Source: Streptococcaceae bacterium ESL0729
Lineage (GTDB): Bacteria > Bacillota > Bacilli > Lactobacillales > Streptococcaceae
Length of the DNA: 64,000 nucleotides
Direction of reading: 5' to 3'
Assembly: GCA_029391995.1 (NCBI GenBank)
Contig: CP113924.1
Coordinates: 239,501 to 303,500 of the forward strand
Below, in pieces: positions 1-64,000 of the stretch (position 1 is the first letter of the stretch; every line of letters begins with the position of its first letter). A program made the translations under genes and the position numbers. The notes under the pieces were generated by a model, which was not told where the DNA came from, did not search any database, and was given only the letters and a program-made list of their open reading frames with translations.

Positions 1-38
1 TAAAGATTTTAACGAGATTCGCTGAAAAAAGATAATTA

Positions 39-47
39 TGATATAAT
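39..47 (+). promoter_or_regulatory. Extended -10 promoter of the rml-rgp cluster
   Basis: TGaTATAAT lies 33 bases upstream of the rmlA start, an extended -10 element. The hexamer 17 bases further upstream (TCGCTG) is a poor -35, which is tolerable when TGn is present. A second AT-rich -10-like box (TATAAT, about 55-60) follows. It probably drives the whole rhamnose polysaccharide cluster, because no clear terminator is seen before 12646. Confidence 0.55.
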
Positions 48-79
48 CTAAGAGTATAATTTTTGAAAAAGAGGTAAAT

Positions 80-946
80 ATGAAAGGTATTATCCTAGCC
101 GGAGGTTCTGGCACACGTCTATATCCCCTAACTCGTGCAACAAGCAAGCAACTTATGCCGATTTATGATAAACCAATGATCTACTATCCACTATCAACTT
201 TAATGTTGGCTGGAATTAAGGACATTCTTATCATCTCTACCCCTCAAGACCTTCCGCGTTTTGAAGAGTTACTGGGAGATGGAAGCGAGTTTGGAATCAA
301 TCTAAGCTATGCTGAACAGCCAAGTCCTGATGGACTAGCCCAAGCCTTCATTATTGGTGAGGACTTTATTGGAGACGATTCAGTAGCATTGATTCTTGGG
401 GATAATATCTACCATGGACCAGGCCTTTCTAAGATGCTTCAAAAGGCTGCCTCAAAAGAAAGTGGAGCAACTGTTTTTGGTTACCAGGTAAAAGATCCAG
501 AACGTTTTGGTGTGGTTGATTTTGATGAAAATATGAAGGCTATCTCTGTTGAAGAAAAACCTGAACATCCAAAGTCAAATTACGCTATTACTGGCCTTTA
601 CTTCTATGATAATGATGTCGTAGAGATTGCTAAAAATATCAAACCAAGTGCACGTGGTGAGCTTGAAATTACTGACGTAAATGCGGCTTACTTAGAACGT
701 GGAACACTTGACGTTGAGCTTATGGGGCGTGGTTTTGCCTGGCTTGATACAGGTACACATGAAAGCCTACTTGAAGCAGCTCAATACATTGAGACTGTTC
801 AACGTATGCAAAACCTTCAGGTGGCAAACCTTGAAGAAATTGCCTACCGCATGGGTTACATTACACGCGAACAAGTAGGTGAACTCGCTCAATCACTTAA
901 GAAAAATGAGTATGGTCAATACCTACTACGTTTAATCGAGGAATAA
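80..946 (+). CDS. rmlA: Glucose-1-phosphate thymidylyltransferase RmlA
   Basis: RmlA makes dTDP-glucose from glucose-1-phosphate and dTTP, the first step of dTDP-L-rhamnose synthesis in the cytoplasm. The 288-residue length is standard. The N-terminal nucleotide-binding motif [11 protein letters not shown] is intact, and the sugar-binding loop [10 protein letters not shown] and the Asp-containing LGDNIYHG are present. GAGG sits 7 bases before the ATG. It is the first gene of the cluster, 1 base from rmlC, so the two are almost certainly co-transcribed. Identity is very secure. Confidence 0.97.
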
Positions 947-947
947 G

Positions 948-1541
948 ATGACTAAAGAATTCTTTAATAAACCACTTGCTGCAAGAGAAATTCCTGGTAT
1001 TCCAGGCATGCTTGAATTTGATATTCCAGTCTTTGGGGACAACCGCGGCTGGTTCAAGGAAAACTTCCAAAAGGAAAAGATGATGCCACTTGGATTTCCT
1101 GAAAGCTTCTTTGCCCAAGGAAAACTACAAAACAACGTAAGCTTCTCAAGGAAGAATGTCCTTCGTGGACTCCATGCTGAGCCTTGGGACAAGTACATTT
1201 CAGTTGCTGACGATGGGCGTGTTCTAGGTTCTTGGGTTGACCTTCGTGAAGGTGAAACTTTTGGAAATGTCTACCAGACTGTAATTGACGCCAGCAAGGG
1301 AATTTTTGTTCCTCGCGGTGTGGCAAATGGTTTCCAAGTTTTATCTGACAAGGTTGCCTACAGCTACTTAGTTAATGATTACTGGGCTCTTGAATTGAAA
1401 CCAAAGTATGCCTTTGTCAATTATGCTGACGAGACCCTTGGCATTAAGTGGGAAAATCTTGCCCAAGCAGAAGTATCTGAAGCAGATGAGAATCACCCAA
1501 TGCTTAAGGATGTAAAACCTTTGAAGGCATCTGAGCTTTAA
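948..1541 (+). CDS. rmlC: dTDP-4-dehydrorhamnose 3,5-epimerase RmlC
   Basis: RmlC epimerises dTDP-4-keto-6-deoxyglucose at C3 and C5. The cupin-fold signatures are visible: DNRGWFKENFQ near residue 28, the catalytic-His segment VLRGLHAEPWDKYI near residue 68, and FVPRGVANGFQVLS near residue 120. At 197 residues it is the usual size of the Streptococcaceae form. It starts 1 base after rmlA stops, and its stop codon shares a base with the start of the next small ORF, so translation is probably coupled along the operon. Confidence 0.96.
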   Translation: MTKEFFNKPLAAREIPGIPGMLEFDIPVFGDNRGWFKENFQKEKMMPLGFPESFFAQGKLQNNVSFSRKNVLRGLHAEPWDKYISVADDGRVLGSWVDLREGETFGNVYQTVIDASKGIFVPRGVANGFQVLSDKVAYSYLVNDYWALELKPKYAFVNYADETLGIKWENLAQAEVSEADENHPMLKDVKPLKASEL

Positions 1542-1801
1542 TGAGGGTTGTTCATCTTAAAACCAAGAGAAAACTTGAGGCTTGGACTGTTCAAACAGAC
1601 ACCTCCTTACCTTTTTGGGCCGAAAACTTCTTTTCTCAAGGTGGCTTTAAATGGAATGGGACCAGGTCTTTGGCTATTAAAAATGCAGGAGGTCTTGTCA
1701 AAATGACAGTGCCTGTCGGGGATGTCATGGTCTTTAATGGCAAGTATTTAAAAGCAGTACCAGCCTACAAGTTTACTCGCGAATATAAGATCTTAGATTA
1801 A
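1541..1801 (+). CDS. Small protein of unknown function inside the rml operon
   Basis: An 86-residue product that I do not recognise. Its ATG overlaps the rmlC stop codon (TAATG), which argues for translational coupling and a genuine gene. The sequence is basic and rich in aromatic residues (EAWTV, PFWAENFF, FKWNGTR), with no signal peptide or membrane segment, so it is probably cytoplasmic. It has no Cys or obvious catalytic motif. Position suggests a role with dTDP-rhamnose enzymes or in tuning their translation, but that is inference. A short gap with weak spacing precedes rmlB. Confidence 0.72.
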   Translation: MRVVHLKTKRKLEAWTVQTDTSLPFWAENFFSQGGFKWNGTRSLAIKNAGGLVKMTVPVGDVMVFNGKYLKAVPAYKFTREYKILD

Positions 1802-2878
<1,077 letters not shown>

Positions 2879-2890
2879 AATATTTTAGCC

Positions 2891-2964
2891 TCATAGGGTT
2901 AGTGGTAATCAAAGTGCTGGAAAAGATTTAGTTCATTTTTCAGGATTACTGCTAACCCTTATGG
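2891..2964 (+). repeat. Long imperfect inverted repeat between rmlB and rmlD
   Basis: The outer arms (about 2892-2910 and 2944-2963) pair over about 19 bp with one bulged base and two G-U-compatible positions. An inner pair of arms (2917-2924 with 2936-2943) extends the stem by 8 bp, leaving an 11-base loop. There is no strong U-run directly after it, so it is not a typical intrinsic terminator. It could be an mRNA processing or stability element inside the operon, or the relic of a small mobile element. Confidence 0.6.
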
Positions 2965-3050
2965 CAGTTTTATACTTAAATAAAAAATAAAAAATAAAAG
3001 ATTCAAACGAAATAAAAAAATTTGTTATTATGATTAAGAATGGAGATAAA

Positions 3051-3887
3051 ATGATTTTAGTTACTGGAGCAAACGGCCAACTTGGAACAGAACTTTGCCA
3101 CCTATTAGATGAGCGTAATGAAGATTACGTAGCAACTGATGCAGCTCAACTTGATATCACAGATGCTGAAGCAGTTGAAAAAGCTTTTGCTGAAATTAAG
3201 CCAACCATCGTTTACCACTGTGCAGCTTACACAGCTGTTGATAAGGCTGAGGATGAAGGAAAAGAATTAGACTATGCTGTAAATGTTACAGGTACTGAAA
3301 ACATTGCCAAAGCTTGTGGTAAATATGATACAACCCTTGTCTACATTTCAACTGACTATGTCTTTAACGGTGAAAAACCAATCGGTGAAGAGTGGATGGA
3401 AGATGATGCGACAGGTCCTCAAACAGAATACGGTCGCACTAAACTTCTAGGAGAAGAAGCAGTCCACAAGTATGCACCACATCATTACATTATCCGTACC
3501 AGCTGGGTCTTTGGTAACTACGGAGCAAACTTTGTCTTCACCATGCAAAAACTTGCTGAAACTCGTGATACTTTAACAGTTGTTGATGATCAATTTGGCC
3601 GCCCAACTTGGACTCGTACCCTTGCTGAATTCATGGTTTATTTAGTAGAAAATCAAAAAGATTTTGGTACCTACCACCTATCAAACGAAGGTGTAACCAA
3701 CTGGTATGGTTTTGCCAAAGAAATCTTAAAAGATACCGATGTTGAAGTTTTACCAGTTGACAGCAGCAAGTTTGTCCAAAAGGCAAAACGTCCTAAAAAC
3801 TCTGTCATGAGCCTTGAGAAAACTAAGGCGACAGGTTTTGTAATTCCAACCTGGCAAGATGCCTTAAAGGAAATGCTTAAAAAATAA
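3051..3887 (+). CDS. rmlD: dTDP-4-dehydrorhamnose reductase RmlD
   Basis: RmlD performs the last, NAD(P)H-dependent step to dTDP-L-rhamnose. Motifs: the Rossmann motif VTGANGQLG at the start, YHCAAYTAVDKAE near residue 62, VYISTDYVFNGEKP, and the Tyr-x3-Lys catalytic pair in YGRTKLLGE. The frame is open from ATG 3030, but GGAG at 3042-3045 sits 5 bases before ATG 3051, giving MILVTGANG, the normal family start (278 residues). It is separated from rmlB by the 2891-2964 hairpin and lies 15 bases before rgpA. Confidence 0.95.
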   Translation: MILVTGANGQLGTELCHLLDERNEDYVATDAAQLDITDAEAVEKAFAEIKPTIVYHCAAYTAVDKAEDEGKELDYAVNVTGTENIAKACGKYDTTLVYISTDYVFNGEKPIGEEWMEDDATGPQTEYGRTKLLGEEAVHKYAPHHYIIRTSWVFGNYGANFVFTMQKLAETRDTLTVVDDQFGRPTWTRTLAEFMVYLVENQKDFGTYHLSNEGVTNWYGFAKEILKDTDVEVLPVDSSKFVQKAKRPKNSVMSLEKTKATGFVIPTWQDALKEMLKK

Positions 3888-3902
3888 AAGAAGAGGTGCA
3901 AG

Positions 3903-5045
3903 ATGCAACACGTTTTTATCATCGGATCCCGCGGACTTCCCGCAAAATACGGTGGATTTGAAACCTTTGTTGATGAACTTGTGAGTAATCAAAAGAGCAC
4001 AGAGATCAAATATCATGTTGCCAATCTATCTGACAGTGAGAACAAAAGCCATTATAAGTATAAGGGAGCTGATGTTTTTAACATTAGGTCACGCAATCTT
4101 GGTGGAGCACGGGTCATTTTTTATGACCTTGATGCCATCAACTACTCCTTAGAAATTATTAGAAAAGAGGGGATTGAAAATCCCATTTTCTATATTCTGG
4201 GAAATACAATCGGAGCCTTTATCACACCTGCCATCAAAAAAATTCATGCAGTGGGGGGTAAAGTTTTTGTAAATCCAGATGGTCTTGAGTGGAGACGTTC
4301 CAAGTGGAGCTATCCAATTCGTAAGTACTTAAAATACTCTGAGCGTAAGATGGTTGAGCAGGCTGATTTGATTATCGCTGACAACCAGGGAATTGAAGAT
4401 TACTTAAAGACTGAATACAAAAAGCCCTTTAAGTCGACAGTTTTAGCCTACGGGACAGATACTGAAGCGGGGGTAAATCCGGATTTTTCATGGTTTGAAA
4501 ACAAAGCTATAACTTCTGACGGTTATTATTTAGTTGTTGGCCGTTTCGTACCTGAAAACAACTATGAAGCGGTAATTAAGTCCTTTATGAGGTCTAAAAG
4601 TAAAAGGGACTTAGTTATTATTACCAACAAAGATGATGGCAATCTCTATGAAAGTCTCTTAAAATCAACAAATTTTGAAGGTGATTCAAGGATTAAATTT
4701 GTGGGAACTGTTTATGATAAGGATACCTTAAAGGCAATTAGGGAAAGAGCCTTTGCCTACATTCATGGTCATGAGGTTGGGGGAACTAATCCCAGTCTTT
4801 TAGAGGCCATGTGGTCAAGCAAACTAAATCTGGTCTTGGACGTTGATTTTAATCGTAATGTGACCCTAGACTCGGCCTGCTACTGGCAAAAAGACAATCT
4901 AGCAGAGTTGATTAATGAGGTCGATCTTCTTGATGAAGCTAAACGGGCTTTATACAGGCAAAAATCAAGACAAATTGTTTGTGATAATTATACCTGGCAG
5001 GGGATTGTTAATAAGTATGAGGAGCTCTTTTTGAATGAAGGTTAA
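3903..5045 (+). CDS. rgpA: Rhamnosyltransferase RgpA (DUF1972/GT4)
   Basis: A 380-residue glycosyltransferase starting with the DUF1972 signature IGSRGLPAKYGGFETFVDEL. The C-terminal GT4 half holds GGTNPSLLEAMW, which carries the nucleotide-sugar binding Glu. In streptococcal and lactococcal rhamnan clusters RgpA adds an early L-rhamnose to the lipid-linked acceptor on the cytoplasmic face. AAGAGGTG precedes the start. The last 11 bases overlap rgpB, indicating tight coupling. Sugar specificity is inferred from family and position. Confidence 0.88.
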   Translation: MQHVFIIGSRGLPAKYGGFETFVDELVSNQKSTEIKYHVANLSDSENKSHYKYKGADVFNIRSRNLGGARVIFYDLDAINYSLEIIRKEGIENPIFYILGNTIGAFITPAIKKIHAVGGKVFVNPDGLEWRRSKWSYPIRKYLKYSERKMVEQADLIIADNQGIEDYLKTEYKKPFKSTVLAYGTDTEAGVNPDFSWFENKAITSDGYYLVVGRFVPENNYEAVIKSFMRSKSKRDLVIITNKDDGNLYESLLKSTNFEGDSRIKFVGTVYDKDTLKAIRERAFAYIHGHEVGGTNPSLLEAMWSSKLNLVLDVDFNRNVTLDSACYWQKDNLAELINEVDLLDEAKRALYRQKSRQIVCDNYTWQGIVNKYEELFLNEG

Positions 5046-5976
5046 TATTTTAATGCCAACTTATAACGGGGCACGATTTATAGCAGACCAATTAAAAAGT
5101 ATTCAAAATCAGACCTTTACTGACTGGCATCTTCTTATTCGTGATGATGGGTCAACTGATCAAACACCCGACATTATTAGGGAGTTTGCAGCTGTCGATA
5201 GGCGAATAACATTCATAAATGATGGAAAACCCACTAAAAATTTAGGGACCATTGCCTCAGTTTTTGAACTAGTAAAAAGTGAAGCTGCTGATTTCTACTT
5301 TTTCTGTGACCAGGATGATATTTGGTTGCCCGAAAAATTGGCTCTGACCTTGGATGAGGCAAGCCTTCATGATAATTCAAGGGCTGTCATGTACTATACA
5401 GATCTTAAGGTAGTCGACCAGGAGCTTAAGGTGGTTTCTGAAAGTATGATTAGGTCGCAAAGTCATCATGCCAATACTAATCTCCTTGCAGAACTTACTG
5501 AAAATACAGTAACCGGCGGGGTAAGTATGATTAACCATGCTCTGGCAGACCTTTGGCTTTCAGCTGATAATATCCTTATGCATGACTGGTATCTGGCCCT
5601 TCTAGCTGCTAGCATGGGGGAGCTTGTCTATATCGATATTCCAACCCAGCTTTATCGCCAGCATGATAGTAATGTGCTAGGTGCAAGGACCCTTAGAAAA
5701 AGAATGAAGAACTGGATTCGTCCCTGGAAGCTTGTTGATAAATACTGGTGGCTAATTAAATCCAGTCAAGAGCAAGCTAGGAAACTTTTGGAGCTTCCAA
5801 ATCTTACTAGAGAAAATAGGGAGCTTATTGAAAGTTTTGTCAGCCTCACTGAAGGAGGGTTTACTACCCGACTTTCCAAGCTACAAAAATATAAATTTAG
5901 AAAGAACAGGACCTTTCATACCCTGGTCTTTCGGACTTTAGTTATTACCAATTTTGGTAATAAATCGGAGGAATAA
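5035..5976 (+). CDS. rgpB: GT2 rhamnosyltransferase RgpB
   Basis: A 313-residue GT-A fold transferase. The N-terminal motif is MPTYNGARFIADQL, followed by the substrate Asp in RDDGSTDQTP (near residue 39) and the metal-binding segment FCDQDDIWLPEKL (near residue 95). RgpB extends the rhamnan backbone from dTDP-rhamnose. The gene begins inside the end of rgpA and ends 6 bases before rgpC. The C-terminal 70 residues are basic and probably associate with the membrane. The exact linkage made cannot be read from sequence. Confidence 0.87.
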   Translation: MKVNILMPTYNGARFIADQLKSIQNQTFTDWHLLIRDDGSTDQTPDIIREFAAVDRRITFINDGKPTKNLGTIASVFELVKSEAADFYFFCDQDDIWLPEKLALTLDEASLHDNSRAVMYYTDLKVVDQELKVVSESMIRSQSHHANTNLLAELTENTVTGGVSMINHALADLWLSADNILMHDWYLALLAASMGELVYIDIPTQLYRQHDSNVLGARTLRKRMKNWIRPWKLVDKYWWLIKSSQEQARKLLELPNLTRENRELIESFVSLTEGGFTTRLSKLQKYKFRKNRTFHTLVFRTLVITNFGNKSEE

Positions 5977-5982
5977 GTAATA

Positions 5983-6783
5983 ATGAAGAAAAATAAAAAT
6001 CTGATTCTTTTAAAGGAATTAGTTTCGACAGATTTTAAATTGAGATACCAAGGATCTGTTTTAGGCTACCTGTGGTCGGTTGTCAAACCGCTGATGCTTT
6101 TTACAATCATGTACTTTGTCTTTGTGCGATTCTTAAGATTTGGTGGCGACATGCCCCACTTCTCGGTTGCCCTACTTTTAGGTATGGTTCTGTGGAATTT
6201 CTTTGCTGAATCAACCATGCTAGGGATGACATCCATTGTGTCTTACGGTGGTCTTTTGAGGAAGGTAAATATTCCTAAAACAATTATTGTAACCAGCTCA
6301 ACCATGAACTCAGTTATCAATCTTTTGATTAATTTGATCGTAGTTGTAATTTTTGCCTTAATCAATGGAGTTAGCCTTACTTGGCGGGTTGCCTTTCTGC
6401 CATTTTTACTTGTCGAGCTCTTTATTTTAGCTTATGGTCTGGCCCTTTTAATGTCAGCCATCTATGTCCGTTTTCGTGATCTGGGGCAAATTTGGGAGGT
6501 TGTTCTTCAAGGTGCCATGTATGCTACTCCAATCATTTATCCAATTACAATGATTATTGACCGCGGCTATACAACAATTGCCCAGCTGATGATGTTAAAT
6601 CCAATGGCTCAAATCATTCAAGATGCTCGCTATCTTACTATTTCGCCAGAAAATCTAACCATCTGGCAGCTGGTAGATAACAAGTTTCTTGCACTTATCC
6701 CCTACCTGCTACCTTTTGCTATTTTCCTATTAGGTCGTTGGTACTTTAATAAGCAATCAGATTACTTTGCGGAGGTAGTATAA
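5983..6783 (+). CDS. rgpC: Polysaccharide ABC exporter permease RgpC
   Basis: A 266-residue ABC-2 type membrane protein with about six hydrophobic segments. The conserved cytoplasmic N-terminal stretch LKELVSTDFKLRYQGSVLGY and the loop KVNIPKTIIV are typical of Wzm/TagG/RgpC exporters. With RgpD it flips the lipid-linked rhamnan to the outer face. Its stop codon overlaps the rgpD start (TAATG), consistent with fixed stoichiometry of the two subunits. Confidence 0.93.
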   Translation: MKKNKNLILLKELVSTDFKLRYQGSVLGYLWSVVKPLMLFTIMYFVFVRFLRFGGDMPHFSVALLLGMVLWNFFAESTMLGMTSIVSYGGLLRKVNIPKTIIVTSSTMNSVINLLINLIVVVIFALINGVSLTWRVAFLPFLLVELFILAYGLALLMSAIYVRFRDLGQIWEVVLQGAMYATPIIYPITMIIDRGYTTIAQLMMLNPMAQIIQDARYLTISPENLTIWQLVDNKFLALIPYLLPFAIFLLGRWYFNKQSDYFAEVV

Positions 6784-7976
6784 TGGCAAAAGAAAAAGAA
6801 GTAGTCCTAAGAGTTACTGATGTTCATAAATCCTTTAAACTTCCTGTTGATATGTCAAACAGCCTGAAGGTTACCGTTTTAAACATGCTTAAGGGTGTTA
6901 AGGGTTATGTTAAATATGATGTTTTAAAGGGAATTTCCTTTGAAGTTGAAAAAGGTGATTTTTTTGGGATTGTTGGACGAAATGGCTCAGGAAAATCAAC
7001 CCTTTTAAAAATTATTTCTCAAATTTATAAACCAGAAAAAGGCAATGTTGAAGTTTTTGGAAAACTTGTTCCCTTTATTGAACTTGGTGTTGGTTTTAAT
7101 CCTGAGCTTACTGGACGTGAAAATGTCTACATGAACGGTGCCATGCTTGGTTTTTCAAATGAAGAGATTGACGGCATGTATGACGATATCGTTGAATTTG
7201 CTGAGCTTTCAGAATTCATGGAACAAAAGTTAAAGAACTATTCAAGTGGGATGCAGGTTCGTCTGGCCTTCTCGGTTGCCATTAAGGCTCAAGGGGATAT
7301 TCTAGTTCTTGATGAGGTTCTTGCGGTTGGAGATGAGGCCTTCCAAAGAAAATGTAATGACTACTTTGAAGAACGCAAAAAATCAGGTCTTACAACCATT
7401 CTTGTAACCCACTCAATGGAAGCTGTTCGTAAGTATTGTAATAAGGCCCTTCTAATTGATGATGGTCTAGTAAAAACTGATGGTGACCCAAATGATACAG
7501 CCAATCAATATGTCCTTGATAACTTTTATGATGTGATGCCAGAATATGAGGCTCCTGAGAATAAGTATGTCGAAGACCTTCAGGTAAAACTTTTAAATAA
7601 TAGTATTATTGGGCCTGATGAATATGTTGAGTTTGAATTATCCTATACGGTGACAGAGGATATTAAGACTTATCCAGCCTTTTCATTTGTTGATATTGAC
7701 CGAAATTTTGACCTCTATAATGACAATATGATGCTTGATATGACAAGTGGTAAGGGTTCATTTAAGTTTAACTATAAGTGTAAACTTAATGCCATTAATA
7801 ATGCCAAAGTCCGCGTTGCCATCTCAATTAAGAGCGACAAGGATGATTATCTGGCTTTCCCTGAAAATAACGATGAGCTTGTCTTTGTTGTTAGAACAGA
7901 TAAGTTTAAAGATGAGAGTGAAAAGGACTCAGCCTTTGGTCTTCTAAAAAGAAATGGAAGCTGGACCCATGAGTAA
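6783..7976 (+). CDS. rgpD: Polysaccharide ABC exporter ATPase RgpD
   Basis: The ATPase partner of RgpC, 397 residues. Walker A is GRNGSGKST (near residue 65), the ABC signature region is YSSGMQVRLAF, Walker B is ILVLDEVLAVGDE, and the switch His is in VTHSMEAV. After about residue 250 comes a C-terminal beta-rich extension of the Wzt type, which in such exporters can bind the polysaccharide before transport. The 3' end overlaps the following glycosyltransferase gene by 8 bases. Confidence 0.93.
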   Translation: MAKEKEVVLRVTDVHKSFKLPVDMSNSLKVTVLNMLKGVKGYVKYDVLKGISFEVEKGDFFGIVGRNGSGKSTLLKIISQIYKPEKGNVEVFGKLVPFIELGVGFNPELTGRENVYMNGAMLGFSNEEIDGMYDDIVEFAELSEFMEQKLKNYSSGMQVRLAFSVAIKAQGDILVLDEVLAVGDEAFQRKCNDYFEERKKSGLTTILVTHSMEAVRKYCNKALLIDDGLVKTDGDPNDTANQYVLDNFYDVMPEYEAPENKYVEDLQVKLLNNSIIGPDEYVEFELSYTVTEDIKTYPAFSFVDIDRNFDLYNDNMMLDMTSGKGSFKFNYKCKLNAINNAKVRVAISIKSDKDDYLAFPENNDELVFVVRTDKFKDESEKDSAFGLLKRNGSWTHE

Positions 7977-10900
7977 AATCTTAGTTTTATCTCCCTTTGG
8001 AGGTTTTGGAAATGGTGCAGATATTTCCATGAATCACCAGATGGTTTATCTGAGAAGCCTTGGTTATGAAATAGTTAATGTCTATAACCAAGGTAGCGAT
8101 AGCTACAGGGATTTTTTAGCACAAGAAGGTATAGAAGGGGTCAATCTCAATTACACTTGGTGGGATGAAACTGAACTTCCTGATGAATTAAAGGCTAATA
8201 ATGTTTTAATTTATCAGGAGCTGGTTTCTCTGATTAAAAGTCATGGGGTTGACCTCTTAATAACTAATACTTCAAACATGCCTTGGGGAGCTATCGCAGC
8301 AAGTATCACTAATATTCCCCATATCTGGCTTCTCCATGAATTCGCTGAAGGTGATTTTGACTGGGTTAAGGACAAGTATCCTTTTATCGATGCCTTTTCA
8401 AATAAAATTCTTTGTTCAAGTGAGTCACTGGCTCAGGCGGTACAAAAAGAAGTTAAACAGAAGGTAGATTTTTTTAATCCCTATACAAATGTCCCTTCAA
8501 TTACGGGACATAGTGAGGACATTCGCCTGCTTTCGGTCAACTACCTAAGTCACGGAAAAAATCAACTGGAGCTTCTTTATGCCCTTAAGGAATTAGTTGC
8601 AAGAGGCTACAAGATTCCTGTTCTTTTTTCTGGTCGAGTTGAAGATGAAAAATATTATCAAGAGATGCTCACCTACATAGAAGATAATAATTTAGAGAAT
8701 TATGTTAGCTTTACTTATGCGGAAAATGGTAACTGGCATCCGGCGTCAGCAAACGATATATTTGTTTCACCAAGTAGGTCTGAAAGTTTTGGCCTTACCT
8801 ATGTTGAAGCCATGAAAGTTGCCATCCCTGTAATTACTGCCCAAAATGGAGGAGCAGAAACTCTTGAGCAAGCAGGTTATTTGGACCAGGAAAATATCTA
8901 TCAAGCAGGAGATATAGATGAACTTGTTTCCAAAATAATCTACATGGTAGAAAATCATGATGATATTAAGAAGCAGGCTGAAGCTACTCGAGTAAAGGTG
9001 CTTGAAGAGCAGAGTCTTGCAAGGATAACAGAAGCTCTTCTTGCAGCCATTAAGTCTTCAGCGACTTCAATTAATAAAATGACTCAAATCATGGCTCCTT
9101 GGGGTGAAAATTTTGTTTATAATCTTGATGGTTTAAAAAATCTTTTAGAGGGTAGACTGAGCTATATCAAAAACCTCGAAGGTGAGGTTATAAATTTACA
9201 TGTGAAACATGATGCCTTACAAGGCAATCTTCAAGAGCTTGCAGATATTGCAAGGGAGCATGAACTTGCGGCCACTGCTAGTAAAAAAGAGCTTGAAGTC
9301 TTGGCACAAGAATACAATAATTTAAATGAACGTTATCAATTTTTAATAAATTCATGGTGGTATAGGGGGATGAAACTGGCCTACCTGCCGATTAAGAAGT
9401 CTAGGAGTGCACTTCCGAAAATGAAAAATTTTGTTAAGAGGGGAATTAAGAAGGTCCTTAGGGCCAACCCTAAATTATACGGGTATGTTAAGCAAAAGAA
9501 TATGGCACGTGCCTTGCGGAAGGAACAAAAACGTCAAGCTATTGCAAACAGACCGTCTAAGGAACTTTTAGCCCTACAAAAATTAAGAAGAGAAGAAAGG
9601 GAGGCCTACGTCTATCAGGCAAATAATGCCAAGCGTGCCCTGATCTTTGTTGTCTATGAAAGTCAAGAACGCTTGCAGCCTTATAAGCTTTATTTTCTTG
9701 ACCACCTTGCTAAATTTGCTGAGGACATCTATATTGTTGTAAATGGTTATTTGGACCCTCGAGATCTTGATACCCTTTCAAAATATGGTCAAATTATGGA
9801 GCGGGAAAATATAGGCTATGATGCCACAGCCTTTAAATACGCTGTTGAACATTTAGGAAAAGACCTTCTTGCAAACTATGATCAACTACTTTTGGTTAAT
9901 GATACAAGCCTTGGTCCTGTAAATGACTTTGAAGATATGTTTGAGTATTTTTCTGACAAGAAGGTGGACATGTGGGGGATAACTGAAGGTGAAACCCAAA
10001 TTGATCCGCATGGCTTAAATAAATACGGCTACATTCCCCACCACATTCAAACCTACTTTGTAGTTATTGAAAAAACTTTACTCAAGTCTGATGCCTTCTA
10101 CCAGTATTTCATAGACATGCCAAGGATTACCAATCGTGATGAGGCGATAATGCACCATGAAACAGTCTTTACCAAGAACTTTACCGATCTAGGTTACTCT
10201 TATGATGTGTATGTAAAGGAAAATAGGGATTCTGCTGTTTATCATCATCCTTATTTGCTGGTCTCTAAATTCAATAACCCTATTATTAAATTTACGGCCC
10301 TTGAATATGATAATGATTTAATCTACCAACTCAATAAGCTTCATACCAAAACAGAAGTTCCTGAACTTCTTGAATGGGTGGAAAAAGAGACAGACTATCC
10401 TCTTACTATCCTTGAGGAAGCCATTAGGGTCGTTAAAAGTAAGGAAGAAAGTATCTTAATTATTGATGGCGTCCATGATTTAATTCCACAACTTACAAGA
10501 TACCGGGTTGAAAACAAAAGAGAGCAACTAGCAAATCTTGGTTTCAAGGTTAGGGTGAGAAGTTCTGAAATAGTGACAACGGCTGACCTTTACAAGACCA
10601 ACTTCCTTATTATTTATAGGGCTTGGTACAATGAAAATCTGCAGGAGATTGTTGACTGGGCAAGAAAACTTAAGATTCCAGTATTCTTTGATGTGGATGA
10701 CCTTGTAATTGATACAAGCTATACCGATCAGCTTTCTTATACTCAGGGACTTTCTGTATCAGAAAAAGCTAATTACGATAGTGGAGTTATGAGCTACCGT
10801 AGGATGATGCTTTCAACGGACGGAGTTATTGCAAGTACAAGAGATTTGGCTCATGAACTTGAAAACTACAAGGATCAGGTTATCTTAAACCGAAACCTTG

Positions 10901-11514
10901 CTAATGAAGGGTTGGTAGAAATATCAATGAGGGCCTTGATTCATAAAGATCTTGAAAGGGAGTCTGACCGAGTTAGGATAGGTTATTTCTCAGGATCGAT
11001 TACGCATAATGAAAATTTTGACCTGATAAAGGCCGCCCTTAAAAAAATTATGGAGGAAAGACCATTGGTTGAACTTCATCTTGTAGGTCACCTGGATTTG
11101 CCAGAAGATATGAGTCACTTGAAGAGTCAAATTGTAACCCACGATTATGTTGACTGGAAGAAGCTTCCACAACTAATTGCTCAAGTTGATATCAATTTAG
11201 CTCCTTTGGTTGATAGTATCTTCAACCGGGCTAAGTCTGAAATCAAGTGGATTGAAGCTTCCTTGGTCAAGGTACCAACTCTTGCTAGCAAGCTTGGGGC
11301 CTTTGCTGACTCTATTGACAGCGGGGTAGACGGTATCTTGGTGGAAAACACAGAAGAGGCCTGGTATGAAGGGCTTGAGCAGTTGGTTAATTCGCCAAAA
11401 CTAAGGGAAAGCCTGGCAGAGAATGCCTACAAGCGAGTTAGGGCAGATTTTACAACCATTGACCAAGAAGATGACTTATCTAGGTATATTAGAGGGCAAA
11501 TAAATCATGACTAA
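7969..11514 (+). CDS. Three-module glycosyltransferase with central RgpF-like domain
   Basis: A very large (about 1182-residue) cytoplasmic enzyme. Module 1, residues 1-365, is a GT4 domain with an E-x7-E motif in SESFGLTYVEAM. Residues about 375-470 are helical and probably coiled coil, followed by a basic stretch. Module 2, about 555-825, resembles rhamnan synthesis protein F (ALIFVVYESQERLQPY, GYDATAFKYAVEHLG, LLLVNDTSLGP). Module 3, about 828-1175, is another GT4-like domain (FFDVDDLV, KSEIKWIEASLVKVPTLAS). I chose ATG 7969 over 7954 because TGGAAG lies 8 bases upstream and it gives MSKILVLSP. It replaces separate rgpE/rgpF genes. Acceptors are unknown. Confidence 0.85.
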   Translation: MSKILVLSPFGGFGNGADISMNHQMVYLRSLGYEIVNVYNQGSDSYRDFLAQEGIEGVNLNYTWWDETELPDELKANNVLIYQELVSLIKSHGVDLLITNTSNMPWGAIAASITNIPHIWLLHEFAEGDFDWVKDKYPFIDAFSNKILCSSESLAQAVQKEVKQKVDFFNPYTNVPSITGHSEDIRLLSVNYLSHGKNQLELLYALKELVARGYKIPVLFSGRVEDEKYYQEMLTYIEDNNLENYVSFTYAENGNWHPASANDIFVSPSRSESFGLTYVEAMKVAIPVITAQNGGAETLEQAGYLDQENIYQAGDIDELVSKIIYMVENHDDIKKQAEATRVKVLEEQSLARITEALLAAIKSSATSINKMTQIMAPWGENFVYNLDGLKNLLEGRLSYIKNLEGEVINLHVKHDALQGNLQELADIAREHELAATASKKELEVLAQEYNNLNERYQFLINSWWYRGMKLAYLPIKKSRSALPKMKNFVKRGIKKVLRANPKLYGYVKQKNMARALRKEQKRQAIANRPSKELLALQKLRREEREAYVYQANNAKRALIFVVYESQERLQPYKLYFLDHLAKFAEDIYIVVNGYLDPRDLDTLSKYGQIMERENIGYDATAFKYAVEHLGKDLLANYDQLLLVNDTSLGPVNDFEDMFEYFSDKKVDMWGITEGETQIDPHGLNKYGYIPHHIQTYFVVIEKTLLKSDAFYQYFIDMPRITNRDEAIMHHETVFTKNFTDLGYSYDVYVKENRDSAVYHHPYLLVSKFNNPIIKFTALEYDNDLIYQLNKLHTKTEVPELLEWVEKETDYPLTILEEAIRVVKSKEESILIIDGVHDLIPQLTRYRVENKREQLANLGFKVRVRSSEIVTTADLYKTNFLIIYRAWYNENLQEIVDWARKLKIPVFFDVDDLVIDTSYTDQLSYTQGLSVSEKANYDSGVMSYRRMMLSTDGVIASTRDLAHELENYKDQVILNRNLANEGLVEISMRALIHKDLERESDRVRIGYFSGSITHNENFDLIKAALKKIMEERPLVELHLVGHLDLPEDMSHLKSQIVTHDYVDWKKLPQLIAQVDINLAPLVDSIFNRAKSEIKWIEASLVKVPTLASKLGAFADSIDSGVDGILVENTEEAWYEGLEQLVNSPKLRESLAENAYKRVRADFTTIDQEDDLSRYIRGQINHD

Positions 11515-12646
11515 AAAGAAGAAAATTTTGTTTGTTTCACCGACAGGAATGCTTGATAATGGAGCTGAACTATCAATTGCAAACCTAATGTTTCTTTTGA
11601 AGGATAGGGGCCATGAAGTTATCAATCTAGCTCCTAAAAGTCCTTATGAGGGCTATGACGAAAGTTTTAATGATAAAGGAATTGCTGTTGAAAGGCTTAA
11701 GGTCACTAAATTTTGGTGGGCTGATGCCCCAGGAGGCCTACCTGCATCTGAAGAGATTATAGCCCAGGCTCATGAGAGAAACATTGAGGAAATTTCTCAA
11801 ATTATTAGGCAAAGGGCAGTTGATTTAGTCATTACTAACACGGCTAATGTTTTCGTTGGTGCTGTTGCAGCAAAAAGAATGGGTGTAGCCCACTTTCAAT
11901 TAATCCATGAATTTCCTGATGGCGAATTTTCCTATTATGATGACAGGCTTAAGTTTTTCTCTGACCATAGTTCAGAAATTTTTGCCGTCCAAGGAAAACT
12001 AGCTGAAACCCTCCAGGAAAGATTTGATGAAGAAGGTCTTTTTCAAACAATTAATACTTTTGTACCCTTTGTTGACTACAAGGAAAAGAAGCTATCTGAG
12101 CTTGAAGCTAGCCAAACGAGTTTCATCTATATCTCACGTTTAACTGAGCGGAAGAATCAACTTGAGATATTAAGGGCCCTGAATTTAATCCTGCCAGATT
12201 TCCCTGACTTGAAGGTTAAGTTTATTGGTGGTTATGATGAAGCTTACAGGCAAAAGATGGTTGATTTCATCAAACTTTTTGAGCTAGAAAAAAATGTAGA
12301 ATTCATCGGCAATCAGCCCAATCCTTGGGCCATGGTAACAGATAGGGATATAGCTGTCTTCCCATCAGCCGATGAAACATTTGGTCTAGCTTACGGGGAG
12401 GCCGTTTTAAACGGGGTTCCAGCAATTTTCACAGACAATCGTGGCTTTAAATCAGCCTATCCAATCTTCCAGGCAGGTCTTATGTATAGGCTCGGAGATA
12501 TCACAGGTCTTGCTCGAATGATGGCTGACATGTACGAGAATTTTCCAGCCTTTAAGGCAGATGCCCTTGAGCGGGTAAATCTAGCTAAGGAAAATTATAA
12601 TCTTGAAAGTTGCTATAAAAACATTATCGATAAGATTGAAGGATAA
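11507..12646 (+). CDS. GT4 glycosyltransferase
   Basis: A 379-residue GT-B transferase closely related in its opening (KILFVSPTGMLDNGAELSIANL) to module 1 of the preceding protein, so the two probably arose by duplication. The catalytic E-x7-E sits in ADETFGLAYGEAV near residue 285, and the phosphate-binding Arg/Lys segment is YISRLTERKNQLEIL. It overlaps the end of the upstream gene by 8 bases. It likely adds a side-chain or linkage sugar to the cell-wall rhamnan; donor and acceptor are unknown. Confidence 0.88.
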   Translation: MTKKKKILFVSPTGMLDNGAELSIANLMFLLKDRGHEVINLAPKSPYEGYDESFNDKGIAVERLKVTKFWWADAPGGLPASEEIIAQAHERNIEEISQIIRQRAVDLVITNTANVFVGAVAAKRMGVAHFQLIHEFPDGEFSYYDDRLKFFSDHSSEIFAVQGKLAETLQERFDEEGLFQTINTFVPFVDYKEKKLSELEASQTSFIYISRLTERKNQLEILRALNLILPDFPDLKVKFIGGYDEAYRQKMVDFIKLFELEKNVEFIGNQPNPWAMVTDRDIAVFPSADETFGLAYGEAVLNGVPAIFTDNRGFKSAYPIFQAGLMYRLGDITGLARMMADMYENFPAFKADALERVNLAKENYNLESCYKNIIDKIEG

Positions 12647-12706
12647 TATATGGATATTTTATGCCCTTTAAATTAATAATTGAGTAAACTGAAAAGGAAT
12701 AGATTT

Positions 12707-14068
12707 TTGAAAAATGTAAGAAAAGATTATTTAATACTCATACTCATTTTTGGGTTCTTGAGTGTTTTGATTATGCCGGCTGGTACACCACCAGATGAAG
12801 GCCATCATTTTTATATTATAAATAGAGTAATTGATAAAGATTGGACTTGGGTAGGAAATGGTCAATCAAGACCTGATGGAGGCCAGTGGCCAGGGACTGC
12901 TGAAATTAGGGAACAAATAGCAAATCATACTTATTACGATGAATATTTTAGGGAAAAACTTCCAGCCAGTCAGTTAGAATATGATTTTAATTTTCATCTG
13001 AAGGATATAGTTTACCTTCCCCAGATTATTGGTGTCGCTTTGGCTAAAGCCTTTTTTCCAAGCTATGGGATGATGTTCTTTTTTGGGAGACTATTTAACC
13101 TCCTAACCTATGCCTTAGGGATTTGTTTTTGCCTTAAATATGCAGTTTATGGCAAGAGAGTTATGTTCTTTGTAGCCCTTTTACCAATAATGGTTCAACA
13201 GGCAAGTTCATTAAGTTATGATGTTTTTACAATCCTTGCTATCTTTAATTTTTTCACTCTCTTAACCAGACTTTCTGTCCAAAGAAAGACTGTGACCAAA
13301 AAAGAAATTATTTGGCTGATTTGTTCAATCCTTCTTCTTTATGTCACTAAGAGAAACAATATTCTCTTGCTGGGACTACTAGCCTTTCTTCCAACCCAGC
13401 TTCTTAGAAGCAAAAAAATTGGCGGTTTGATTGATAAAATATTTAATTTTATCGAAAATAGAAAATTTGTGACCTTTATTTCAGCTGGATTTTTAGCCCT
13501 TGTTGGAGCCTACGTTTTCCTCCGAGCTAAGGGTGGTTTCATGCATTTTGTACAGGTAATGTATAATTCATTTTTCCGGGCAGATATAAATTCAACCTTA
13601 AATGGGATCATGGATAATGGAGTCATAGGCTTTTTCTCTGATTTTACTTATCAGTTGCCAGGTTGGATGATTACATTTGATTTTATGCTTTTGGCCTTAC
13701 TTTTATTTGCAGAAAGGGCAGAAGACGGTCTAGTTGAAAAAAGATTTGGCCTAGCTTCAGGGATGGTTTATCCCCTACAGATGCTTATAATCGTGACTGG
13801 GATGTACTTTGAATGGACCAGTGTTGTCTCACCAGATGCCCTCTTTTCACAAGGGGCTCAGGGCCGTTATTTTACTCCATTTTTAGTCTTCTTTGTACCG
13901 TTTGCCGTCTATATGTCTAAATATATAAAGGTTAAAATTCAAGATAAATTCCTTGATCAACTTCTCCTTTATACATCAACAATTAATTTGTTTACCTTCC
14001 TCATCTTGACCATCCAGGTGGAATGGATGCCAAATAAGGGAGCAGATTTTCTCCTTCATTTCTTTTAG
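12707..14068 (+). CDS. DUF2142 polytopic membrane protein
   Basis: A membrane protein of about 453 residues with some ten hydrophobic segments, recognisable as DUF2142 by the extracytoplasmic GTPPDEGHHFYIINRV motif after the first membrane span and the C-terminal GAQGRYFTPF. Members sit in cell-wall polysaccharide loci and resemble GT-C enzymes that use lipid-linked sugars outside the membrane. The frame opens at TTG 12680, but TTG 12707 has AAAAGGA 8 bases upstream, so I prefer it; either start is non-ATG and translation may be weak. It is 60 bases after the GT4 gene. Confidence 0.82.
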   Translation: MKNVRKDYLILILIFGFLSVLIMPAGTPPDEGHHFYIINRVIDKDWTWVGNGQSRPDGGQWPGTAEIREQIANHTYYDEYFREKLPASQLEYDFNFHLKDIVYLPQIIGVALAKAFFPSYGMMFFFGRLFNLLTYALGICFCLKYAVYGKRVMFFVALLPIMVQQASSLSYDVFTILAIFNFFTLLTRLSVQRKTVTKKEIIWLICSILLLYVTKRNNILLLGLLAFLPTQLLRSKKIGGLIDKIFNFIENRKFVTFISAGFLALVGAYVFLRAKGGFMHFVQVMYNSFFRADINSTLNGIMDNGVIGFFSDFTYQLPGWMITFDFMLLALLLFAERAEDGLVEKRFGLASGMVYPLQMLIIVTGMYFEWTSVVSPDALFSQGAQGRYFTPFLVFFVPFAVYMSKYIKVKIQDKFLDQLLLYTSTINLFTFLILTIQVEWMPNKGADFLLHFF

Positions 14069-14344
14069 CGGCCTAAAGGTGTCGAGGGAGTACTTGGGAG
14101 ATATGATTTGAAAAAATTAAGGAAAAATTTTCCTTTGCAAGCACTAGCGTAAATAAGCGGCATGTATTGATAGAGGCATCTATCGGTAAACTTTAGAAGC
14201 AAATTTCTTCTGTCTCTTCTCGTAATAATTGCAATCATAAATCTTACTACCTATATAAGGATAATTCACCAATTTAGTTGGTAGGCCTAGCAAGGAGTGG
14301 ATTTTATGATGAATATCTTTAGCATTTTTAGAAAGTAAAACAAA
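14069..14344 (+). other. Unexplained 276-base intergenic region in the polysaccharide cluster
   Basis: No long reading frame is present. It contains a short palindrome-like hairpin (AAGGAAAA/TTTTCCTT near 14120-14137), a small repeat ATAGAGGCATCTAT near 14171, ACCAA-N5-TTGGT near 14268-14283, and at its end a strong Shine-Dalgarno with a 10-codon ORF. It may be a leader or internal promoter region for the GT2 gene, or a decayed gene. I see no clear intrinsic terminator. Confidence 0.4.
14306..14338 (+). CDS. Possible 10-residue leader ORF before the GT2 gene
   Basis: AAGGAG at 14292-14297 sits 8 bases before ATG 14306, better than any ribosome site of the GT2 gene itself. The ORF reads MMNIFSIFRK and stops 6 bases before the GT2 ATG at 14345. 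It could load ribosomes for translational coupling, or be the start of a gene broken by deletion. There is no evidence that the peptide itself acts. Confidence 0.35.
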   Translation: MMNIFSIFRK

Positions 14345-15130
14345 ATGACCAATCACACATTTGTAATTTGTGCCTATAAGGAATCTCCTTATTTGGAGGC
14401 CTGTATCGAAAGTTTAATGGACCAGGAGTCTGTAGCAAGAGGGGACTCAAAGATTATCCTTTATACCTCAACTCCTGGTGCTTATACAGATGATTTAGGT
14501 AGAAAATATAACATCGAAGTTTTTGCAGGGGTTAAAAAGGGAATAGGAGCTAACTGGAACGAGGCCTTAGGCTTTGTGGATACCAAATATGCTACCATTG
14601 CCCATCAGGATGACATTTACTTACCAGACTATGGTGTGCGTGTTCTTGATGCCTTTAATAAAAATCAAAACTTAAAGATAGTTTTTACCGACTATGGAGA
14701 GATTGATGCAGCTGGCCAAGTACGAGTGCGTAATATCAATCTTAAAATTAAGACTCTGGGTCTAAAAACCATGTCTCTTTTTAACAATAAAACCTATCAA
14801 AGAAGGATTTATGCCTTTGGTAATTTTATTAGCTGTCCCGCTGTATCCTATAATCTTGAAGCCCTAGCTGACTTTAAATTCGACGAAAAGCTTAAGATGA
14901 CCCTTGACTGGGATGCCTGGGAAAGGATCATGAAACTTCCTGGTAACATTAAATATCTACCAGTTCAAGCCATGTACCATAGGATTCATGAGGATTCTGA
15001 AACTTCGGCTAATACAGTTGATAAATCAAGGGAGCAGGAAGAGTATCTAATTTACAGACGCTACTGGCCAGAATTTATTAGCAAACTTCTTATGAAGGCT
15101 TACGTTAAAAACCAAAAAACAAATAATTAA
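14345..15130 (+). CDS. GT2 family glycosyltransferase
   Basis: A 261-residue GT-A transferase with the start FVICAYKESPYLEACIESL, GIGANWNEALG, and the DxD-like metal site AHQDDIYLPDY near residue 83. A C-terminal LDWDAWERI segment is typical of small polysaccharide GT2 enzymes. It has no good ribosome site of its own; a 10-codon ORF with a strong one ends 6 bases upstream. It is the last plus-strand gene of the cluster, followed by a strong terminator. It probably decorates the rhamnan or its side chain; the sugar is unknown. Confidence 0.87.
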   Translation: MTNHTFVICAYKESPYLEACIESLMDQESVARGDSKIILYTSTPGAYTDDLGRKYNIEVFAGVKKGIGANWNEALGFVDTKYATIAHQDDIYLPDYGVRVLDAFNKNQNLKIVFTDYGEIDAAGQVRVRNINLKIKTLGLKTMSLFNNKTYQRRIYAFGNFISCPAVSYNLEALADFKFDEKLKMTLDWDAWERIMKLPGNIKYLPVQAMYHRIHEDSETSANTVDKSREQEEYLIYRRYWPEFISKLLMKAYVKNQKTNN

Positions 15131-15158
15131 AAAAACTAGGATTATCCTAGTTTTTTTG
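15129..15158. terminator. Bidirectional terminator between GT2 gene and flippase
   Basis: ACTAGGA and TCCTAGT form a 7-bp stem with a 3-base loop, flanked by A-run and T-run on both sides, so it can stop transcription in both directions. It overlaps the 3' end of the minus-strand flippase gene. Confidence 0.85.
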
Positions 15159-16407
15159 TTTGTTTCTTGTAAAAAATAAAGCAGAGGCTACTAATCATTA
15201 GAACCAAAAGAAAAATTGAGGTAAAGTAGCTAAGGCCTGCTCCTAAAAGTTGAAAGTTTTTAACTAGATAATTTGTATAAATAGTTGCAAGGATAACAAC
15301 AATTAGGTAGACGTAAATTAATGCATACTGTTTTCTGAAAACCGTCAAAAGGAAGGTAGTAAAGTAGACAAAGGTGTTAAGCCCCCCAGCAACAAGCAAG
15401 ATCATGAAGGCTGATTTATAAGGGGCAAGGTCTATCCCGTAGACAATTGATAAAACAGGTATTCCAAGGAAGTATCCTGCAAGCAGTATCAGAGTGGTTA
15501 AGCTTACAATAATAGTCGAAATTTTAAAAATTATTTTAAGGAATTCAGCTAAATTTTTTTCCGTCCATTTTCTTGAAATAGTTGTATAGATTGGTGTTAG
15601 GATAACAGAGGTCAAGACCATAATAATGGCTGAAGGCATGGAGATAATATTATAGGCCGCTTGAAGGTCATCTGTAAGATAAAGTTCAATGGAGTTTTTA
15701 GGGGTATTGGTCATATAAATTATCGTAAAGGCACTGATAAAAACAGGTAGGGTCTGTTTGAACAATGCTAGAAAATCTTTCATTGTTGGTTTAAATTTTC
15801 TGTCATAGCCTATTAGTTTAACGAACTGATAGTCTACTAGAAAAATCCAAGAATAAGATATAATTGTGGCTACAAGGATTGCAAGCTCCAAATTTTTAGT
15901 AATCAGTAGGCTAAGGGCAAATCCGCAGATATAGGCTAGTACTCGGAAGAAATAAGATTTCCCTGATATATCTAGTCGCTCATGTTGCTGGAAAAAACCA
16001 GCAAAGACATCTGCCCAGACCTCAGCTGAAACAAAAAGGGTCAGTAGGACAGCAATTGTTAGTTTCAGAGAGCTTAAAGATAGTAAAAAGCCGTAAATAA
16101 AAATACCAATAAACATTAATGAAATCGTTATAAATTTAGAATTAAAATATGTTTTAGCCTTAAACTCCCCTATAACATCGACACTCTGGTAGTTTCTGGA
16201 AGCAAAATTACCGATAGAAAGCATCTGCTGGCACATGGCCCAGCCAATAGAGAAAATTCCTGCCATATCATCATTAAGAGTTCTAGTAACAAAGAGCATA
16301 AGAAAAATTGATGAAAAGGCATAGATTGTATTTCCAAGTCCAAACCAGAGGGTATTTTTTTTAAGACTGGTTTCTCTTGCAAGTATTTGTAAATATTTGT
16401 TAGTCAT
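15142..16407 (-). CDS. Polysaccharide flippase-like membrane protein
   Basis: A 421-residue polytopic protein with roughly twelve membrane segments and the layout of the polysaccharide biosynthesis (Wzx/MATE-like) superfamily. An amphipathic start (KKNTLWFGLGNTIYAFSSIFLMLFVTRTL) is followed by evenly spaced helices. It lies convergent to the glycosyltransferase cluster and likely flips a lipid-linked side-chain or subunit, complementing the RgpCD exporter for the backbone. It has its own AAGGAGAG ribosome site and a TATAAT box on the minus strand at 16431-16436. Substrate is unknown. Confidence 0.8.
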   Translation of the reverse strand: MTNKYLQILARETSLKKNTLWFGLGNTIYAFSSIFLMLFVTRTLNDDMAGIFSIGWAMCQQMLSIGNFASRNYQSVDVIGEFKAKTYFNSKFITISLMFIGIFIYGFLLSLSSLKLTIAVLLTLFVSAEVWADVFAGFFQQHERLDISGKSYFFRVLAYICGFALSLLITKNLELAILVATIISYSWIFLVDYQFVKLIGYDRKFKPTMKDFLALFKQTLPVFISAFTIIYMTNTPKNSIELYLTDDLQAAYNIISMPSAIIMVLTSVILTPIYTTISRKWTEKNLAEFLKIIFKISTIIVSLTTLILLAGYFLGIPVLSIVYGIDLAPYKSAFMILLVAGGLNTFVYFTTFLLTVFRKQYALIYVYLIVVILATIYTNYLVKNFQLLGAGLSYFTSIFLLVLMISSLCFIFYKKQTKKLG

Positions 16408-16504
16408 ATTCTCTCCTTAATTATCTACCAATTATACTATATTTCTTAATTTCTTAGCTAATCATTGACAAATTTAAATTTAGATAGCCAAAAAAAATCC
16501 CCCA

Positions 16505-16513
16505 TGTTATACT
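16505..16513 (+). promoter_or_regulatory. Extended -10 promoter of the autolysin gene
   Basis: TGtTATACT lies 26 bases before the start codon, without a good -35 17 bases upstream. The ribosome site GGAGG at 16522-16526 is 13 bases from the ATG, longer than usual, so translation may be modest. Confidence 0.5.
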
Positions 16514-16539
16514 AAATCAATGGAGGTACAAATATCTAA

Positions 16540-19407
16540 ATGAAGAAAGTTTTACAAATATCGTATTTAGTTAGCTTACAGCTACTTTTTCTTTTTATGG
16601 GAATAAGTATAAGTCATGCAAGTGCTGTAAATGACTACATAAGAGCTAATAATATTAGGCCTGCATCAGAATCTGTAAATATTCAGATAAATATGCAAGA
16701 TCCTAATATTAATGGTGGCCTCAATATGGATTTTGCGGATGGGAAACCAACCCTTGTTATCATCCATGAGGTAGCCAATGAATACTCAACCATTGATAGT
16801 GAAATAGCATTTATGGTGAGGAATCAAGAAAATGCCTTTGTCCATTCTTTTGCGGATGCAAACTCCCTTAAAACGATTGCTGATACCAGCAAGAAGGCAT
16901 GGGGAGCAGGTCCCTTTGGGAATCGCTACGGGGTACAGATAGAGCAGACCCGTGAGCATTCTAAGGTGGACTTTGCCAAGCAGGTTGCAAATGTTGCCAG
17001 TTGGACGGCAGACCAGCTAATCAAGTACAATCTGGGTGCTCCAAAACTTGTGAGTGAATCAAGTAAGGCCCTAGATGGAAATCTGGCCAGCCACCGTAAT
17101 ATTTCTTACAAGTGGGGTGGTACTGACCACGTTGACCCTGACTGGTACTGGGAAAATAGGGGGCGGACATATTTTGGCGAGTCCTATGACATGAGCCAAT
17201 TTAGGGAGCTTGTTGATTACTATTATCAGCAAAGGGCCTACCCACCAAAAATTATGGGAACTTCGATTGAAGGAAATCCTTCAACTGGTAAGTTTTCAGT
17301 CCGTGTGAAGACCAATGATGTTCCAGGATTGGAGGTTAAGGTTCCAATATGGTCTAATGCCAATGGTCAAAAAGATCTTTACTGGTATCCTGCTCGCAAG
17401 GTAGGAAGTGGTGAGTTTGTGGCTGATTTTGACGGTAGCCGCCATGATTACTATGTCGGGGATTATACAGCTCATGCTTATGCCTATGCAGCTGGTAAGG
17501 TTGATGCAAGCCTTGTAAATAATACTATTAATGTATCCTTTGGTGCAACGCCCAAAATTACCAGTGCATCAATCGAAGGAAATCCTTTGGATGGTAAGTT
17601 TTCTGTTCGGGTCAAGACCAATAATATTGATGACCTGACAGTTAAGGTTCCAATATGGTCTAATGCTAATGGCCAGGATGACCTTTACTGGTATGATGCC
17701 CGTAAGGTAGGAAGTGGTGAGTATGTGGCTGACTTTAATCCGGCCAACCATAATTATGAAAGTGGAACCTATTCAATCCACGCTTATGCCTATGCCAACC
17801 GTCAAACAACTGCTGTTGCAGTAAGTAGCAACTTAAATGTTTCCTATGCAACACCTTCTGTTAATTATTCAAGTCATGTTAGAGACATAGGCTGGCAAGG
17901 ATATGTCTCTAATGGAAGTTTATCAGGAACCTCAGGTCGTAGCCTTCAAATGGAAGCTATTAAGCTGATTCTTGCTGGTAATGGAGGTATTACCTATTCC
18001 AGTCATGTGGCAGACGTTGGTTGGACTAGTTGGTCGTCAGATAATCAAATTAGTGGAACTGTTGGCCGCAGTCTTCAAATGGAAGCCATTAAGATTAAAT
18101 TAACGGGAAATGTAGCATCTACTTATGATGTTTACTACCGAGTTCACATCAAGGATTATGGCTGGCTTGGTTGGGCTAAAAATGGTGAAGCAGCTGGAAG
18201 CACAGGACTTAGTGAACGAATGGAAGCCATCCAAGTAAAATTGGTTAAAAAAGGTGATAAATTTGATACAGGTCAACCTGCCCTAGTTGAACCCATCCCA
18301 AATGTTAATTATTCAAGCCACATTCAAGATATTGGTTGGCAAGGCTACGTCTCAAATGGTAGTCTTTCAGGAACCACAGCTCGCTCTTTAAGACTTGAAG
18401 CTGTAAAGTTAAACCTTTCAAATCTTTCTAAAGATGGAGGGATTAGCTATTCAACTCATATCCAAGATATTGGTTGGCAAAATCCTGTAGCTAATGATGC
18501 CCTTTCAGGAACCACAGCTCGACTCTTAAGACTTGAAGCCATTAAGATTAATCTAACCGGCTCAATAGCTAATGACTATGATGTTTACTATAGGGTTCAT
18601 ATTCAAGATGGTGGCTGGCTTGGTTGGGCTAAAAATGGTGAACCTGCTGGAAGTTCAGCCATGTCCAAGAGACTTGAAGGACTTAATGTTGTCTTGGTTA
18701 AAAAAGGAGGACAGGCTCCTGGCTCGACAGCTAACGCCTTCCTACAGCCGACACCAGTTGTCAGCCAACCAACTGATAAGCCAAACAATGGTTCAAGTAC
18801 GGGTAATGTAGGTAGCTCAACTCCTTCAAATGAAGATACAAGCAGCTCAACATCTCCGTCGACAAGTGGAAGTAGCTCAGATGCATCTACTAGTGGTTCA
18901 AGTACTTCATCTGAAGCACCAGCATTTACTTTACCAAATCTTAGTGCCAGCCAAAAATCATGGTTTGATCAAATTTATCCACAAGCAGCTAAGATTGCTA
19001 AGGAGAAAAACCTTTATGCTTCTATCATGATGAGCCAAGCCATTGCAGAATCATCATGGGGGCAAAGTGAACTTGCCAAAAATGCCAATAATTTATTTGG
19101 TATCAAGGCAGACAGCTCTTGGATTGGTGAAGTTTATGAGCGAGATACGACAGAGTATGTTGACGGAAAACCAGTTACCGTTAAGGCTAAATTTAGGAAG
19201 TATTCAAATCTTTCTGGAAGCCTAGAAGATTATGCTAAAAAAATAGTGGGTTCTCCTGATCGATATAAAAATGTCTTAAAATCTAATGCACCTACTTTTG
19301 AAGATGCGGCTCGTGCCCTCCAAGAAGGTGGCTATGCAACTGATCCCAATTATGCAAATAACCTTATAAATCGAATTAAGAGTTATAAGCTTGATCTTTT
19401 AGATTAA
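16540..19407 (+). CDS. Two-enzyme autolysin: amidase, ChW repeats, glucosaminidase
   Basis: A secreted 955-residue wall hydrolase. A signal peptide ends near A29 (ISHASA). Residues about 45-225 are an N-acetylmuramoyl-L-alanine amidase (family 2) with Zn-ligand-type residues in VIIHEVANE and DHVDPDWYW. Two GBS Bsp-like repeats cover about 240-330 and 342-430. Six ChW repeats (each with D-x-GW) run from about 442 to 723 as two sets of three. A Ser/Thr-rich linker (about 735-795) leads to a C-terminal GH73 glucosaminidase with catalytic Glu in AESSWGQSEL and NNLFGIK. It thus cuts both peptide and glycan bonds, with ChW repeats as likely wall anchors. It sits beside the wall-polysaccharide cluster. 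Confidence 0.9.
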   Translation: MKKVLQISYLVSLQLLFLFMGISISHASAVNDYIRANNIRPASESVNIQINMQDPNINGGLNMDFADGKPTLVIIHEVANEYSTIDSEIAFMVRNQENAFVHSFADANSLKTIADTSKKAWGAGPFGNRYGVQIEQTREHSKVDFAKQVANVASWTADQLIKYNLGAPKLVSESSKALDGNLASHRNISYKWGGTDHVDPDWYWENRGRTYFGESYDMSQFRELVDYYYQQRAYPPKIMGTSIEGNPSTGKFSVRVKTNDVPGLEVKVPIWSNANGQKDLYWYPARKVGSGEFVADFDGSRHDYYVGDYTAHAYAYAAGKVDASLVNNTINVSFGATPKITSASIEGNPLDGKFSVRVKTNNIDDLTVKVPIWSNANGQDDLYWYDARKVGSGEYVADFNPANHNYESGTYSIHAYAYANRQTTAVAVSSNLNVSYATPSVNYSSHVRDIGWQGYVSNGSLSGTSGRSLQMEAIKLILAGNGGITYSSHVADVGWTSWSSDNQISGTVGRSLQMEAIKIKLTGNVASTYDVYYRVHIKDYGWLGWAKNGEAAGSTGLSERMEAIQVKLVKKGDKFDTGQPALVEPIPNVNYSSHIQDIGWQGYVSNGSLSGTTARSLRLEAVKLNLSNLSKDGGISYSTHIQDIGWQNPVANDALSGTTARLLRLEAIKINLTGSIANDYDVYYRVHIQDGGWLGWAKNGEPAGSSAMSKRLEGLNVVLVKKGGQAPGSTANAFLQPTPVVSQPTDKPNNGSSTGNVGSSTPSNEDTSSSTSPSTSGSSSDASTSGSSTSSEAPAFTLPNLSASQKSWFDQIYPQAAKIAKEKNLYASIMMSQAIAESSWGQSELAKNANNLFGIKADSSWIGEVYERDTTEYVDGKPVTVKAKFRKYSNLSGSLEDYAKKIVGSPDRYKNVLKSNAPTFEDAARALQEGGYATDPNYANNLINRIKSYKLDLLD
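17863..18710 (+). repeat. Duplicated three-repeat ChW block
   Basis: Bases about 17866-18260 and 18299-18710 encode the same three-repeat order (two SYSSH-type repeats, then one VYYRVHI type), with near-identical strings such as DIGWQGYVSNGSLSG in both halves. This is an internal duplication of a 3-repeat unit within the autolysin, not a separate element. Confidence 0.8.
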
Positions 19408-19426
19408 GTCAGGAGGATTTCATTTG

Positions 19427-19867
19427 ATGAAGAAAAAAACAAGTTTAATCTTTATTTTAGCCTTGCTTTCCCTGCTAGCAGTCTTTTTATTCTTAAAGAT
19501 TGATGGAAGTAAAAAGACTTCAAATCCTAAGGAATCATCTTCCAAGCAAGTGGTGACATCTACTGAATCTTCAGCTAGTTCTAGCCTTGCAAGTGAATCA
19601 AGCTCGACAAGTAGCCAGGAAGAAAGTTTGACTACAATTGAAGCTTCAGAAGCAGCAGAATCTCATTTTGCAGATGAGGCTTTAGAAGCAAGTCAAATCA
19701 AAGAATCAGCTGAGGAAATTATGTCCCTTGAAGAAGCACGCCTGAAAATGCGTGAAGCTGGAATTGATGATAGTAATTTTGGTAATGTCGATGTTGCCAA
19801 GTATATCAATGAGGCTCATGACAAGGGTGAAGATTTTATTAGCTATCTGAAAGATCAAGGTCTTTAA
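19427..19867 (+). CDS. Small membrane-anchored acidic protein
   Basis: A 146-residue product. N-terminal KKKT followed by one hydrophobic segment (LIFILALLSLLAVFLFLKI) predicts a signal anchor with the rest outside. Residues about 30-65 are a Ser/Glu/Thr-rich spacer, and the acidic C-terminal part is helical (EEIMSLEEARLKMREAGID). There is no lipobox Cys. AGGAGG lies 10 bases before ATG 19427. It starts 19 bases after the autolysin with no terminator between, so it is co-transcribed and may modulate or localise that enzyme. I do not recognise the family. Confidence 0.75.
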   Translation: MKKKTSLIFILALLSLLAVFLFLKIDGSKKTSNPKESSSKQVVTSTESSASSSLASESSSTSSQEESLTTIEASEAAESHFADEALEASQIKESAEEIMSLEEARLKMREAGIDDSNFGNVDVAKYINEAHDKGEDFISYLKDQGL

Positions 19868-19873
19868 AGAAAA

Positions 19874-19902
19874 AAAGGAAGTGAGAAATCACTTTCTTTT
19901 TT
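19874..19902 (+). terminator. Terminator after the autolysin operon
   Basis: An 11-bp stem with one G-T position and a GAAA loop (19874-19884 with 19889-19899) followed by a T-run. It ends 2 bases before the GlnR box, so the autolysin operon and glnRA are cleanly separated. Confidence 0.85.
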
Positions 19903-19904
19903 CA

Positions 19905-19921
19905 TGTTACAAAATCTAACA
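19905..19921 (+). promoter_or_regulatory. GlnR box upstream of glnR-glnA
   Basis: TGTTA-N7-TAACA, a perfect match to the known GlnR/TnrA operator, lies 6 bases upstream of the -35 hexamer of the glnR promoter. It indicates nitrogen-dependent autorepression of glnRA by GlnR. Confidence 0.9.
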
Positions 19922-19927
19922 TATTGG

Positions 19928-19956
19928 TTGACTTTTCAAGAAATTATCGTTAGAAT
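19928..19956 (+). promoter_or_regulatory. Vegetative promoter of glnRA
   Basis: TTGACT (19928-19933), a 17-base spacer and TAGAAT (19951-19956) form a near-consensus promoter, 22 bases before the GTG start of glnR. Confidence 0.88.
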
Positions 19957-19978
19957 ATGTCTTGTAAAGGAGATCGAA

Positions 19979-20356
19979 GTGAAAGAAAGAGAATTGCGTC
20001 GATCAATGGCGGTATTTCCAATAGGAACCGTTATGAAACTAACTGATTTGTCTGCCCGCCAGATTAGGTACTACGAGGATAATGAGCTAATTTTCCCCGA
20101 CCGAAATGATGGAAATAGGCGGATGTACTCGCTCAATGACATAGATATCTTACTTGAAATTAAAGATTATATAGCTGATGGCCAAAGTATCGCTCAGATT
20201 AAGAAGACTTATGATGAGAGTAAGAAGGAAAGGGCCAATAAGCTTTCAAAATCTGTAAGTGACAAGGAAGTTCGTAGGTTATTAGAAGCTGAATTAGTCC
20301 GCCAAAGTAGATTTATGGGTAAAGAAGGAACAAGCTTTGGACACAAGTCCATGTAA
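19979..20356 (+). CDS. glnR: Nitrogen regulator GlnR (MerR family)
   Basis: GlnR represses nitrogen genes when glutamine is plentiful, acting with feedback-inhibited glutamine synthetase. The MerR-type winged helix is clear: FPIGTVMKLTDLSARQIRYYEDNELI, then NRRMYSLNDIDIL. An upstream open frame reaches 19904, but that would place the promoter inside the gene. GTG 19979 has AAGGAG 6 bases before it and gives the family-typical start KERELRRSM, 125 residues. The C-terminal tail (RQSRFMGKEGTSFGHKSM) is the part that senses glutamine synthetase in homologues. glnA follows after 15 bases. Confidence 0.95.
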   Translation: MKERELRRSMAVFPIGTVMKLTDLSARQIRYYEDNELIFPDRNDGNRRMYSLNDIDILLEIKDYIADGQSIAQIKKTYDESKKERANKLSKSVSDKEVRRLLEAELVRQSRFMGKEGTSFGHKSM

Positions 20357-20371
20357 GGAAAAGGAGAAAGA

Positions 20372-21712
20372 ATGAAGGTTACAGCTGAAGATATCCGTCG
20401 TGATATTAAGGAAAAAAATGTTACATTTTTACGTTTAATGTTTACTGATATCATGGGAACTCTAAAAAATGTGGAAGTTCCAGCTACTGAAGAGCAACTG
20501 GATAAGGTTTTAGACAACAAGATGATGTTTGACGGATCTTCAATTGAAGGTTTTGTAAGAATTAATGAATCTGACATGTACCTCTACCCAGATTTGGACA
20601 CATGGATTGTTTTCCCTTGGGGTGCTGAAAATGGTAAGGTGGCAGGTCTTATCTGTGATGTTTACAATCCTGATGGAACACCTTTTGCAGGAGACCCACG
20701 TGGTAATCTTAAACGTTCTTTAGGTAAGATGGATGAGCTTGGATTTTCTTCATTCAACCTTGGACCAGAGCCTGAATTTTTCCTTTTCAAACTTGATGAG
20801 CTTGGCAATCCTACCCTTGAGGTAAATGACAAGGGTGGCTACTTTGACCTGGCCCCTACTGACCTTGCAGACAACACTCGTCGTGAAATCGTTAATGTTT
20901 TAACTCAACTTGGTTTTGAAGTTGAGGCGAGTCACCATGAGGTTGCAGTTGGTCAACATGAAATCGACTTTAAATATGCGAATGTACTTGAAGCTTGTGA
21001 CAACATTCAAATCTTCAAACTAGTTGTTAAGACCATTGCCCGTGAACATGGTTTACATGCAACATTTATGGCTAAACCTAAGTTTGGAATCAATGGTTCT
21101 GGAATGCACTGTAACATGTCTTTATTTGATAAAGAAGGCAACAACGTTTTCTATGATCCAAAAGGTGAACTTGAGCTTTCTACAACAGCTTATGAGTTCT
21201 TAGCTGGTCTCTTAAAACATGCCTACAATTTTACAGCCATCACAAACCCTACCGTAAATAGCTACAAACGTTTGGTTCCAGGTTATGAGGCACCAGTATA
21301 CGTGGCATGGGCTGGACGTAACCGTTCACCTCTAATCCGCGTACCTGCATCACGTGGTAAGTCAACTCGTCTTGAGCTTCGTTCAGTTGACCCAACGGCT
21401 AACCCGTACCTAGCCCTTGCTGTTTTACTTGAATCAGGACTTGATGGAATTGCCAATAAGCTTACACCACCAGCTCCAGTTGAATCTAACATTTATGTAA
21501 TGACTGAAGAAGAGCGTAAGGAAGCAGGAATTACCGACCTCCCGTCAACCCTTCATAATGCAGTTAAGGCACTTAGGGAAGATGATGTCGTTAAATCTGC
21601 CATGGGTAACCACATTTACACCAACTTCGTTGAAGCTAAACGAATTGAATGGGCAAGCTATGCTCAATATGTTTCCCAATGGGAACTTGATAACTACTTA
21701 GAGTTATTCTAA
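20372..21712 (+). CDS. glnA: Glutamine synthetase type I (GlnA)
   Basis: GlnA makes glutamine from glutamate, ammonium and ATP, and in its inhibited form is the signal for GlnR. At 446 residues it is the GSI-alpha size. Visible signatures: [17 protein letters not shown], the ATP/Glu site [27 protein letters not shown], and the C-terminal [23 protein letters not shown]. There is no adenylylation insert, as expected for GSI-alpha. It is transcribed with glnR from the GlnR-controlled promoter and ends at a strong terminator. Confidence 0.97.
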
Positions 21713-21717
21713 GTAAG

Positions 21718-21750
21718 AAAAAAATCTAGGACATCTGTCCTAGATTTTTT
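21718..21750. terminator. Bidirectional terminator glnA / CLC-F
   Basis: A long stem AATCTAGGACA/TGTCCTAGATT with a 2-4 base loop and A/T runs on each side. It includes the stop codon of the convergent CLC gene at 21740-21742. Confidence 0.88.
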
Positions 21751-22927
21751 GTTTGCCGTAAATTGAACGATTGAAGTTAAAGGTATAACTTGCAAGAACC
21801 ACGATAATAAAGTAGGGAAGGTTTTGGAAACCAAAGACCTCGCCACCGATTAGGATGGGTGCCAAGAGGGTATTGGTAGCACTAGAGAAGACAGCTGAGT
21901 AACCTAGTGCTGCTAAGAGGCTTGCATCCATTCCAAAGAGAGTAGAAAGGCTGACTCCAAGGCTTGCTCCAATAGCAAAAAGTGGTGTTACCTCACCACC
22001 TTGAAAACCTACAGCTAAGGTAAGGGTGGTCAAGATAAATTTAAGAAGAAAGTCGAAGGAGTATATTTCCCCTCCACCAAGAGACTCATTAATTAGATTG
22101 GTTCCAAGGCCAGCGTAACGTCCGTCCCACAGGGTAAATAGCAGGATTGAAAGGATGAGACCACCTAGACCAATCTTAATTAGGGGGTTTGGGAAAATCT
22201 TTCCTAGCTTATCTTTTGAAAATTTAAGAACTTGTGAAAAACCAAATCCTGTTAACCCAAAGATTAATCCCACAAGTAGGATTTTTACAATCATATAAAG
22301 GTCCAAGTCTGGGAGGCTATTAAGTTTAAAGGTAAATTTTTCCAGTCCTAAAAAATTACTGGTATAGCTTGCTGCGTAAGAGGCAATCAGGGCAGGGAGG
22401 AGTAATTTATAGTAAATTTTCCCAGCAACTAAAACTTCAAGGGCAAAGATTGAAGCAGCCAGGGGTGTTTGATAGAGGCCTGAAAAACCTGCCGCCATTC
22501 CAATCATTATCAAAGACCTATTGGATACATCTATCTTCAAGGCTCGCCCCAAGTTGTAAGAGCCTGTGGCTCCAAGTTGTACGGCAACTCCCTCCCTACC
22601 GGCACTTCCACCAAATAAGTGGGTAAGCCAGGTTGATAATATGGCAAAGGGGATCAATCTTTTGGGAATAACTTCCTCTTTTTCTGACGAAACATCAAAA
22701 ATAAGACTCATCCCAGCCAAGGTTTTGGGAGAATATTGTTGAAAAAGATAGGCAATTAAAATCCCTACCGGAGCCAAAAAGGGAATGAGATACATAAAAT
22801 GCTCCTCCCTAAACTGGCTTATTTCAATTAAAACTCGGCCAAAAAAAGCATCAATAACTCCCACTAAGAGACCAACTACCAGGGCAAAAATTGTTAATTT
22901 AAAGATTTCCAGGTAGTATTTTTTCAT
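21740..22927 (-). CDS. CLC-type fluoride/proton antiporter (EriC-F)
   Basis: A 395-residue CLC-fold membrane protein. The usual chloride-site motif GSGIP is replaced by AGMSLIF, and the gating-Glu segment is GREGVAVQLGA rather than GREGP. The late motif is GGEVTPLFAIGASLG instead of GGIFAP. These changes match the CLC-F clade (Met type), which exports fluoride in exchange for protons, so I call it a fluoride antiporter, not a chloride channel. It overlaps the chorismate mutase gene by 4 bases, the same pairing known in S. mutans, where up-expression gives fluoride resistance. Only one copy is present here. Confidence 0.8.
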   Translation of the reverse strand: MKKYYLEIFKLTIFALVVGLLVGVIDAFFGRVLIEISQFREEHFMYLIPFLAPVGILIAYLFQQYSPKTLAGMSLIFDVSSEKEEVIPKRLIPFAILSTWLTHLFGGSAGREGVAVQLGATGSYNLGRALKIDVSNRSLIMIGMAAGFSGLYQTPLAASIFALEVLVAGKIYYKLLLPALIASYAASYTSNFLGLEKFTFKLNSLPDLDLYMIVKILLVGLIFGLTGFGFSQVLKFSKDKLGKIFPNPLIKIGLGGLILSILLFTLWDGRYAGLGTNLINESLGGGEIYSFDFLLKFILTTLTLAVGFQGGEVTPLFAIGASLGVSLSTLFGMDASLLAALGYSAVFSSATNTLLAPILIGGEVFGFQNLPYFIIVVLASYTFNFNRSIYGKQKI

Positions 22928-23193
22928 TTGTTTAAGTGTTTATTCTGGAAATCTCTTGAATTTTTCATGATATCTTTGAAAGATTCAACAATTGTTGCTG
23001 AGTATTTTTCATCATCTACCCTAGATGCTACTTTTTCGAGGACTAAATTTTCCCTGCTAGAGTCTAAAACCTGCATGTTATGTTCAATTTTGTAGTTGAC
23101 AACTTTTTCCACAAGTTTCATTCTCTCTTCTAGTAGTTGAACAATTTTAAGGTCAACTCCATCTATCTGCTTACGAATTTCATCTAAGTTCAT
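22924..23193 (-). CDS. Chorismate mutase, AroQ class
   Basis: An 89-residue all-helical chorismate mutase that converts chorismate to prephenate for Phe/Tyr synthesis. The AroQ pattern is visible: LDEIRKQIDGVDLKIVQLLEERMKLVEKVVNYK at the N terminus (Arg and Lys contacts), then SRENLVLEKV. It is translated just ahead of, and coupled to, the fluoride antiporter (ATGA overlap). The functional link between the two is unclear even where the pair has been studied; shared expression may be accidental. Confidence 0.9.
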   Translation of the reverse strand: MNLDEIRKQIDGVDLKIVQLLEERMKLVEKVVNYKIEHNMQVLDSSRENLVLEKVASRVDDEKYSATIVESFKDIMKNSRDFQNKHLNK

Positions 23194-23212
23194 GTAAAAA
23201 CCTATCCTTTTT

Positions 23213-23241
23213 TGTTATAATATGACTTACGTATTATAGCA
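23213..23241. promoter_or_regulatory. Back-to-back promoters of chorismate mutase/CLC-F and msrC-dnaX
   Basis: Plus strand: TGtTATAAT at 23213-23221. Minus strand: TGcTATAAT read from 23241 to 23233. Both are extended -10 elements with weak -35 regions, only 11 bases apart, so the two transcripts start in a shared region and may compete for polymerase. No fluoride (crcB-motif) riboswitch is recognisable in the minus-strand leader. Confidence 0.65.
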
Positions 23242-23265
23242 GATTTAAGAGGAGGATTAAAGAAA

Positions 23266-23760
23266 GTGAATAAAAAAATAAGTGATTACAAGCTGATGTT
23301 GGCCCAGTTTGAAGGCCTCCTTTCTATGGATAATTTGAATGTACTTTCTGTTCTTTCTAATGCTTCAGCCCTTTTGAAGGAAACTTTACAGGCAAGTGTT
23401 TTTGTAGGGTTTTACCTTTATGACGGCGAGAAGTTGATTTTAGGTCCCTTTCAAGGAGGGGTTTCCTGTACTAATATTGAGCTTGGACGCGGTGTCTGCG
23501 GTGAGAGTGCTGAAAAATTAAAGACCATTATTGTTGATGATGTTAGGAGTCATAAAAATTATATTGCCTGTGATTCAAAAGCCCAATCAGAGATTGTGGT
23601 TCCCATTATTAAAGATAGTCAGTTGCTGGGAGTTCTGGACCTAGATTCGCCTAAGACTTGCGATTATGACCAGGTTGATCAGGATTATTTGGAAGCTTTC
23701 GTAAAAATCTTAGTGGAGAAGGCTGACTGGAAGACGGCACAAATTGGGGTGGTAAAATAA
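23266..23760 (+). CDS. msrC: Free methionine-(R)-sulfoxide reductase (GAF type)
   Basis: A 164-residue single GAF-domain enzyme that repairs free Met-R-sulfoxide. The three Cys of the catalytic cycle are present: [14 protein letters not shown] and [15 protein letters not shown], with the GVLDLDSP core motif. The start is GTG, with GGAGG 10 bases upstream. The stop shares a base with the dnaX start, so it is translationally coupled to dnaX, a conserved neighbourhood in Streptococcaceae. It is often annotated only as a GAF-domain protein. Confidence 0.88.
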
Positions 23761-25448
23761 TGACCTATCAAGCCTTATATCGGAAGTATCGTTCTCAAAG
23801 ATTTGACCAGATGGTTGGGCAAGAACTTGTAGCAACTACCTTGAAAAATGCAGTCATGAACAAGCAAATTAGCCATGCCTATCTTTTTTCGGGGCCACGT
23901 GGTACAGGGAAGACAAGTGCTGCAAAAATCTTTGCCAAGGCCATCAACTGCCCTCATCAGGTAGACGGTGAGCCATGTAATGAATGCTTTATTTGCCAGT
24001 CCATCTCAAAGGGGAATTTGGATGATGTGATTGAACTTGATGCCGCCAGCAATAATGGGGTTGATGAAATCAGGGAGATTCGCGATAAATCGACCTATGC
24101 CCCAAGCCTTGCTGCCTACAAAATCTATATCATCGACGAGGTTCATATGCTTTCAACAGGTGCCTTTAATGCCCTTTTGAAGACTTTGGAGGAACCTTCT
24201 GAAAATGTCGTTTTCATCCTGGCAACTACGGAGATTCAAAAAATACCAGCAACTATTTTATCAAGGGTGCAACGTTTTGAATTTAAGACCATAAGTAGTC
24301 AGGCCATTAAAAATCACCTGGAGCATATCCTTGATTTAGAAGGTGTATCCTTTGATGATTCGGCCATGGAGGTAATTTCAAGGGCAGCAAACGGTGGAAT
24401 GAGAGATGCCCTCTCGATTCTTGACCAAGTTTTAAGCCTATCTGATGGTCTTGTAAGTCTTGAGGATTCCCTCTTAATTACTGGTAGCATAAGTAATGAA
24501 GCCATGAATTCATATCTTGAGGCCCTTTTAGCCTTTGATACCAACAAGGCACTATCAGAACTTGATACCTTATTTAACCAGGGTAAAAACATGCTTAGAT
24601 TTACCGAGGATTTGCTTTTTGCCCTAAGAGACCTTCTTTTAAAGCCCGATCTTGATTTTGATAAAAATCTTATTTTTTCGTGGATTGATATCGCAAGTGA
24701 TAGCATGAAGACCCTCAAAAGTTCCCTTCAGACCAAAATAATTGCTGATGTGATGACCATAAAGATTACTAGCAGCAAGGGTCTTGGGTCAGGAGATGAT
24801 AATGCTGGGGAAGGTCATGTTAAGAAGCTTGAAGATGAGATTCTTGCCTTAAAACTTAGGTTAAAGGATATTGAGGGTAAACTTTCCCAGCAAGGAGCTC
24901 CTTCAAAACCAGCTCTTCTTTCACGGGAGCAGGATGAGGATACCACCTTTGCTGAGTATTATGATCGGGAGAAGGTCTTTAGTGTCTTAAAAGAAGCAAC
25001 CATGGAAGATAGGCAGGCTACAATTAATGCCTGGGATGAATTGATTGCCCACTTTAATAAACCAAGTGAGCAGGCTCTTTTGAGTAATACTAAACCAGTT
25101 GCGGCTAGCAAAAATTATGTCTTAATTACCTTTCCTCATGAAAATTTAGCCAAAAAGATTATGGAAAATCAGCTTTTACAGGCTCAATTTGGTAACCACT
25201 TAAGTAATATTATAGGGGTTGCCCCTGAAATAATTGCCCTGTCAGAGGGGGACTGGCTTAATCTGAGAAGTGACTATGTGGCACAACTTAAGAAAAATCA
25301 GACGCAAGATGCCCAGGAACAGCAGCTACCAGATCAGATTCAGCCTGAGGTGGAGACTGAAGAGAATCCCAATAATCAGCTGATAGAAGCTGGTCTCAAG
25401 GACTTGAAAAACCTGCTGGGTGAAAAGGTTGTTGAAATTAAAGATTAA
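23760..25448 (+). CDS. dnaX: DNA polymerase III subunit gamma/tau
   Basis: The clamp-loader ATPase. Walker A is GPRGTGKTSAA, the zinc module has CNECFICQ, Walker B is IIDEVHMLS, and the sensor segment is ILATTEIQKIPATILSRVQRF. After about residue 370 comes a variable, polar tau-type region ending in LKDLKNLLGEKVVEIKD. It is full length (562 residues). I see no convincing slippery A-run with a following hairpin for a programmed gamma frameshift. It is followed by a bidirectional terminator shared with rnjA. Confidence 0.96.
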   Translation: MTYQALYRKYRSQRFDQMVGQELVATTLKNAVMNKQISHAYLFSGPRGTGKTSAAKIFAKAINCPHQVDGEPCNECFICQSISKGNLDDVIELDAASNNGVDEIREIRDKSTYAPSLAAYKIYIIDEVHMLSTGAFNALLKTLEEPSENVVFILATTEIQKIPATILSRVQRFEFKTISSQAIKNHLEHILDLEGVSFDDSAMEVISRAANGGMRDALSILDQVLSLSDGLVSLEDSLLITGSISNEAMNSYLEALLAFDTNKALSELDTLFNQGKNMLRFTEDLLFALRDLLLKPDLDFDKNLIFSWIDIASDSMKTLKSSLQTKIIADVMTIKITSSKGLGSGDDNAGEGHVKKLEDEILALKLRLKDIEGKLSQQGAPSKPALLSREQDEDTTFAEYYDREKVFSVLKEATMEDRQATINAWDELIAHFNKPSEQALLSNTKPVAASKNYVLITFPHENLAKKIMENQLLQAQFGNHLSNIIGVAPEIIALSEGDWLNLRSDYVAQLKKNQTQDAQEQQLPDQIQPEVETEENPNNQLIEAGLKDLKNLLGEKVVEIKD

Positions 25449-25461
25449 AATTAGTAAAAAT

Positions 25462-25497
25462 AAAAAAACTAGGATTAATTATCCTAGCTTTTTTTAT
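25462..25497. terminator. Bidirectional terminator dnaX / rnjA
   Basis: CTAGGAT-TAATT-ATCCTAG with A- and T-runs either side. The rnjA stop codon (25494-25496) lies in its right flank. Confidence 0.85.
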
Positions 25498-27179
25498 TTT
25501 CCATCTGGTGTTAAAACCATGGGGATTATAATTGGATTTCTTTCAGTTTCCCTATAAAGGAAGGGACGAAGGGCATCGGTCATAGCCTTTGAAACAGTTG
25601 ACTCATTAGCATTTTCAGCATTAAGAGCCTTTCTGATGGCATTAAAGAGGACGCGTTGGCTGCTGCGGATTAAATCTCCTGAACCCCTCATGTAGATGAA
25701 ACCGCGGCTTAATAGGTCAGGGCCTGCAAGGATTAATTTTGATTTAAAATCAACAGTAGCAACAGCTAAAACCACTCCGTTATCAGAAAGTTCGTGACGG
25801 TCACGTAAGACAGCATTACCAATGTCTCCGATACCAGATCCATCAACGTAAACATCTTGAGCGTTGAAGTGGCCAGCAAGTCTTGCTGAATCCTTAGTTA
25901 GAGCTAGGACGTCACCATTTTCCATAATAAAGGAATTTTCCTTTGGAACACCGGTGTCATGAGCCAGGCTAGCATGAATCTTAAGCATGCGGTATTCACC
26001 GTGGACAGGCATGAAGAATTTTGGTTTTAAGAGGCGAAGCATTAATTTTTGCTCCTGTTGGCCCCCGTGTCCTGATGTATGGATATTGTTCATCTTACCG
26101 TAGATAACCTTAGCTCCAGCTTCAGAAATTGAGTTAATCAGTTGGTTAACTCCGTGAGTGTTTCCTGGAATGGCATTACTTGAGAAGACCACAGTATCTC
26201 CTGGCTGTAAGGTAACCTGGCGGTGCATACCATTTGCAATTCGGCTAAGGGCAGCCATAGGCTCACCCTGAGAACCTGTACACATAACAAGGATTTCATG
26301 TCCTGGATATTGGTTTAACTCATGTGGTTCAATGAAGGTTCCTTTTGGTGCCTTAATGTAGCCAAGTTCAAGACCATTAACGATGGCTTTTTCCATACTA
26401 CGTCCAAAAACGACTACCTTACGTCCAGTTTTCACAGCAGCTTCAACAGCTTGTTGGAGACGGAAGATATTTGAGGCAAAACTTGCAAAGATAATTCGTC
26501 CTTCAATTTTTTCAAAAATCTTTAAGATTGACTGTCCGACAACCTTTTCACTATGGGAGAAGGTTGGGATTTCTGCATTGGTTGAATCTGATAGAAGGAG
26601 AAGAACTCCCTCGTCACCAAGTTGAGCCATTCGATGTAAATCCGCAGGTTTTCCAACTGGTGTAAAGTCAAATTTGAAGTCACCAGTTGCAACAATTTTA
26701 CCTGGAGGTGTTTGAACAACGACCCCAAGAGGTTCTGGAATTGAGTGGGTTGTGTTAAAGAAGCTAACGCTTGTTTTCCTGAATTTGATGACACTATCTT
26801 CATTGATTTCATAAAGGGTAGCGTCACGAAGAAGACCGTGTTCTTCCAGTTTTCCGCGAATAAGGGCAAGTGCTAAAGGACCTGCATAAATTGGAATATT
26901 AGCTTGTTTTAAAAGGAAGGGAATTCCACCGATGTGGTCTTCGTGACCGTGGGTGATGAAAAGTCCCTTGATGCGATCAACATTATCAACGATAAAGCTG
27001 TAGTCAGGTATAACGTAGTCGACTCCTAGAAGGTCATCTTCTGGGAATTTAATACCTGCATCAATTAAAATAATTTCGTCTTGGTACTGGATTCCATAGG
27101 TATTCTTACCTATTTCATCAAGTCCGCCGATGGCAAAAACCCCGACTTCATTATTTTTTATATTTAATTTTGTAGACAT
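25494..27179 (-). CDS. rnjA: Ribonuclease J1
   Basis: RNase J is the 5'-to-3' exonuclease and endonuclease of Gram-positive mRNA decay. The metallo-beta-lactamase core motif [12 protein letters not shown] (near residue 75) and the beta-CASP segments [13 protein letters not shown] and [11 protein letters not shown] are intact. The 561-residue length fits J1, as does its place directly downstream of rpoY, a pairing typical of J1 rather than J2. An ATG with GGAGAAAT precedes the gene. No terminator is seen in the 58 bases between rpoY and rnjA, so they form an operon. Confidence 0.95.
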
Positions 27180-27237
27180 TATTTCTCCTGTTTTTTATAC
27201 GCAAAAAGCATCCTAAACAAGGATCTTTTTGACTTTC

Positions 27238-27468
27238 TTAAAATTGTGTAAGCTCGAAGTTTTCAGCTTCTCTTTCGTATTCTTCAGCATCCTTACTTAA
27301 GGCATCGATGAATTCAACATTGTAGGCTGTATTTTTAGCAAGTAGTTCACGAGTCTTAACGATACCAGTTTGGGCAGTTACGTCGTCAAGTTCTACGAAT
27401 AGTGTCTTTGTAGTTTCACGTTTTGGTGAACGAGTTTTGGTTTCTTGGTAAAATACTTTAAATAACAT
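27238..27468 (-). CDS. rpoY: RNA polymerase epsilon subunit RpoY
   Basis: A 76-residue small subunit of Firmicutes RNA polymerase (formerly DUF1447/YkzG). The family pattern FKVFYQETKTRSPKRETTKTLF at the N terminus and RELLAKNTAYNVEFI in the middle make it secure. It is first in an operon with rnjA. AGGAG lies 8-9 bases before the ATG. Confidence 0.95.
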   Translation of the reverse strand: MLFKVFYQETKTRSPKRETTKTLFVELDDVTAQTGIVKTRELLAKNTAYNVEFIDALSKDAEEYEREAENFELTQF

Positions 27469-27556
27469 GTTATAAATCTCCTGAAAATCATATTTATATC
27501 CGCAGATATATTATTTTGCCTGTGCACCCAAAGGTCGCCTGATTGCAATTATCTTT

Positions 27557-27585
27557 ATAATATCATAAAATAGATGGGGTTGCAA
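27557..27585 (-). promoter_or_regulatory. Promoter of rpoY-rnjA with about 80-base leader
   Basis: Reading the minus strand, TTGCAA (27585-27580), a 17-base spacer ending TGA and TATTAT (27562-27557) form a strong promoter with an extended -10. The transcript would carry a leader of about 80 bases, including a short GC hairpin around 27518-27540, before the rpoY start. Confidence 0.75.
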
Positions 27586-27638
27586 AAGGATAACCTGAGC
27601 AGAATAAAAATAAAAATGAAAATTAGTAAGAGGTAGGA

Positions 27639-28346
27639 ATGAAAATCTTAGCTTTTGATACATCCTCTAAGGCCTTATCCGTGGCCCTTGTTGAGGACGA
27701 TAAATTACTAGGTCAGCTGAGCCTAAATATTAAAAAAAATCATAGCATAACCCTTATGCCAGCCATCGATTTTTTGCTAAGTCAGCTAGATATGAAGGCA
27801 AGTGACCTTGACCGAATAGCTGTGGCAGAAGGTCCAGGGTCTTACACAGGTCTTAGGATAGCAGTAACGACTGCAAAAACTTTAGCCTACGCCCTTAAGT
27901 GCGAACTTGTCGGTATTTCAAGCCTTGAAGCCATTGCAGCTAGATTATCTTTTGAAAAAGGACTGATTGTTCCTTTAATTGATGCCAGAAGAAAAAATGT
28001 CTATGCTGGTGCCTACTTAAAGGGAGAAAGTTTTATAAAAGATCAACATATTTCCCTTGGAAGCCTGCTTGAGCTACTTAAAGATTCAGGTCAAAAGCAG
28101 ATAACCTTTATGGGTGAGGTCGATAATTTTGTAGAAGATATTGAGGCAGAATTACCTCAGGCTAGAATTATAAGCGATTCAGAATTAAATCTTCCATCAG
28201 CATATGAAGTAGCCCTTTTAGGAGCTAAAAAAGAAGCGGTTGAAGTCCATAATTTTCTACCCAATTACTTGAAACTCGTTGAGGCAGAGGAGAAGTGGCT
28301 TGAAAACCATGATGAAAAAGATTCAGGATATATTAGTAAGCTTTAA
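27639..28346 (+). CDS. tsaB: tRNA t6A biosynthesis protein TsaB
   Basis: TsaB is the non-catalytic partner of TsaD in making N6-threonylcarbamoyladenosine on ANN-decoding tRNAs. The ASKHA-fold start ILAFDTSSKALSVAL and the segment VAEGPGSYTGLRIAVTTAKTLAY are diagnostic. At 235 residues it is full length. GAGGTAGG precedes the ATG. It heads the operon tsaB-GNAT-rimI-tsaD and overlaps the next gene by tens of bases. Confidence 0.95.
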   Translation: MKILAFDTSSKALSVALVEDDKLLGQLSLNIKKNHSITLMPAIDFLLSQLDMKASDLDRIAVAEGPGSYTGLRIAVTTAKTLAYALKCELVGISSLEAIAARLSFEKGLIVPLIDARRKNVYAGAYLKGESFIKDQHISLGSLLELLKDSGQKQITFMGEVDNFVEDIEAELPQARIISDSELNLPSAYEVALLGAKKEAVEVHNFLPNYLKLVEAEEKWLENHDEKDSGYISKL

Positions 28347-28863
28347 GCTTAAGGAAAAAAGGTTAGACTATTTTCAGCTAAAGGAATCAAGAGAGGGTAT
28401 AAGCTTTAGGCCTGCAAATGAAAGTGATATCTACCAACTTTTAGCCATTGAAAGAAGTATTTACGGGGAAAATTTGCCCTGGATTTACCCTCATTTTGAG
28501 TTTGAGCTGGTCGCAAACCCTCAAGCTTTTTTCATCCTGGCTGAAATTAGTTATCAACCGGTGGCTTTTTTAGGCTTTAGGCTTGAAACTAGGGAATCAA
28601 GCGTCTATATTACCAACCTGGTCGTAAAAAAGGAGTTTCAGAGGCAGGGCCTTGCTTCAAAACTCTTGGATGAGCTTAGTCAGCAAGTCGAGGCTATGAA
28701 TATTTGTAAATTTAGGCTGGAAGTGAGAGCTGATAATAAAGAGGCTCAAGCTTTTTATAAGGCCCGTGGCTTTTTGGTCAAAGAAAAAATACTAGCTTAT
28801 TATGAAGATTCGACGGATGCCCTTTTAATGGAGATGGAAGTGAGAAGTAGGTATAATGGATAA
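28300..28863 (+). CDS. GNAT acetyltransferase, RimI-like paralogue
   Basis: An N-acetyltransferase domain with the acetyl-CoA loop RQGLASKLLDEL and a RimI-like end (YYEDSTDALLMEM). It lies between tsaB and rimI and resembles RimI, so it is probably a diverged duplicate; its substrate is unknown. The frame is open from 28279. TTG 28300 has AGAGGAGAAG with 7-base spacing, while ATG 28309/28312 lack a well-placed site, so I use TTG 28300 (187 residues) with moderate certainty. It overlaps tsaB by 47 bases. Confidence 0.85.
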   Translation: MKTMMKKIQDILVSFKLKEKRLDYFQLKESREGISFRPANESDIYQLLAIERSIYGENLPWIYPHFEFELVANPQAFFILAEISYQPVAFLGFRLETRESSVYITNLVVKKEFQRQGLASKLLDELSQQVEAMNICKFRLEVRADNKEAQAFYKARGFLVKEKILAYYEDSTDALLMEMEVRSRYNG

Positions 28864-29308
28864 GAGACAGGTAAAGATAGTAAGCCACAAGGAAGAAACT
28901 TGTAAAAATGTGCCAGTAAATATTCATGATATTTTATGTCAAATTTATAAGATATCTCCGTGGAATTTGAAGCAGATAGAGTCTGATCTTGGGCAGGATG
29001 AGTCAGTTTATCTTCTTGCTTACCAAGAAGATAGGCTTATAGGCTTTCTAGCGGCTACTGAGCTTATGGGAGAGATTGAGATTACCAATATCGCCATCCA
29101 TCCGGACTTTCAAGGGCAGGGCCTTTCTTCAAAACTTTTAGAAAAACTTTTGGACTTTGAGGCCAGCTTTTTTTTGGAAGTCAGAAAATCTAATTATGTC
29201 GCCCAGAATCTTTATAAAAAATTTAACTTTGAGCCCTTTCATGAGCGAAAAAACTACTATAAAAATCCGACAGAAGATGCAATTTTAATGCGTTTAGAGA
29301 GGTCATAA
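28856..29308 (+). CDS. rimI: Ribosomal protein S18 alanine N-acetyltransferase RimI
   Basis: A 150-residue GNAT enzyme. RimI features are ISPWNLKQIESDL near the start, ITNIAIHPDFQGQGLSSKLLEKLL (acetyl-CoA site), and the C-terminal ERKNYYKNPTEDAILM. It acetylates the N terminus of a ribosomal protein in well-studied relatives. It overlaps the preceding GNAT by 8 bases and abuts tsaD (TAA-ATG), placing it in the universal tsaB-rimI-tsaD arrangement. Confidence 0.9.
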   Translation: MDKRQVKIVSHKEETCKNVPVNIHDILCQIYKISPWNLKQIESDLGQDESVYLLAYQEDRLIGFLAATELMGEIEITNIAIHPDFQGQGLSSKLLEKLLDFEASFFLEVRKSNYVAQNLYKKFNFEPFHERKNYYKNPTEDAILMRLERS

Positions 29309-30319
29309 ATGAAAGATACATATATTTTAGCCATTGAGACTAGTTGTGATGAAACTAGCGTGGCTGTCTTAAAAAATGATGATGAACTTTTAAGTAATAT
29401 CATCGCCAGTCAAATTAAGAGCCACAAGCGTTTTGGCGGGGTGGTACCTGAGGTCGCAAGCCGCCACCATGTGGAACAAATTACCCTTGTTATTGATGAG
29501 GCCCTAACTGAGGCTAAAATTACGCCTGATCAACTAGATGCTGTAGCTGTAACTTATGGCCCTGGTCTTGTGGGTGCCCTTTTAGTCGGGGTAGCAGCAG
29601 CCAAGGCCTTTGCTTGGGTTCACAATCTTCCTGTAATTCCAACAAATCATATGGCGGGTCACTTGTGGGCCGCAAGACTTGAGGCAAAGCTTGAATTTCC
29701 TCTGATGGCCCTTCTGGTATCAGGAGGTCATACAGAGATTGTCTACGTCAAGGAGCCAGGAGACTATAAGATTATTGGTGAAACCCGGGACGATGCAGTC
29801 GGTGAGGCCTATGATAAGGTCGGTCGCGTTATGGGCCTAACCTACCCAAGTGGGCGTGAGATTGATGAGCTTGCCCATCAAGGGTCTGATATTTATAATT
29901 TTCCTCGTGCCATGATTAAAGAAGACAATCTGGAATTTAGCTTTAGCGGACTAAAGTCGGCCTTTATTAATCTTCATCACAATGCCGAACAAAAGGGTGA
30001 AAGTTTGGACATTAAGGATTTATCAGCAAGCTTTCAAGCAGCTGTTCTTGACATCCTTATGAATAAGACGCAAAAGGCCCTAAAAAAATATCCTGTTAAG
30101 CAGCTGATTGTAGCAGGTGGCGTTGCGGCCAATCAAGGATTGCGTGAATGTTTGGCTGAGGAGATTCATGATGTTGAGGTCATTATTCCTCCCTTACGTT
30201 TATGTGGGGACAATGCTGGAATGATTGCGGCAGCGTCTGCCTGTGAGCTTAAGGGTGAAAATTTTGCAGACTTAGATCTTAATGCCCTACCAAGCTTAAG
30301 CTTTGAAACAATGGGTTAG
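29309..30319 (+). CDS. tsaD: tRNA threonylcarbamoyl transferase TsaD
   Basis: TsaD transfers the threonylcarbamoyl group to A37 of tRNA. Motifs: [28 protein letters not shown], the metal ligands in [20 protein letters not shown], and [11 protein letters not shown]. It is full length at 336 residues. It is last in the tsaB operon, followed by a terminator. Confidence 0.97.
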
Positions 30320-30354
30320 CTTATGTATAGGTGAATAAAATTTGAATAGTTAAA

Positions 30355-30391
30355 TAAAAAAGCAAGAAAATGTACTTTTCTGCTTTTTTAC
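30355..30391 (+). terminator. Terminator after tsaD
   Basis: AAAAAGCA(A)GAAAA pairs with TTTTCTGCTTTTT (one bulge), loop of about 5, ending in a T-run. It isolates the tsaB operon from the unknown gene that follows. Confidence 0.8.
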
Positions 30392-30421
30392 TTAAATTTA
30401 AGGATTAGATAAAAAATCACA

Positions 30422-31984
30422 TTGATTGTGAATATAAAAAAGAGTAAAATTAACGTATTACAATATTATGTGCGGCTCATAATTGCCCAACTTTCTATGG
30501 AGGACTTAGTTTCAATGAATGAACTAACTACAACTGATGATTTAGATGTTACAAAGCTACCTAAAAATAAATTATTTTCCTTTTTTTCTTTAGTTATTTC
30601 ACAAGAACAGCCTGTGCTTGAAGCTGAAGATTGTTATCTCAATAATAAGGATGTAATCTCACTTCTTTTTTCAGAAAAGCAATTTTCAGAAGATTATTTT
30701 TATTCGGGTGTTGAAAAAATTCCTAATCTTATAGGAAAAACTTCACAGGAATTAGAAAGTATTATTAGTAACCGGATTATAGAATCAAATAAATTAATAA
30801 AAAAGATATATGATGATACGGGCATAGTTGAAAAAGATCTTGATGAAAAAATTAAGTTACTTGAAAATGAATCAAAAGCAAATCAAGAACTTTTTAACAA
30901 AAATCTAAAAATACAAGAGACTGAATACAAGGCTCAGAGAAAAAAACTAAATTTGCAAACTCTTGCAGTTAATTTAGGCTATAAGAATGCCTTAGAACTT
31001 GAAGGAAATCTTATTAGACAAGGTAAACCTAAGCCTAAGCCTAAACCTAAACCTAATCCAATAATTGAAATGATGGGCTCAAATCATGATTTTTCATGGA
31101 CTTTAGTTGCTATATACATATCAATATTCACAGTATATCCCGTCAAGCTTATAATCTCCATTGTAAGATTTATTATAAGCCTTTGCTCGGGTCAGTCAAT
31201 ATTATTCCTTAGAAACTGTAAAAAAATTATGGAGATGATACCTGAGGATATAAGTGAGGTATCTTATGACATAAAAGATGGAAAACCAAGCTACACAATA
31301 GAAGTGGAGGATATTGGAACAACCTTCGACTACCCTAACTCTTTAAGCTATTCCGTGGCAGTAAATCCGGATCAAAAAGAAATGGATGAGAACTGCATAA
31401 TCCGATATAAAAATATGAAAAAAGGCTATATTAAAGGTCAAGATAAAATACAATCATTAATTTCGGATGATGTACAAAAGTTAAATAACTGTGGTATGGA
31501 AGCCTTAGAATCTATTCTTCTTTTACAAGAAGAAAATTATAAATTAACAATCCTTGATAGGTCTAAAACTAGACTGTCTAAGTCTCTGCCAAGTCAGTTT
31601 GCTAAAAGTGGTCAAAATTGTATAGATGATTGTCTTGTATATATTTCATTATTGGAAACAGGAAGGGCTGATACTTGGAAGGATGCTGCAAATTTAGCTA
31701 TAGATGATAAATTTAAATTAGCTACTTTAAATGAAATGAGAGAAAATAAAAATCAACTCATCAGGAGTATGGTTGAAACTGCCAGTGAGCTTCAAAGTTC
31801 AATTAGTAGGGACATTAATGAAGTTAATGAAAATATTAATGAAGTTAATGAAAATATTTTATATAGTAATGAACGTGTTAAGGACGAAATTAATTCGTTA
31901 CAGAGGAAAGTAGATTCGGCACGTAACAAACTGAATTCTATATCATACAGGAGTTCAGCTTTGATTAGGAAACTTACAAGGTGA
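30422..31984 (+). CDS. Unknown AT-rich gene with KP repeat, membrane segment and coiled coil
   Basis: A protein of up to 520 residues that I do not recognise. Residues 1-200 are soluble and helical, ending in a charged coiled-coil-like part (about 120-175). Then comes a KPKPKPKPKP linker (about 200-213), a long hydrophobic stretch about 224-256 that could be one or two membrane spans, and a soluble C-terminal half. The end (about 440-510) is a coiled coil with a duplicated INEVNEN unit. No signal peptide is seen. Start is uncertain: TTG 30422 and GTG 30428 lack a ribosome site, and ATG 30515 has GGAGG 11 bases upstream. It is markedly more AT-rich than its neighbours, suggesting transfer. Confidence 0.75.
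   Translation: MIVNIKKSKINVLQYYVRLIIAQLSMEDLVSMNELTTTDDLDVTKLPKNKLFSFFSLVISQEQPVLEAEDCYLNNKDVISLLFSEKQFSEDYFYSGVEKIPNLIGKTSQELESIISNRIIESNKLIKKIYDDTGIVEKDLDEKIKLLENESKANQELFNKNLKIQETEYKAQRKKLNLQTLAVNLGYKNALELEGNLIRQGKPKPKPKPKPNPIIEMMGSNHDFSWTLVAIYISIFTVYPVKLIISIVRFIISLCSGQSILFLRNCKKIMEMIPEDISEVSYDIKDGKPSYTIEVEDIGTTFDYPNSLSYSVAVNPDQKEMDENCIIRYKNMKKGYIKGQDKIQSLISDDVQKLNNCGMEALESILLLQEENYKLTILDRSKTRLSKSLPSQFAKSGQNCIDDCLVYISLLETGRADTWKDAANLAIDDKFKLATLNEMRENKNQLIRSMVETASELQSSISRDINEVNENINEVNENILYSNERVKDEINSLQRKVDSARNKLNSISYRSSALIRKLTR
31028..31057 (+). repeat. Hexamer repeat encoding Lys-Pro linker
   Basis: Five copies of CCTAA[A/G] in tandem within the unknown gene. Because the unit is 6 bases, copy-number change would lengthen or shorten the KP linker without shifting frame. 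Confidence 0.8.
31814..31855 (+). repeat. Exact 21-base tandem duplication
   Basis: Two identical 21-base units (31814-31834 and 31835-31855) encode INEVNEN twice in the coiled-coil end of the unknown protein. Identity at every base implies recent duplication. Confidence 0.9.
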
Positions 31985-32068
31985 AGCTAAATCTTCTTTT
32001 TCCTTAAAAAATAAGAGGTGACTTGCTTGTCAAAGTCCATTCCTAGAGCGATTGTTTTAAGTAATTTA

Positions 32069-32515
32069 TTAATTTTCTTCATGTTCATACCTCATTTTGA
32101 TGTGGGGACTTCCTTCGTGAATGAAAGGTTCTCCTGCTATCTTGAAACCATATTTTTCATAAAATCCTATTACCTGCTCTTGAGATTCGATGACTATTGG
32201 TCGATTGGGCCACCTGTCTTGGGCAAAATCTAAGGTTTTCCTTAATAGTTTTTTACCCCAACCCTTAGCTTGAATAGATTTATGAGTGACGACACGTCCC
32301 ATAATGATGTCACTTTCCTCTTCAAAAATTCGAGCATAGGCCAAAATTTCCTTGCTGTTAGAATCTTGGTAGAAGATATGGTAGGCTACAAGGTCTTTTT
32401 CATCTAATTCATGATAAACTCTTTTTTGATCTACGATAAAGGTATCGATTCTAAGCTTTAGGACATGATAAAAATCTAGTCCGTCAAGTTCATTAATTTT
32501 TTTAATTTTCCACAT
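32069..32515 (-). CDS. GNAT acetyltransferase, ElaA-like
   Basis: A 148-residue acetyltransferase with the ElaA/YbdP-like start WKIKKINELDGLDFYHVLKLRIDTFIVDQ, the acetyl-CoA loop IQAKGWGKKLLRKTL, and FYEKYGFKIAGEPFIHEGSPHIKM at the end. The frame extends to 32533, but AAGGAG lies 5-6 bases before the ATG at 32515, so that start is chosen. Substrate unknown. It converges on the unknown gene with only 84 bases and no strong terminator between them. Confidence 0.87.
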   Translation of the reverse strand: MWKIKKINELDGLDFYHVLKLRIDTFIVDQKRVYHELDEKDLVAYHIFYQDSNSKEILAYARIFEEESDIIMGRVVTHKSIQAKGWGKKLLRKTLDFAQDRWPNRPIVIESQEQVIGFYEKYGFKIAGEPFIHEGSPHIKMRYEHEEN

Positions 32516-32601
32516 GGTTTTCTCCTTTTCCAATTGGTTTAGGTTATGTATAATGTGTGTTAGTTTTGTTTTAAATTTTTATCTAAAGGAGGAGCAGCCC
32601 C

Positions 32602-33009
32602 TTGAATAACATTGCTATATTCAGAATGATGGGTTCAATTTCGCGTAGGGCCATGACCAAGATGAACCACGATGCCAGTAAGTATGGTTTGAATAACAAC
32701 CTCTTTTTATACCTCTTAAGGATTGTTGAAAATGAAGGTATTACCCAAACGGACTTAGTTTCTCTTGTGCAGGTTGATAAAACCACCCTAAGTCGGGCTC
32801 TTTCAAAGCTTGAAAAGCTTGGTTTTATCAGAAGCTCACTAGAAGATGGGAAAAAATATAAGAAGCTTTATCCCAGTCAGGAGGGCTTAAAATTATATCC
32901 AGAATTAGCACAGCTCGAAAAAAGCTATGTGGATGAGAGACTTAAAGGATTTTCTGAGGAAGACTTGTCTGATCTACTTAAGTTGCTTGAAAGGATTAAT
33001 TTGAACTAG
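32602..33009 (+). CDS. MarR family transcriptional regulator
   Basis: A 135-residue winged-helix regulator. The helix-turn-helix and wing read ITQTDLVSLVQVDKTTLSRALSKLEKLGFIRSSLEDGKKYKKLYPSQEG. The start is TTG, with AAAGGAGG 8 bases upstream. MarR proteins bind palindromes as dimers and release them on binding small phenolic or other ligands. No target gene is adjacent downstream; instead a perfect palindrome lies 20 bases after its stop. Ligand and regulon cannot be deduced. Confidence 0.88.
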   Translation: MNNIAIFRMMGSISRRAMTKMNHDASKYGLNNNLFLYLLRIVENEGITQTDLVSLVQVDKTTLSRALSKLEKLGFIRSSLEDGKKYKKLYPSQEGLKLYPELAQLEKSYVDERLKGFSEEDLSDLLKLLERINLN

Positions 33010-33017
33010 CATGGACA

Positions 33018-33023
33018 TATAAT
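33018..33023 (+). promoter_or_regulatory. Possible orphan -10 box before the palindrome
   Basis: TATAAT just after the marR stop and 6 bases before a perfect palindrome. There is no good -35, and no plus-strand gene follows before the terminator at 33073. It could be the remains of a promoter or drive a short RNA of about 80 bases. Confidence 0.3.
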
Positions 33024-33028
33024 AATCT

Positions 33029-33054
33029 ATTTTAGTTGCATATGCAACTAAAAT
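33029..33054. promoter_or_regulatory. Perfect 26-bp palindrome, candidate MarR operator
   Basis: The left half ATTTTAGTTGCAT is followed by its exact reverse complement with no spacer. The core TTGCATATGCAA has the size and symmetry of MarR-family operators. It follows marR and sits right after a TATAAT box, the position of a repressor site. As RNA it would be a stem with no T-run, and a real terminator lies just downstream, so an operator is the better reading. Confidence 0.55.
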
Positions 33055-33072
33055 GACTGAAAGTATTCACCG

Positions 33073-33112
33073 AAAAGAAAAAACAGGAAATTATCTTCCT
33101 GTTTTTTCTTTT
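33073..33112. terminator. Bidirectional terminator marR / flavoprotein gene
   Basis: A perfect 17-bp stem (33073-33089 with 33096-33112) with a 6-base loop and T-runs on both strands. Confidence 0.9.
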
Positions 33113-33116
33113 AAAT

Positions 33117-34301
<1,185 letters not shown>

Positions 34302-34351
34302 TCAATTGTAGCATAAGTTCATTTTATGGGAGCAAAAAAGAACCATTATTT

Positions 34352-34367
34352 ATGAAAGCGTTTAAAA
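34352..34367 (+). promoter_or_regulatory. Candidate CcpA cre site upstream of pgi
   Basis: ATGAAAGCGTTTAAAA matches the cre consensus WTGNAARCGNWWWCAW except for the C near its end. It lies 16 bases upstream of the -35, a position from which CcpA activates glycolytic and overflow genes in related bacteria. Sugar-dependent activation of pgi is inferred. Confidence 0.45.
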
Positions 34368-34383
34368 AACCGATGGTAATCTA

Positions 34384-34412
34384 TTGAAATATAAGTAGAA
34401 AAAAGATAGAAT
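34384..34412 (+). promoter_or_regulatory. Promoter of pgi
   Basis: TTGAAA (34384-34389), 17-base spacer, TAGAAT (34407-34412). GGAGG follows 7 bases before the ATG, with a leader of about 50 bases. Confidence 0.8.
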
Positions 34413-34470
34413 GTTATGGAAACAGTTTCACTATTAAATAGATGAGATAATTAAAAAATCGGAGGAATTT

Positions 34471-35820
34471 ATGGGACATATTAAATTTGACTACAGTAAT
34501 CTAGCACCTTTTGTTGCAGAACATGAGCTTGCTTACATGCAAGATCAGGTTACAGCGGCTGATAAGATGCTGCGTGAGGGAACAGGTCCAGGGTCTGATT
34601 TCATCGGCTGGCTTGATCTACCTGTAGACTATGATAAGGAAGAGTTTGCTCGTATCAAAGAGACTGCTAAAAAAATTCAATCAGGTTCAGATGTCCTAAT
34701 TGTTATTGGTATTGGGGGATCATACCTTGGTGCCCGTGCTGCCATTGACTTTTTAAATAATTCATTTGTAAACCTTCAGTCTAAAGAAGACCGCAAGGCA
34801 CCGCAAATCCTTTATGCTGGAAACTCAATTTCTTCAAGCTATTTAGCTGAGCTTGTTGCTTATGTGTCAGACAAGGATTTCTCAGTCAATGTAATTTCTA
34901 AATCAGGAACTACTACTGAGCCTGCCATTGCCTTTCGTGTCTTTGAAGAGCTTTTGGTTAAAAAATATGGCCGCGAAGAAGCCAACAAACGCATTTACGC
35001 TACAACTGACCGTGAGCGTGGGGCTGTAAAGGTAAATGCTGATGCCAATAACTGGGAAACTTTTGTGGTTCCTGATGATGTGGGTGGACGTTTCACCGTT
35101 CTTACAGCAGTAGGACTTCTTCCAATTGCAGCAAGTGGTGCTGATATTGATAAACTTATGGAAGGTGCAGCAGCAGCTCGTACTGAATATTCATCTGATG
35201 ACCTTACTAAAAATGAGGCCTACCAATATGCAGCATTACGTAACATTCTTTACCGTAAGGGTAAGGTGACTGAAATCTTAGCCAACTACGAGCCAAGCCT
35301 TCAATACTTCTCTGAATGGTGGAAACAGCTGGCTGGTGAGTCTGAAGGTAAAGACCAAAAGGGTATCTACCCAACTTCAGCTAACTTCTCAACAGACCTT
35401 CACTCTCTTGGACAATACATCCAAGAAGGTATGCGTATCATGTTTGAGACAGTGGTTCGTATCGACAAGGCTCGCCTTAACATTGATATTCCAGCACTTG
35501 ATGAGGATCTTGACGGACTTGGTTACCTTGAAGGACGTGATGTTGACTTTGTTAACAAAAAGGCAGCTGACGGAGTTCTTCTTGCCCACACTGATGGGGG
35601 AGTACCTAACATGATTGTAACCATTCCAGAACAAGATGAGTTCTCACTAGGTTATGCCATCTACTTCTTTGAGATTGCAATCGGTCTATCAGGTTACCTA
35701 AACGGGGTTAACCCATTTGACCAACCAGGAGTTGAGGCCTACAAGAAAAATATGTTCGCCCTTCTTGGAAAACCAGGATTTGAAGAACTTGGAGCTGAAT
35801 TAAACAGCCGTCTTAAATAA
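34471..35820 (+). CDS. pgi: Glucose-6-phosphate isomerase
   Basis: Pgi interconverts glucose-6-phosphate and fructose-6-phosphate in glycolysis. Conserved segments: [49 protein letters not shown], and the C-terminal [20 protein letters not shown]. At 449 residues it has the Firmicutes length. It stands alone between its own promoter and a terminator. Confidence 0.97.
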
Positions 35821-35826
35821 TAATAG

Positions 35827-35856
35827 AAAAAAGACAGGGAGACCTGTCTTTTTTTG
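35827..35856 (+). terminator. Terminator of pgi
   Basis: AAAAAGACAGG-GAGA-CCTGTCTTTTTTT, a compact stem with a T-run, 7 bases after the pgi stop. Confidence 0.9.
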
Positions 35857-35885
35857 ATACCAAAAACTCCATTTACTTTTATCTA

Positions 35886-35947
35886 CTTTAAGAAAACTTA
35901 AAGATTTAATTAAGGAACCTTAAAGTTTGATGTAAGCTTTGAGCAAG
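35886..35947 (+). promoter_or_regulatory. Six 11-bp-phased half-sites, CiaR-box-like array
   Basis: AAG ends at 35892, 35903, 35914, 35925, 35936 and 35947, each exactly 11 bp apart. The hexamers are TTTAAG, TTAAAG, ATTAAG, TTAAAG, TGTAAG and AGCAAG, each separated by 5 bases. The first pair nearly equals the CiaR site TTTAAG-N5-TTTAAG, and the 11-bp phasing is typical of OmpR/PhoB-family response regulators. The last repeat lies where the -35 would be, 8 bases before the -10, as in activated promoters. Confidence 0.7.
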
Positions 35948-35955
35948 CTTTGTCC

Positions 35956-35963
35956 TATAAAAT
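35956..35963 (+). promoter_or_regulatory. -10 region of the VTC operon promoter
   Basis: TATAAAAT is the only -10-like box and lacks a consensus -35; the phased repeats occupy that position. This fits an activator-dependent promoter. AAGGAGG follows at 35975-35981. Confidence 0.65.
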
Positions 35964-35989
35964 AAAAGCAAATCAAGGAGGAAAATATT

Positions 35990-36757
35990 ATGAAATTAAA
36001 AAATGTTTTTCAAAGGAGAGAAGTGAAATATACCATGACCTTTGAACAATATAAAAAGTTAAGGGAGGCAGTCGAGGGTTTACTGACAGAGGACCAATAC
36101 GGGCTTCATACAATTTACTCCCTTTACTATGATACTGATGACTATGCAATGATAAAAAAATCAATTGAAAGACCAGAATATAAGGAAAAATTTAGGGTTA
36201 GAAGCTACGGTAAACCTAAAATAGACGGAGACGTCTACCTCGAAATAAAAAAGAAGGTTTTGGGGGTGGTTTATAAAAGAAGGGTGGCCAGTAATTACGG
36301 CGGCCTATCTCTAGACCATATTGCCTCAAACCTCGAAAGAAATTGTAGCGATTCAGATAAGTCAAATAATCAAATAGCTAATGAAATAACCTACCTTTTC
36401 AGTAACCTTATCTTAAAGCCAAAGGTCCTAATAGCCTATGACAGGAGGGCTTTATTTTCACCAGAGGATGAAGATTTCAGGGTAACCTTTGATTTTAATA
36501 TCAGATATGATTTGGACTCATTAGACTTTAAGGATGAGGATATGACTCCTCTAAGTCCAGAGGTTGACGTACTGATGGAGGTTAAAAGCCTTGGTAGCTA
36601 TCCAATGTGGTTTAGTAGGGCCCTAAGTGAACTTGGGATCTTTAAGGCCAGCTATTCAAAATATGCAAATGTATATAAAAAAATTATTTATCCCTTAGAA
36701 AAAAATAGAAAATTTGATGAAAAATTAGAAGAGATAGGAGAAAAAGCTTATGCTTAG
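35990..36757 (+). CDS. VTC-domain polyphosphate polymerase
   Basis: A 255-residue cytoplasmic protein of the VTC domain family, which makes polyphosphate from nucleoside triphosphates in a triphosphate-tunnel fold. Basic and acidic tunnel strands are visible: RREVKY near residue 9, YYDTDDYAMIKKS, EKFRVRSYG, VYLEIKKK, KVLIAYDRRALF, DVLMEVKS and ASYSKYANVY. It has no membrane segment. AAGGAGG lies 8 bases before the ATG. It is first in a four-gene operon and overlaps the DUF4956 membrane protein by 8 bases, a pairing seen widely in bacteria. The true product has rarely been tested; another polyanion is possible. Confidence 0.87.
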   Translation: MKLKNVFQRREVKYTMTFEQYKKLREAVEGLLTEDQYGLHTIYSLYYDTDDYAMIKKSIERPEYKEKFRVRSYGKPKIDGDVYLEIKKKVLGVVYKRRVASNYGGLSLDHIASNLERNCSDSDKSNNQIANEITYLFSNLILKPKVLIAYDRRALFSPEDEDFRVTFDFNIRYDLDSLDFKDEDMTPLSPEVDVLMEVKSLGSYPMWFSRALSELGIFKASYSKYANVYKKIIYPLEKNRKFDEKLEEIGEKAYA

Positions 36758-37385
36758 CACACTAACTGGAGTAGGGGTTGCCCTAGTCCTAGGACTACTT
36801 ATTGCCCTGGTACATACCTATAGGAATGTATACAGTAAAAATTTTGTTATTACACTGGTAACTCTTCCGGTTCTAGTTCAACTAGTTATCATGCTTGTTA
36901 ATGGGAACTTAGGAACTGGGGTTGCTGTTATGGGAGCCTTCTCACTCGTCCGCTTTAGATCAATTGCTGGTGGGGCGCGTGAAATTACAAGTATCTTTTG
37001 GTCAATGGCTATCGGTCTAGCAGTAGGTACAGGAGCCTACCTTGAAGCAGCTGTATTTTCACTAGTAACAGCAATTATAATTATTTCCCTAAATACAATT
37101 AAATTTGGGGAAAATAACAAAACAGTTGAACGGACCCTTAAAATTACTATAGCTGAAGATTTAGATTTTCCAGGTCTCTTTGATGACATTTTAGACAAAT
37201 ATGCCTATCAAGTTGAAATGGATTCAGTAAAAACAACAAATATGGGAAGTCTATATGAGCTTAGATATAATGTTAAGCTAAAAGATTCTCAAGACGAAAA
37301 GAAATTAATTGACGATATTAGAGTACGTAATGGAAACCTACCAGTAAGTCTTGGTAGATTAGCACAAAATAGCGAGGTATTATAA
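36750..37385 (+). CDS. DUF4956 membrane protein
   Basis: A 211-residue membrane protein with about four hydrophobic segments in the first 120 residues. The family motif GAFSLVRFRSIAGGAREITSIFWSMAIGLAVGTG lies near residues 64-97 between them. A cytoplasmic alpha/beta domain of about 90 residues follows. DUF4956 proteins nearly always accompany VTC-domain polymerases and are a plausible channel or anchor for the polymer, but this is inference. Its stop abuts the start of the next gene. Confidence 0.85.
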   Translation: MLSTLTGVGVALVLGLLIALVHTYRNVYSKNFVITLVTLPVLVQLVIMLVNGNLGTGVAVMGAFSLVRFRSIAGGAREITSIFWSMAIGLAVGTGAYLEAAVFSLVTAIIIISLNTIKFGENNKTVERTLKITIAEDLDFPGLFDDILDKYAYQVEMDSVKTTNMGSLYELRYNVKLKDSQDEKKLIDDIRVRNGNLPVSLGRLAQNSEVL

Positions 37386-38855
37386 ATGAAGACAAAAACA
37401 AATGCAGGTAAGATCAGAAACTTTATTCTATTAGCAAGTACATCCCTTCTTCTTGCAGCATGTTCAAGCAAGGCTGCTACAAGTTCACAGACAACGACAA
37501 CAAGCAGCACATCAACTGTCCAAACTGTTGCAACATCAACTACAGTTGACGAGACTAATGCAACAACCATTGACCTATCAAAGGAAAGTGGTTCAACCGT
37601 TGAAATTACAAAGGCCGGTACCTATATTTTAACTGGGGAATACAAGGGACAGATTCATATAAATGCCAAGGATGAAGAAGTGGTAATTATCCTTAAGAAT
37701 GCAAAAATTACCTCTGATTCAGGCCCAGCCATCTACTCTGAAGCAGCTAAAAACACAGTAGTGAGCCTTCAGGGGGAAAATAGTCTGACTGACTCAAGTA
37801 ATTATCCAACTGGTGACAGTGCCCCTAATGCCACCCTTTATGCGAAAAATGATTTGGTACTTACAGGAGACGGAAGCCTAAGTGTTAAGTCTAATTACAA
37901 GGCAGCTGTTCGTAGTAAGGATATCTTGACCATTGAAAGTGGTACCTACTCAATTGAAAGTACAACAGACGCCCTAAAAGCAACAGACCAAATCCTTGTT
38001 CTAGGTGGTAAGATTGACATTAAGTCAGGAAGTGATGGACTTCAAGCAACAAGTACTAAAGACGGTAAGGGAATCATCACAGTCAAAGGCGGAGAACTTA
38101 ATATCTCAGCAGAGAAAAAAGGTCTTAAGGCTGGTAAGGTTCTAAATATTGAAGGTGGAATAATTAATGTAGTTAAATCTTATGAAGGCTTTGAAGCTGA
38201 GGTGATTAACATTAAAGGTGGTAAGAACTCAATTGTAGCCTCTGATGACGGAATTAATGCAGCAAGCTCAAGCACCACTTCATCAAAAGATACCAGCTCA
38301 AACTCATCAAGCAAGGCCCCTCAAATGGGTCAAGGCGGCCCAAGCCAAGGTGGCGGACAAATGGGCGGTGGTATGCCTGGCGGCCAAGAAGAAGCTGATG
38401 AAAACCTTATTGTAAATATTACAGGCGGGGAGACAGTAATTAAGGCAAGTGGTGATGGAATTGACAGTAATGGGAATATCAACATGTCTGACGGTCTAGT
38501 TTACGTTGAACAAAATGGTGATGGCAATGGTCCCCTTGATTTTGACGGTAAATTTGTTCAAAACGGAGGAACTTTAGTAGCTATGGGTTCAGCAAGCATG
38601 GCCCAAACAACCCAGGGAGATCAGGTCGGATTAGCCCTTTACAAGGAAGCATCTGGTCAAATCACTATTGAGGATGGTAAGGAAACATTAACTTATACAC
38701 CAAGTAATTCTTATGCCTTCCTCTTTGTTTCAACGCCTAATATGTCTAAGGGTGGAACAGTCAAGGTCAACGGCGAAAGCTACAACCTAACTGATACCAT
38801 TACGACAAGTGGTCAAGCAAGCAATCAAATGCGAGGTGGTGGAAGACCCTTCTAA
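37386..38855 (+). CDS. Secreted beta-helix-like lipoprotein (DUF4353 type)
   Basis: A 489-residue lipoprotein. The signal peptide ends in the lipobox LLAAC (Cys about residue 27), followed by a Ser/Thr spacer to about residue 55. Repeated short strands with GG turns (INAKDEEVVIILKNAKIT, VLGGKIDIKSGSDGLQA, VKGGELNISAEKKGLKA, IKGGKNSIVASDDGINA) look like a right-handed beta-helix and match the carbohydrate-binding DUF4353 family. A Gly/Gln/Met-rich insert near residues 310-335 interrupts it. Family members sit beside VTC/CotH genes. It is probably a cell-surface polymer-binding protein. Confidence 0.82.
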   Translation: MKTKTNAGKIRNFILLASTSLLLAACSSKAATSSQTTTTSSTSTVQTVATSTTVDETNATTIDLSKESGSTVEITKAGTYILTGEYKGQIHINAKDEEVVIILKNAKITSDSGPAIYSEAAKNTVVSLQGENSLTDSSNYPTGDSAPNATLYAKNDLVLTGDGSLSVKSNYKAAVRSKDILTIESGTYSIESTTDALKATDQILVLGGKIDIKSGSDGLQATSTKDGKGIITVKGGELNISAEKKGLKAGKVLNIEGGIINVVKSYEGFEAEVINIKGGKNSIVASDDGINAASSSTTSSKDTSSNSSSKAPQMGQGGPSQGGGQMGGGMPGGQEEADENLIVNITGGETVIKASGDGIDSNGNINMSDGLVYVEQNGDGNGPLDFDGKFVQNGGTLVAMGSASMAQTTQGDQVGLALYKEASGQITIEDGKETLTYTPSNSYAFLFVSTPNMSKGGTVKVNGESYNLTDTITTSGQASNQMRGGGRPF

Positions 38856-38903
38856 TAAACTGTCAAGTTAGTTATAGGTCCACTAGGAATAGAAAGGATA
38901 AAA

Positions 38904-39890
38904 ATGAAAACAACAGGAAAAAAATCAAGGCTTCTGAAGAAAATATCAGTCACCCTAGCTGGACTTCTAACACTAGCAGTCCTTGGGATATATACCTTCT
39001 TTAAAACGGATGTTTTTGCGGATACAAGGGATTTATGGGTCCAAACTGCCATGAGCACAAGTAGCCACAAGTGGCTGGCAACATCATTTTTAAATGATGA
39101 TGAGATAAATAAGATTCTAGCCAAGTACCAGGTAACTAACGATACCAAATCAGACAGCTCAACTATTAACCTCTCAACAAGCTCAAGCTCATCTAGTACT
39201 GACACATCAAATACGTCAATCAAAGAGATAAGTGGCTCAACCTATAAGGGATATGTTGTAACCATTAAAGATCCTTCGACTGTTAAGCTTGTAAATACTC
39301 TAACCTCAAGTGGCGGGGGAACCAAGTTATCTGAAACAGTTAAGGATGAGGGTTATCAAATTGCCCTTAATGCAGCAGGTTTTAACTTTGACAGAAAGAC
39401 TGAGTCAACTGGAGAGAATGCCCTTGATTCCCTAACTATTATGGACGGAAAACTCCTTTACGGAGATCAATCGGAAAGCTATCAAATGATTGGGATGACC
39501 TCAGAAGGTAAGCTCGTTCTTGGTAGCTATACCTATCAAGAAGCCCTTGAAGCTGGAGTTAATGATGCTATCTCCTTTGGCCCATATCTTTTAGTCAACG
39601 GGGAAGAACAGGTTACTGAAAAGGCAACAGGAGGCCTGCAACCAAGAACGGCCATCGGTCAAGCAAGTGACGGAAGTATCTTCTTTGTAGTTATTGAAGG
39701 AAGGTCATCATCGAGTGCTGGTGCAAGCCTATATGACCTGCAAGAGGTTATGAAGAATCTAGGGGCAGTAAATGCAAGTAACCTAGATGGCGGTGGCTCA
39801 AGTGAGATGTACTACGATGGTAAACTCGTTAATCAACTAAGCAATGGAAGTGAAAGGGAAATACCCAATGCTTTTGTTGTAAGTAAATAA
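38904..39890 (+). CDS. Phosphodiester glycosidase (NAGPA) family protein
   Basis: A 328-residue protein with an N-terminal signal anchor (about 13-33), a Ser/Thr-rich stem (about 85-115), and an extracellular NAGPA-type domain from about 120 to the end. Signatures: IALNAAGFNFD, ISFGPYLLVNG, PRTAIGQ, FFVVIEGR and the near-C-terminal NLDGGGSSEMYYDG. Relatives cleave sugar-phosphodiesters such as GlcNAc-1-P-modified groups and occur in exopolysaccharide loci. As the last gene of the VTC operon it may trim or transfer a phosphosugar on a surface polymer; the substrate is unknown. AAAGGA precedes the ATG. Confidence 0.85.
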   Translation: MKTTGKKSRLLKKISVTLAGLLTLAVLGIYTFFKTDVFADTRDLWVQTAMSTSSHKWLATSFLNDDEINKILAKYQVTNDTKSDSSTINLSTSSSSSSTDTSNTSIKEISGSTYKGYVVTIKDPSTVKLVNTLTSSGGGTKLSETVKDEGYQIALNAAGFNFDRKTESTGENALDSLTIMDGKLLYGDQSESYQMIGMTSEGKLVLGSYTYQEALEAGVNDAISFGPYLLVNGEEQVTEKATGGLQPRTAIGQASDGSIFFVVIEGRSSSSAGASLYDLQEVMKNLGAVNASNLDGGGSSEMYYDGKLVNQLSNGSEREIPNAFVVSK

Positions 39891-39921
39891 AAAACCTAGG
39901 GTCATTAACCCTGGGTTTTTA
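39891..39921. terminator. Bidirectional terminator VTC operon / asparaginase
   Basis: AAAACCTAGGGT-CATTA-ACCCTGGGTTTT with one G-T position and T-runs on both strands. Confidence 0.88.
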
Positions 39922-40884
39922 ATGTTCCATATATTCAGTAAAGCTTTGACCCTTAAGTTTGGCGTTTAAGGCGATTATTAATTTGATTCTAGCCTTTTGG
40001 GAGTTGATTTCCCTACTGAATAAAACTCCTTTTTCATGGAGGACGACTCCTCCACCCTCGTAGCTATAAACTGGCTCAGCAATCCCGTTAAAGCAGCGAG
40101 AAACTAGGACAACTGGTATTTTTGCAGCAATAATTCGCTCAAGACTTTTAAAGGCTTTTGGCGGTAAATTCCCAGCTCCTAAAGCTTCAATGACCAGTCC
40201 ATCAAGCTTATCTGAATCAAGTAAATCAATGATACTTCCATCCATGCCAGCATAAGCCTTAATGATTGGCACCTGACCTTCGACTGATTGGATATCTAAG
40301 TGCTTATCTTCATGATCATTTTGGAAGTAGAGGATGCTATTTTTAGTTATGAGACCAAGGGGCCCGTGAGTTGGTGTTTGAAAGGTTGAAACATTTGTTG
40401 TATGGGTCTTTGTCACGTATCTAGCCGAATGGATTTCATCATTCATGACAACAAGCACACCACGGTTTTTAGAGTTAGTTGAAGCAGCTACCCTAATGGC
40501 CGAAAGGAAGTTGTAGGTTCCATCACTTGCCAGCTCATTACTTGAACGCATGGCTCCTGTTACGACAATGGTTTTCCCCCGCTCGATAGTTGAGTCAAGG
40601 AAGTAGGCAGTCTCTTCCAAGGTATCAGTTCCGTGCGTGATGACAACTGAATCGATATCTTCTTCTGAAAAAGCCTTCTTAATCCTTTTTTTGAGTTGCA
40701 ACATGTTTTCAAGACTGACATGGGGGCTTGGTAGATTTAAAAAGTCCTCGACAAGGAGTTCAACATCAGGGAAGTCAACCTTGATATTGTTCATGGGGTT
40801 GGTTTGATCGGGCCTTACATTCCCGTTTTCATCCTCATGCATGGAAATGGTACCACCAGTATGGAGCACTAATATTTTTTTCAT
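39919..40884 (-). CDS. Asparaginase
   Basis: A 321-residue L-asparaginase hydrolysing Asn to Asp and ammonium. The two active-site motifs are LVLHTGGTISM (first Thr) and VVITHGTDTLEETAYFL (Thr-Asp), and the third part reads GAMRSSNELASDGTYNFLSA. There is no signal peptide, so it is the cytoplasmic (type I-like) form. AGAGGAA lies about 7 bases before the ATG on the minus strand. It is transcribed alone. Confidence 0.93.
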   Translation of the reverse strand: MKKILVLHTGGTISMHEDENGNVRPDQTNPMNNIKVDFPDVELLVEDFLNLPSPHVSLENMLQLKKRIKKAFSEEDIDSVVITHGTDTLEETAYFLDSTIERGKTIVVTGAMRSSNELASDGTYNFLSAIRVAASTNSKNRGVLVVMNDEIHSARYVTKTHTTNVSTFQTPTHGPLGLITKNSILYFQNDHEDKHLDIQSVEGQVPIIKAYAGMDGSIIDLLDSDKLDGLVIEALGAGNLPPKAFKSLERIIAAKIPVVLVSRCFNGIAEPVYSYEGGGVVLHEKGVLFSREINSQKARIKLIIALNAKLKGQSFTEYMEH

Positions 40885-40986
40885 TGAAATTCCTCTGTAT
40901 ATAGTATGTGTAATAGGTGAAATAATTCAAAGAAATTGTATAATAAATAAAAGACTTAATCAAGTTAGTGGGGAAATTGAAAGAAA

Positions 40987-42381
40987 ATGGATGTAAGAGC
41001 TGTATTTTTTGACCTAGATGGTACCTTGTTTACAACAACCAGAAATATTTTACCTAGCACCAAGAGTGCGATTTTAGCTTTACGCCAGCAGGGAATCTTG
41101 GTTGGTATTGCAACAGGGCGGGGTCCGTCATTTGTTAAAAGCTTAATGGAGGATTTAAAATTAGATTTTGCCATAACCTATAATGGTCAGTATATCTTTA
41201 CTCCCAAAGAGGTGATTAGAAAGGTGCCAATTGATAAGACAAGCCTGCGGGAAATCCTGTCCTATTCTATTAGTAATCACCGTGAAGTATCCTTTGGTGG
41301 AGAAAACGGCATGTCTGGAAGTAGCTTGATTAAGTTTGGCGAAACAAGGACAGCTCAATTTGCCAATCACCTGCTGCCTAAGGGTTTTTCAAGCGGGGTA
41401 AAAGGAACCTTCCAAAATTTCATTAGGCGACTAATCCCGCAACAGGGTGATTTGAATCGTTTGATTGAAGAACCTATTTATCAGGTTGTAATGGTTGCTA
41501 CTAAAAATGAAACACAAAAGTTAAAGGAGCGTTTTCCTAATGTTTCCTTTACCAGAAGTAATCCTTATTCAGTTGATATCGTGGCCAAGGGAGCATCTAA
41601 GGTTGAAGGTATTAAACTACTTGGTGCAAGATACTCCTTTGGTCTTGAGCATGTAATGGCCTTTGGTGATAATGATAATGACATCAAGATGATTCGAGAG
41701 GTGGGCTGCGGTATTGCCATGGGTAATTCAAGCAGTCGGGTTAAGGATGTGGCAGCCTATGTGACATCAAGTAACAACCAAGACGGGATAGTTAAGGCCC
41801 TTAAACATTTTGGCTTATTAAAGACAGACAGCAATAATCCTTTCAAAAGTAGGGATCGAAACTTTGAAAAGGTCAAGGAATTTCACCAGTTGATGGATGG
41901 ACGCTTGCAGGAGCTACCAAAAAATTTGTCAAAAGAGGAAGCCAGCCACCGGGTGGATTTTCAGGTTGAAGAATTAGTGGAACTTTTGTACGCAGCTTCT
42001 AAGGGGCAAACAGAAGACTTTACCGACCTGGTTCAAAAGATGAAAGAGGATGTGGATAAGGCTTATAATAAGGTTATCTCAAAGAAAAAAGATGTGAGTG
42101 ATACCATGACCAATGAAGTGGATGCCCTGATTGACAGCCTCTATCTGACCTATGGTAGCTTTGTCCTTATGGGTATTGATCCAGCTGAGATTTTTGATCT
42201 AGTCCACCAGGCAAATATGGGGAAGGTTTTCCCAGATGGTAAGGCCCACTTTGATCCTGTGACCCACAAGATTTTAAAGCCTGACAACTGGGAAAGAGAT
42301 TATGCTCCTGAATCTAGGATGGAAAAGGAGTTGGAGGGTCAAATCCTTAGAGGCTTTAACCGCAAGTCCTTATCGGAATAG
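40987..42381 (+). CDS. HAD phosphatase fused to MazG-like pyrophosphohydrolase
   Basis: A 464-residue fusion. Residues 1-280 are a Cof-type HAD-IIB phosphatase: FFDLDGTLF, IATGRG, SVDIVAKGASKVEGI and FGDNDNDIKM. Residues about 295-460 resemble the all-alpha NTP pyrophosphohydrolase superfamily (MazG/PRA-PH/DR2231-like), with metal-binding acids in FQVEELVELLYAA and NEVDALIDSLYLTYG, then VHQANMGKVFPDGK. Together they could convert an NTP to NMP and then to a nucleoside or act on a phosphorylated metabolite; this is inference. There is no strong ribosome site before the ATG. secA follows after 78 bases with its own promoter. Confidence 0.85.
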   Translation: MDVRAVFFDLDGTLFTTTRNILPSTKSAILALRQQGILVGIATGRGPSFVKSLMEDLKLDFAITYNGQYIFTPKEVIRKVPIDKTSLREILSYSISNHREVSFGGENGMSGSSLIKFGETRTAQFANHLLPKGFSSGVKGTFQNFIRRLIPQQGDLNRLIEEPIYQVVMVATKNETQKLKERFPNVSFTRSNPYSVDIVAKGASKVEGIKLLGARYSFGLEHVMAFGDNDNDIKMIREVGCGIAMGNSSSRVKDVAAYVTSSNNQDGIVKALKHFGLLKTDSNNPFKSRDRNFEKVKEFHQLMDGRLQELPKNLSKEEASHRVDFQVEELVELLYAASKGQTEDFTDLVQKMKEDVDKAYNKVISKKKDVSDTMTNEVDALIDSLYLTYGSFVLMGIDPAEIFDLVHQANMGKVFPDGKAHFDPVTHKILKPDNWERDYAPESRMEKELEGQILRGFNRKSLSE

Positions 42382-42402
42382 GATAGGTGTCCTTTTCTTA
42401 CA

Positions 42403-42430
42403 TTGAAAAAAATTATCAAAATGATATAAT
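42403..42430 (+). promoter_or_regulatory. Promoter of secA
   Basis: TTGAAA (42403-42408), a 16-base spacer ending TGA and TATAAT (42425-42430), an extended -10. AGGAGAAG follows just before the ATG at 42460. Confidence 0.8.
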
Positions 42431-42459
42431 GGAACGAGCAACACACACTAGGAGAAGAA

Positions 42460-45003
42460 ATGGCTAATATTGTAAAAAAGCTTGTTGAAAATGATAAGCG
42501 TGAATTAAAGAAACTAGATAAAAAGGCTGATGAGGTCGAAAAATTTGCTGGTGAGATGGAAGCCCTATCAGATGAGAATTTGAAGGCCAAAACTTCAATC
42601 TTACGCAAGCGTTATCAAAATGGTGAAAGTCTTGATGATTTACTTCCTGAGGCTTTTGCTGTCGTGCGTGAGGGAGCTAAGCGTGTTCTTGGTCTCTATC
42701 CTTATCATGTCCAAATTATGGGGGGAATTGTCCTTCATAATGGTGACGTCCCTGAGATGCGTACAGGTGAGGGTAAAACGCTAACTGCGACCATGCCTGT
42801 TTATTTGAATGCCCTAAGTGGCAAGGGTGTCCATGTAGTAACCGTTAATGAGTACCTATCAACTCGTGATGCCCTAGAGATGGGTGAACTTTACAACTGG
42901 TTGGGACTATCTGTTGGGATTAATCTTAATTCTAAGTCTGCTGAAGAAAAAAGAGAGGCTTATGCCTGTGATATTACCTACTCAACCAACTCTGAGTTAG
43001 GTTTTGACTACCTTCGTGATAACATGGTAACCCAAACTGAAGAGCTGGTTCAAAGGGATTTGAACTTTGCCTTGGTTGATGAGGTTGACTCTATCTTAAT
43101 TGATGAGGCAAGGACTCCGTTAATTATTTCTGGTCAGGCTGAAGGGTCAAGTGCCCTTTATACAAGAGCGGACATGTTTGTTAAATCCCTTGCAGATGAA
43201 GATTTTACCATCGACTTGCAGTCAAAAACAATCTCTTTAGCTGAGACAGGAATTGATAAGGCTGAAAGTTATTTTGATTTAGAAAATCTTTATGACCTCG
43301 AAAACGCAGCCCTAACCCACTATATTGACAATGCCCTTCGTGCCAACTATATCATGATTCGTGACCTTGATTACATGGTTGATGCCAACCAAGAGGTTCT
43401 GATTGTAGACCAGTTTACAGGTCGGGCCATGGAAGGACGCAGATATTCTGACGGTCTCCACCAGGCCATTGAAGCCAAGGAGTTAGTTCCCATTCAGGAT
43501 GAGTCAAAAACAATGGCCTCAATTACCTACCAAAATTTCTTTAGGATGTATAAAAAACTTGCTGGGATGACGGGTACTGCAAAGACTGAGGCTGAAGAAT
43601 TTAGGGAAATCTACAACATGCAGATTGTACCCATTCCTACCAACAAGCCAATTCAGCGTATTGACCACCATGATGTTTTATACCCAACAGTTGGCTCAAA
43701 ATTCAGGGCTGTTGTTGAAGAGGTTAAAGAACGCCACCATAATGGTCAACCTATCCTTATTGGGACTGTCGGAGTTGAAACCAGTGAGATTATTTCAAAT
43801 AGCTTGACCAAGGCTGGCATTCCCCATGAAGTTTTAAATGCTAAAAATCACTTCAAGGAAGCTGAAATTATCATGAATGCAGGTCAGAAGGGTGCAGTTA
43901 CTATTGCCACCAATATGGCTGGTCGTGGTACAGACATCAAGCTTGGTGCAGGTGTGCGTGAACTGGGAGGTCTTGCCGTAATCGGTACTGAACGCCATGA
44001 ATCACGCCGTATCGACAACCAGCTCCGTGGTCGTAGTGGCCGTCAAGGAGACCCAGGTGAGTCTAAATTTTACCTATCCCTTGAAGATGAGCTCATGCGT
44101 CGTTTTGGTAGCGAGCGGGTATCAGCCTTCCTTGAGAGCATGAATCTTTCTGAAGAAGATTCTGTTATTGAGTCACGTTTAATTACCCGTCAGGTTGAGT
44201 CAAGCCAAAAACGAGTTGAAGGAAACAACTATGACTCACGTAAGCAGGTTCTTCAATATGATGATGTCATGCGTGAGCAGAGGGAGATTATCTACCGCCA
44301 AAGAAAAGAGGTTATGACTACAAGTGATGACCTAAGTTCAGCCCTCCTTGGTATGTTTAAACGTACAATTGAAAGGGAGGTCGAAGGTCAAACCTTAGGA
44401 ACTAAGGAAGTAAGCCCAGAGGCTGTGGAAGGAATTTATGATTTTGCCAAAAATTCCCTTCTTCCAGAAGATATGATTACTAAATCAGAACTTGAAGGAA
44501 AATCAGCGGCTGAAATTCAAGCCCTGCTCTTTGATAAGGTCAAAAACCACTATCATGATCAGATGGATAAACTGCCTGAACCAGAACAAAGATTACGCTT
44601 CCAAAAGGCTGTAATTTTAAGGGTTGTTGACAGTAAGTGGGCTGATCATATTGATGCCTTAGACCAAATGAGACAATCTGTTGGTTTGAGGGGTTATGCC
44701 CAAAACAATCCCTTGGTAGAGTACCAGACTGAAAGCTATACCATGTTTAATGACATGATAGGCTCAATTGAGTTTGAAGTGACCCGTTTGATGATGAAGG
44801 CACAGATTCACCAAGAGGTACCAAGGGAGCACCCTCAAGCTGCAAGGACAACAGCATCACAAGAAAACCTGCTTGTCGATGATGAAACTTCAAAGGCAGC
44901 TGGTGATGTAGAGGAGATTGACTTTTCTCAAGTCAAGAGAAATGACCTGTGCCCATGTGGTAGCGGTAAAAAATTTAAAAATTGTCACGGACGTAATTTG
45001 TAG
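42460..45003 (+). CDS. secA: Preprotein translocase ATPase SecA
   Basis: The motor of the general secretion pathway at the membrane. Key parts: Walker A in [13 protein letters not shown] (near residue 100), [19 protein letters not shown], the second nucleotide-binding fold with [12 protein letters not shown] and [13 protein letters not shown], and the C-terminal SEC-C zinc motif [14 protein letters not shown]. At 847 residues it is the canonical SecA, not the accessory SecA2. The zinc motif shows the full SecB/ribosome-contact tail is kept. It is monocistronic or read through to aroF, as no T-run terminator follows. Confidence 0.98.
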
Positions 45004-45012
45004 AAATTACGT
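44991..45012 (+). repeat. Perfect 9-bp hairpin at the secA stop codon
   Basis: ACGTAATTT (44991-44999) pairs exactly with AAATTACGT (45004-45012) around a GTAG loop that contains the secA stop. No T-run follows, so it is not a classic terminator. It may be a 3'-end stabilising structure or an attenuating element before the DAHP synthase gene. Confidence 0.6.
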
Positions 45013-45063
45013 AGGCAAAAATAGATATAAGATACATAAAAATTAAATAAGGTAGGATAATCC

Positions 45064-46104
45064 ATGTCATTTAAAAAATTAAGTCAAGCAATCAATGTTG
45101 AAGAAGTTAGGAAATTAGGTCACCTTGAAGGTCAAGACCTTGAAAACAAAAAGAAGAGGGATAAGGAACTTGAAGCCATTATTAAAGGAGAAGACGACCG
45201 TCTACTTCTAATCATTGGCCCATGTTCAAGTGATAATGAAGAGGCTGTCTTAGAATATGCCCGTCGCCTGGCTAAGCTTCAAGAAGAAGTTAAGGACAAA
45301 ATCTTTATGGTCATGCGAGTTTATACTGCGAAACCAAGAACTAATGGAGACGGCTACAAGGGTCTAATCCACCAGCCAAATAGCATGGGACTTCCTGACC
45401 TTTTAAATGGTATTAAGGCCGTTCGTGACCTTCACTACAAGGTTATTAAGGAAACAGGACTTACAACAGCTGATGAGATGCTCTACCCAGAAAACTTAGA
45501 ATTAGTTGATGACCTTGTCAGCTATATTGCAGTTGGAGCAAGGAGTGTTGAGGACCAACAACACCGTTTTGTAGCTAGTGGTATTGATGTACCAGTTGGG
45601 ATGAAAAATCCAACCAGCGGTAACCTTTCAGTCCTATTCAACGGGGTTTATGCGGCTCAACAGCCTCAAAACTTCCTCTTTACTGGATCAGAAGTTGAGA
45701 CATCAGGAAATGACATGGCCCACGTTATCCTACGTGGTGCAGTTACGGAAGAAGGAAAATACCTACCAAACTACTACTATGACAATCTTCTTCGCACAAT
45801 TGACATGTATGAAAAAATGAACCTGAAAAATCCATTTATCGTTGTTGATACCAACCACGACAACAGTGGAAAACAATACCTAGAACAGACTAGGATTGTC
45901 CGCCAAACCTTGGTCAACCGTGAATGGAATGAAAAAATCAAGAAAAACGTTCGCGGATTTATGATTGAAAGCTACTTGGAAGATGGACGTCAAGATAGTC
46001 CAGAAGTCTTTGGAAAATCAATCACCGACCCATGTCTTGGTTGGGATAAGACTGAAGCCTTGATTAGGGAAATATTTGAAACTGAAGGTGAAGTAGAAGC
46101 TTAG
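45064..46104 (+). CDS. aroF: DAHP synthase, class I
   Basis: 3-deoxy-7-phosphoheptulonate synthase, the first step of the shikimate pathway, condensing PEP and erythrose-4-phosphate. The 346-residue AroF/AroG-type protein shows the PEP-site motif LLIIGPCSSDNEEAVLEYA, VMRVYTAKPRTNGDGYKGL, and VVDTNHDNSGK near the C terminus. The N-terminal extension of about 45 residues is where aromatic amino acids inhibit in this class. It could be either the Phe- or Tyr-sensitive form; the symbol is therefore loose. Its last codons form the left arm of its terminator. Confidence 0.93.
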   Translation: MSFKKLSQAINVEEVRKLGHLEGQDLENKKKRDKELEAIIKGEDDRLLLIIGPCSSDNEEAVLEYARRLAKLQEEVKDKIFMVMRVYTAKPRTNGDGYKGLIHQPNSMGLPDLLNGIKAVRDLHYKVIKETGLTTADEMLYPENLELVDDLVSYIAVGARSVEDQQHRFVASGIDVPVGMKNPTSGNLSVLFNGVYAAQQPQNFLFTGSEVETSGNDMAHVILRGAVTEEGKYLPNYYYDNLLRTIDMYEKMNLKNPFIVVDTNHDNSGKQYLEQTRIVRQTLVNREWNEKIKKNVRGFMIESYLEDGRQDSPEVFGKSITDPCLGWDKTEALIREIFETEGEVEA

Positions 46105-46118
46105 GCTTCTACTTTTTT
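46092..46118 (+). terminator. Terminator overlapping the end of the DAHP synthase gene
   Basis: GTAGAAGC-TTAG-GCTTCTAC followed by six T. The left arm and loop are the last codons and stop of the CDS. Confidence 0.9.
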
Positions 46119-46179
46119 CATGGAAAAAATAAATATTTAGGGAATATTAATGGTTCAAGAATTATATATGGAGAATTAA

Positions 46180-46208
46180 TTGCATATTAAACTGGTTTAT
46201 GTTAGAAT
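46180..46208 (+). promoter_or_regulatory. Promoter of ptsH-ptsI
   Basis: TTGCAT (46180-46185), 17-base spacer ending TGT, TAGAAT (46203-46208). The leader is about 80 bases and carries GGGG-TTA-CCCC at 46220-46230, a small GC hairpin close to the transcript start. Confidence 0.78.
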
Positions 46209-46292
46209 TTTTATTGTAAGGGGTTACCCCGGGTGAAGAAATTGTTAATTTTTTCATAAATTTAATTTAGATAATTCGAAGGAGAATACAAA

Positions 46293-46559
46293 ATGGCATC
46301 AAAAGAATTTCACATTGTAGCAGAAACTGGAATCCATGCACGTCCTGCAACTTTACTAGTTCAAGCTGCTAGCAAATTTGCAAGCGATATTAACCTTGAC
46401 TACAAAGGTAAAGCAGTAAACTTAAAATCAATCATGGGTGTAATGAGCCTGGGTGTTGGTCAAGGTGCTGATGTTACTATCACTGCTGAAGGTGCTGATG
46501 CTGACGACGCAATCGCAGCAATCGCTGAAACAATGGAGAAAGAAGGTCTTGCTGAATAA
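46293..46559 (+). CDS. ptsH: Phosphocarrier protein HPr
   Basis: HPr passes phosphate from enzyme I to the sugar-specific PTS components. His15 is in [13 protein letters not shown], and the regulatory Ser46, phosphorylated by HPr kinase for CcpA signalling, is in [13 protein letters not shown]. It is 88 residues, full length. AAGGAG precedes the ATG. The stop codon overlaps the ptsI start (TAATG), giving tight coupling. Confidence 0.98.
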
Positions 46560-48292
46560 TGTCGAAAATGCTTAAAGGTATTGCTGCCAGTGATGGTGTA
46601 GCAGTAGCAAAGGCTTATCTACTTATTCAACCGGATTTGTCATTTGAGGCAGTTACTGTCGAAAATACTGACAACGAAGAAGCTCGCTTAGACGCAGCCC
46701 TTGCTGCAAGTCAAAGCGAGCTTCAAGCTATCCGCGATAAAGCAGTATCAAGCCTTGGTGAAGAAGCTGCATCAGTATTTGATGCCCACTTAATGGTTCT
46801 TTCAGACCCTGAGATGATTGGTCAAATCAAGGAAACAATTCGTGCTAAGAAGACCAATGCCGAAGGTGCTCTTAAAGAAGTTACTGATATGTTTGTAACT
46901 CTTTTTGAAAATATGGATGATAATCCATACATGCAAGAAAGAGCTGCTGACATTCGTGACGTTGCAAAACGTGTTCTTGCGAATCTTTTAGGAGTTAAAC
47001 TTCCAAGTCCTGCTATGATCAATGAAGAGGTTGTTGTAATTGCCCACGACCTTACACCATCTGACACAGCTCAACTTGACCGTAAATTTGTTAAAGCCTT
47101 TATTACAAATATTGGTGGACGTACAAGTCACTCAGCTATCATGGCTAGAACCCTTGAAATCCCAGCTGTTCTTGGTACCAACAACATTACTGAGCTTGTA
47201 AAAGACGGTGACATGCTTGCAGTTAACGGAATCACTGGTGAAGTTATTATTGATCCAAGTGAAGCTGAGCAAGCTGAATTCAAAAAAGCAGGTCAGGCTT
47301 ATGCTGAGCTTAAGGCTACTTGGGAAGAATTAAAAGATGCTGAAACTGTTACTGCAGATGGTAAACATTTTGAATTAGCAGCAAACATCGGTACTCCTAA
47401 GGACGTTATCGGAGCAAATGATAACGGAGCTGAAGCTATCGGACTTTACCGTACTGAATTCTTATACATGGATTCAAAAGACTTCCCAACAGAAGATGAA
47501 CAGTACGAAGCTTACAAGGCTGTGCTTGTTGGTATGAACGGAAAACCTGTTGTCGTTCGTACAATGGATATTGGTGGAGACAAGGAACTTCCTTACTTTG
47601 ACCTTCCACACGAAATGAATCCATTCCTTGGATACCGTGCCCTACGTATCTCTTTATCTGAAGGTGGAGATGCTATGTTCCGTACACAAATCCGTGCTCT
47701 ACTTCGTGCCTCAGTTCATGGTACCCTTCGTATCATGTTCCCAATGGTTGCACTTGTTACTGAATTCCGTGCAGCTAAGAAGGTATTTGACGAAGAAAAA
47801 GCAAATCTTCAAGCTGAAGGCGTTGAAGTTGCTGACAACATCCAAGTTGGTATCATGATTGAAATCCCAGCGGCTGCTATGCTTGCTGACCAATTTGCTA
47901 AAGAAGTTGACTTCTTCTCAATTGGTACAAACGATCTTATCCAATACACAATGGCTGCTGACCGTATGAATGAGCAAGTTTCATACCTTTATCAACCATA
48001 CAACCCATCAATCCTACGCTTGATCAACAATGTTATCAAGGCAGCTCACGCTGAAGGCAAATGGGCTGGAATGTGTGGTGAGATGGCAGGAGATCAACTA
48101 GCAGTACCACTTTTAGTTGGTATGGGTCTTGATGAGTTCTCAATGAGTGCTACTTCAGTTCTTAAAACTCGTAGCCTAATGAAGAAACTTGACACTGCGA
48201 AAATGGAAGAGCTTGCTCAAAAGGCTCTTACTGAAACTTCAACCATGGAAGAAGTTGTCGCACTTGTTAATGAATATGCTCCAGAAGCATAA
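46559..48292 (+). CDS. ptsI: PTS enzyme I
   Basis: Phosphoenolpyruvate-protein phosphotransferase, the first PTS step. The phosphorylated His is in [23 protein letters not shown]; the PEP-binding half shows [25 protein letters not shown], and [34 protein letters not shown], with the catalytic Cys in MCGEMAGD. It is full length at 577 residues. It is second in the ptsHI operon and ends at a strong terminator. Confidence 0.98.
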
Positions 48293-48301
48293 TAAGATAA
48301 T

Positions 48302-48337
48302 AAAAAAAGTTGAACCCTTGGGTTCAACTTTTTTTAT
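48302..48337. terminator. Bidirectional terminator ptsI / CYTH gene
   Basis: AAAAAAGTTGAACCC and GGGTTCAACTTTTTT form a long stem with a minimal loop. The stop codon of the convergent CYTH gene (48324-48326) lies inside its right arm. Confidence 0.92.
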
Positions 48338-48917
48338 TATCTAAAGTTTTAAGAAAACGGACAACCTTACTTTTGGCATAGCGAAATTCAATATTTTTTT
48401 CAGCCAAAAAATTATAAAAATCTTTCTTTCCTTTGCGGGCGTCAGTAACCTCAAGCTCAAGTTCATAGTCACAGTTGTCAGCGTAGGTATTTTTATCAAG
48501 GGCCATGAGCCCAATTTCAGTAGGCATTTCTTGTCTGATTGTCATAAGCTTACCGAGGACTGTGATTTTATTTAAATCAATCTTCTTGTCCCTTAAGATT
48601 TGTAAAATATCAGCTAGTTGGGGCAGCTCTTCATTGATTTTTTTATTATCAAGCATCTCTTGGGCCTCTTTTAGGCTAAGCCTTGCATTATGCTCCATAT
48701 TTCCAACATTTTGCGGAACCTTAAGGGTCATCTCAGCTGAGTCATCAAAGGTTCTAATCCTAAGAGCCAGGCGATTTTCACGCATGATAAAGTCAGTGCT
48801 ATCCAGGTAATGGTTGACCTGCCTGATGGGGGTGACATGGCTGAAGTACTTTTTTAAGCGGTCGTACTCATCCATACTAAGGAGGCTTTTATATTCGATT
48901 TCTAAATTTGTGGTCAT
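48324..48917 (-). CDS. CYTH domain protein (triphosphate tunnel enzyme)
   Basis: A 197-residue CYTH-family protein. The signature ExExK is in NLEIEYKSLLS at the N terminus, followed by paired basic and acidic strands (YLDSTDFIMRENRLALRIR, AEMTLKVPQ, YELELEV, RYAKSKVVRF). Members hydrolyse inorganic triphosphate or related compounds. It is divergent from relQ, the same neighbourhood as YjbK and YjbM in other Firmicutes. The ribosome site (GGAT) is weak. Confidence 0.9.
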   Translation of the reverse strand: MTTNLEIEYKSLLSMDEYDRLKKYFSHVTPIRQVNHYLDSTDFIMRENRLALRIRTFDDSAEMTLKVPQNVGNMEHNARLSLKEAQEMLDNKKINEELPQLADILQILRDKKIDLNKITVLGKLMTIRQEMPTEIGLMALDKNTYADNCDYELELEVTDARKGKKDFYNFLAEKNIEFRYAKSKVVRFLKTLDNKKS

Positions 48918-49036
48918 AATGTAATCCGTTCTAAATTATGGTAAAATTATTATAAATTATAACGTGAAAAAGGAGAAGAGGCAAGTTTTTTAAGAACGAG
49001 AACGACCAGTTTTTGAAAAATTGTTAATTTATGATT

Positions 49037-49714
49037 ATGAGCGATATGAATTGGGAAGAATTTTTGGATCCTTATGTCCAGACTGTTGGCGAACTTAAGA
49101 TAAAACTTCGGGGGATGAGAAAGCAGTTTCAAAAGAAAAACATGCACTCTCCGATTGAATTTGTGACAGGACGTGTTAAGCCAGTTGAAAGTATCATCAA
49201 GAAGGCCAAGCTAAGAGGAGTTAAGCGGGAAAATTTGGACCATGAAATGCAGGATATAGCTGGTATTCGGATTATGGTTCAATTTGTTGAAGACGTGGAA
49301 GAAGTCTTAGAACTTTTGAGGAAGCGAAAGGATTTTAATATTATTCAGGAGAGGGACTATATTAAAAATCAGAAGGCAAGTGGTTATAGGAGTTATCATG
49401 TGGTTATTGAGTATCCTGCTGAAACTATAAATGGCCACAAGGTCATTCTCGCTGAAATCCAGATTAGAACTCTTGCCATGAATTTTTGGGCGACCATTGA
49501 GCATTCACTTAACTACAAGTATCAGGGGGAGTTTCCAAAGGAACTTAAGGAAAGGATTGCCAAAACGGCTAAGATTGCCTATGACCTCGACCAGGAAATG
49601 AGCGAAATCAGGGAGGAAATCCAGGAGGCTCAGCTGCTTTTTAATCCCCCAGCAAGTAAATTAAATGACGGAGTAGGTAATAGTGATGACAATGATGAAT
49701 ATTACAGATGGTAA
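49037..49714 (+). CDS. relQ: Small alarmone synthetase RelQ
   Basis: A single-domain (p)ppGpp synthetase that makes alarmone from ATP and GTP/GDP. Synthetase-domain motifs: VTGRVKPVESIIKKAK, HEMQDIAGIRIMVQF, KASGYRSYHVVIEYP and EIQIRTLAMNFWATIEHSLNYKY. No hydrolase, TGS or ACT domain is present. Possible starts are ATG 49031, 49037 and 49046; none has a good ribosome site, and 49037 (MSDMNWEEF) is a compromise. The next gene, nadK, begins inside its 3' end, so the pair is coupled. Confidence 0.92.
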   Translation: MSDMNWEEFLDPYVQTVGELKIKLRGMRKQFQKKNMHSPIEFVTGRVKPVESIIKKAKLRGVKRENLDHEMQDIAGIRIMVQFVEDVEEVLELLRKRKDFNIIQERDYIKNQKASGYRSYHVVIEYPAETINGHKVILAEIQIRTLAMNFWATIEHSLNYKYQGEFPKELKERIAKTAKIAYDLDQEMSEIREEIQEAQLLFNPPASKLNDGVGNSDDNDEYYRW

Positions 49715-50516
49715 GAAGGTAGCTATTGTCTCAAGTGGTTCCAAGCAATCAAAGGATTTAGAAGATGACTTGGCTCAAAAATTAAAATCCCGCTGTATTC
49801 AAATTGATGCCAAGCGTCCAGATATTGTTATTTCCATCGGTGGAGATGGTACCTTTTTACAGGCCATTCACCAGTATGAAAGGTGCTTGGATAGGATTAG
49901 GTTTGTTGGTGTTCATACAGGTCATTTGGGATTTTATACGGATTATTTAGCTAGTGAATTAGATGAGTTGGTTGAGGCTGTGGTTTATGAACAGCCTGAA
50001 AAAGCTATTTCCTACCCCCTTTTAAAGGTCAAGGCTGTCATGGCTGATGGCCAGACCTTTGAAAAATATGCCCTTAATGAATCAACTATTAGAAGGTTGA
50101 GTCATACCTTGGTTGCTGATGTTTATCTTTCAGATTTTCTTTTTGAACGCTTCAGGGGAGACGGTCTTTCTGTATCAACACCAACGGGTTCAACTGCCTA
50201 CAATAAGTCAATTGGTGGTGCTGTCATTCATCCTGGACTTAGGGTCATGCAGATGGCTGAAATTGCATCTTTAAATAACCGGGTTTATAGGACTCTTGGA
50301 GCACCAATTGTGGTTAGTGACCAAGAAAATATTGTCTTAAATTTAGACAAGGCTCTTGATTACGGACTAACTGTTGATCAACTGGAGTATAAGTTTACCA
50401 ATCTTGCTGGGATTGAATATCGACTGGATGGTAAGGAAGTTAAATTTTTAGGAAGCCGTCATAATTCTTTTTGGAAAAGGGTGCAGGAATCCTTCATCGG
50501 TGATGATATTGACTAA
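49683..50516 (+). CDS. nadK: NAD kinase
   Basis: NadK phosphorylates NAD to NADP. The nucleotide motif is IVISIGGDGTFLQAIHQY (GGDG near residue 57), then GHLGFYTD, the NE motif in YALNESTIRR, and TPTGSTAYNKSIGG. At 277 residues it is the usual Gram-positive size. Start candidates cluster: GTG 49683, ATG 49686, 49692 and 49695; GGAG at 49670 fits GTG/ATG best. It overlaps relQ by 32 bases. Together with relQ and rluD it forms a conserved operon. Confidence 0.93.
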   Translation: MMTMMNITDGKKVAIVSSGSKQSKDLEDDLAQKLKSRCIQIDAKRPDIVISIGGDGTFLQAIHQYERCLDRIRFVGVHTGHLGFYTDYLASELDELVEAVVYEQPEKAISYPLLKVKAVMADGQTFEKYALNESTIRRLSHTLVADVYLSDFLFERFRGDGLSVSTPTGSTAYNKSIGGAVIHPGLRVMQMAEIASLNNRVYRTLGAPIVVSDQENIVLNLDKALDYGLTVDQLEYKFTNLAGIEYRLDGKEVKFLGSRHNSFWKRVQESFIGDDID

Positions 50517-50531
50517 AGCTAAAGCTAAAGC
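50514..50531 (+). repeat. Triple hexamer between nadK and rluD
   Basis: TAAAGC occurs three times in tandem, starting with the nadK stop codon, followed by degenerate AGAAG/AAAAG purine repeats up to the rluD start. The purine tract supplies only a weak ribosome site. Confidence 0.6.
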
Positions 50532-50557
50532 TAGAAGTAAAAGTAGAAGTGGTAGAT

Positions 50558-51433
50558 ATGAACTTTGAGTATAGGGTTGAAGATGACCGAATTAAAATTA
50601 AAACAGTCCTCGCCAAGCAGGGGATTTCAAGGAGGCTTCTGACCAAGATAAAATTTAGGGGAGGCTTGATTCTTTTAAATGGCCAAGAGGAAATTGTAAC
50701 CAAGTTTGCCAGTAAGGGAGACGTGATTGAGGTTTATTTGCCAGCAGAAGGTGTATCTGATAGGCTTGAACCAAGTTACTATCCCCTTGACATTGTTTTT
50801 GAAGATGATCACTTTATTGTTATTAATAAGCCTGCAGGCTATGCTAGTGTAACAAGCTCAGTTCACCCCAAGCATACAATCTCAAATTTTATCCAAGATT
50901 ATTTGATAAGGCAGGACTATGAAAACAAGAAGGTTCATCTGGTAACAAGACTTGATAGGAATACATCGGGCTTGATGCTTTTTGCCAAGCATGGTTTTGC
51001 CCATGCCCTCATGGACAAAATGCTCCAGGAAAAAAGGATTGAAAAAAGATATTTTGCCCTAGTTGAAAAATCTGATGAACTTGAAGCAGCAGGCGAAATT
51101 ATAGCCCCAATTGCTAGAGAAGATGGCAGTATCATTAAAAGATGTGTGGCCAAGGGGGGCAAGGAGGCTCATACCTCCTACAGGCTTGTTAAGTCAGCAG
51201 ATGATATCTCTCTTTTAGATATCAAGCTTCATACGGGAAGGACCCATCAAATTAGGGTTCATTTTTCCCATCTTAAGGCTCCTCTTTTGGGGGATGACTT
51301 ATATGGCGGGTCTTTAGCTAGAATAAGCAGGCAGGCCCTTCACTGCCACAAGCTTGAGTTTATTCATCCGATTAGCCAGGAGCTAATTACCTTAAATAGT
51401 GACCTTCCTTCAGACATGAGGAATTTGCTATAA
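50558..51433 (+). CDS. rluD: RluD-family 23S rRNA pseudouridine synthase
   Basis: A pseudouridine synthase of the RsuA/RluD class with catalytic Asp in HLVTRLDRNTSGLMLFAK and further motifs FIVINKPAGYASV and HTGRTHQIRVHFSHLKAPLLGD. An S4-like RNA-binding start (VLAKQGISRRLLTKIKFRGGLILLNG) precedes it. Frame opens at GTG 50549; ATG 50558 is more likely, with AAGTGG nearby (291 residues). It is third in the relQ-nadK-rluD operon. Target uridines are inferred only from the family. Confidence 0.9.
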   Translation: MNFEYRVEDDRIKIKTVLAKQGISRRLLTKIKFRGGLILLNGQEEIVTKFASKGDVIEVYLPAEGVSDRLEPSYYPLDIVFEDDHFIVINKPAGYASVTSSVHPKHTISNFIQDYLIRQDYENKKVHLVTRLDRNTSGLMLFAKHGFAHALMDKMLQEKRIEKRYFALVEKSDELEAAGEIIAPIAREDGSIIKRCVAKGGKEAHTSYRLVKSADDISLLDIKLHTGRTHQIRVHFSHLKAPLLGDDLYGGSLARISRQALHCHKLEFIHPISQELITLNSDLPSDMRNLL

Positions 51434-51465
51434 AAAAATAGCTACCAGAAGGTAGCTGTTTTTTG
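51432..51465. terminator. Bidirectional terminator rluD / cyclophilin
   Basis: AGCTACC-AGAA-GGTAGCT flanked by A-run and T-run. Confidence 0.88.
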
Positions 51466-51475
51466 TTGGTAGGTC

Positions 51476-52255
51476 TTACTTGCTAAAATCATAATCTTTA
51501 ATGATTTCGATACTTTTGATTTTTACTGGGTTGAGAGGTTTTGATTTCTCACCAGAATCATTTGTAGCTACCTCACCTGAGGCAATCTTGTCAACAACAT
51601 CCATGCCAGAAATAACTTGACCAAAGACTGTATAATTACCATCAAGGCTTGGAACTCCACCAGTCTTATAAGAGTCGATTATCTTACTTGGATACTTCCC
51701 TGTATTTAAACCAGCACTACTATCAACAGGATTTTGGACGATGAAGAACTGACTTCCATTGGTATTAGCACCAGCATTTGCCATTGAAAGAGCCCCTCTT
51801 ATGTGGTAGAGATTTTGTGAAATTTCATTTTTAAAACCTTGGCCAGAATCAATATTTTTATCCTTGTCCTTCCAGATAGATTGGCCTCCACGTCCTGAAT
51901 TTTCTGGATCTCCACTTTGAATCATGAAATCTTTAACCACCCTAAAGAATTCTAGGTTATTATAATATCCATCTTTGGCATGGGTAAGGAAATTTTGTGA
52001 AGCTAGGGGAGCATATTTGGGAAAAAGCTTGATGGTAATATCACCAGCTTCAGTGACCATTTTAACTTCAGCTTCATCATCAGCGACTGCAGTCGATAAT
52101 TGGGGCAGGTTTAACTCATTTAGACTTTCATTTTTAGCTGCACTTGACTTACTATTATCTTTATTGGCAAAGAAAACAAGAACGGCTACAAGGAAGATGA
52201 GAATAAGCCCACCAGCAATTAGACCTATATTTTTATTTTTATCATTTTTTTTCAT
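51476..52255 (-). CDS. Membrane-anchored cyclophilin-type prolyl isomerase
   Basis: A 259-residue peptidyl-prolyl cis-trans isomerase outside the membrane. A basic start (KKNDKNKN) and one hydrophobic helix (about 10-30) are followed by a linker and the cyclophilin domain from about residue 62: NFLTHAKDGYYNNLEFFRVVKDFMIQSGDP, GALSMANAGANTNGSQFFI and YTVFGQVISGMDVVDKI. The helix ends FFANKDN with no lipobox Cys, so it is a signal-anchored protein rather than a lipoprotein. It probably helps fold secreted proteins. The promoter lies so close that the mRNA may be leaderless. Confidence 0.9.
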   Translation of the reverse strand: MKKNDKNKNIGLIAGGLILIFLVAVLVFFANKDNSKSSAAKNESLNELNLPQLSTAVADDEAEVKMVTEAGDITIKLFPKYAPLASQNFLTHAKDGYYNNLEFFRVVKDFMIQSGDPENSGRGGQSIWKDKDKNIDSGQGFKNEISQNLYHIRGALSMANAGANTNGSQFFIVQNPVDSSAGLNTGKYPSKIIDSYKTGGVPSLDGNYTVFGQVISGMDVVDKIASGEVATNDSGEKSKPLNPVKIKSIEIIKDYDFSK

Positions 52256-52261
52256 GATAGT

Positions 52262-52270
52262 ATTATAACA
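52262..52270 (-). promoter_or_regulatory. Extended -10 directly before the cyclophilin ATG
   Basis: Read on the minus strand, TGtTATAAT ends 6 bases before the ATG, so transcription should begin at or within a base or two of the start codon. No ribosome site lies between them. Confidence 0.55.
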
Positions 52271-52320
52271 AATTCAGATTTATAAATAAAGGAATTCCTA
52301 GGCTCCCTTGGTAAAATACC

Positions 52321-52349
52321 TTGCAAAAATATCTAAATATTTGTATAAT
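52321..52349 (+). promoter_or_regulatory. Promoter of the amino-acid ABC operon
   Basis: TTGCAA (52321-52326), 17-base spacer, TATAAT (52344-52349), followed by AAGGGGTGA 5 bases before the permease ATG. Confidence 0.82.
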
Positions 52350-52377
52350 TATAGAACTACATTTTAAGGGGTGACAG

Positions 52378-53019
52378 ATGGAGTATATATTAGAAATACT
52401 GCCACAATTATTATCAGGTTTAAAGATAACATTAGAAGTCTTTGCCATTACTTTAGCCCTATCAATACCGCTTGGTATGGTAGTCGCTTTTTTATTAAGG
52501 GTTAAATTTTTCCCAGTTCGCTTGCTGGTTAATCTCTATGTTTGGTTGATGAGGGGGACACCTTTACTTGTTCAATTAATCATCATCTTTTATGCCCTAC
52601 CCATGGTTGGGATAACTCTTGACCGGATGCCAGCGGCACTTTTGGCCTTTGTTCTTAACTATACAGCCTATTTTGCGGAAATCTTTAGGGGAGGCTTGCA
52701 GTCTATACCCAAGGGCCAAATCGAGGCCTCTAAGGTGCTTCAATTGTCTAAATGGCAGACAGCCCGCTTTGTTGTAATTCCACAAGTTGTGCGAGTTGTT
52801 TTACCCAGTGTCTTTAATGAGGTAATCAATCTGGTCAAGGATTCATCTTTGGTCTATGTAGTAGGTCTGGGTGATCTTTTAAGGGCTGGAAGAATTGCTA
52901 TGAGCCGGGATGTATCCCTTGTTCCTATGATGACTGTCTCTTTGATTTATTTACTAATAATTGGTCTTTTGACCCTGTTAGCTAATAAGATTGAAAAAGA
53001 TATTAATCGTCATGGTTGA
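52378..53019 (+). CDS. Amino-acid ABC transporter permease
   Basis: A 213-residue HisM/GlnP-type permease with about five membrane helices. The family signature is FAITLALSIPLGMVVAF near the start and YTAYFAEIFRGGLQSIPKGQIEASKVL, the loop that contacts the ATPase. It is first in an operon with an ATPase and a binding protein. The substrate is a polar amino acid, probably one of Glu/Gln/Cys/His/Arg; it cannot be fixed from the sequence. Confidence 0.93.
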   Translation: MEYILEILPQLLSGLKITLEVFAITLALSIPLGMVVAFLLRVKFFPVRLLVNLYVWLMRGTPLLVQLIIIFYALPMVGITLDRMPAALLAFVLNYTAYFAEIFRGGLQSIPKGQIEASKVLQLSKWQTARFVVIPQVVRVVLPSVFNEVINLVKDSSLVYVVGLGDLLRAGRIAMSRDVSLVPMMTVSLIYLLIIGLLTLLANKIEKDINRHG

Positions 53020-53042
53020 GTTGGTTGAAGGGAGACTGGTAG

Positions 53043-53681
53043 ATGCTAGAGTTAAAGAATATATGTAAAAAATTTGGTGATAAAGTTATCTTTGATAATT
53101 TTAACCTTGTGGTGGCTGATAAGGAGCTTTTAACAATTGTAGGTCCAAGTGGAGGTGGAAAAACAACCCTTCTTAGGATGCTTGCAGGTCTTGAAAGTAT
53201 TGATAGTGGAGAAATTATCTATAATGGTCAGGTTATTTCCCATGAAGATGGCTATGTTAGGGGAAATATTTTAGGTTTTGTCTTTCAAGATTTTCAACTC
53301 TTTCCTAATATGACGGTTTTAGATAACCTAATCTTAAGTCCAACCCAGACCATGGGGATGAGTAAGGAGGATGCTATCCATAAGGCTCAAGGATTTTTAA
53401 ATAATTTAGGAATAGGGGAGCAAGAAAATTCTTATCCCTCACAATTATCAGGAGGGCAAAAGCAGAGGGTGGCCTTGGCTCGAGCTATGATGATTGATCC
53501 TAAAATTATTGGCTATGATGAGCCAACTAGTGCCCTAGATCCAGGCCTAAGGGATCAGGTCGCTGATTTAATTCTTGAAAATAAGAGGGCTGGGATAACA
53601 CAAATCGTTGTGACCCATGATATGAAGTTTGCAGAAACAATCGCTGATACAATTTTAGCTGTTAATTCAAAGGAGGATTAA
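53043..53681 (+). CDS. Amino-acid ABC transporter ATPase
   Basis: A 212-residue ATPase: Walker A GPSGGGKTTLLRML, Q-loop FVFQDFQLFPNMTV, signature LSGGQKQRVALARAM, Walker B IIGYDEPTSALDP, switch His in VTHDMKFA. The Asp before the Glu of Walker B is replaced by Tyr-Asp order (GYDEPTS), still keeping the catalytic Glu. It is shorter than GlnQ-type proteins by about 30 C-terminal residues. It lies between the permease and the binding protein. Confidence 0.93.
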   Translation: MLELKNICKKFGDKVIFDNFNLVVADKELLTIVGPSGGGKTTLLRMLAGLESIDSGEIIYNGQVISHEDGYVRGNILGFVFQDFQLFPNMTVLDNLILSPTQTMGMSKEDAIHKAQGFLNNLGIGEQENSYPSQLSGGQKQRVALARAMMIDPKIIGYDEPTSALDPGLRDQVADLILENKRAGITQIVVTHDMKFAETIADTILAVNSKED

Positions 53682-53683
53682 GT

Positions 53684-54496
53684 ATGAAAAAAGTTTTAGG
53701 TGTACTATCTGTTTTACTAGTGTTTTTAACCCTTGGTGCTTGTGGTAAGAAGGAATCTTCAAATGATGACTGGAAGAAAATTGAAGATAAAAAGGAAGTA
53801 GTTATAGGTTTTGATAATACCTTTGTTCCTATGGGCTTCAAGGATGAGTCAGGTAACAATGTTGGTTTTGATATTGACCTTGCCAGTGCTGTCTTTGAAA
53901 AATACGGGATTAAGGTAAAGATGCAACCCATTGAATGGTCAATGAAGGAAACTGAGCTTAACAATGGAAATATTGATTTGATTTGGAATGGTTACTCAGT
54001 GACCCCACAAAGGGAAAAGCAGGTTCTTTTTACTAAGCCTTACATGGAAAATGATCAGGTTCTTGTAACTAAAAAATCATCAAATATTAGTAAGGTTAGC
54101 CAAATGGAAGGTAAAATCCTTGGTGCCCAAGAAGGCTCAAGTGGTTATGATGCCTTTACCAACAATCCAGAGGTTTTAAAAGACCTGGTTAAAGATAATG
54201 ATGCAACCCTTTATGAAGGCTTTAATGAGGCCCTTCTTGACCTTAAGAGTGGTCGAATTGATGGTCTGTTAATTGACGACGTTTATGCAGAATACTATCT
54301 CAATAAGAACAATGAAATTGCTGACTACAACATTATTAAAACTGACTATAGCTCAGAAAACTTTGCTGTAGGTGCCCGCAAAGCAGATAAAACCTTGGTT
54401 GAAAAGATTAATACTGCCATCAAGGAACTTCACGAGTCAGGGGACTTCCAAAAAATCTCTGACAAGTGGTTTGGTAAGGATGTTTACCCTAAATAA
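53684..54496 (+). CDS. Amino-acid ABC transporter substrate-binding lipoprotein
   Basis: A 270-residue family-3 solute-binding lipoprotein. The signal peptide ends in LTLGAC (Cys near residue 20). The binding-domain signatures VIGFDNTFVPMGFKDESGNNVGFDIDLASAV, WNGYSVTPQREKQVLFTKPYM and GAQEGSSGYDAF are clear. It starts 2 bases after the ATPase stop with GGAGG overlapping it. Ligand-contact residues suggest a polar amino acid; identity unknown. Confidence 0.93.
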   Translation: MKKVLGVLSVLLVFLTLGACGKKESSNDDWKKIEDKKEVVIGFDNTFVPMGFKDESGNNVGFDIDLASAVFEKYGIKVKMQPIEWSMKETELNNGNIDLIWNGYSVTPQREKQVLFTKPYMENDQVLVTKKSSNISKVSQMEGKILGAQEGSSGYDAFTNNPEVLKDLVKDNDATLYEGFNEALLDLKSGRIDGLLIDDVYAEYYLNKNNEIADYNIIKTDYSSENFAVGARKADKTLVEKINTAIKELHESGDFQKISDKWFGKDVYPK

Positions 54497-54497
54497 T

Positions 54498-54521
54498 GAA
54501 AGACCTTCGGGTCTTTTTTTT
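54498..54521 (+). terminator. Terminator of the ABC operon
   Basis: AAAGACC-TTCG-GGTCTTTTTTTT, a UUCG tetraloop hairpin with T-run right after the stop codon. Confidence 0.92.
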
Positions 54522-54598
54522 AATTTAAAATCCTCGATTCGGATATTTATGCTCCATTCATGTATAATAAATCTATAAAAGAGGAGGAGATAAAGATA

Positions 54599-55081
54599 AT
54601 GAAAATAATTACACGCCACGGTGAAGAAGCAGCAAGAATCAATCCAATTACAGAAGGTAAGGCTCCTGATTTTACTTTACCTGATCAAAAGGGCCAAGAA
54701 GTTAGTCTGTCAGATTTTGATAAGCCTGTTGTCTTAAGCATTTTTCCAAATATTAACACCCGTGTCTGTGCCTTCCAGACCAGACACTTCAATCAAGAGG
54801 CTGCTCAAAATGATAGGATAGAATTTTTATCTATTTCAAACAATACTCGTGAAGAGCAAAAAAATTGGTGTGCAGCTGAAGGAATTGACATGGAAGTCTT
54901 GTCTGATGAAAAGGGTGACTTTGGAAGAGCTTACGGGCTTTTGATGGAAGAAAATGGTCTTCTAGCACGTAGTGTCTACTTAGTTGATAAAGGTCAGATT
55001 GTCTACAATGAGATTCTTTCAGAAATGACTGATGAACCAAGCTATGACAAATTAACTGAGGCCATTGAAAAATTATCGTAG
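54599..55081 (+). CDS. tpx: Thiol peroxidase Tpx
   Basis: A 160-residue atypical 2-Cys peroxiredoxin that reduces hydroperoxides with thioredoxin. The peroxidatic Cys is in LSIFPNINTRVCAFQTRHF (about residue 56) and the resolving Cys in EEQKNWCAAEGID (about 90). The residue before TRVC is Asn where Asp is usual in Tpx. The frame opens at 54560, but GGAGGAG about 8-10 bases before ATG 54599 gives MKIITRHGEE and fits the family length. A TATAAT box lies at 54563-54568. Confidence 0.93.
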   Translation: MKIITRHGEEAARINPITEGKAPDFTLPDQKGQEVSLSDFDKPVVLSIFPNINTRVCAFQTRHFNQEAAQNDRIEFLSISNNTREEQKNWCAAEGIDMEVLSDEKGDFGRAYGLLMEENGLLARSVYLVDKGQIVYNEILSEMTDEPSYDKLTEAIEKLS

Positions 55082-55121
55082 ACCTTCTAGTTTATTATTT
55101 TAATATTTAAAAGTCTAGTGA

Positions 55122-55127
55122 TATAAT
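55122..55127 (+). promoter_or_regulatory. -10 box of the DUF1827 gene
   Basis: TATAAT, 28 bases before the chosen start; no convincing -35. GGAGGAG lies 5 bases before ATG 55156. Confidence 0.45.
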
Positions 55128-55155
55128 GTAGGTGGAAGGGATTGGAGGAGACCAT

Positions 55156-55467
55156 ATGAAGATAATTAATGTAACTAATAATCATCGTGGTTTGGTCAGA
55201 GAGCAGTTGCGAAATACTGATGCCGAACTTGTAGAAGTTTATTCTGCAGGGAATACAGATGTTGTTTATACACAAGCTCCAAGCCACTATGAAATTATTG
55301 TTTCCAATAAGTATCGAGCTATCCGTCAGGACGAGAAGAAGCAGATTAAGGAATTTTTTATTAAAAAAAGAATTAATCGAGATATAATTGACAAGGAAAA
55401 TATTGTTACAATTAGAGAACCTAACCTAATTGAGATATCAATACCCATCATCAAGAAGGATAGCTGA
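55156..55467 (+). CDS. DUF1827 family protein
   Basis: A 103-residue protein of the DUF1827 family, restricted to lactic acid bacteria as far as I know, of unknown function. The opening KIINVTNNHRGLVREQLRNTDAELVEVYSAGNTDVVYT and EKKQIKEFFIKKRIN are family-like. It has no membrane segment. The frame opens at 55132; ATG 55156 is preferred because GGAGGAG sits 5 bases upstream. It has its own terminator. Confidence 0.82.
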   Translation: MKIINVTNNHRGLVREQLRNTDAELVEVYSAGNTDVVYTQAPSHYEIIVSNKYRAIRQDEKKQIKEFFIKKRINRDIIDKENIVTIREPNLIEISIPIIKKDS

Positions 55468-55504
55468 ATTTTTAATCAGGTCAAAATCCCAGAAACTAAG
55501 TGAT

Positions 55505-55535
55505 AAAAAATCCTTAATTTTAGGGATTTTTCTAT
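55505..55535 (+). terminator. Terminator after the DUF1827 gene
   Basis: AAAAATCC and GGGATTTTT pair across a 9-base AT loop, ending in T-rich sequence. Confidence 0.7.
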
Positions 55536-55574
55536 TTCCTTCTCAAAGTATCTAAATTTTGATAAAATTTAAGC

Positions 55575-56201
55575 ATGACTATAACGATTAAAGATGATTA
55601 TGTAATTTTTGAGGAAGAGATAAAGAAATCTCGTTTTATTTGCCAACTAAAGAGAGTTTACACCGAAGATGAGGCAAGAGAATTTATTCAAAGTGTAAAA
55701 AAGGAACACTACAAGGCCACACACAATGTGTCAGCCTTTACCCTGGGCGACAAGCAGGAGATTCAAAGGTCAAGCGATGACGGGGAGCCGACTGGTACAG
55801 CAGGAATTCCCATGCTTGAAATTTTAAAGAAGCGTGGAATAGTAAATGTTGTAGCTGTTGTAACCAGATATTTTGGAGGTACAAAACTTGGTGCAGGTGG
55901 ACTGATTAGGGCTTACGGGGGTGCTGTGGCTCATGCTTTAGACGGTGTTGATTTGGTTAAAAAAATTGAGCAGCAGGAAGTTGCTATTGTCCTTGACTAT
56001 GCCCTATATGATAGCTTCAATCGTTTTTTGGGCGAAAGAGGCCTTGAATTTGCTAGTCCCGAGTTTACAACAGAGGTCAAGGGTTCAATTTTTGTTGATT
56101 TGGACGCAGTTGATCAGGAGCTTTTAGAAATTGAGAATGCCTTTAGTGGGCGGGTAAATACACAAAAGCTTGATAAAAGATTTGTGGAAGTTACGCTTTG
56201 A
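55575..56201 (+). CDS. YigZ/IMPACT family protein
   Basis: A 208-residue protein of the UPF0029/YigZ family. The N-terminal half shows KSRFICQLKRVYTEDEAREFI, SDDGEPTGTAGIPMLEIL and VTRYFGGTKLGAGGLIRAYGGAV. The C-terminal half is a ferredoxin-like DUF1949 domain. Eukaryotic IMPACT relatives affect translation control; the bacterial role is unsettled. Its stop codon overlaps the region of the ssrA promoter. Confidence 0.9.
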   Translation: MTITIKDDYVIFEEEIKKSRFICQLKRVYTEDEAREFIQSVKKEHYKATHNVSAFTLGDKQEIQRSSDDGEPTGTAGIPMLEILKKRGIVNVVAVVTRYFGGTKLGAGGLIRAYGGAVAHALDGVDLVKKIEQQEVAIVLDYALYDSFNRFLGERGLEFASPEFTTEVKGSIFVDLDAVDQELLEIENAFSGRVNTQKLDKRFVEVTL

Positions 56202-56210
56202 TGGTATAAT
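56182..56210 (+). promoter_or_regulatory. Promoter of ssrA
   Basis: TTGTGG (56182-56187), 17-base spacer ending TGG and TATAAT (56205-56210), an extended -10, 16 bases before the mature tmRNA 5' end and overlapping the 3' end of the preceding gene. Confidence 0.8.
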
Positions 56211-56226
56211 TAGACTTGTCTTATCT

Positions 56227-56573
56227 GGGGTCGTTACGGATTCGACGGGTATTATTGAGCATGAAGGGCAACTAGGTGGCAAACCTTAACCTGCAAACTT
56301 AAATTAATTGCTAAAAATAGTAATTCATACGCTGTAGCTGCCTAAAAACCAGCACACGTGGACTAGCTTTCATTCGCCCATGGTGAATTTTAGTCCTCAA
56401 AATTAGTGGGATACACTTGAAGGTTGTCTAGCCCTTTAAGGAGAAGATTATAGACTCGTTAAATTCCCAGTTGAGCTATGTCTGTGGATTTAATCAAATT
56501 AATGCATAGCCTATGGTTGTAGAACTTTGTGTAGCAAGATATTCGGACGTGGGTTCGACTCCCACCGGCTCCA
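56227..56573 (+). ncRNA. ssrA: Transfer-messenger RNA (tmRNA)
   Basis: tmRNA rescues stalled ribosomes and tags the unfinished protein. The 5' end GGGGTCGTTACGGATTCGAC and the 3' T-arm and acceptor end GGGTTCGACTCCCACCGGCTCC pair as the alanine-tRNA-like part. The tag frame is at 56310-56345 (GCT resume codon to TAA) and reads AKNSNSYAVAA. The terminal CCA is not encoded (CTCC-A then TTA), so it must be added after processing. Length is about 347 bases. Confidence 0.97.
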
Positions 56574-56580
56574 TTAATGA

Positions 56581-56618
56581 AAATCAGATTCTCCTATCTT
56601 GGAGGGTCTGATTTTTTG
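56581..56618 (+). terminator. Terminator of ssrA
   Basis: AATCAGA..CTCC pairs with GGAG..TCTGATT (internal 2-base mismatch), loop TATCTT, then six T. Confidence 0.85.
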
Positions 56619-56661
56619 ATGAAAAAAATTCATTTATTTTATGAGAAAATAAGCTTAAATT

Positions 56662-56669
56662 TGCGTATA
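56662..56669 (+). promoter_or_regulatory. Possible competence sigma-factor (cin-box-like) site
   Basis: TGCGTATA matches 6 of 8 positions of the streptococcal ComX/SigX site TACGAATA and ends 7 bases before the comFA ATG. No ribosome site lies between, so a transcript from here would have almost no leader. Confidence 0.35.
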
Positions 56670-56676
56670 TATAAAT

Positions 56677-57966
56677 ATGGATGAACTATTATATGGACGG
56701 ATTGTAAGTAAAAGTGAACTTGATTACTTGCCAGAAGAAGACTGCCAGGTAAAATCGATGATTGAAGAGGGAAGGTATATCCTTTGTAATAGATGTATTA
56801 GTAAGCATTTGAAGGAGGAGGTCAGACTTCCAATTGGAGCCTACTTTTGTCCCAGCTGTCTAAAACTTGGCCGAGTCAGATCAGATGAAAGTCTTTACCA
56901 CTTAAAACAAGTTGATTTTCCCAAAAGAGACGAGAGTGTCTTAAGCTGGTCGGGACAGCTAACAGACCTCCAGAATAAGATATCAGAGGAGCTCTTACAG
57001 GCCTTGAAGGATAAGGAAGAAATTTGGGTTCATGCGGTAACAGGTGCTGGAAAGACTGAGATGACCTATCAGGTAGTGGCTAAGATTATTAATGAAGGTG
57101 GGAGCGTAGGTTTTGCTTCCCCTCGGGTTGATGTTTGCTTGGAGCTTTATAAAAGGCTGGTCAAGGATTTTAGCCTGGATATTTGTCTTTTGCATGCGGA
57201 TGGGGATAAGTACTTTAGAAGCCAGCTTACGATTTTAACGACCCATCAACTCTTACGCTTTAAGGAGGCTTTTGACCTACTAATTATTGATGAGGTTGAT
57301 GCCTTTCCCTTTAAGGATAATGAGCTCTTATACCAGGCTGCAGAAAAAGCCAGAAGGAAATGTAGCTGTCTTATTTATTTAACAGCTACTGCCACCAATA
57401 ATTTAGACCAAAAGGTCAAATCAGGTCACTTAAAGAAAGCTACCTTGGCCAGGAGATTTCACGGGAAGCCTCTGGTTATTCCTCAAAATATTTGGTGTCA
57501 TATTCCCTGGGATCTAAGAAAACTACCTAAAAAATTAATCAGCTACTTAAGGAGACAAAGGGCAACGGGATATCCTTTATTAATATTTGTTCCGGTTATA
57601 GGCTTCGGCCAAAAATTTACTGCTGCCTTAAAAGATATTCTAAGGCAGGAGAGAATTGCTTTTGTTTCAAGTTTAAGTGAGGATAGAAAGGAGCAGGTGG
57701 AAAAATTTAGGGAGGGTCAACTTGATATTTTGGTGACAACTACAATTCTTGAGCGGGGCGTGACTTTTCCAAGGGTTGATGTCTTCATTCTACAAGCCAA
57801 TCACAGGCTCTTTAACTCAAGTTCCTTAGTCCAAATTGGAGGAAGGGTCGGAAGGAGTATGGAGAGGCCTGATGGCTTGATTTATTTTTTTCATGATGGT
57901 AAGAGTCAGGCGATGAACAAGGCCATTAAGGAAATTAAGCTGATGAATAAGTTGGGAGGTTTTTGA
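56677..57966 (+). CDS. comFA: Competence helicase ComFA
   Basis: A 429-residue DEAD-type ATPase thought to drive single-stranded DNA uptake through ComEC. An N-terminal four-Cys zinc module (CNRC near residue 37 and CPSC near 58) is followed by Walker A in HAVTGAGKTEMTY, the DEVD box in LLIIDEVDAFP, motif III LTATATNN, and motif VI QIGGRVGRS. It is full length and apparently intact. It overlaps comFC by 4 bases, so both are co-expressed in competence. Whether the strain is transformable is unknown. Confidence 0.94.
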   Translation: MDELLYGRIVSKSELDYLPEEDCQVKSMIEEGRYILCNRCISKHLKEEVRLPIGAYFCPSCLKLGRVRSDESLYHLKQVDFPKRDESVLSWSGQLTDLQNKISEELLQALKDKEEIWVHAVTGAGKTEMTYQVVAKIINEGGSVGFASPRVDVCLELYKRLVKDFSLDICLLHADGDKYFRSQLTILTTHQLLRFKEAFDLLIIDEVDAFPFKDNELLYQAAEKARRKCSCLIYLTATATNNLDQKVKSGHLKKATLARRFHGKPLVIPQNIWCHIPWDLRKLPKKLISYLRRQRATGYPLLIFVPVIGFGQKFTAALKDILRQERIAFVSSLSEDRKEQVEKFREGQLDILVTTTILERGVTFPRVDVFILQANHRLFNSSSLVQIGGRVGRSMERPDGLIYFFHDGKSQAMNKAIKEIKLMNKLGGF

Positions 57967-58631
57967 TGATCTGTCTTTTATGCTCAAGTTTAGTGAAAGA
58001 TTCAGTGGGTTTTTTGGATCTCTTGTTCTTAAGAAATAAAACCGCAGAAATATGCCACCAGTGCCTGGATAAGTTTGAGGAGATTAAAGGACCAACCTGT
58101 CCTACTTGTATGAAGGAGTCTTCAGAAGATATCTGTAGGGATTGTAGCTACTGGGCTACTAGTAGTGGGATTCTGGTCCAGCATGAGGCACTTTATAGGT
58201 ACAATCAGGCTATGAGAGACTTCTTTGTGGCCTATAAGCTCCAAGGAGATTACCGCCTGAGATTGGTTTTTGCTAATAGTCTTAAAAGGGCCCTTACAAA
58301 CTATAAGGGTTACACAGTCGTTCCCGTTCCAGTTAGTAGTAAAAGGCTTGAGGAGAGAGGTTTTTGTCAGGTAACTTCCATTCTTGAAGCAGCTCGTATT
58401 CCCTACCTTAATCTATTTAAAAAGGATGAATCTGATTCGCAAAAATTAAGAAATCGTAAGGAACGCTTGTTGGCTGAAAATCCATTCTCTTTAGAGGAAG
58501 GTCTTGACTGCCCCAAGAAAATTTTAATCTTTGATGATATTTATACCAGTGGTCGAACCATCACTCACCTCATGGAGCTTTTAAATGGCTTAGGAAAATT
58601 TGAGATCAAAAGTCTATCAATTGCTAGATAA
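57963..58631 (+). CDS. comFC: Competence protein ComFC
   Basis: A 222-residue protein with an N-terminal zinc ribbon (CLLC, CHQC, CPTC, CRDC) and a phosphoribosyltransferase-like domain whose PRPP loop is ILIFDDIYTSGRTITHLMELL. VVPVPVSSKRLEERGFCQV is the other family mark. It works with ComFA in DNA import. It overlaps the comFA stop (ATGA). No clear terminator follows. Confidence 0.93.
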   Translation: MMICLLCSSLVKDSVGFLDLLFLRNKTAEICHQCLDKFEEIKGPTCPTCMKESSEDICRDCSYWATSSGILVQHEALYRYNQAMRDFFVAYKLQGDYRLRLVFANSLKRALTNYKGYTVVPVPVSSKRLEERGFCQVTSILEAARIPYLNLFKKDESDSQKLRNRKERLLAENPFSLEEGLDCPKKILIFDDIYTSGRTITHLMELLNGLGKFEIKSLSIAR

Positions 58632-58708
58632 TCAGTCCCTAAAGGTATAATTTTAAGCTTTTGACTAATTAGGTAGCCATGTTAGTATTTTTTTAATAAC
58701 TTATTTTT

Positions 58709-58737
58709 TTGACTTACTCACCTTTTTTTTGTAGAAT
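58709..58737 (+). promoter_or_regulatory. Promoter of the LapA-like gene
   Basis: TTGACT (58709-58714), a 17-base pyrimidine-rich spacer, TAGAAT (58732-58737). Confidence 0.82.
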
Positions 58738-58763
58738 GGTGGAAAATAAGGATTGGAGGAAGT

Positions 58764-59162
58764 ATGATGAAAGACGCTAAATCATTTTTTACCTTTAAGA
58801 GGGTAGTTGCACTAATTATTGTTGTACTTGTTGCGGTATTTGCTTTACAAAACTGGAAATCTGTTGAAGTTTCTCTTTTGTTTTTTGCAATTAAGTTACC
58901 ACTGATTATCTTGATTTTAGCTATGTTAGCTATAGGAGTTTTTGTCGGATGGGTCTTTGAAAAGAGCGATTTTGACCATTTGGTAGTCAACTTGGAACAA
59001 GAAACACGCAAGGAGTTAGATGATATTCAAACTCAACTTCAAAATGACAAAACTGCTAAAAAAGAAGCTGAGGCAGCTAGCCAAGTGGCAGATAAGGCCA
59101 AGGAAGTTAAGAATGATGTTAATGGTGCTGGTGATGAAACTAATCAGCCTGAAGACAAATAA
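58764..59162 (+). CDS. LapA-domain (DUF1049) membrane protein
   Basis: A 132-residue protein with two membrane helices (about 13-29 and 37-62) around the short NWKSVEVSLLFFAIKLPL loop typical of LapA/DUF1049, then a cytoplasmic coiled-coil and acidic tail (about 75-132). In other bacteria LapA-like proteins link to envelope assembly; the function here is unknown. GGAGG lies 5 bases before the ATG. It is monocistronic, with its own promoter and terminator. Confidence 0.85.
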   Translation: MMKDAKSFFTFKRVVALIIVVLVAVFALQNWKSVEVSLLFFAIKLPLIILILAMLAIGVFVGWVFEKSDFDHLVVNLEQETRKELDDIQTQLQNDKTAKKEAEAASQVADKAKEVKNDVNGAGDETNQPEDK

Positions 59163-59166
59163 AAAT

Positions 59167-59201
59167 AAAAAGAATCCTTCCGAATGGGGGATTCTTTTTT
59201 G
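59167..59201. terminator. Bidirectional terminator LapA-like gene / rsmG
   Basis: AAAAAGAATCC pairs with GGGATTCTTTTTT around a loop that can extend the stem; A-run and T-run flank it. rsmG ends just beyond. Confidence 0.82.
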
Positions 59202-59206
59202 TTGCT

Positions 59207-59920
59207 TTAAAGGGGTTTTTTATTGGGTGTACCAGCTTTACGGGGATACTTATTGGGAGTATCCTTGGTTTTTTCTATTACAAGAATGTGCCTCTCATCA
59301 CCGTTAGGTAGCTTGTAATCAACTTCCTTGATAAGCTTTGCCCCAAGGACTGACAGAGAATGCTTGGCTTCACTAACCTCATCCTTCATCTGGCTTGCCT
59401 TAAGTGATAAGAGAATTCCATTTTTTTTCAGGAAGGGAATGGTAATCTCATTTAGGACATTAAGACGGGCCACGGCACGTGCTGTCACAAAATCAAAGCT
59501 CCCTCTAAATTCCTTATCCTGGCCAAAGTCTTCAGCTCGACCATGTAAGAGCTCAAGATCTGAAATACCAAGTTCTCCGCCCAAGAGCCTTAAAAAGTTG
59601 ATTCGCTTATTAAGGGAGTCAATAATTGTGACCTTGATATGGGGGAAGATAATCTTCATGGGAATACTTGGAAATCCTGCTCCAGCTCCAATATCTAAAA
59701 GTTTGACCTCTTCATTTGGAATAAGTCCATATAAAATGGGAGCAATCGAATCGTAAAAATGTTTGAGATAGACCTCCTTTTTCTCAGTGATTGCCGTAAG
59801 ATTTATCTTTTCATTCCATTCAACCAGGAGAGTAAAGTAAGCTTCAAATTGCTCCTTTTGCCTGTCGTCAAGTACAAGTTCAAATTTTTCTAGTTCCTTA
59901 TAAAATTCTTCTGTATTCAT
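59207..59920 (-). CDS. rsmG: 16S rRNA m7G527 methyltransferase RsmG
   Basis: RsmG (GidB) methylates G527 of 16S rRNA using SAM; loss gives low-level streptomycin resistance. The start [32 protein letters not shown] and the SAM motif [17 protein letters not shown] (near residue 70), then [12 protein letters not shown], are diagnostic. It is full length at 237 residues. It follows galU on the minus strand but is separated by a terminator. Confidence 0.95.
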
Positions 59921-59987
59921 TTAACCTCATCCTATTTCTATCTTTAAATAAATGATAGCATTTTTTTTGAAAAAATAATGGAAAAAG

Positions 59988-60012
59988 AGAAAAAAGGGAC
60001 AATTTGTCCCTA
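59988..60012 (-). terminator. Terminator after galU (minus strand)
   Basis: Read on the minus strand: GGGACA-AAT-TGTCCC followed by T-rich sequence, directly abutting the galU stop codon. Confidence 0.85.
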
Positions 60013-60957
60013 TTTTTCCTTGTTTTCTTTAGCTTGAGTGCGGTCAGCTTTTTTGATGTTTTCTTCCTCAAGTTTAAGACCAAGCTCAATAATGTACTCT
60101 CTAAGTCCATCTTTGATTTGAGGATGTCTTAGGCCGTGCTCGATTGTTGTTTCAACAAAACCAAGTTTGTCACCAACATCATAACGTTTACCCGTAAATT
60201 TATGAGCAAAAACTCTTTGAATTTTATTGAGAGATTCAATGGCATCTGTAAGTTGGATTTCTCCTCCAGCACCTGGCTCTTGATTTTCTAAAATATTAAA
60301 GATTTCAGGTGTTAATAGGTAACGCCCAATAATGGCAAGATTACTTGGAGCCTCATCAACTGGTGGTTTTTCAACAAAATTCGCTACATTGTAAAGATCT
60401 TTTTCGACCTGACCTTCAGGAGCGATAACCCCGTATTTGTCAACATCTTTTTTAGGAACTTCCATAACAGCGATTGTTGAAGCATGAACCTTGTTGTAGT
60501 CATTGATTAGCTGCTGGGTTAGGGGAACCTTATCTTCCATCAAGTCGTCACCAAGCATAACAACAAATGGCTCATCCCCAATAAAGGCCCTTGCCTGTAA
60601 AACAGCATGTCCAAGTCCTTTAGGGTGACTTTGGCGGATAAAGTGAAGGTTAATGTCAGTTGTTTCTTCAACTAATTTTAAAAGGTCATCCTTGCCTTTT
60701 TCCTTAAGGGTCATCTCAAGTTCAATATTTGAATCAAAGTGGTCTTCTATTGGACGCTTAGCCTTACCTGTTACGATTAGGATATCTTCAATCCCACTTG
60801 CCAAAGCTTCTTCAACGATAAATTGAATGGTTGGTTTGTCAACAATGGGAAGCATTTCCTTGGCAATAGCTTTAGTTGCTGGTAAGAAGCGGGTTCCAAG
60901 TCCTGCAGCAGGGATAACAGCTTTTCTAACTTTTTTTTCTTGATAGACTCTTTTCAC
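60010..60957 (-). CDS. galU: UTP-glucose-1-phosphate uridylyltransferase
   Basis: GalU makes UDP-glucose, precursor for glycolipids, wall polymers and galactose use. Motifs: [53 protein letters not shown] and [10 protein letters not shown]. At 315 residues it is the Firmicutes form, with a charged C-terminal tail ([14 protein letters not shown]). It lies 19 bases downstream of gpsA, forming an operon. Confidence 0.96.
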
Positions 60958-60976
60958 AGTAAAATTCTCCTAATTT

Positions 60977-61996
60977 TTAAATATTATATTCGTTTTCAGC
61001 CTTAAATTCACGTTCCATGACAGCAACAATCTCCTCAGATAGGTTGGCATCCTCATAGAGCACTCGGTAAATGGTTTCAGTTATGGGCATTTCAATATTG
61101 AGATCTTGGGATAGCTCATAAGCAGCCCTTGCAGTTGCAACGCCTTCAATCACCATGCCCATGTTTTTTTCGATATCTGAAAGTTTTTCCCCTCGCCCAA
61201 TGGCATCTCCTGCCCGCCAGTTTCTACTGTGCTGGCTGGTTGCAGTAACTACCAAGTCACCAACACCTGACAGACCAATATAGGTCAGAGGATTGGCTCC
61301 AAGAGCCACTCCCAAGCGAGTTATTTCAGCAAGTCCGCGGGTAATAATGGCAGCCTTAGCGTTGTCACCATAGCCCAAACCATGAAGGACTCCTGCACCA
61401 ACGGCGATGATATTTTTTAAGGCTCCAGCGGTCTCAACTCCTATAACATCTACATTGGTATAGAGGCGGAAGTAGCGATTACTGAAAATCTTTTGGGCAT
61501 AGTGGGCATCTTCCTCTGATTTTGAAGCACTGGTAATCAGGGTCAAATCGCGAACGGCAACCTCCTCAGCATGGCTGGGCCCTGAAATGACGATGATTTC
61601 ACCCCGCAGATTGCTAGGAATTTCTTCTTCAAGAATCTGCGATATACGCAAGTGACTACCTTGCTCGAGCCCCTTTGAAGCATGCATGATATTTACCTTA
61701 TGGTCAAGGACCTGGGCCACTTGCTTTGCAACTAGCCTGATAACCTTGGTTGGTACAACAAGTAAGATGGCGTCAACATCCTTAAGGGCTTCTGAAAGGT
61801 CAGCATAGGCCACAATGTCCTCAGAGAACTTCTGGTCGCCAAAAAAGAAGGAATTTGTATGTTCTTCATTGAATTCCCTAATCTGTTCGATCTTATTACT
61901 CCACAGTCTTACCTGGTGTCCATTATCATTTAAAACTTGAGCAAGTGCCGTCCCCCAGCTACCTGCACCAAGGACTGCAATTTTTTGTTTATTCAA
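60977..61996 (-). CDS. gpsA: Glycerol-3-phosphate dehydrogenase (NAD(P)+)
   Basis: GpsA makes sn-glycerol-3-phosphate from DHAP for phospholipid and teichoic acid synthesis. Motifs: [29 protein letters not shown], the catalytic Lys in [15 protein letters not shown], and [19 protein letters not shown]. The frame runs up to 62032, but TTG 61996 has AGGAGG with 7-base spacing and yields the standard [11 protein letters not shown] start (339 residues), so I use the TTG. It precedes galU in one operon. Confidence 0.94.
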
Positions 61997-62022
61997 AAAA
62001 AATCCTCCTATACGATAAACAT

Positions 62023-62051
62023 ATTTTAGCATATTCTTGTGATTTTTGTAA
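62023..62051 (-). promoter_or_regulatory. Promoter of gpsA-galU
   Basis: On the minus strand TTACAA (62051-62046), 17-base spacer ending TGC and TAAAAT (62028-62023), an extended -10, 27 bases before the TTG start. Confidence 0.6.
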
Positions 62052-62111
62052 GTATCTATAGGAAATCAGCAGAAAATCAGCCCCTAGCTGTATATGTAAA
62101 GATGGAAAATG

Positions 62112-62120
62112 TGGTAGAAT
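62112..62120 (+). promoter_or_regulatory. Extended -10 promoter of xpaC-telA
   Basis: TGgTAGAAT, followed by AAAGGAGAG and the ATG at 62145. Confidence 0.55.
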
Positions 62121-62144
62121 ATCTTCAAAAGGAGAGTGCAGATT

Positions 62145-62708
62145 ATGTGGAAAACAGTAATAATTTTAGTACTTGTATATCTAATAATTAAGAATTTGTC
62201 TTCAGATAAGGCAACTAGTAAAAATAAGGAAAAGACTAAAGTTAAAGGCAAGAAAAATAATAATAAGGTGGAGCACTACCGGGAAAAGGGACTGGATGAC
62301 AAGGATATTAGTATCTTCCGGGAGACCATGAAGGAAGCTCGTGACCATATAAAATATTGGGAGGAAGAAATCTCACGCGATGAAAAACTAGTAATTATTG
62401 AAGAGGAAACCCAGGGTCTTTTTGCCAGCAAAAAAACCTTCCAAGCCATTGTTGAAGAACCTGCCATGATGACCAAGGAGGATACTTTCCTCTACAGGGA
62501 TTTACCAAATATGACCACCTTGGTTAAAAAATACCGGCAGTTATCAGCCGTTAAGCCCGTAAGTCAAGAGGTTAAGCTTGAGCTTGCTGAAAGGCTTCAT
62601 TACATAATGAAGCTTTCTGAGAAAATATCTAAAAATTACCAGGCAAGTTTGATTGATGATGTTGATGACATAAAATATTCCCTAAGAGAGGAGGAAATCC
62701 ATGAATAA
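62145..62708 (+). CDS. xpaC: XpaC-like membrane protein
   Basis: A 187-residue protein with an N-terminal membrane helix (WKTVIILVLVYLIIKNL), a Lys-rich stretch, and a helical domain (ISIFRETMKEARDHIKYWEEEI, AERLHYIMKLSEKISKNY) typical of XpaC/YceG-type proteins that accompany TelA. The frame opens at GTG 62136, but ATG 62145 is placed 8 bases from GGAGAG. It overlaps telA by 8 bases. The pair is linked to resistance to tellurite and some wall-active agents in other Firmicutes; the mechanism is unclear. Confidence 0.85.
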   Translation: MWKTVIILVLVYLIIKNLSSDKATSKNKEKTKVKGKKNNNKVEHYREKGLDDKDISIFRETMKEARDHIKYWEEEISRDEKLVIIEEETQGLFASKKTFQAIVEEPAMMTKEDTFLYRDLPNMTTLVKKYRQLSAVKPVSQEVKLELAERLHYIMKLSEKISKNYQASLIDDVDDIKYSLREEEIHE

Positions 62709-63882
62709 TCCAATATTAGATGATTTGATGAAGGAAGATGAACTTAAGAATTTTGAGGACTCAAATAGCCTTGAAAATATTGATGCCATGGCAGTCAAGG
62801 ATGAAATTGCTAGGCAAGAGCAGATAAAATCAACCACCTTATCAACCTTGAGCCCAGATGAGATTGAGCAGGCTAAAAAATTGGTTGAAGGTCTGGATGA
62901 AAATGACTCCCAGTCAGTCATCCAATATGGTACTAATGCCCAGAAAAAAATTGGCGATTTTTCCCAATCAGTACTAGATAAGGTCCAGGCCCAGGACTTG
63001 GGTGAGGTGGGATCAAGTCTTACTGATCTAATGTTTCGCTTGAAGGAAGCAGATACCAATGACCTAGTGGCTGAAGATAAGGGCTTCTTTAGTAAGATGT
63101 TTGGCAAGGTTAAAAAATCTGTCTTTGAGATTACTCAGAAATACCAAAAAATTGGAGCTGGGATTGATAAGATTGCTGGGAAACTTGATTATGAGCAGGC
63201 AGTTTTATTGGCTGATAACAAGGTATTAGAAGGCCTTTATGATGAAAATCTAAATTATTTTAAGGCCCTAAATGTCTACATTGCAGGAGCTGAACTTAAG
63301 ATGATGGAGCTTGATGAGAAGACCATTCCTCAGGCAAGGCTTAAGGCTCAGGAATCTACAGAAGATGCTCTAGCCATTCAAAAAATTAGCGACCTTGAAG
63401 CTTATAGGAATCGTTTGGATAAGAGAACCTATGACCTGCGTCTAGTTAGGCAGATAACCATCCAGCAGGCCCCACAAATTCGCTTGATTCAAAATACCAA
63501 CCAGGAGCTGGCTGAAAAAATTCAGACATCAATAAATACAGCCATTCCCCTTTGGAAAAATCAAGTTGCTATAGCCCTAACCCTCCTAAAACAAAAGGAT
63601 GCCCTAACCAGCCAAAGGATAGTTTCTGAGACAACCAATGATTTGATGGCTAAAAATAGTGAAATGCTTAAAACCTCTGCCCTCGAAGCAGCTAGGGAAA
63701 ATGAGCGTGGTGTAGTCGATATTGAGACCCTCAAGAAGACACAGGATGATTTAATCTACACCATTCAAGAAACCTTAAGAATTCAGTCTGAAGGTAGTCG
63801 TAAGCGTCGTGAGTCAGAGCTTGAACTTGCTAAAATGGAAGAAGACATCAAGGTTAAACTCCTTGAAGTTAGTGGAAAATAA
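62701..63882 (+). CDS. telA: Toxic anion resistance protein TelA
   Basis: A 393-residue all-helical cytoplasmic protein of the TelA family. Recognisable segments are KGFFSKMFGKVKKSVFEITQKYQKIGAGIDKI, LYDENLNYFKALNVYIAGAELKM, and IRLIQNTNQELAEKIQTSINTAIPLWKNQVAIALTL, the last being the strongest family mark. Overlap with xpaC and lack of an internal promoter make a two-gene operon. Named for tellurite resistance, it probably acts in general envelope stress. Confidence 0.92.
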   Translation: MNNPILDDLMKEDELKNFEDSNSLENIDAMAVKDEIARQEQIKSTTLSTLSPDEIEQAKKLVEGLDENDSQSVIQYGTNAQKKIGDFSQSVLDKVQAQDLGEVGSSLTDLMFRLKEADTNDLVAEDKGFFSKMFGKVKKSVFEITQKYQKIGAGIDKIAGKLDYEQAVLLADNKVLEGLYDENLNYFKALNVYIAGAELKMMELDEKTIPQARLKAQESTEDALAIQKISDLEAYRNRLDKRTYDLRLVRQITIQQAPQIRLIQNTNQELAEKIQTSINTAIPLWKNQVAIALTLLKQKDALTSQRIVSETTNDLMAKNSEMLKTSALEAARENERGVVDIETLKKTQDDLIYTIQETLRIQSEGSRKRRESELELAKMEEDIKVKLLEVSGK

Positions 63883-63917
63883 GTGAAGTGTCTAGTAATA
63901 AGCCCATAGAAAATTTC

Positions 63918-63950
63918 TGAAAAGTACCTTGAAAGCAGGTACTTTTTCTT
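63918..63950 (+). terminator. Terminator of xpaC-telA
   Basis: AAAAGTACCT-N6-AGGTACTTTT, a perfect 10-bp stem with T-run. Confidence 0.92.
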
Positions 63951-63963
63951 AACCTCTAAAATA

Positions 63964-63981
63964 GGTATATACCAATTGACA
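63964..63981 (+). promoter_or_regulatory. Possible operator and -35 of the next gene at the window edge
   Basis: GGTATATACC, a perfect 10-bp palindrome, is followed after 2 bases by TTGACA. AAAGGAG at 63991-63997 may be a ribosome site instead, in which case the TTGACA is not a -35. The gene lies outside the window. Confidence 0.35.
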
Positions 63982-64000
63982 GGAGTTTTTAAAGGAGTAA

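Follow-up and report, generated by a model that had tools for sequence, protein, structure and literature searches.

A six-half-site, CiaR-like array at the promoter of a VTC operon in a Streptococcaceae bacterium

The window analyzed here is a 64-kb stretch of DNA, positions C1:239501-303500 of genome G000, which is a single contig of 1.448 Mb. Between pgi (34471-35820) and a four-gene operon, the window carries six hexamers ending in AAG, separated by 5-base spacers and held in an exact 11-bp register from 35887 to 35947, as read directly from the sequence. The features of the locus, in window coordinates, are as follows; the half-sites are predictions scored with a CiaR matrix.

35827..35854, strand not assigned: terminator hairpin between pgi and the array
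35887..35892, + strand: predicted CiaR half-site 1, TTTAAG (consensus), 9.2 bits
35898..35903, + strand: predicted CiaR half-site 2, TTAAAG, 5.0 bits
35909..35914, + strand: predicted CiaR half-site 3, ATTAAG, 8.2 bits
35920..35925, + strand: predicted CiaR half-site 4, TTAAAG, 5.0 bits
35931..35936, + strand: predicted CiaR half-site 5, TGTAAG, 4.9 bits
35942..35947, + strand: predicted CiaR half-site 6, AGCAAG, weak and promoter-proximal, in the -35 position, -0.4 bits
35958..35963, + strand: -10 element TAAAAT, 10 nt past half-site 6
35975..35981, + strand: ribosome-binding site AAGGAGG, from the sequence
35990..36757, + strand: VTC-domain protein, putative polyphosphate polymerase, 255 aa, first operon gene (PF09359, E 3.5e-36)
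36750..37385, + strand: DUF4956 membrane protein (PF16316)
37386..38855, + strand: Cthe_2159-type carbohydrate-binding protein, putative lipoprotein (PF14262)
38904..39890, + strand: NAGPA phosphodiester glycosidase, probable last operon gene (PF09992)

The VTC domain occupies most of the first protein, with a PF09359 match that covers positions 1-233 of 235 at 125 bits (cut-off 23). Pfam gave no SPX domain match in this protein, and its local alignments to the Vtc3 and Vtc4 structures are weak (E 0.14 and 0.31). Because this similarity to solved structures is not significant, polymerase activity is an inference, and polyphosphate synthesis by this bacterial VTC protein is inferred from the Pfam domain only. 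Beyond the NAGPA gene, a convergent gene ends at 39919. A search for phage matches gave none, and elsewhere in the window a tmRNA gene lies at 56227-56576 (Rfam RF00023, 168 bits).

The first-pass annotation of this DNA had placed the ends of the AAG triplets at 35892, 35903, 35914, 35925, 35936 and 35947, all 11 bp apart, and had likened the 5-base separation of the hexamers to the pneumococcal CiaR site. The positions proved exact on re-reading, and the geometry matches the published TTTAAG-N5-TTTAAG. In full, the published CiaR promoter reads TTTAAG-N5-TTTAAG-N10-TATAAT, with a critical final G in the hexamer (PMC3091779), and in S. agalactiae a TGTAAG substitution is tolerated (PMC9603419). 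T3, A5 and G6 are invariant in verified csRNA promoters. In the window, the consensus-like hexamers are located upstream rather than next to the promoter; the two promoter-proximal hexamers both keep A5 and G6, with T3 present in TGTAAG and absent from AGCAAG, a hexamer found in 4/4 genomes of the window's genus. The array was also said to end at the -35 position, 8 bases from TATAAAAT. That sequence does lie at 35956-35963, but the better -10 is TAAAAT, reached from the sixth half-site through an N10 spacer (AGCAAG-CTTTGTCCTA-TAAAAT) that is found family-wide. Similarly, the description of three tandem pairs is right in that six half-sites are present, but pairing is just one way to count them and the copy number runs from two to six between genera.

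The htrA gene is a known CiaR target and offers a reference for these half-sites. Its promoters carry paired AAG-ending half-sites with N5 between them and N10 to the -10 in 30/30 genomes of seven genera, and in nearly all of these the half-sites are TTTAAG-N5-ATTAAG (three differ). This uniformity indicates that CiaR specificity is stable in the family. Two hexamers of the window array, TTTAAG and ATTAAG, are those seen at htrA, half-site 3 being identical to the second htrA half-site.

VTC genes are present in 75 of 149 Streptococcaceae genomes and CiaR in 144. When 68 VTC upstream regions, many of them related to each other, were scored for a four-hexamer array followed by N10 and a -10, 52 reached the floor p of 0.01 and 58 had p ≤ 0.03. 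In a set of 29 representative VTC promoters, a period of 11 with a gap of 10 gave the highest mean best score, 18.2, compared with 15.8-16.6 when the gap was changed at that period and 13.3-14.3 when the period was changed. Most streptococci have about four half-sites, the window's genus has six, and genus g9 has two; in g9 the promoter reads ATTAAG-N5-GTTAAG-N10-TAAAAT. Within the window's genus, sampled as four species (G000-G003), the nearest congener keeps 74/77 positions of the array and -10, compared with 54/60 plus indels just upstream. The two larger genomes of the genus have TTTAAG, TTAAAG, ATTAAG, AGCAAG, TGAAAG, ATAAAG, N10, TATTAT, and by their spacers half-sites 3-6 of the window align with half-sites 1-4 of these two; the register has thus moved by two half-sites while the total is still six. 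A comparison of the 11-bp phasing in relatives had been proposed as a check, and the phasing is kept in three congeners and across Streptococcaceae.

Outside this family, five non-streptococcal Lactobacillales that have a related VTC operon were sampled, and all five carry a canonical CiaR box at the VTC promoter; it consists of CTTAAG or TTTAAG, N5, TTTAAG or TTTATG, N10, and TANNNT. In four of the five, the sole ciaR orthologue and its kinase gene are found beside the VTC operon: ciaR is divergent from it in G241, directly downstream in both G252 and G227, and beyond it by one small gene in G515, while in G443 it is elsewhere and does not adjoin VTC. These orthologues are 53-59% identical to the window's CiaR, and the VTC-adjacent response regulators of G241, G252 and G515 group with streptococcal CiaR in a single clade (support 100/100). 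In Paenibacillus, with loci fetched by protein similarity, VTC promoters read TTTAAG-ATTCA-TTAAAG-N10-TAAGAT or a near variant, so that half-site 2 of the window, TTAAAG, is the second half-site of many of these promoters too, and an OmpR-type regulator and kinase are directly divergent from VTC. Among the matches of the window's CiaR in four Paenibacillus genomes (12-33 in each), this VTC-adjacent regulator is the best in two and the second in two; these regulators join CiaR with moderate support only (89/81 and 84/70 in two trees). A class-wide survey of Bacilli outside Streptococcaceae found the box or a near variant at 27 of 28 VTC promoters and, at 23 of the 28 loci, a divergent response regulator whose recognition helix resembles that of CiaR, being NNVEVYISFLRKKL or this sequence with one residue changed. 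As most of these loci come from one family (Paenibacillus-type), they are not independent, and since the loci of several further Bacilli families do not show a CiaR-type box at VTC, the link is not universal. The connection to CiaR drawn in the first-pass annotation thereby gains independent support, from ciaRH orthologues that adjoin VTC in Lactobacillales and from CiaR-like regulators divergent from it in Paenibacillus and relatives.

Regulators of the OmpR type bind direct repeats spaced by about one turn of the helix, and the candidates to bind the window array are therefore the four OmpR-type regulators of its genome. These are VicR, PnpR, a BceR-type regulator and CiaR, names that rest on sequence recognition and neighborhood. 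A ciaR/ciaH homologue had been suggested as something to look for, and one clear pair is present, with ciaR at G000:C1:901934-902623 and a CiaH-type kinase gene downstream. This CiaR mostly shares 73-80% identity with its counterparts in other genera of Streptococcaceae, and its recognition helix is conserved (VVEVYISKLRKKL versus VVEVYVSKVRKKL). The window array scores +32 bits with the CiaR matrix, -15 with that for VicR and -17 with that for PnpR. Because the CiaR matrix was built partly from motif-chosen sites and the VicR matrix was written from a consensus, the absolute bit values serve only as a guide; the contrast between CiaR and PnpR does not depend on these caveats.

With the array geometry, its conservation, CiaR in the genome and the neighborhood link established as above, we consider it highly probable that the array is a multi-site, CiaR-controlled promoter that activates the VTC-DUF4956-Cthe_2159-NAGPA operon. 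CiaR binding, ciaR-dependent activation, cooperativity, the signal and polyphosphate production are inferred, without expression or binding data. The 11-bp register would keep every half-site on roughly the same side of the helix. We predict that CiaR, phosphorylated by CiaH or otherwise, would load head-to-tail on the strong distal TTTAAG/TTAAAG/ATTAAG half-sites first and then spread cooperatively along this register to TGTAAG and AGCAAG, the weak half-sites that take the place of a -35. RNA polymerase would then be recruited to TAAAAT 10 nt further on, turning on the operon. With weak proximal and strong distal sites, output may depend steeply on CiaR~P, unlike that of two-site csRNA promoters.

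CiaR could also bind the array and repress or merely tune the operon, as it does at pneumococcal manLMN. Repression of one pneumococcal CiaR target has been reported (PMC8317062), and the extra upstream sites could be structural; against this, the last half-site lies where a -35 would be, 10 nt from the -10, which is the geometry of an activated promoter, and a consensus scan found no forward sigma-70 promoter at the array. We therefore regard repression or tuning as unlikely.

Not all VTC promoters in the family have consensus hexamers. In many streptococci, TTTAAG/TTTCAG alternate with TTTAAT/TTTAAA, the latter without the critical G, and the VTC arrays of genus g5 consist of GTTCAG-type half-sites although htrA in g5 keeps TTTAAG, which makes another regulator possible in that genus. 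Where hexamers depart from the consensus in this way, binding by CiaR may be weak or a different regulator may be at work. In one g5 genome (G007, L282:2495-4499, VTC sense), the genes immediately upstream of VTC encode a VanR-like response regulator and a kinase; we set this two-component system aside because a sister g5 genome keeps the GTTCAG array without it. The g5 hexamers and this neighbor are what would favor a different OmpR-family regulator (VicR, the BceR type or a dedicated neighbor) as the actual ligand for part of the family, with CiaR not the main one. However, besides its negative score, VicR is not matched by its box, since the VicR/WalR motif TGTWAH-N5-TGTWAH is not met and all six window hexamers end in G. 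For BceR of S. mutans, the published site has the inverted-repeat form TTACAA-N2-TTGTAA (PMC11034029), and the VTC-neighboring regulators in other Lactobacillales are CiaR itself. Together these points leave such a ligand quite improbable.

Phosphate and polyphosphate form an obvious functional pair, and PnpR (PhoP type) could be imagined to bind the array and thereby tie polyphosphate synthesis to the supply of phosphate. The sites of PnpR are likewise hexamers held at 11-bp intervals, with up to four in an array: the divergent pstS-pnpR intergenic region (G000, L002:886-1045) holds a clear PnpR (Pho) array, TTTACA-N5-TTTACA-N5-TTTATA-N5-TTTACA, in 11-bp phase. Its hexamer here and in relatives is mostly TTTACA/TTTACC, however, and the Pho box published for pneumococcus reads TTTACA-N5-TTTACA (PMC4913102). 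None of the six window half-sites ends in CA or CC, a test for a TTTACA-type Pho box was met by 0/6 hexamers, and the PnpR score is far below that of CiaR, all of which makes PnpR a very improbable ligand.

In the 64-kb window, a scan of 64 trinucleotides at periods 7-23 on both strands found the six AAG in 11-bp phase to be the sole run of at least six, the reverse-strand match being the same array. None of 200 dinucleotide shuffles of the window reached six (the maximum was five, once), 20,000 shuffles of the 169-bp intergenic region reached at most four, and the expected count of such runs is ~5e-5 per strand. Chance or an AT-rich repeat pattern without function, for which the A+T-rich region and its near-perfect 11-bp direct repeat (GTAAGCTTTGA/GCAAGCTTTGT) might speak, can practically be set aside: the shuffles fail to reproduce the six-fold run, and to judge from the comparative data (conservation across genera with a sharp period and gap, near-complete retention in the nearest congener, recurrence at VTC promoters of other Bacilli) this reading is already contradicted.

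Predicted CiaR promoters are found at other genes as well. A genome scan for the two-hexamer motif, as the first-pass annotation had suggested, locates it, with the N10 spacing to a -10, at htrA and at further genes of the envelope. In the window genome, the bare two-hexamer scan with one mismatch gave 141 matches versus 85 for a reversed control; single matches therefore mean little without a -10 and conservation. An ltaS-type sulfatase gene (G000:C1:1055298-1055341; L073, L253) is preceded by TTTAAG, TTTAAG, TTTATG, N10, TAATAT in 4/4 genomes of the genus, and this promoter suggests that CiaR may control lipoteichoic acid synthesis. Upstream of a prsA-type foldase gene (G000:C1:481417-481460; L077) are TTTAAA, ATTAAG, TATAAG, N10, TAAGAT, with a counterpart at 457018 in G002, and a metallo-beta-lactamase-fold hydrolase gene has two half-sites in 4/4 genus genomes. 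An Nramp (mntH-type) gene has a four-half-site array, N10 and TATACT (G001:C2:18985-19039, L104/L252; G003:C21:62319, L263). Given the ltaS-type, prsA and mntH arrays, more than two half-sites are not unique to VTC; six is the longest array seen. The ciaR gene itself is preceded by TTTCAG-N5-TTTAAG-N10-TAGAAT in G001 and G003 (L116, L107), which suggests possible autoregulation in these two; no CiaR-type site was seen upstream of ciaR in the window genome. Separately, two tandem copies of a short ORF, ~216 bp apart, lie at G000:C1:190479-190722 (L075) with TTTAAGCTGTCTTTTAG inside.

CiaRH is among the best-studied streptococcal two-component systems and has been linked to beta-lactam resistance, competence and virulence; to our knowledge, neither its signal nor its ancestral role has been settled. 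The CiaR box, the regulator and the spacing rule were already known. In the open literature we found no description of a VTC operon under CiaR control, of an array extended in this way or of physical linkage between ciaRH-type genes and VTC, in line with the first-pass statement that no such link was known to be described. The VTC operon is absent from the published CiaR regulon lists consulted, supplementary tables not being covered; those of ciaR mutants may already hold the answer, as SSA_2342 of S. sanguinis is a VTC protein and published S. sanguinis ciaR-mutant tables exist. The CiaR-type box, often with a neighboring CiaR-type response regulator and kinase, in other Lactobacillales and in Paenibacillus and relatives points to an old CiaR-VTC link, as far as sequence comparison can tell. 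A CiaR site and neighboring CiaR-type genes mark the VTC/DUF4956/Cthe_2159 operon, which makes it a concrete candidate for the ancestral function, and both CiaRH signaling and the role of the bacterial VTC operon can now be put to a direct test. The array further suggests that a CiaR promoter can have more than two half-sites. More tentatively, and with more doubt than confidence, we propose that in Bacilli CiaRH began as a two-component system that served the VTC-DUF4956-Cthe_2159 operon alone, and that streptococci later took it over as their general envelope-stress system. If so, the VTC operon would be the ancestral CiaR target, its product or substrate would be a lead to the CiaH signal, and arrays of up to six sites would give graded or switch-like output, unlike two-site csRNA promoters.

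Several known systems resemble parts of this locus. Like the eukaryotic VTC complex (yeast Vtc4), the window protein has the Pfam VTC domain, but it has no SPX match. Streptococci and clostridia have Pel-associated CotH-PPP-DUF4956-DUF4832 accessory genes, which, as described in the available part of the source, likewise put a polyphosphate-polymerase gene together with DUF4956 (PMC7112168); that part names no regulator for the PPP-DUF4956 pair. In contrast, the window operon is without pel or cotH and has Cthe_2159 and NAGPA as partners. The Pho boxes of PhoB/PhoP/PnpR are similar in having several tandem, 11-bp-phased hexamers upstream of a promoter, but their hexamer is TTTACA, unmet in the window array. 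With the CiaR-activated promoters of Streptococcus (csRNA genes and htrA; NTTAAG-N5-TTTAAG-N10-TATAAT), the array shares the hexamer, the 5-bp spacer, the 10-nt gap and the lack of a recognizable -35, in a genome in which the regulator is present and its recognition helix conserved. It differs from them in having six half-sites rather than two, weak proximal half-sites, and a VTC operon as its target.
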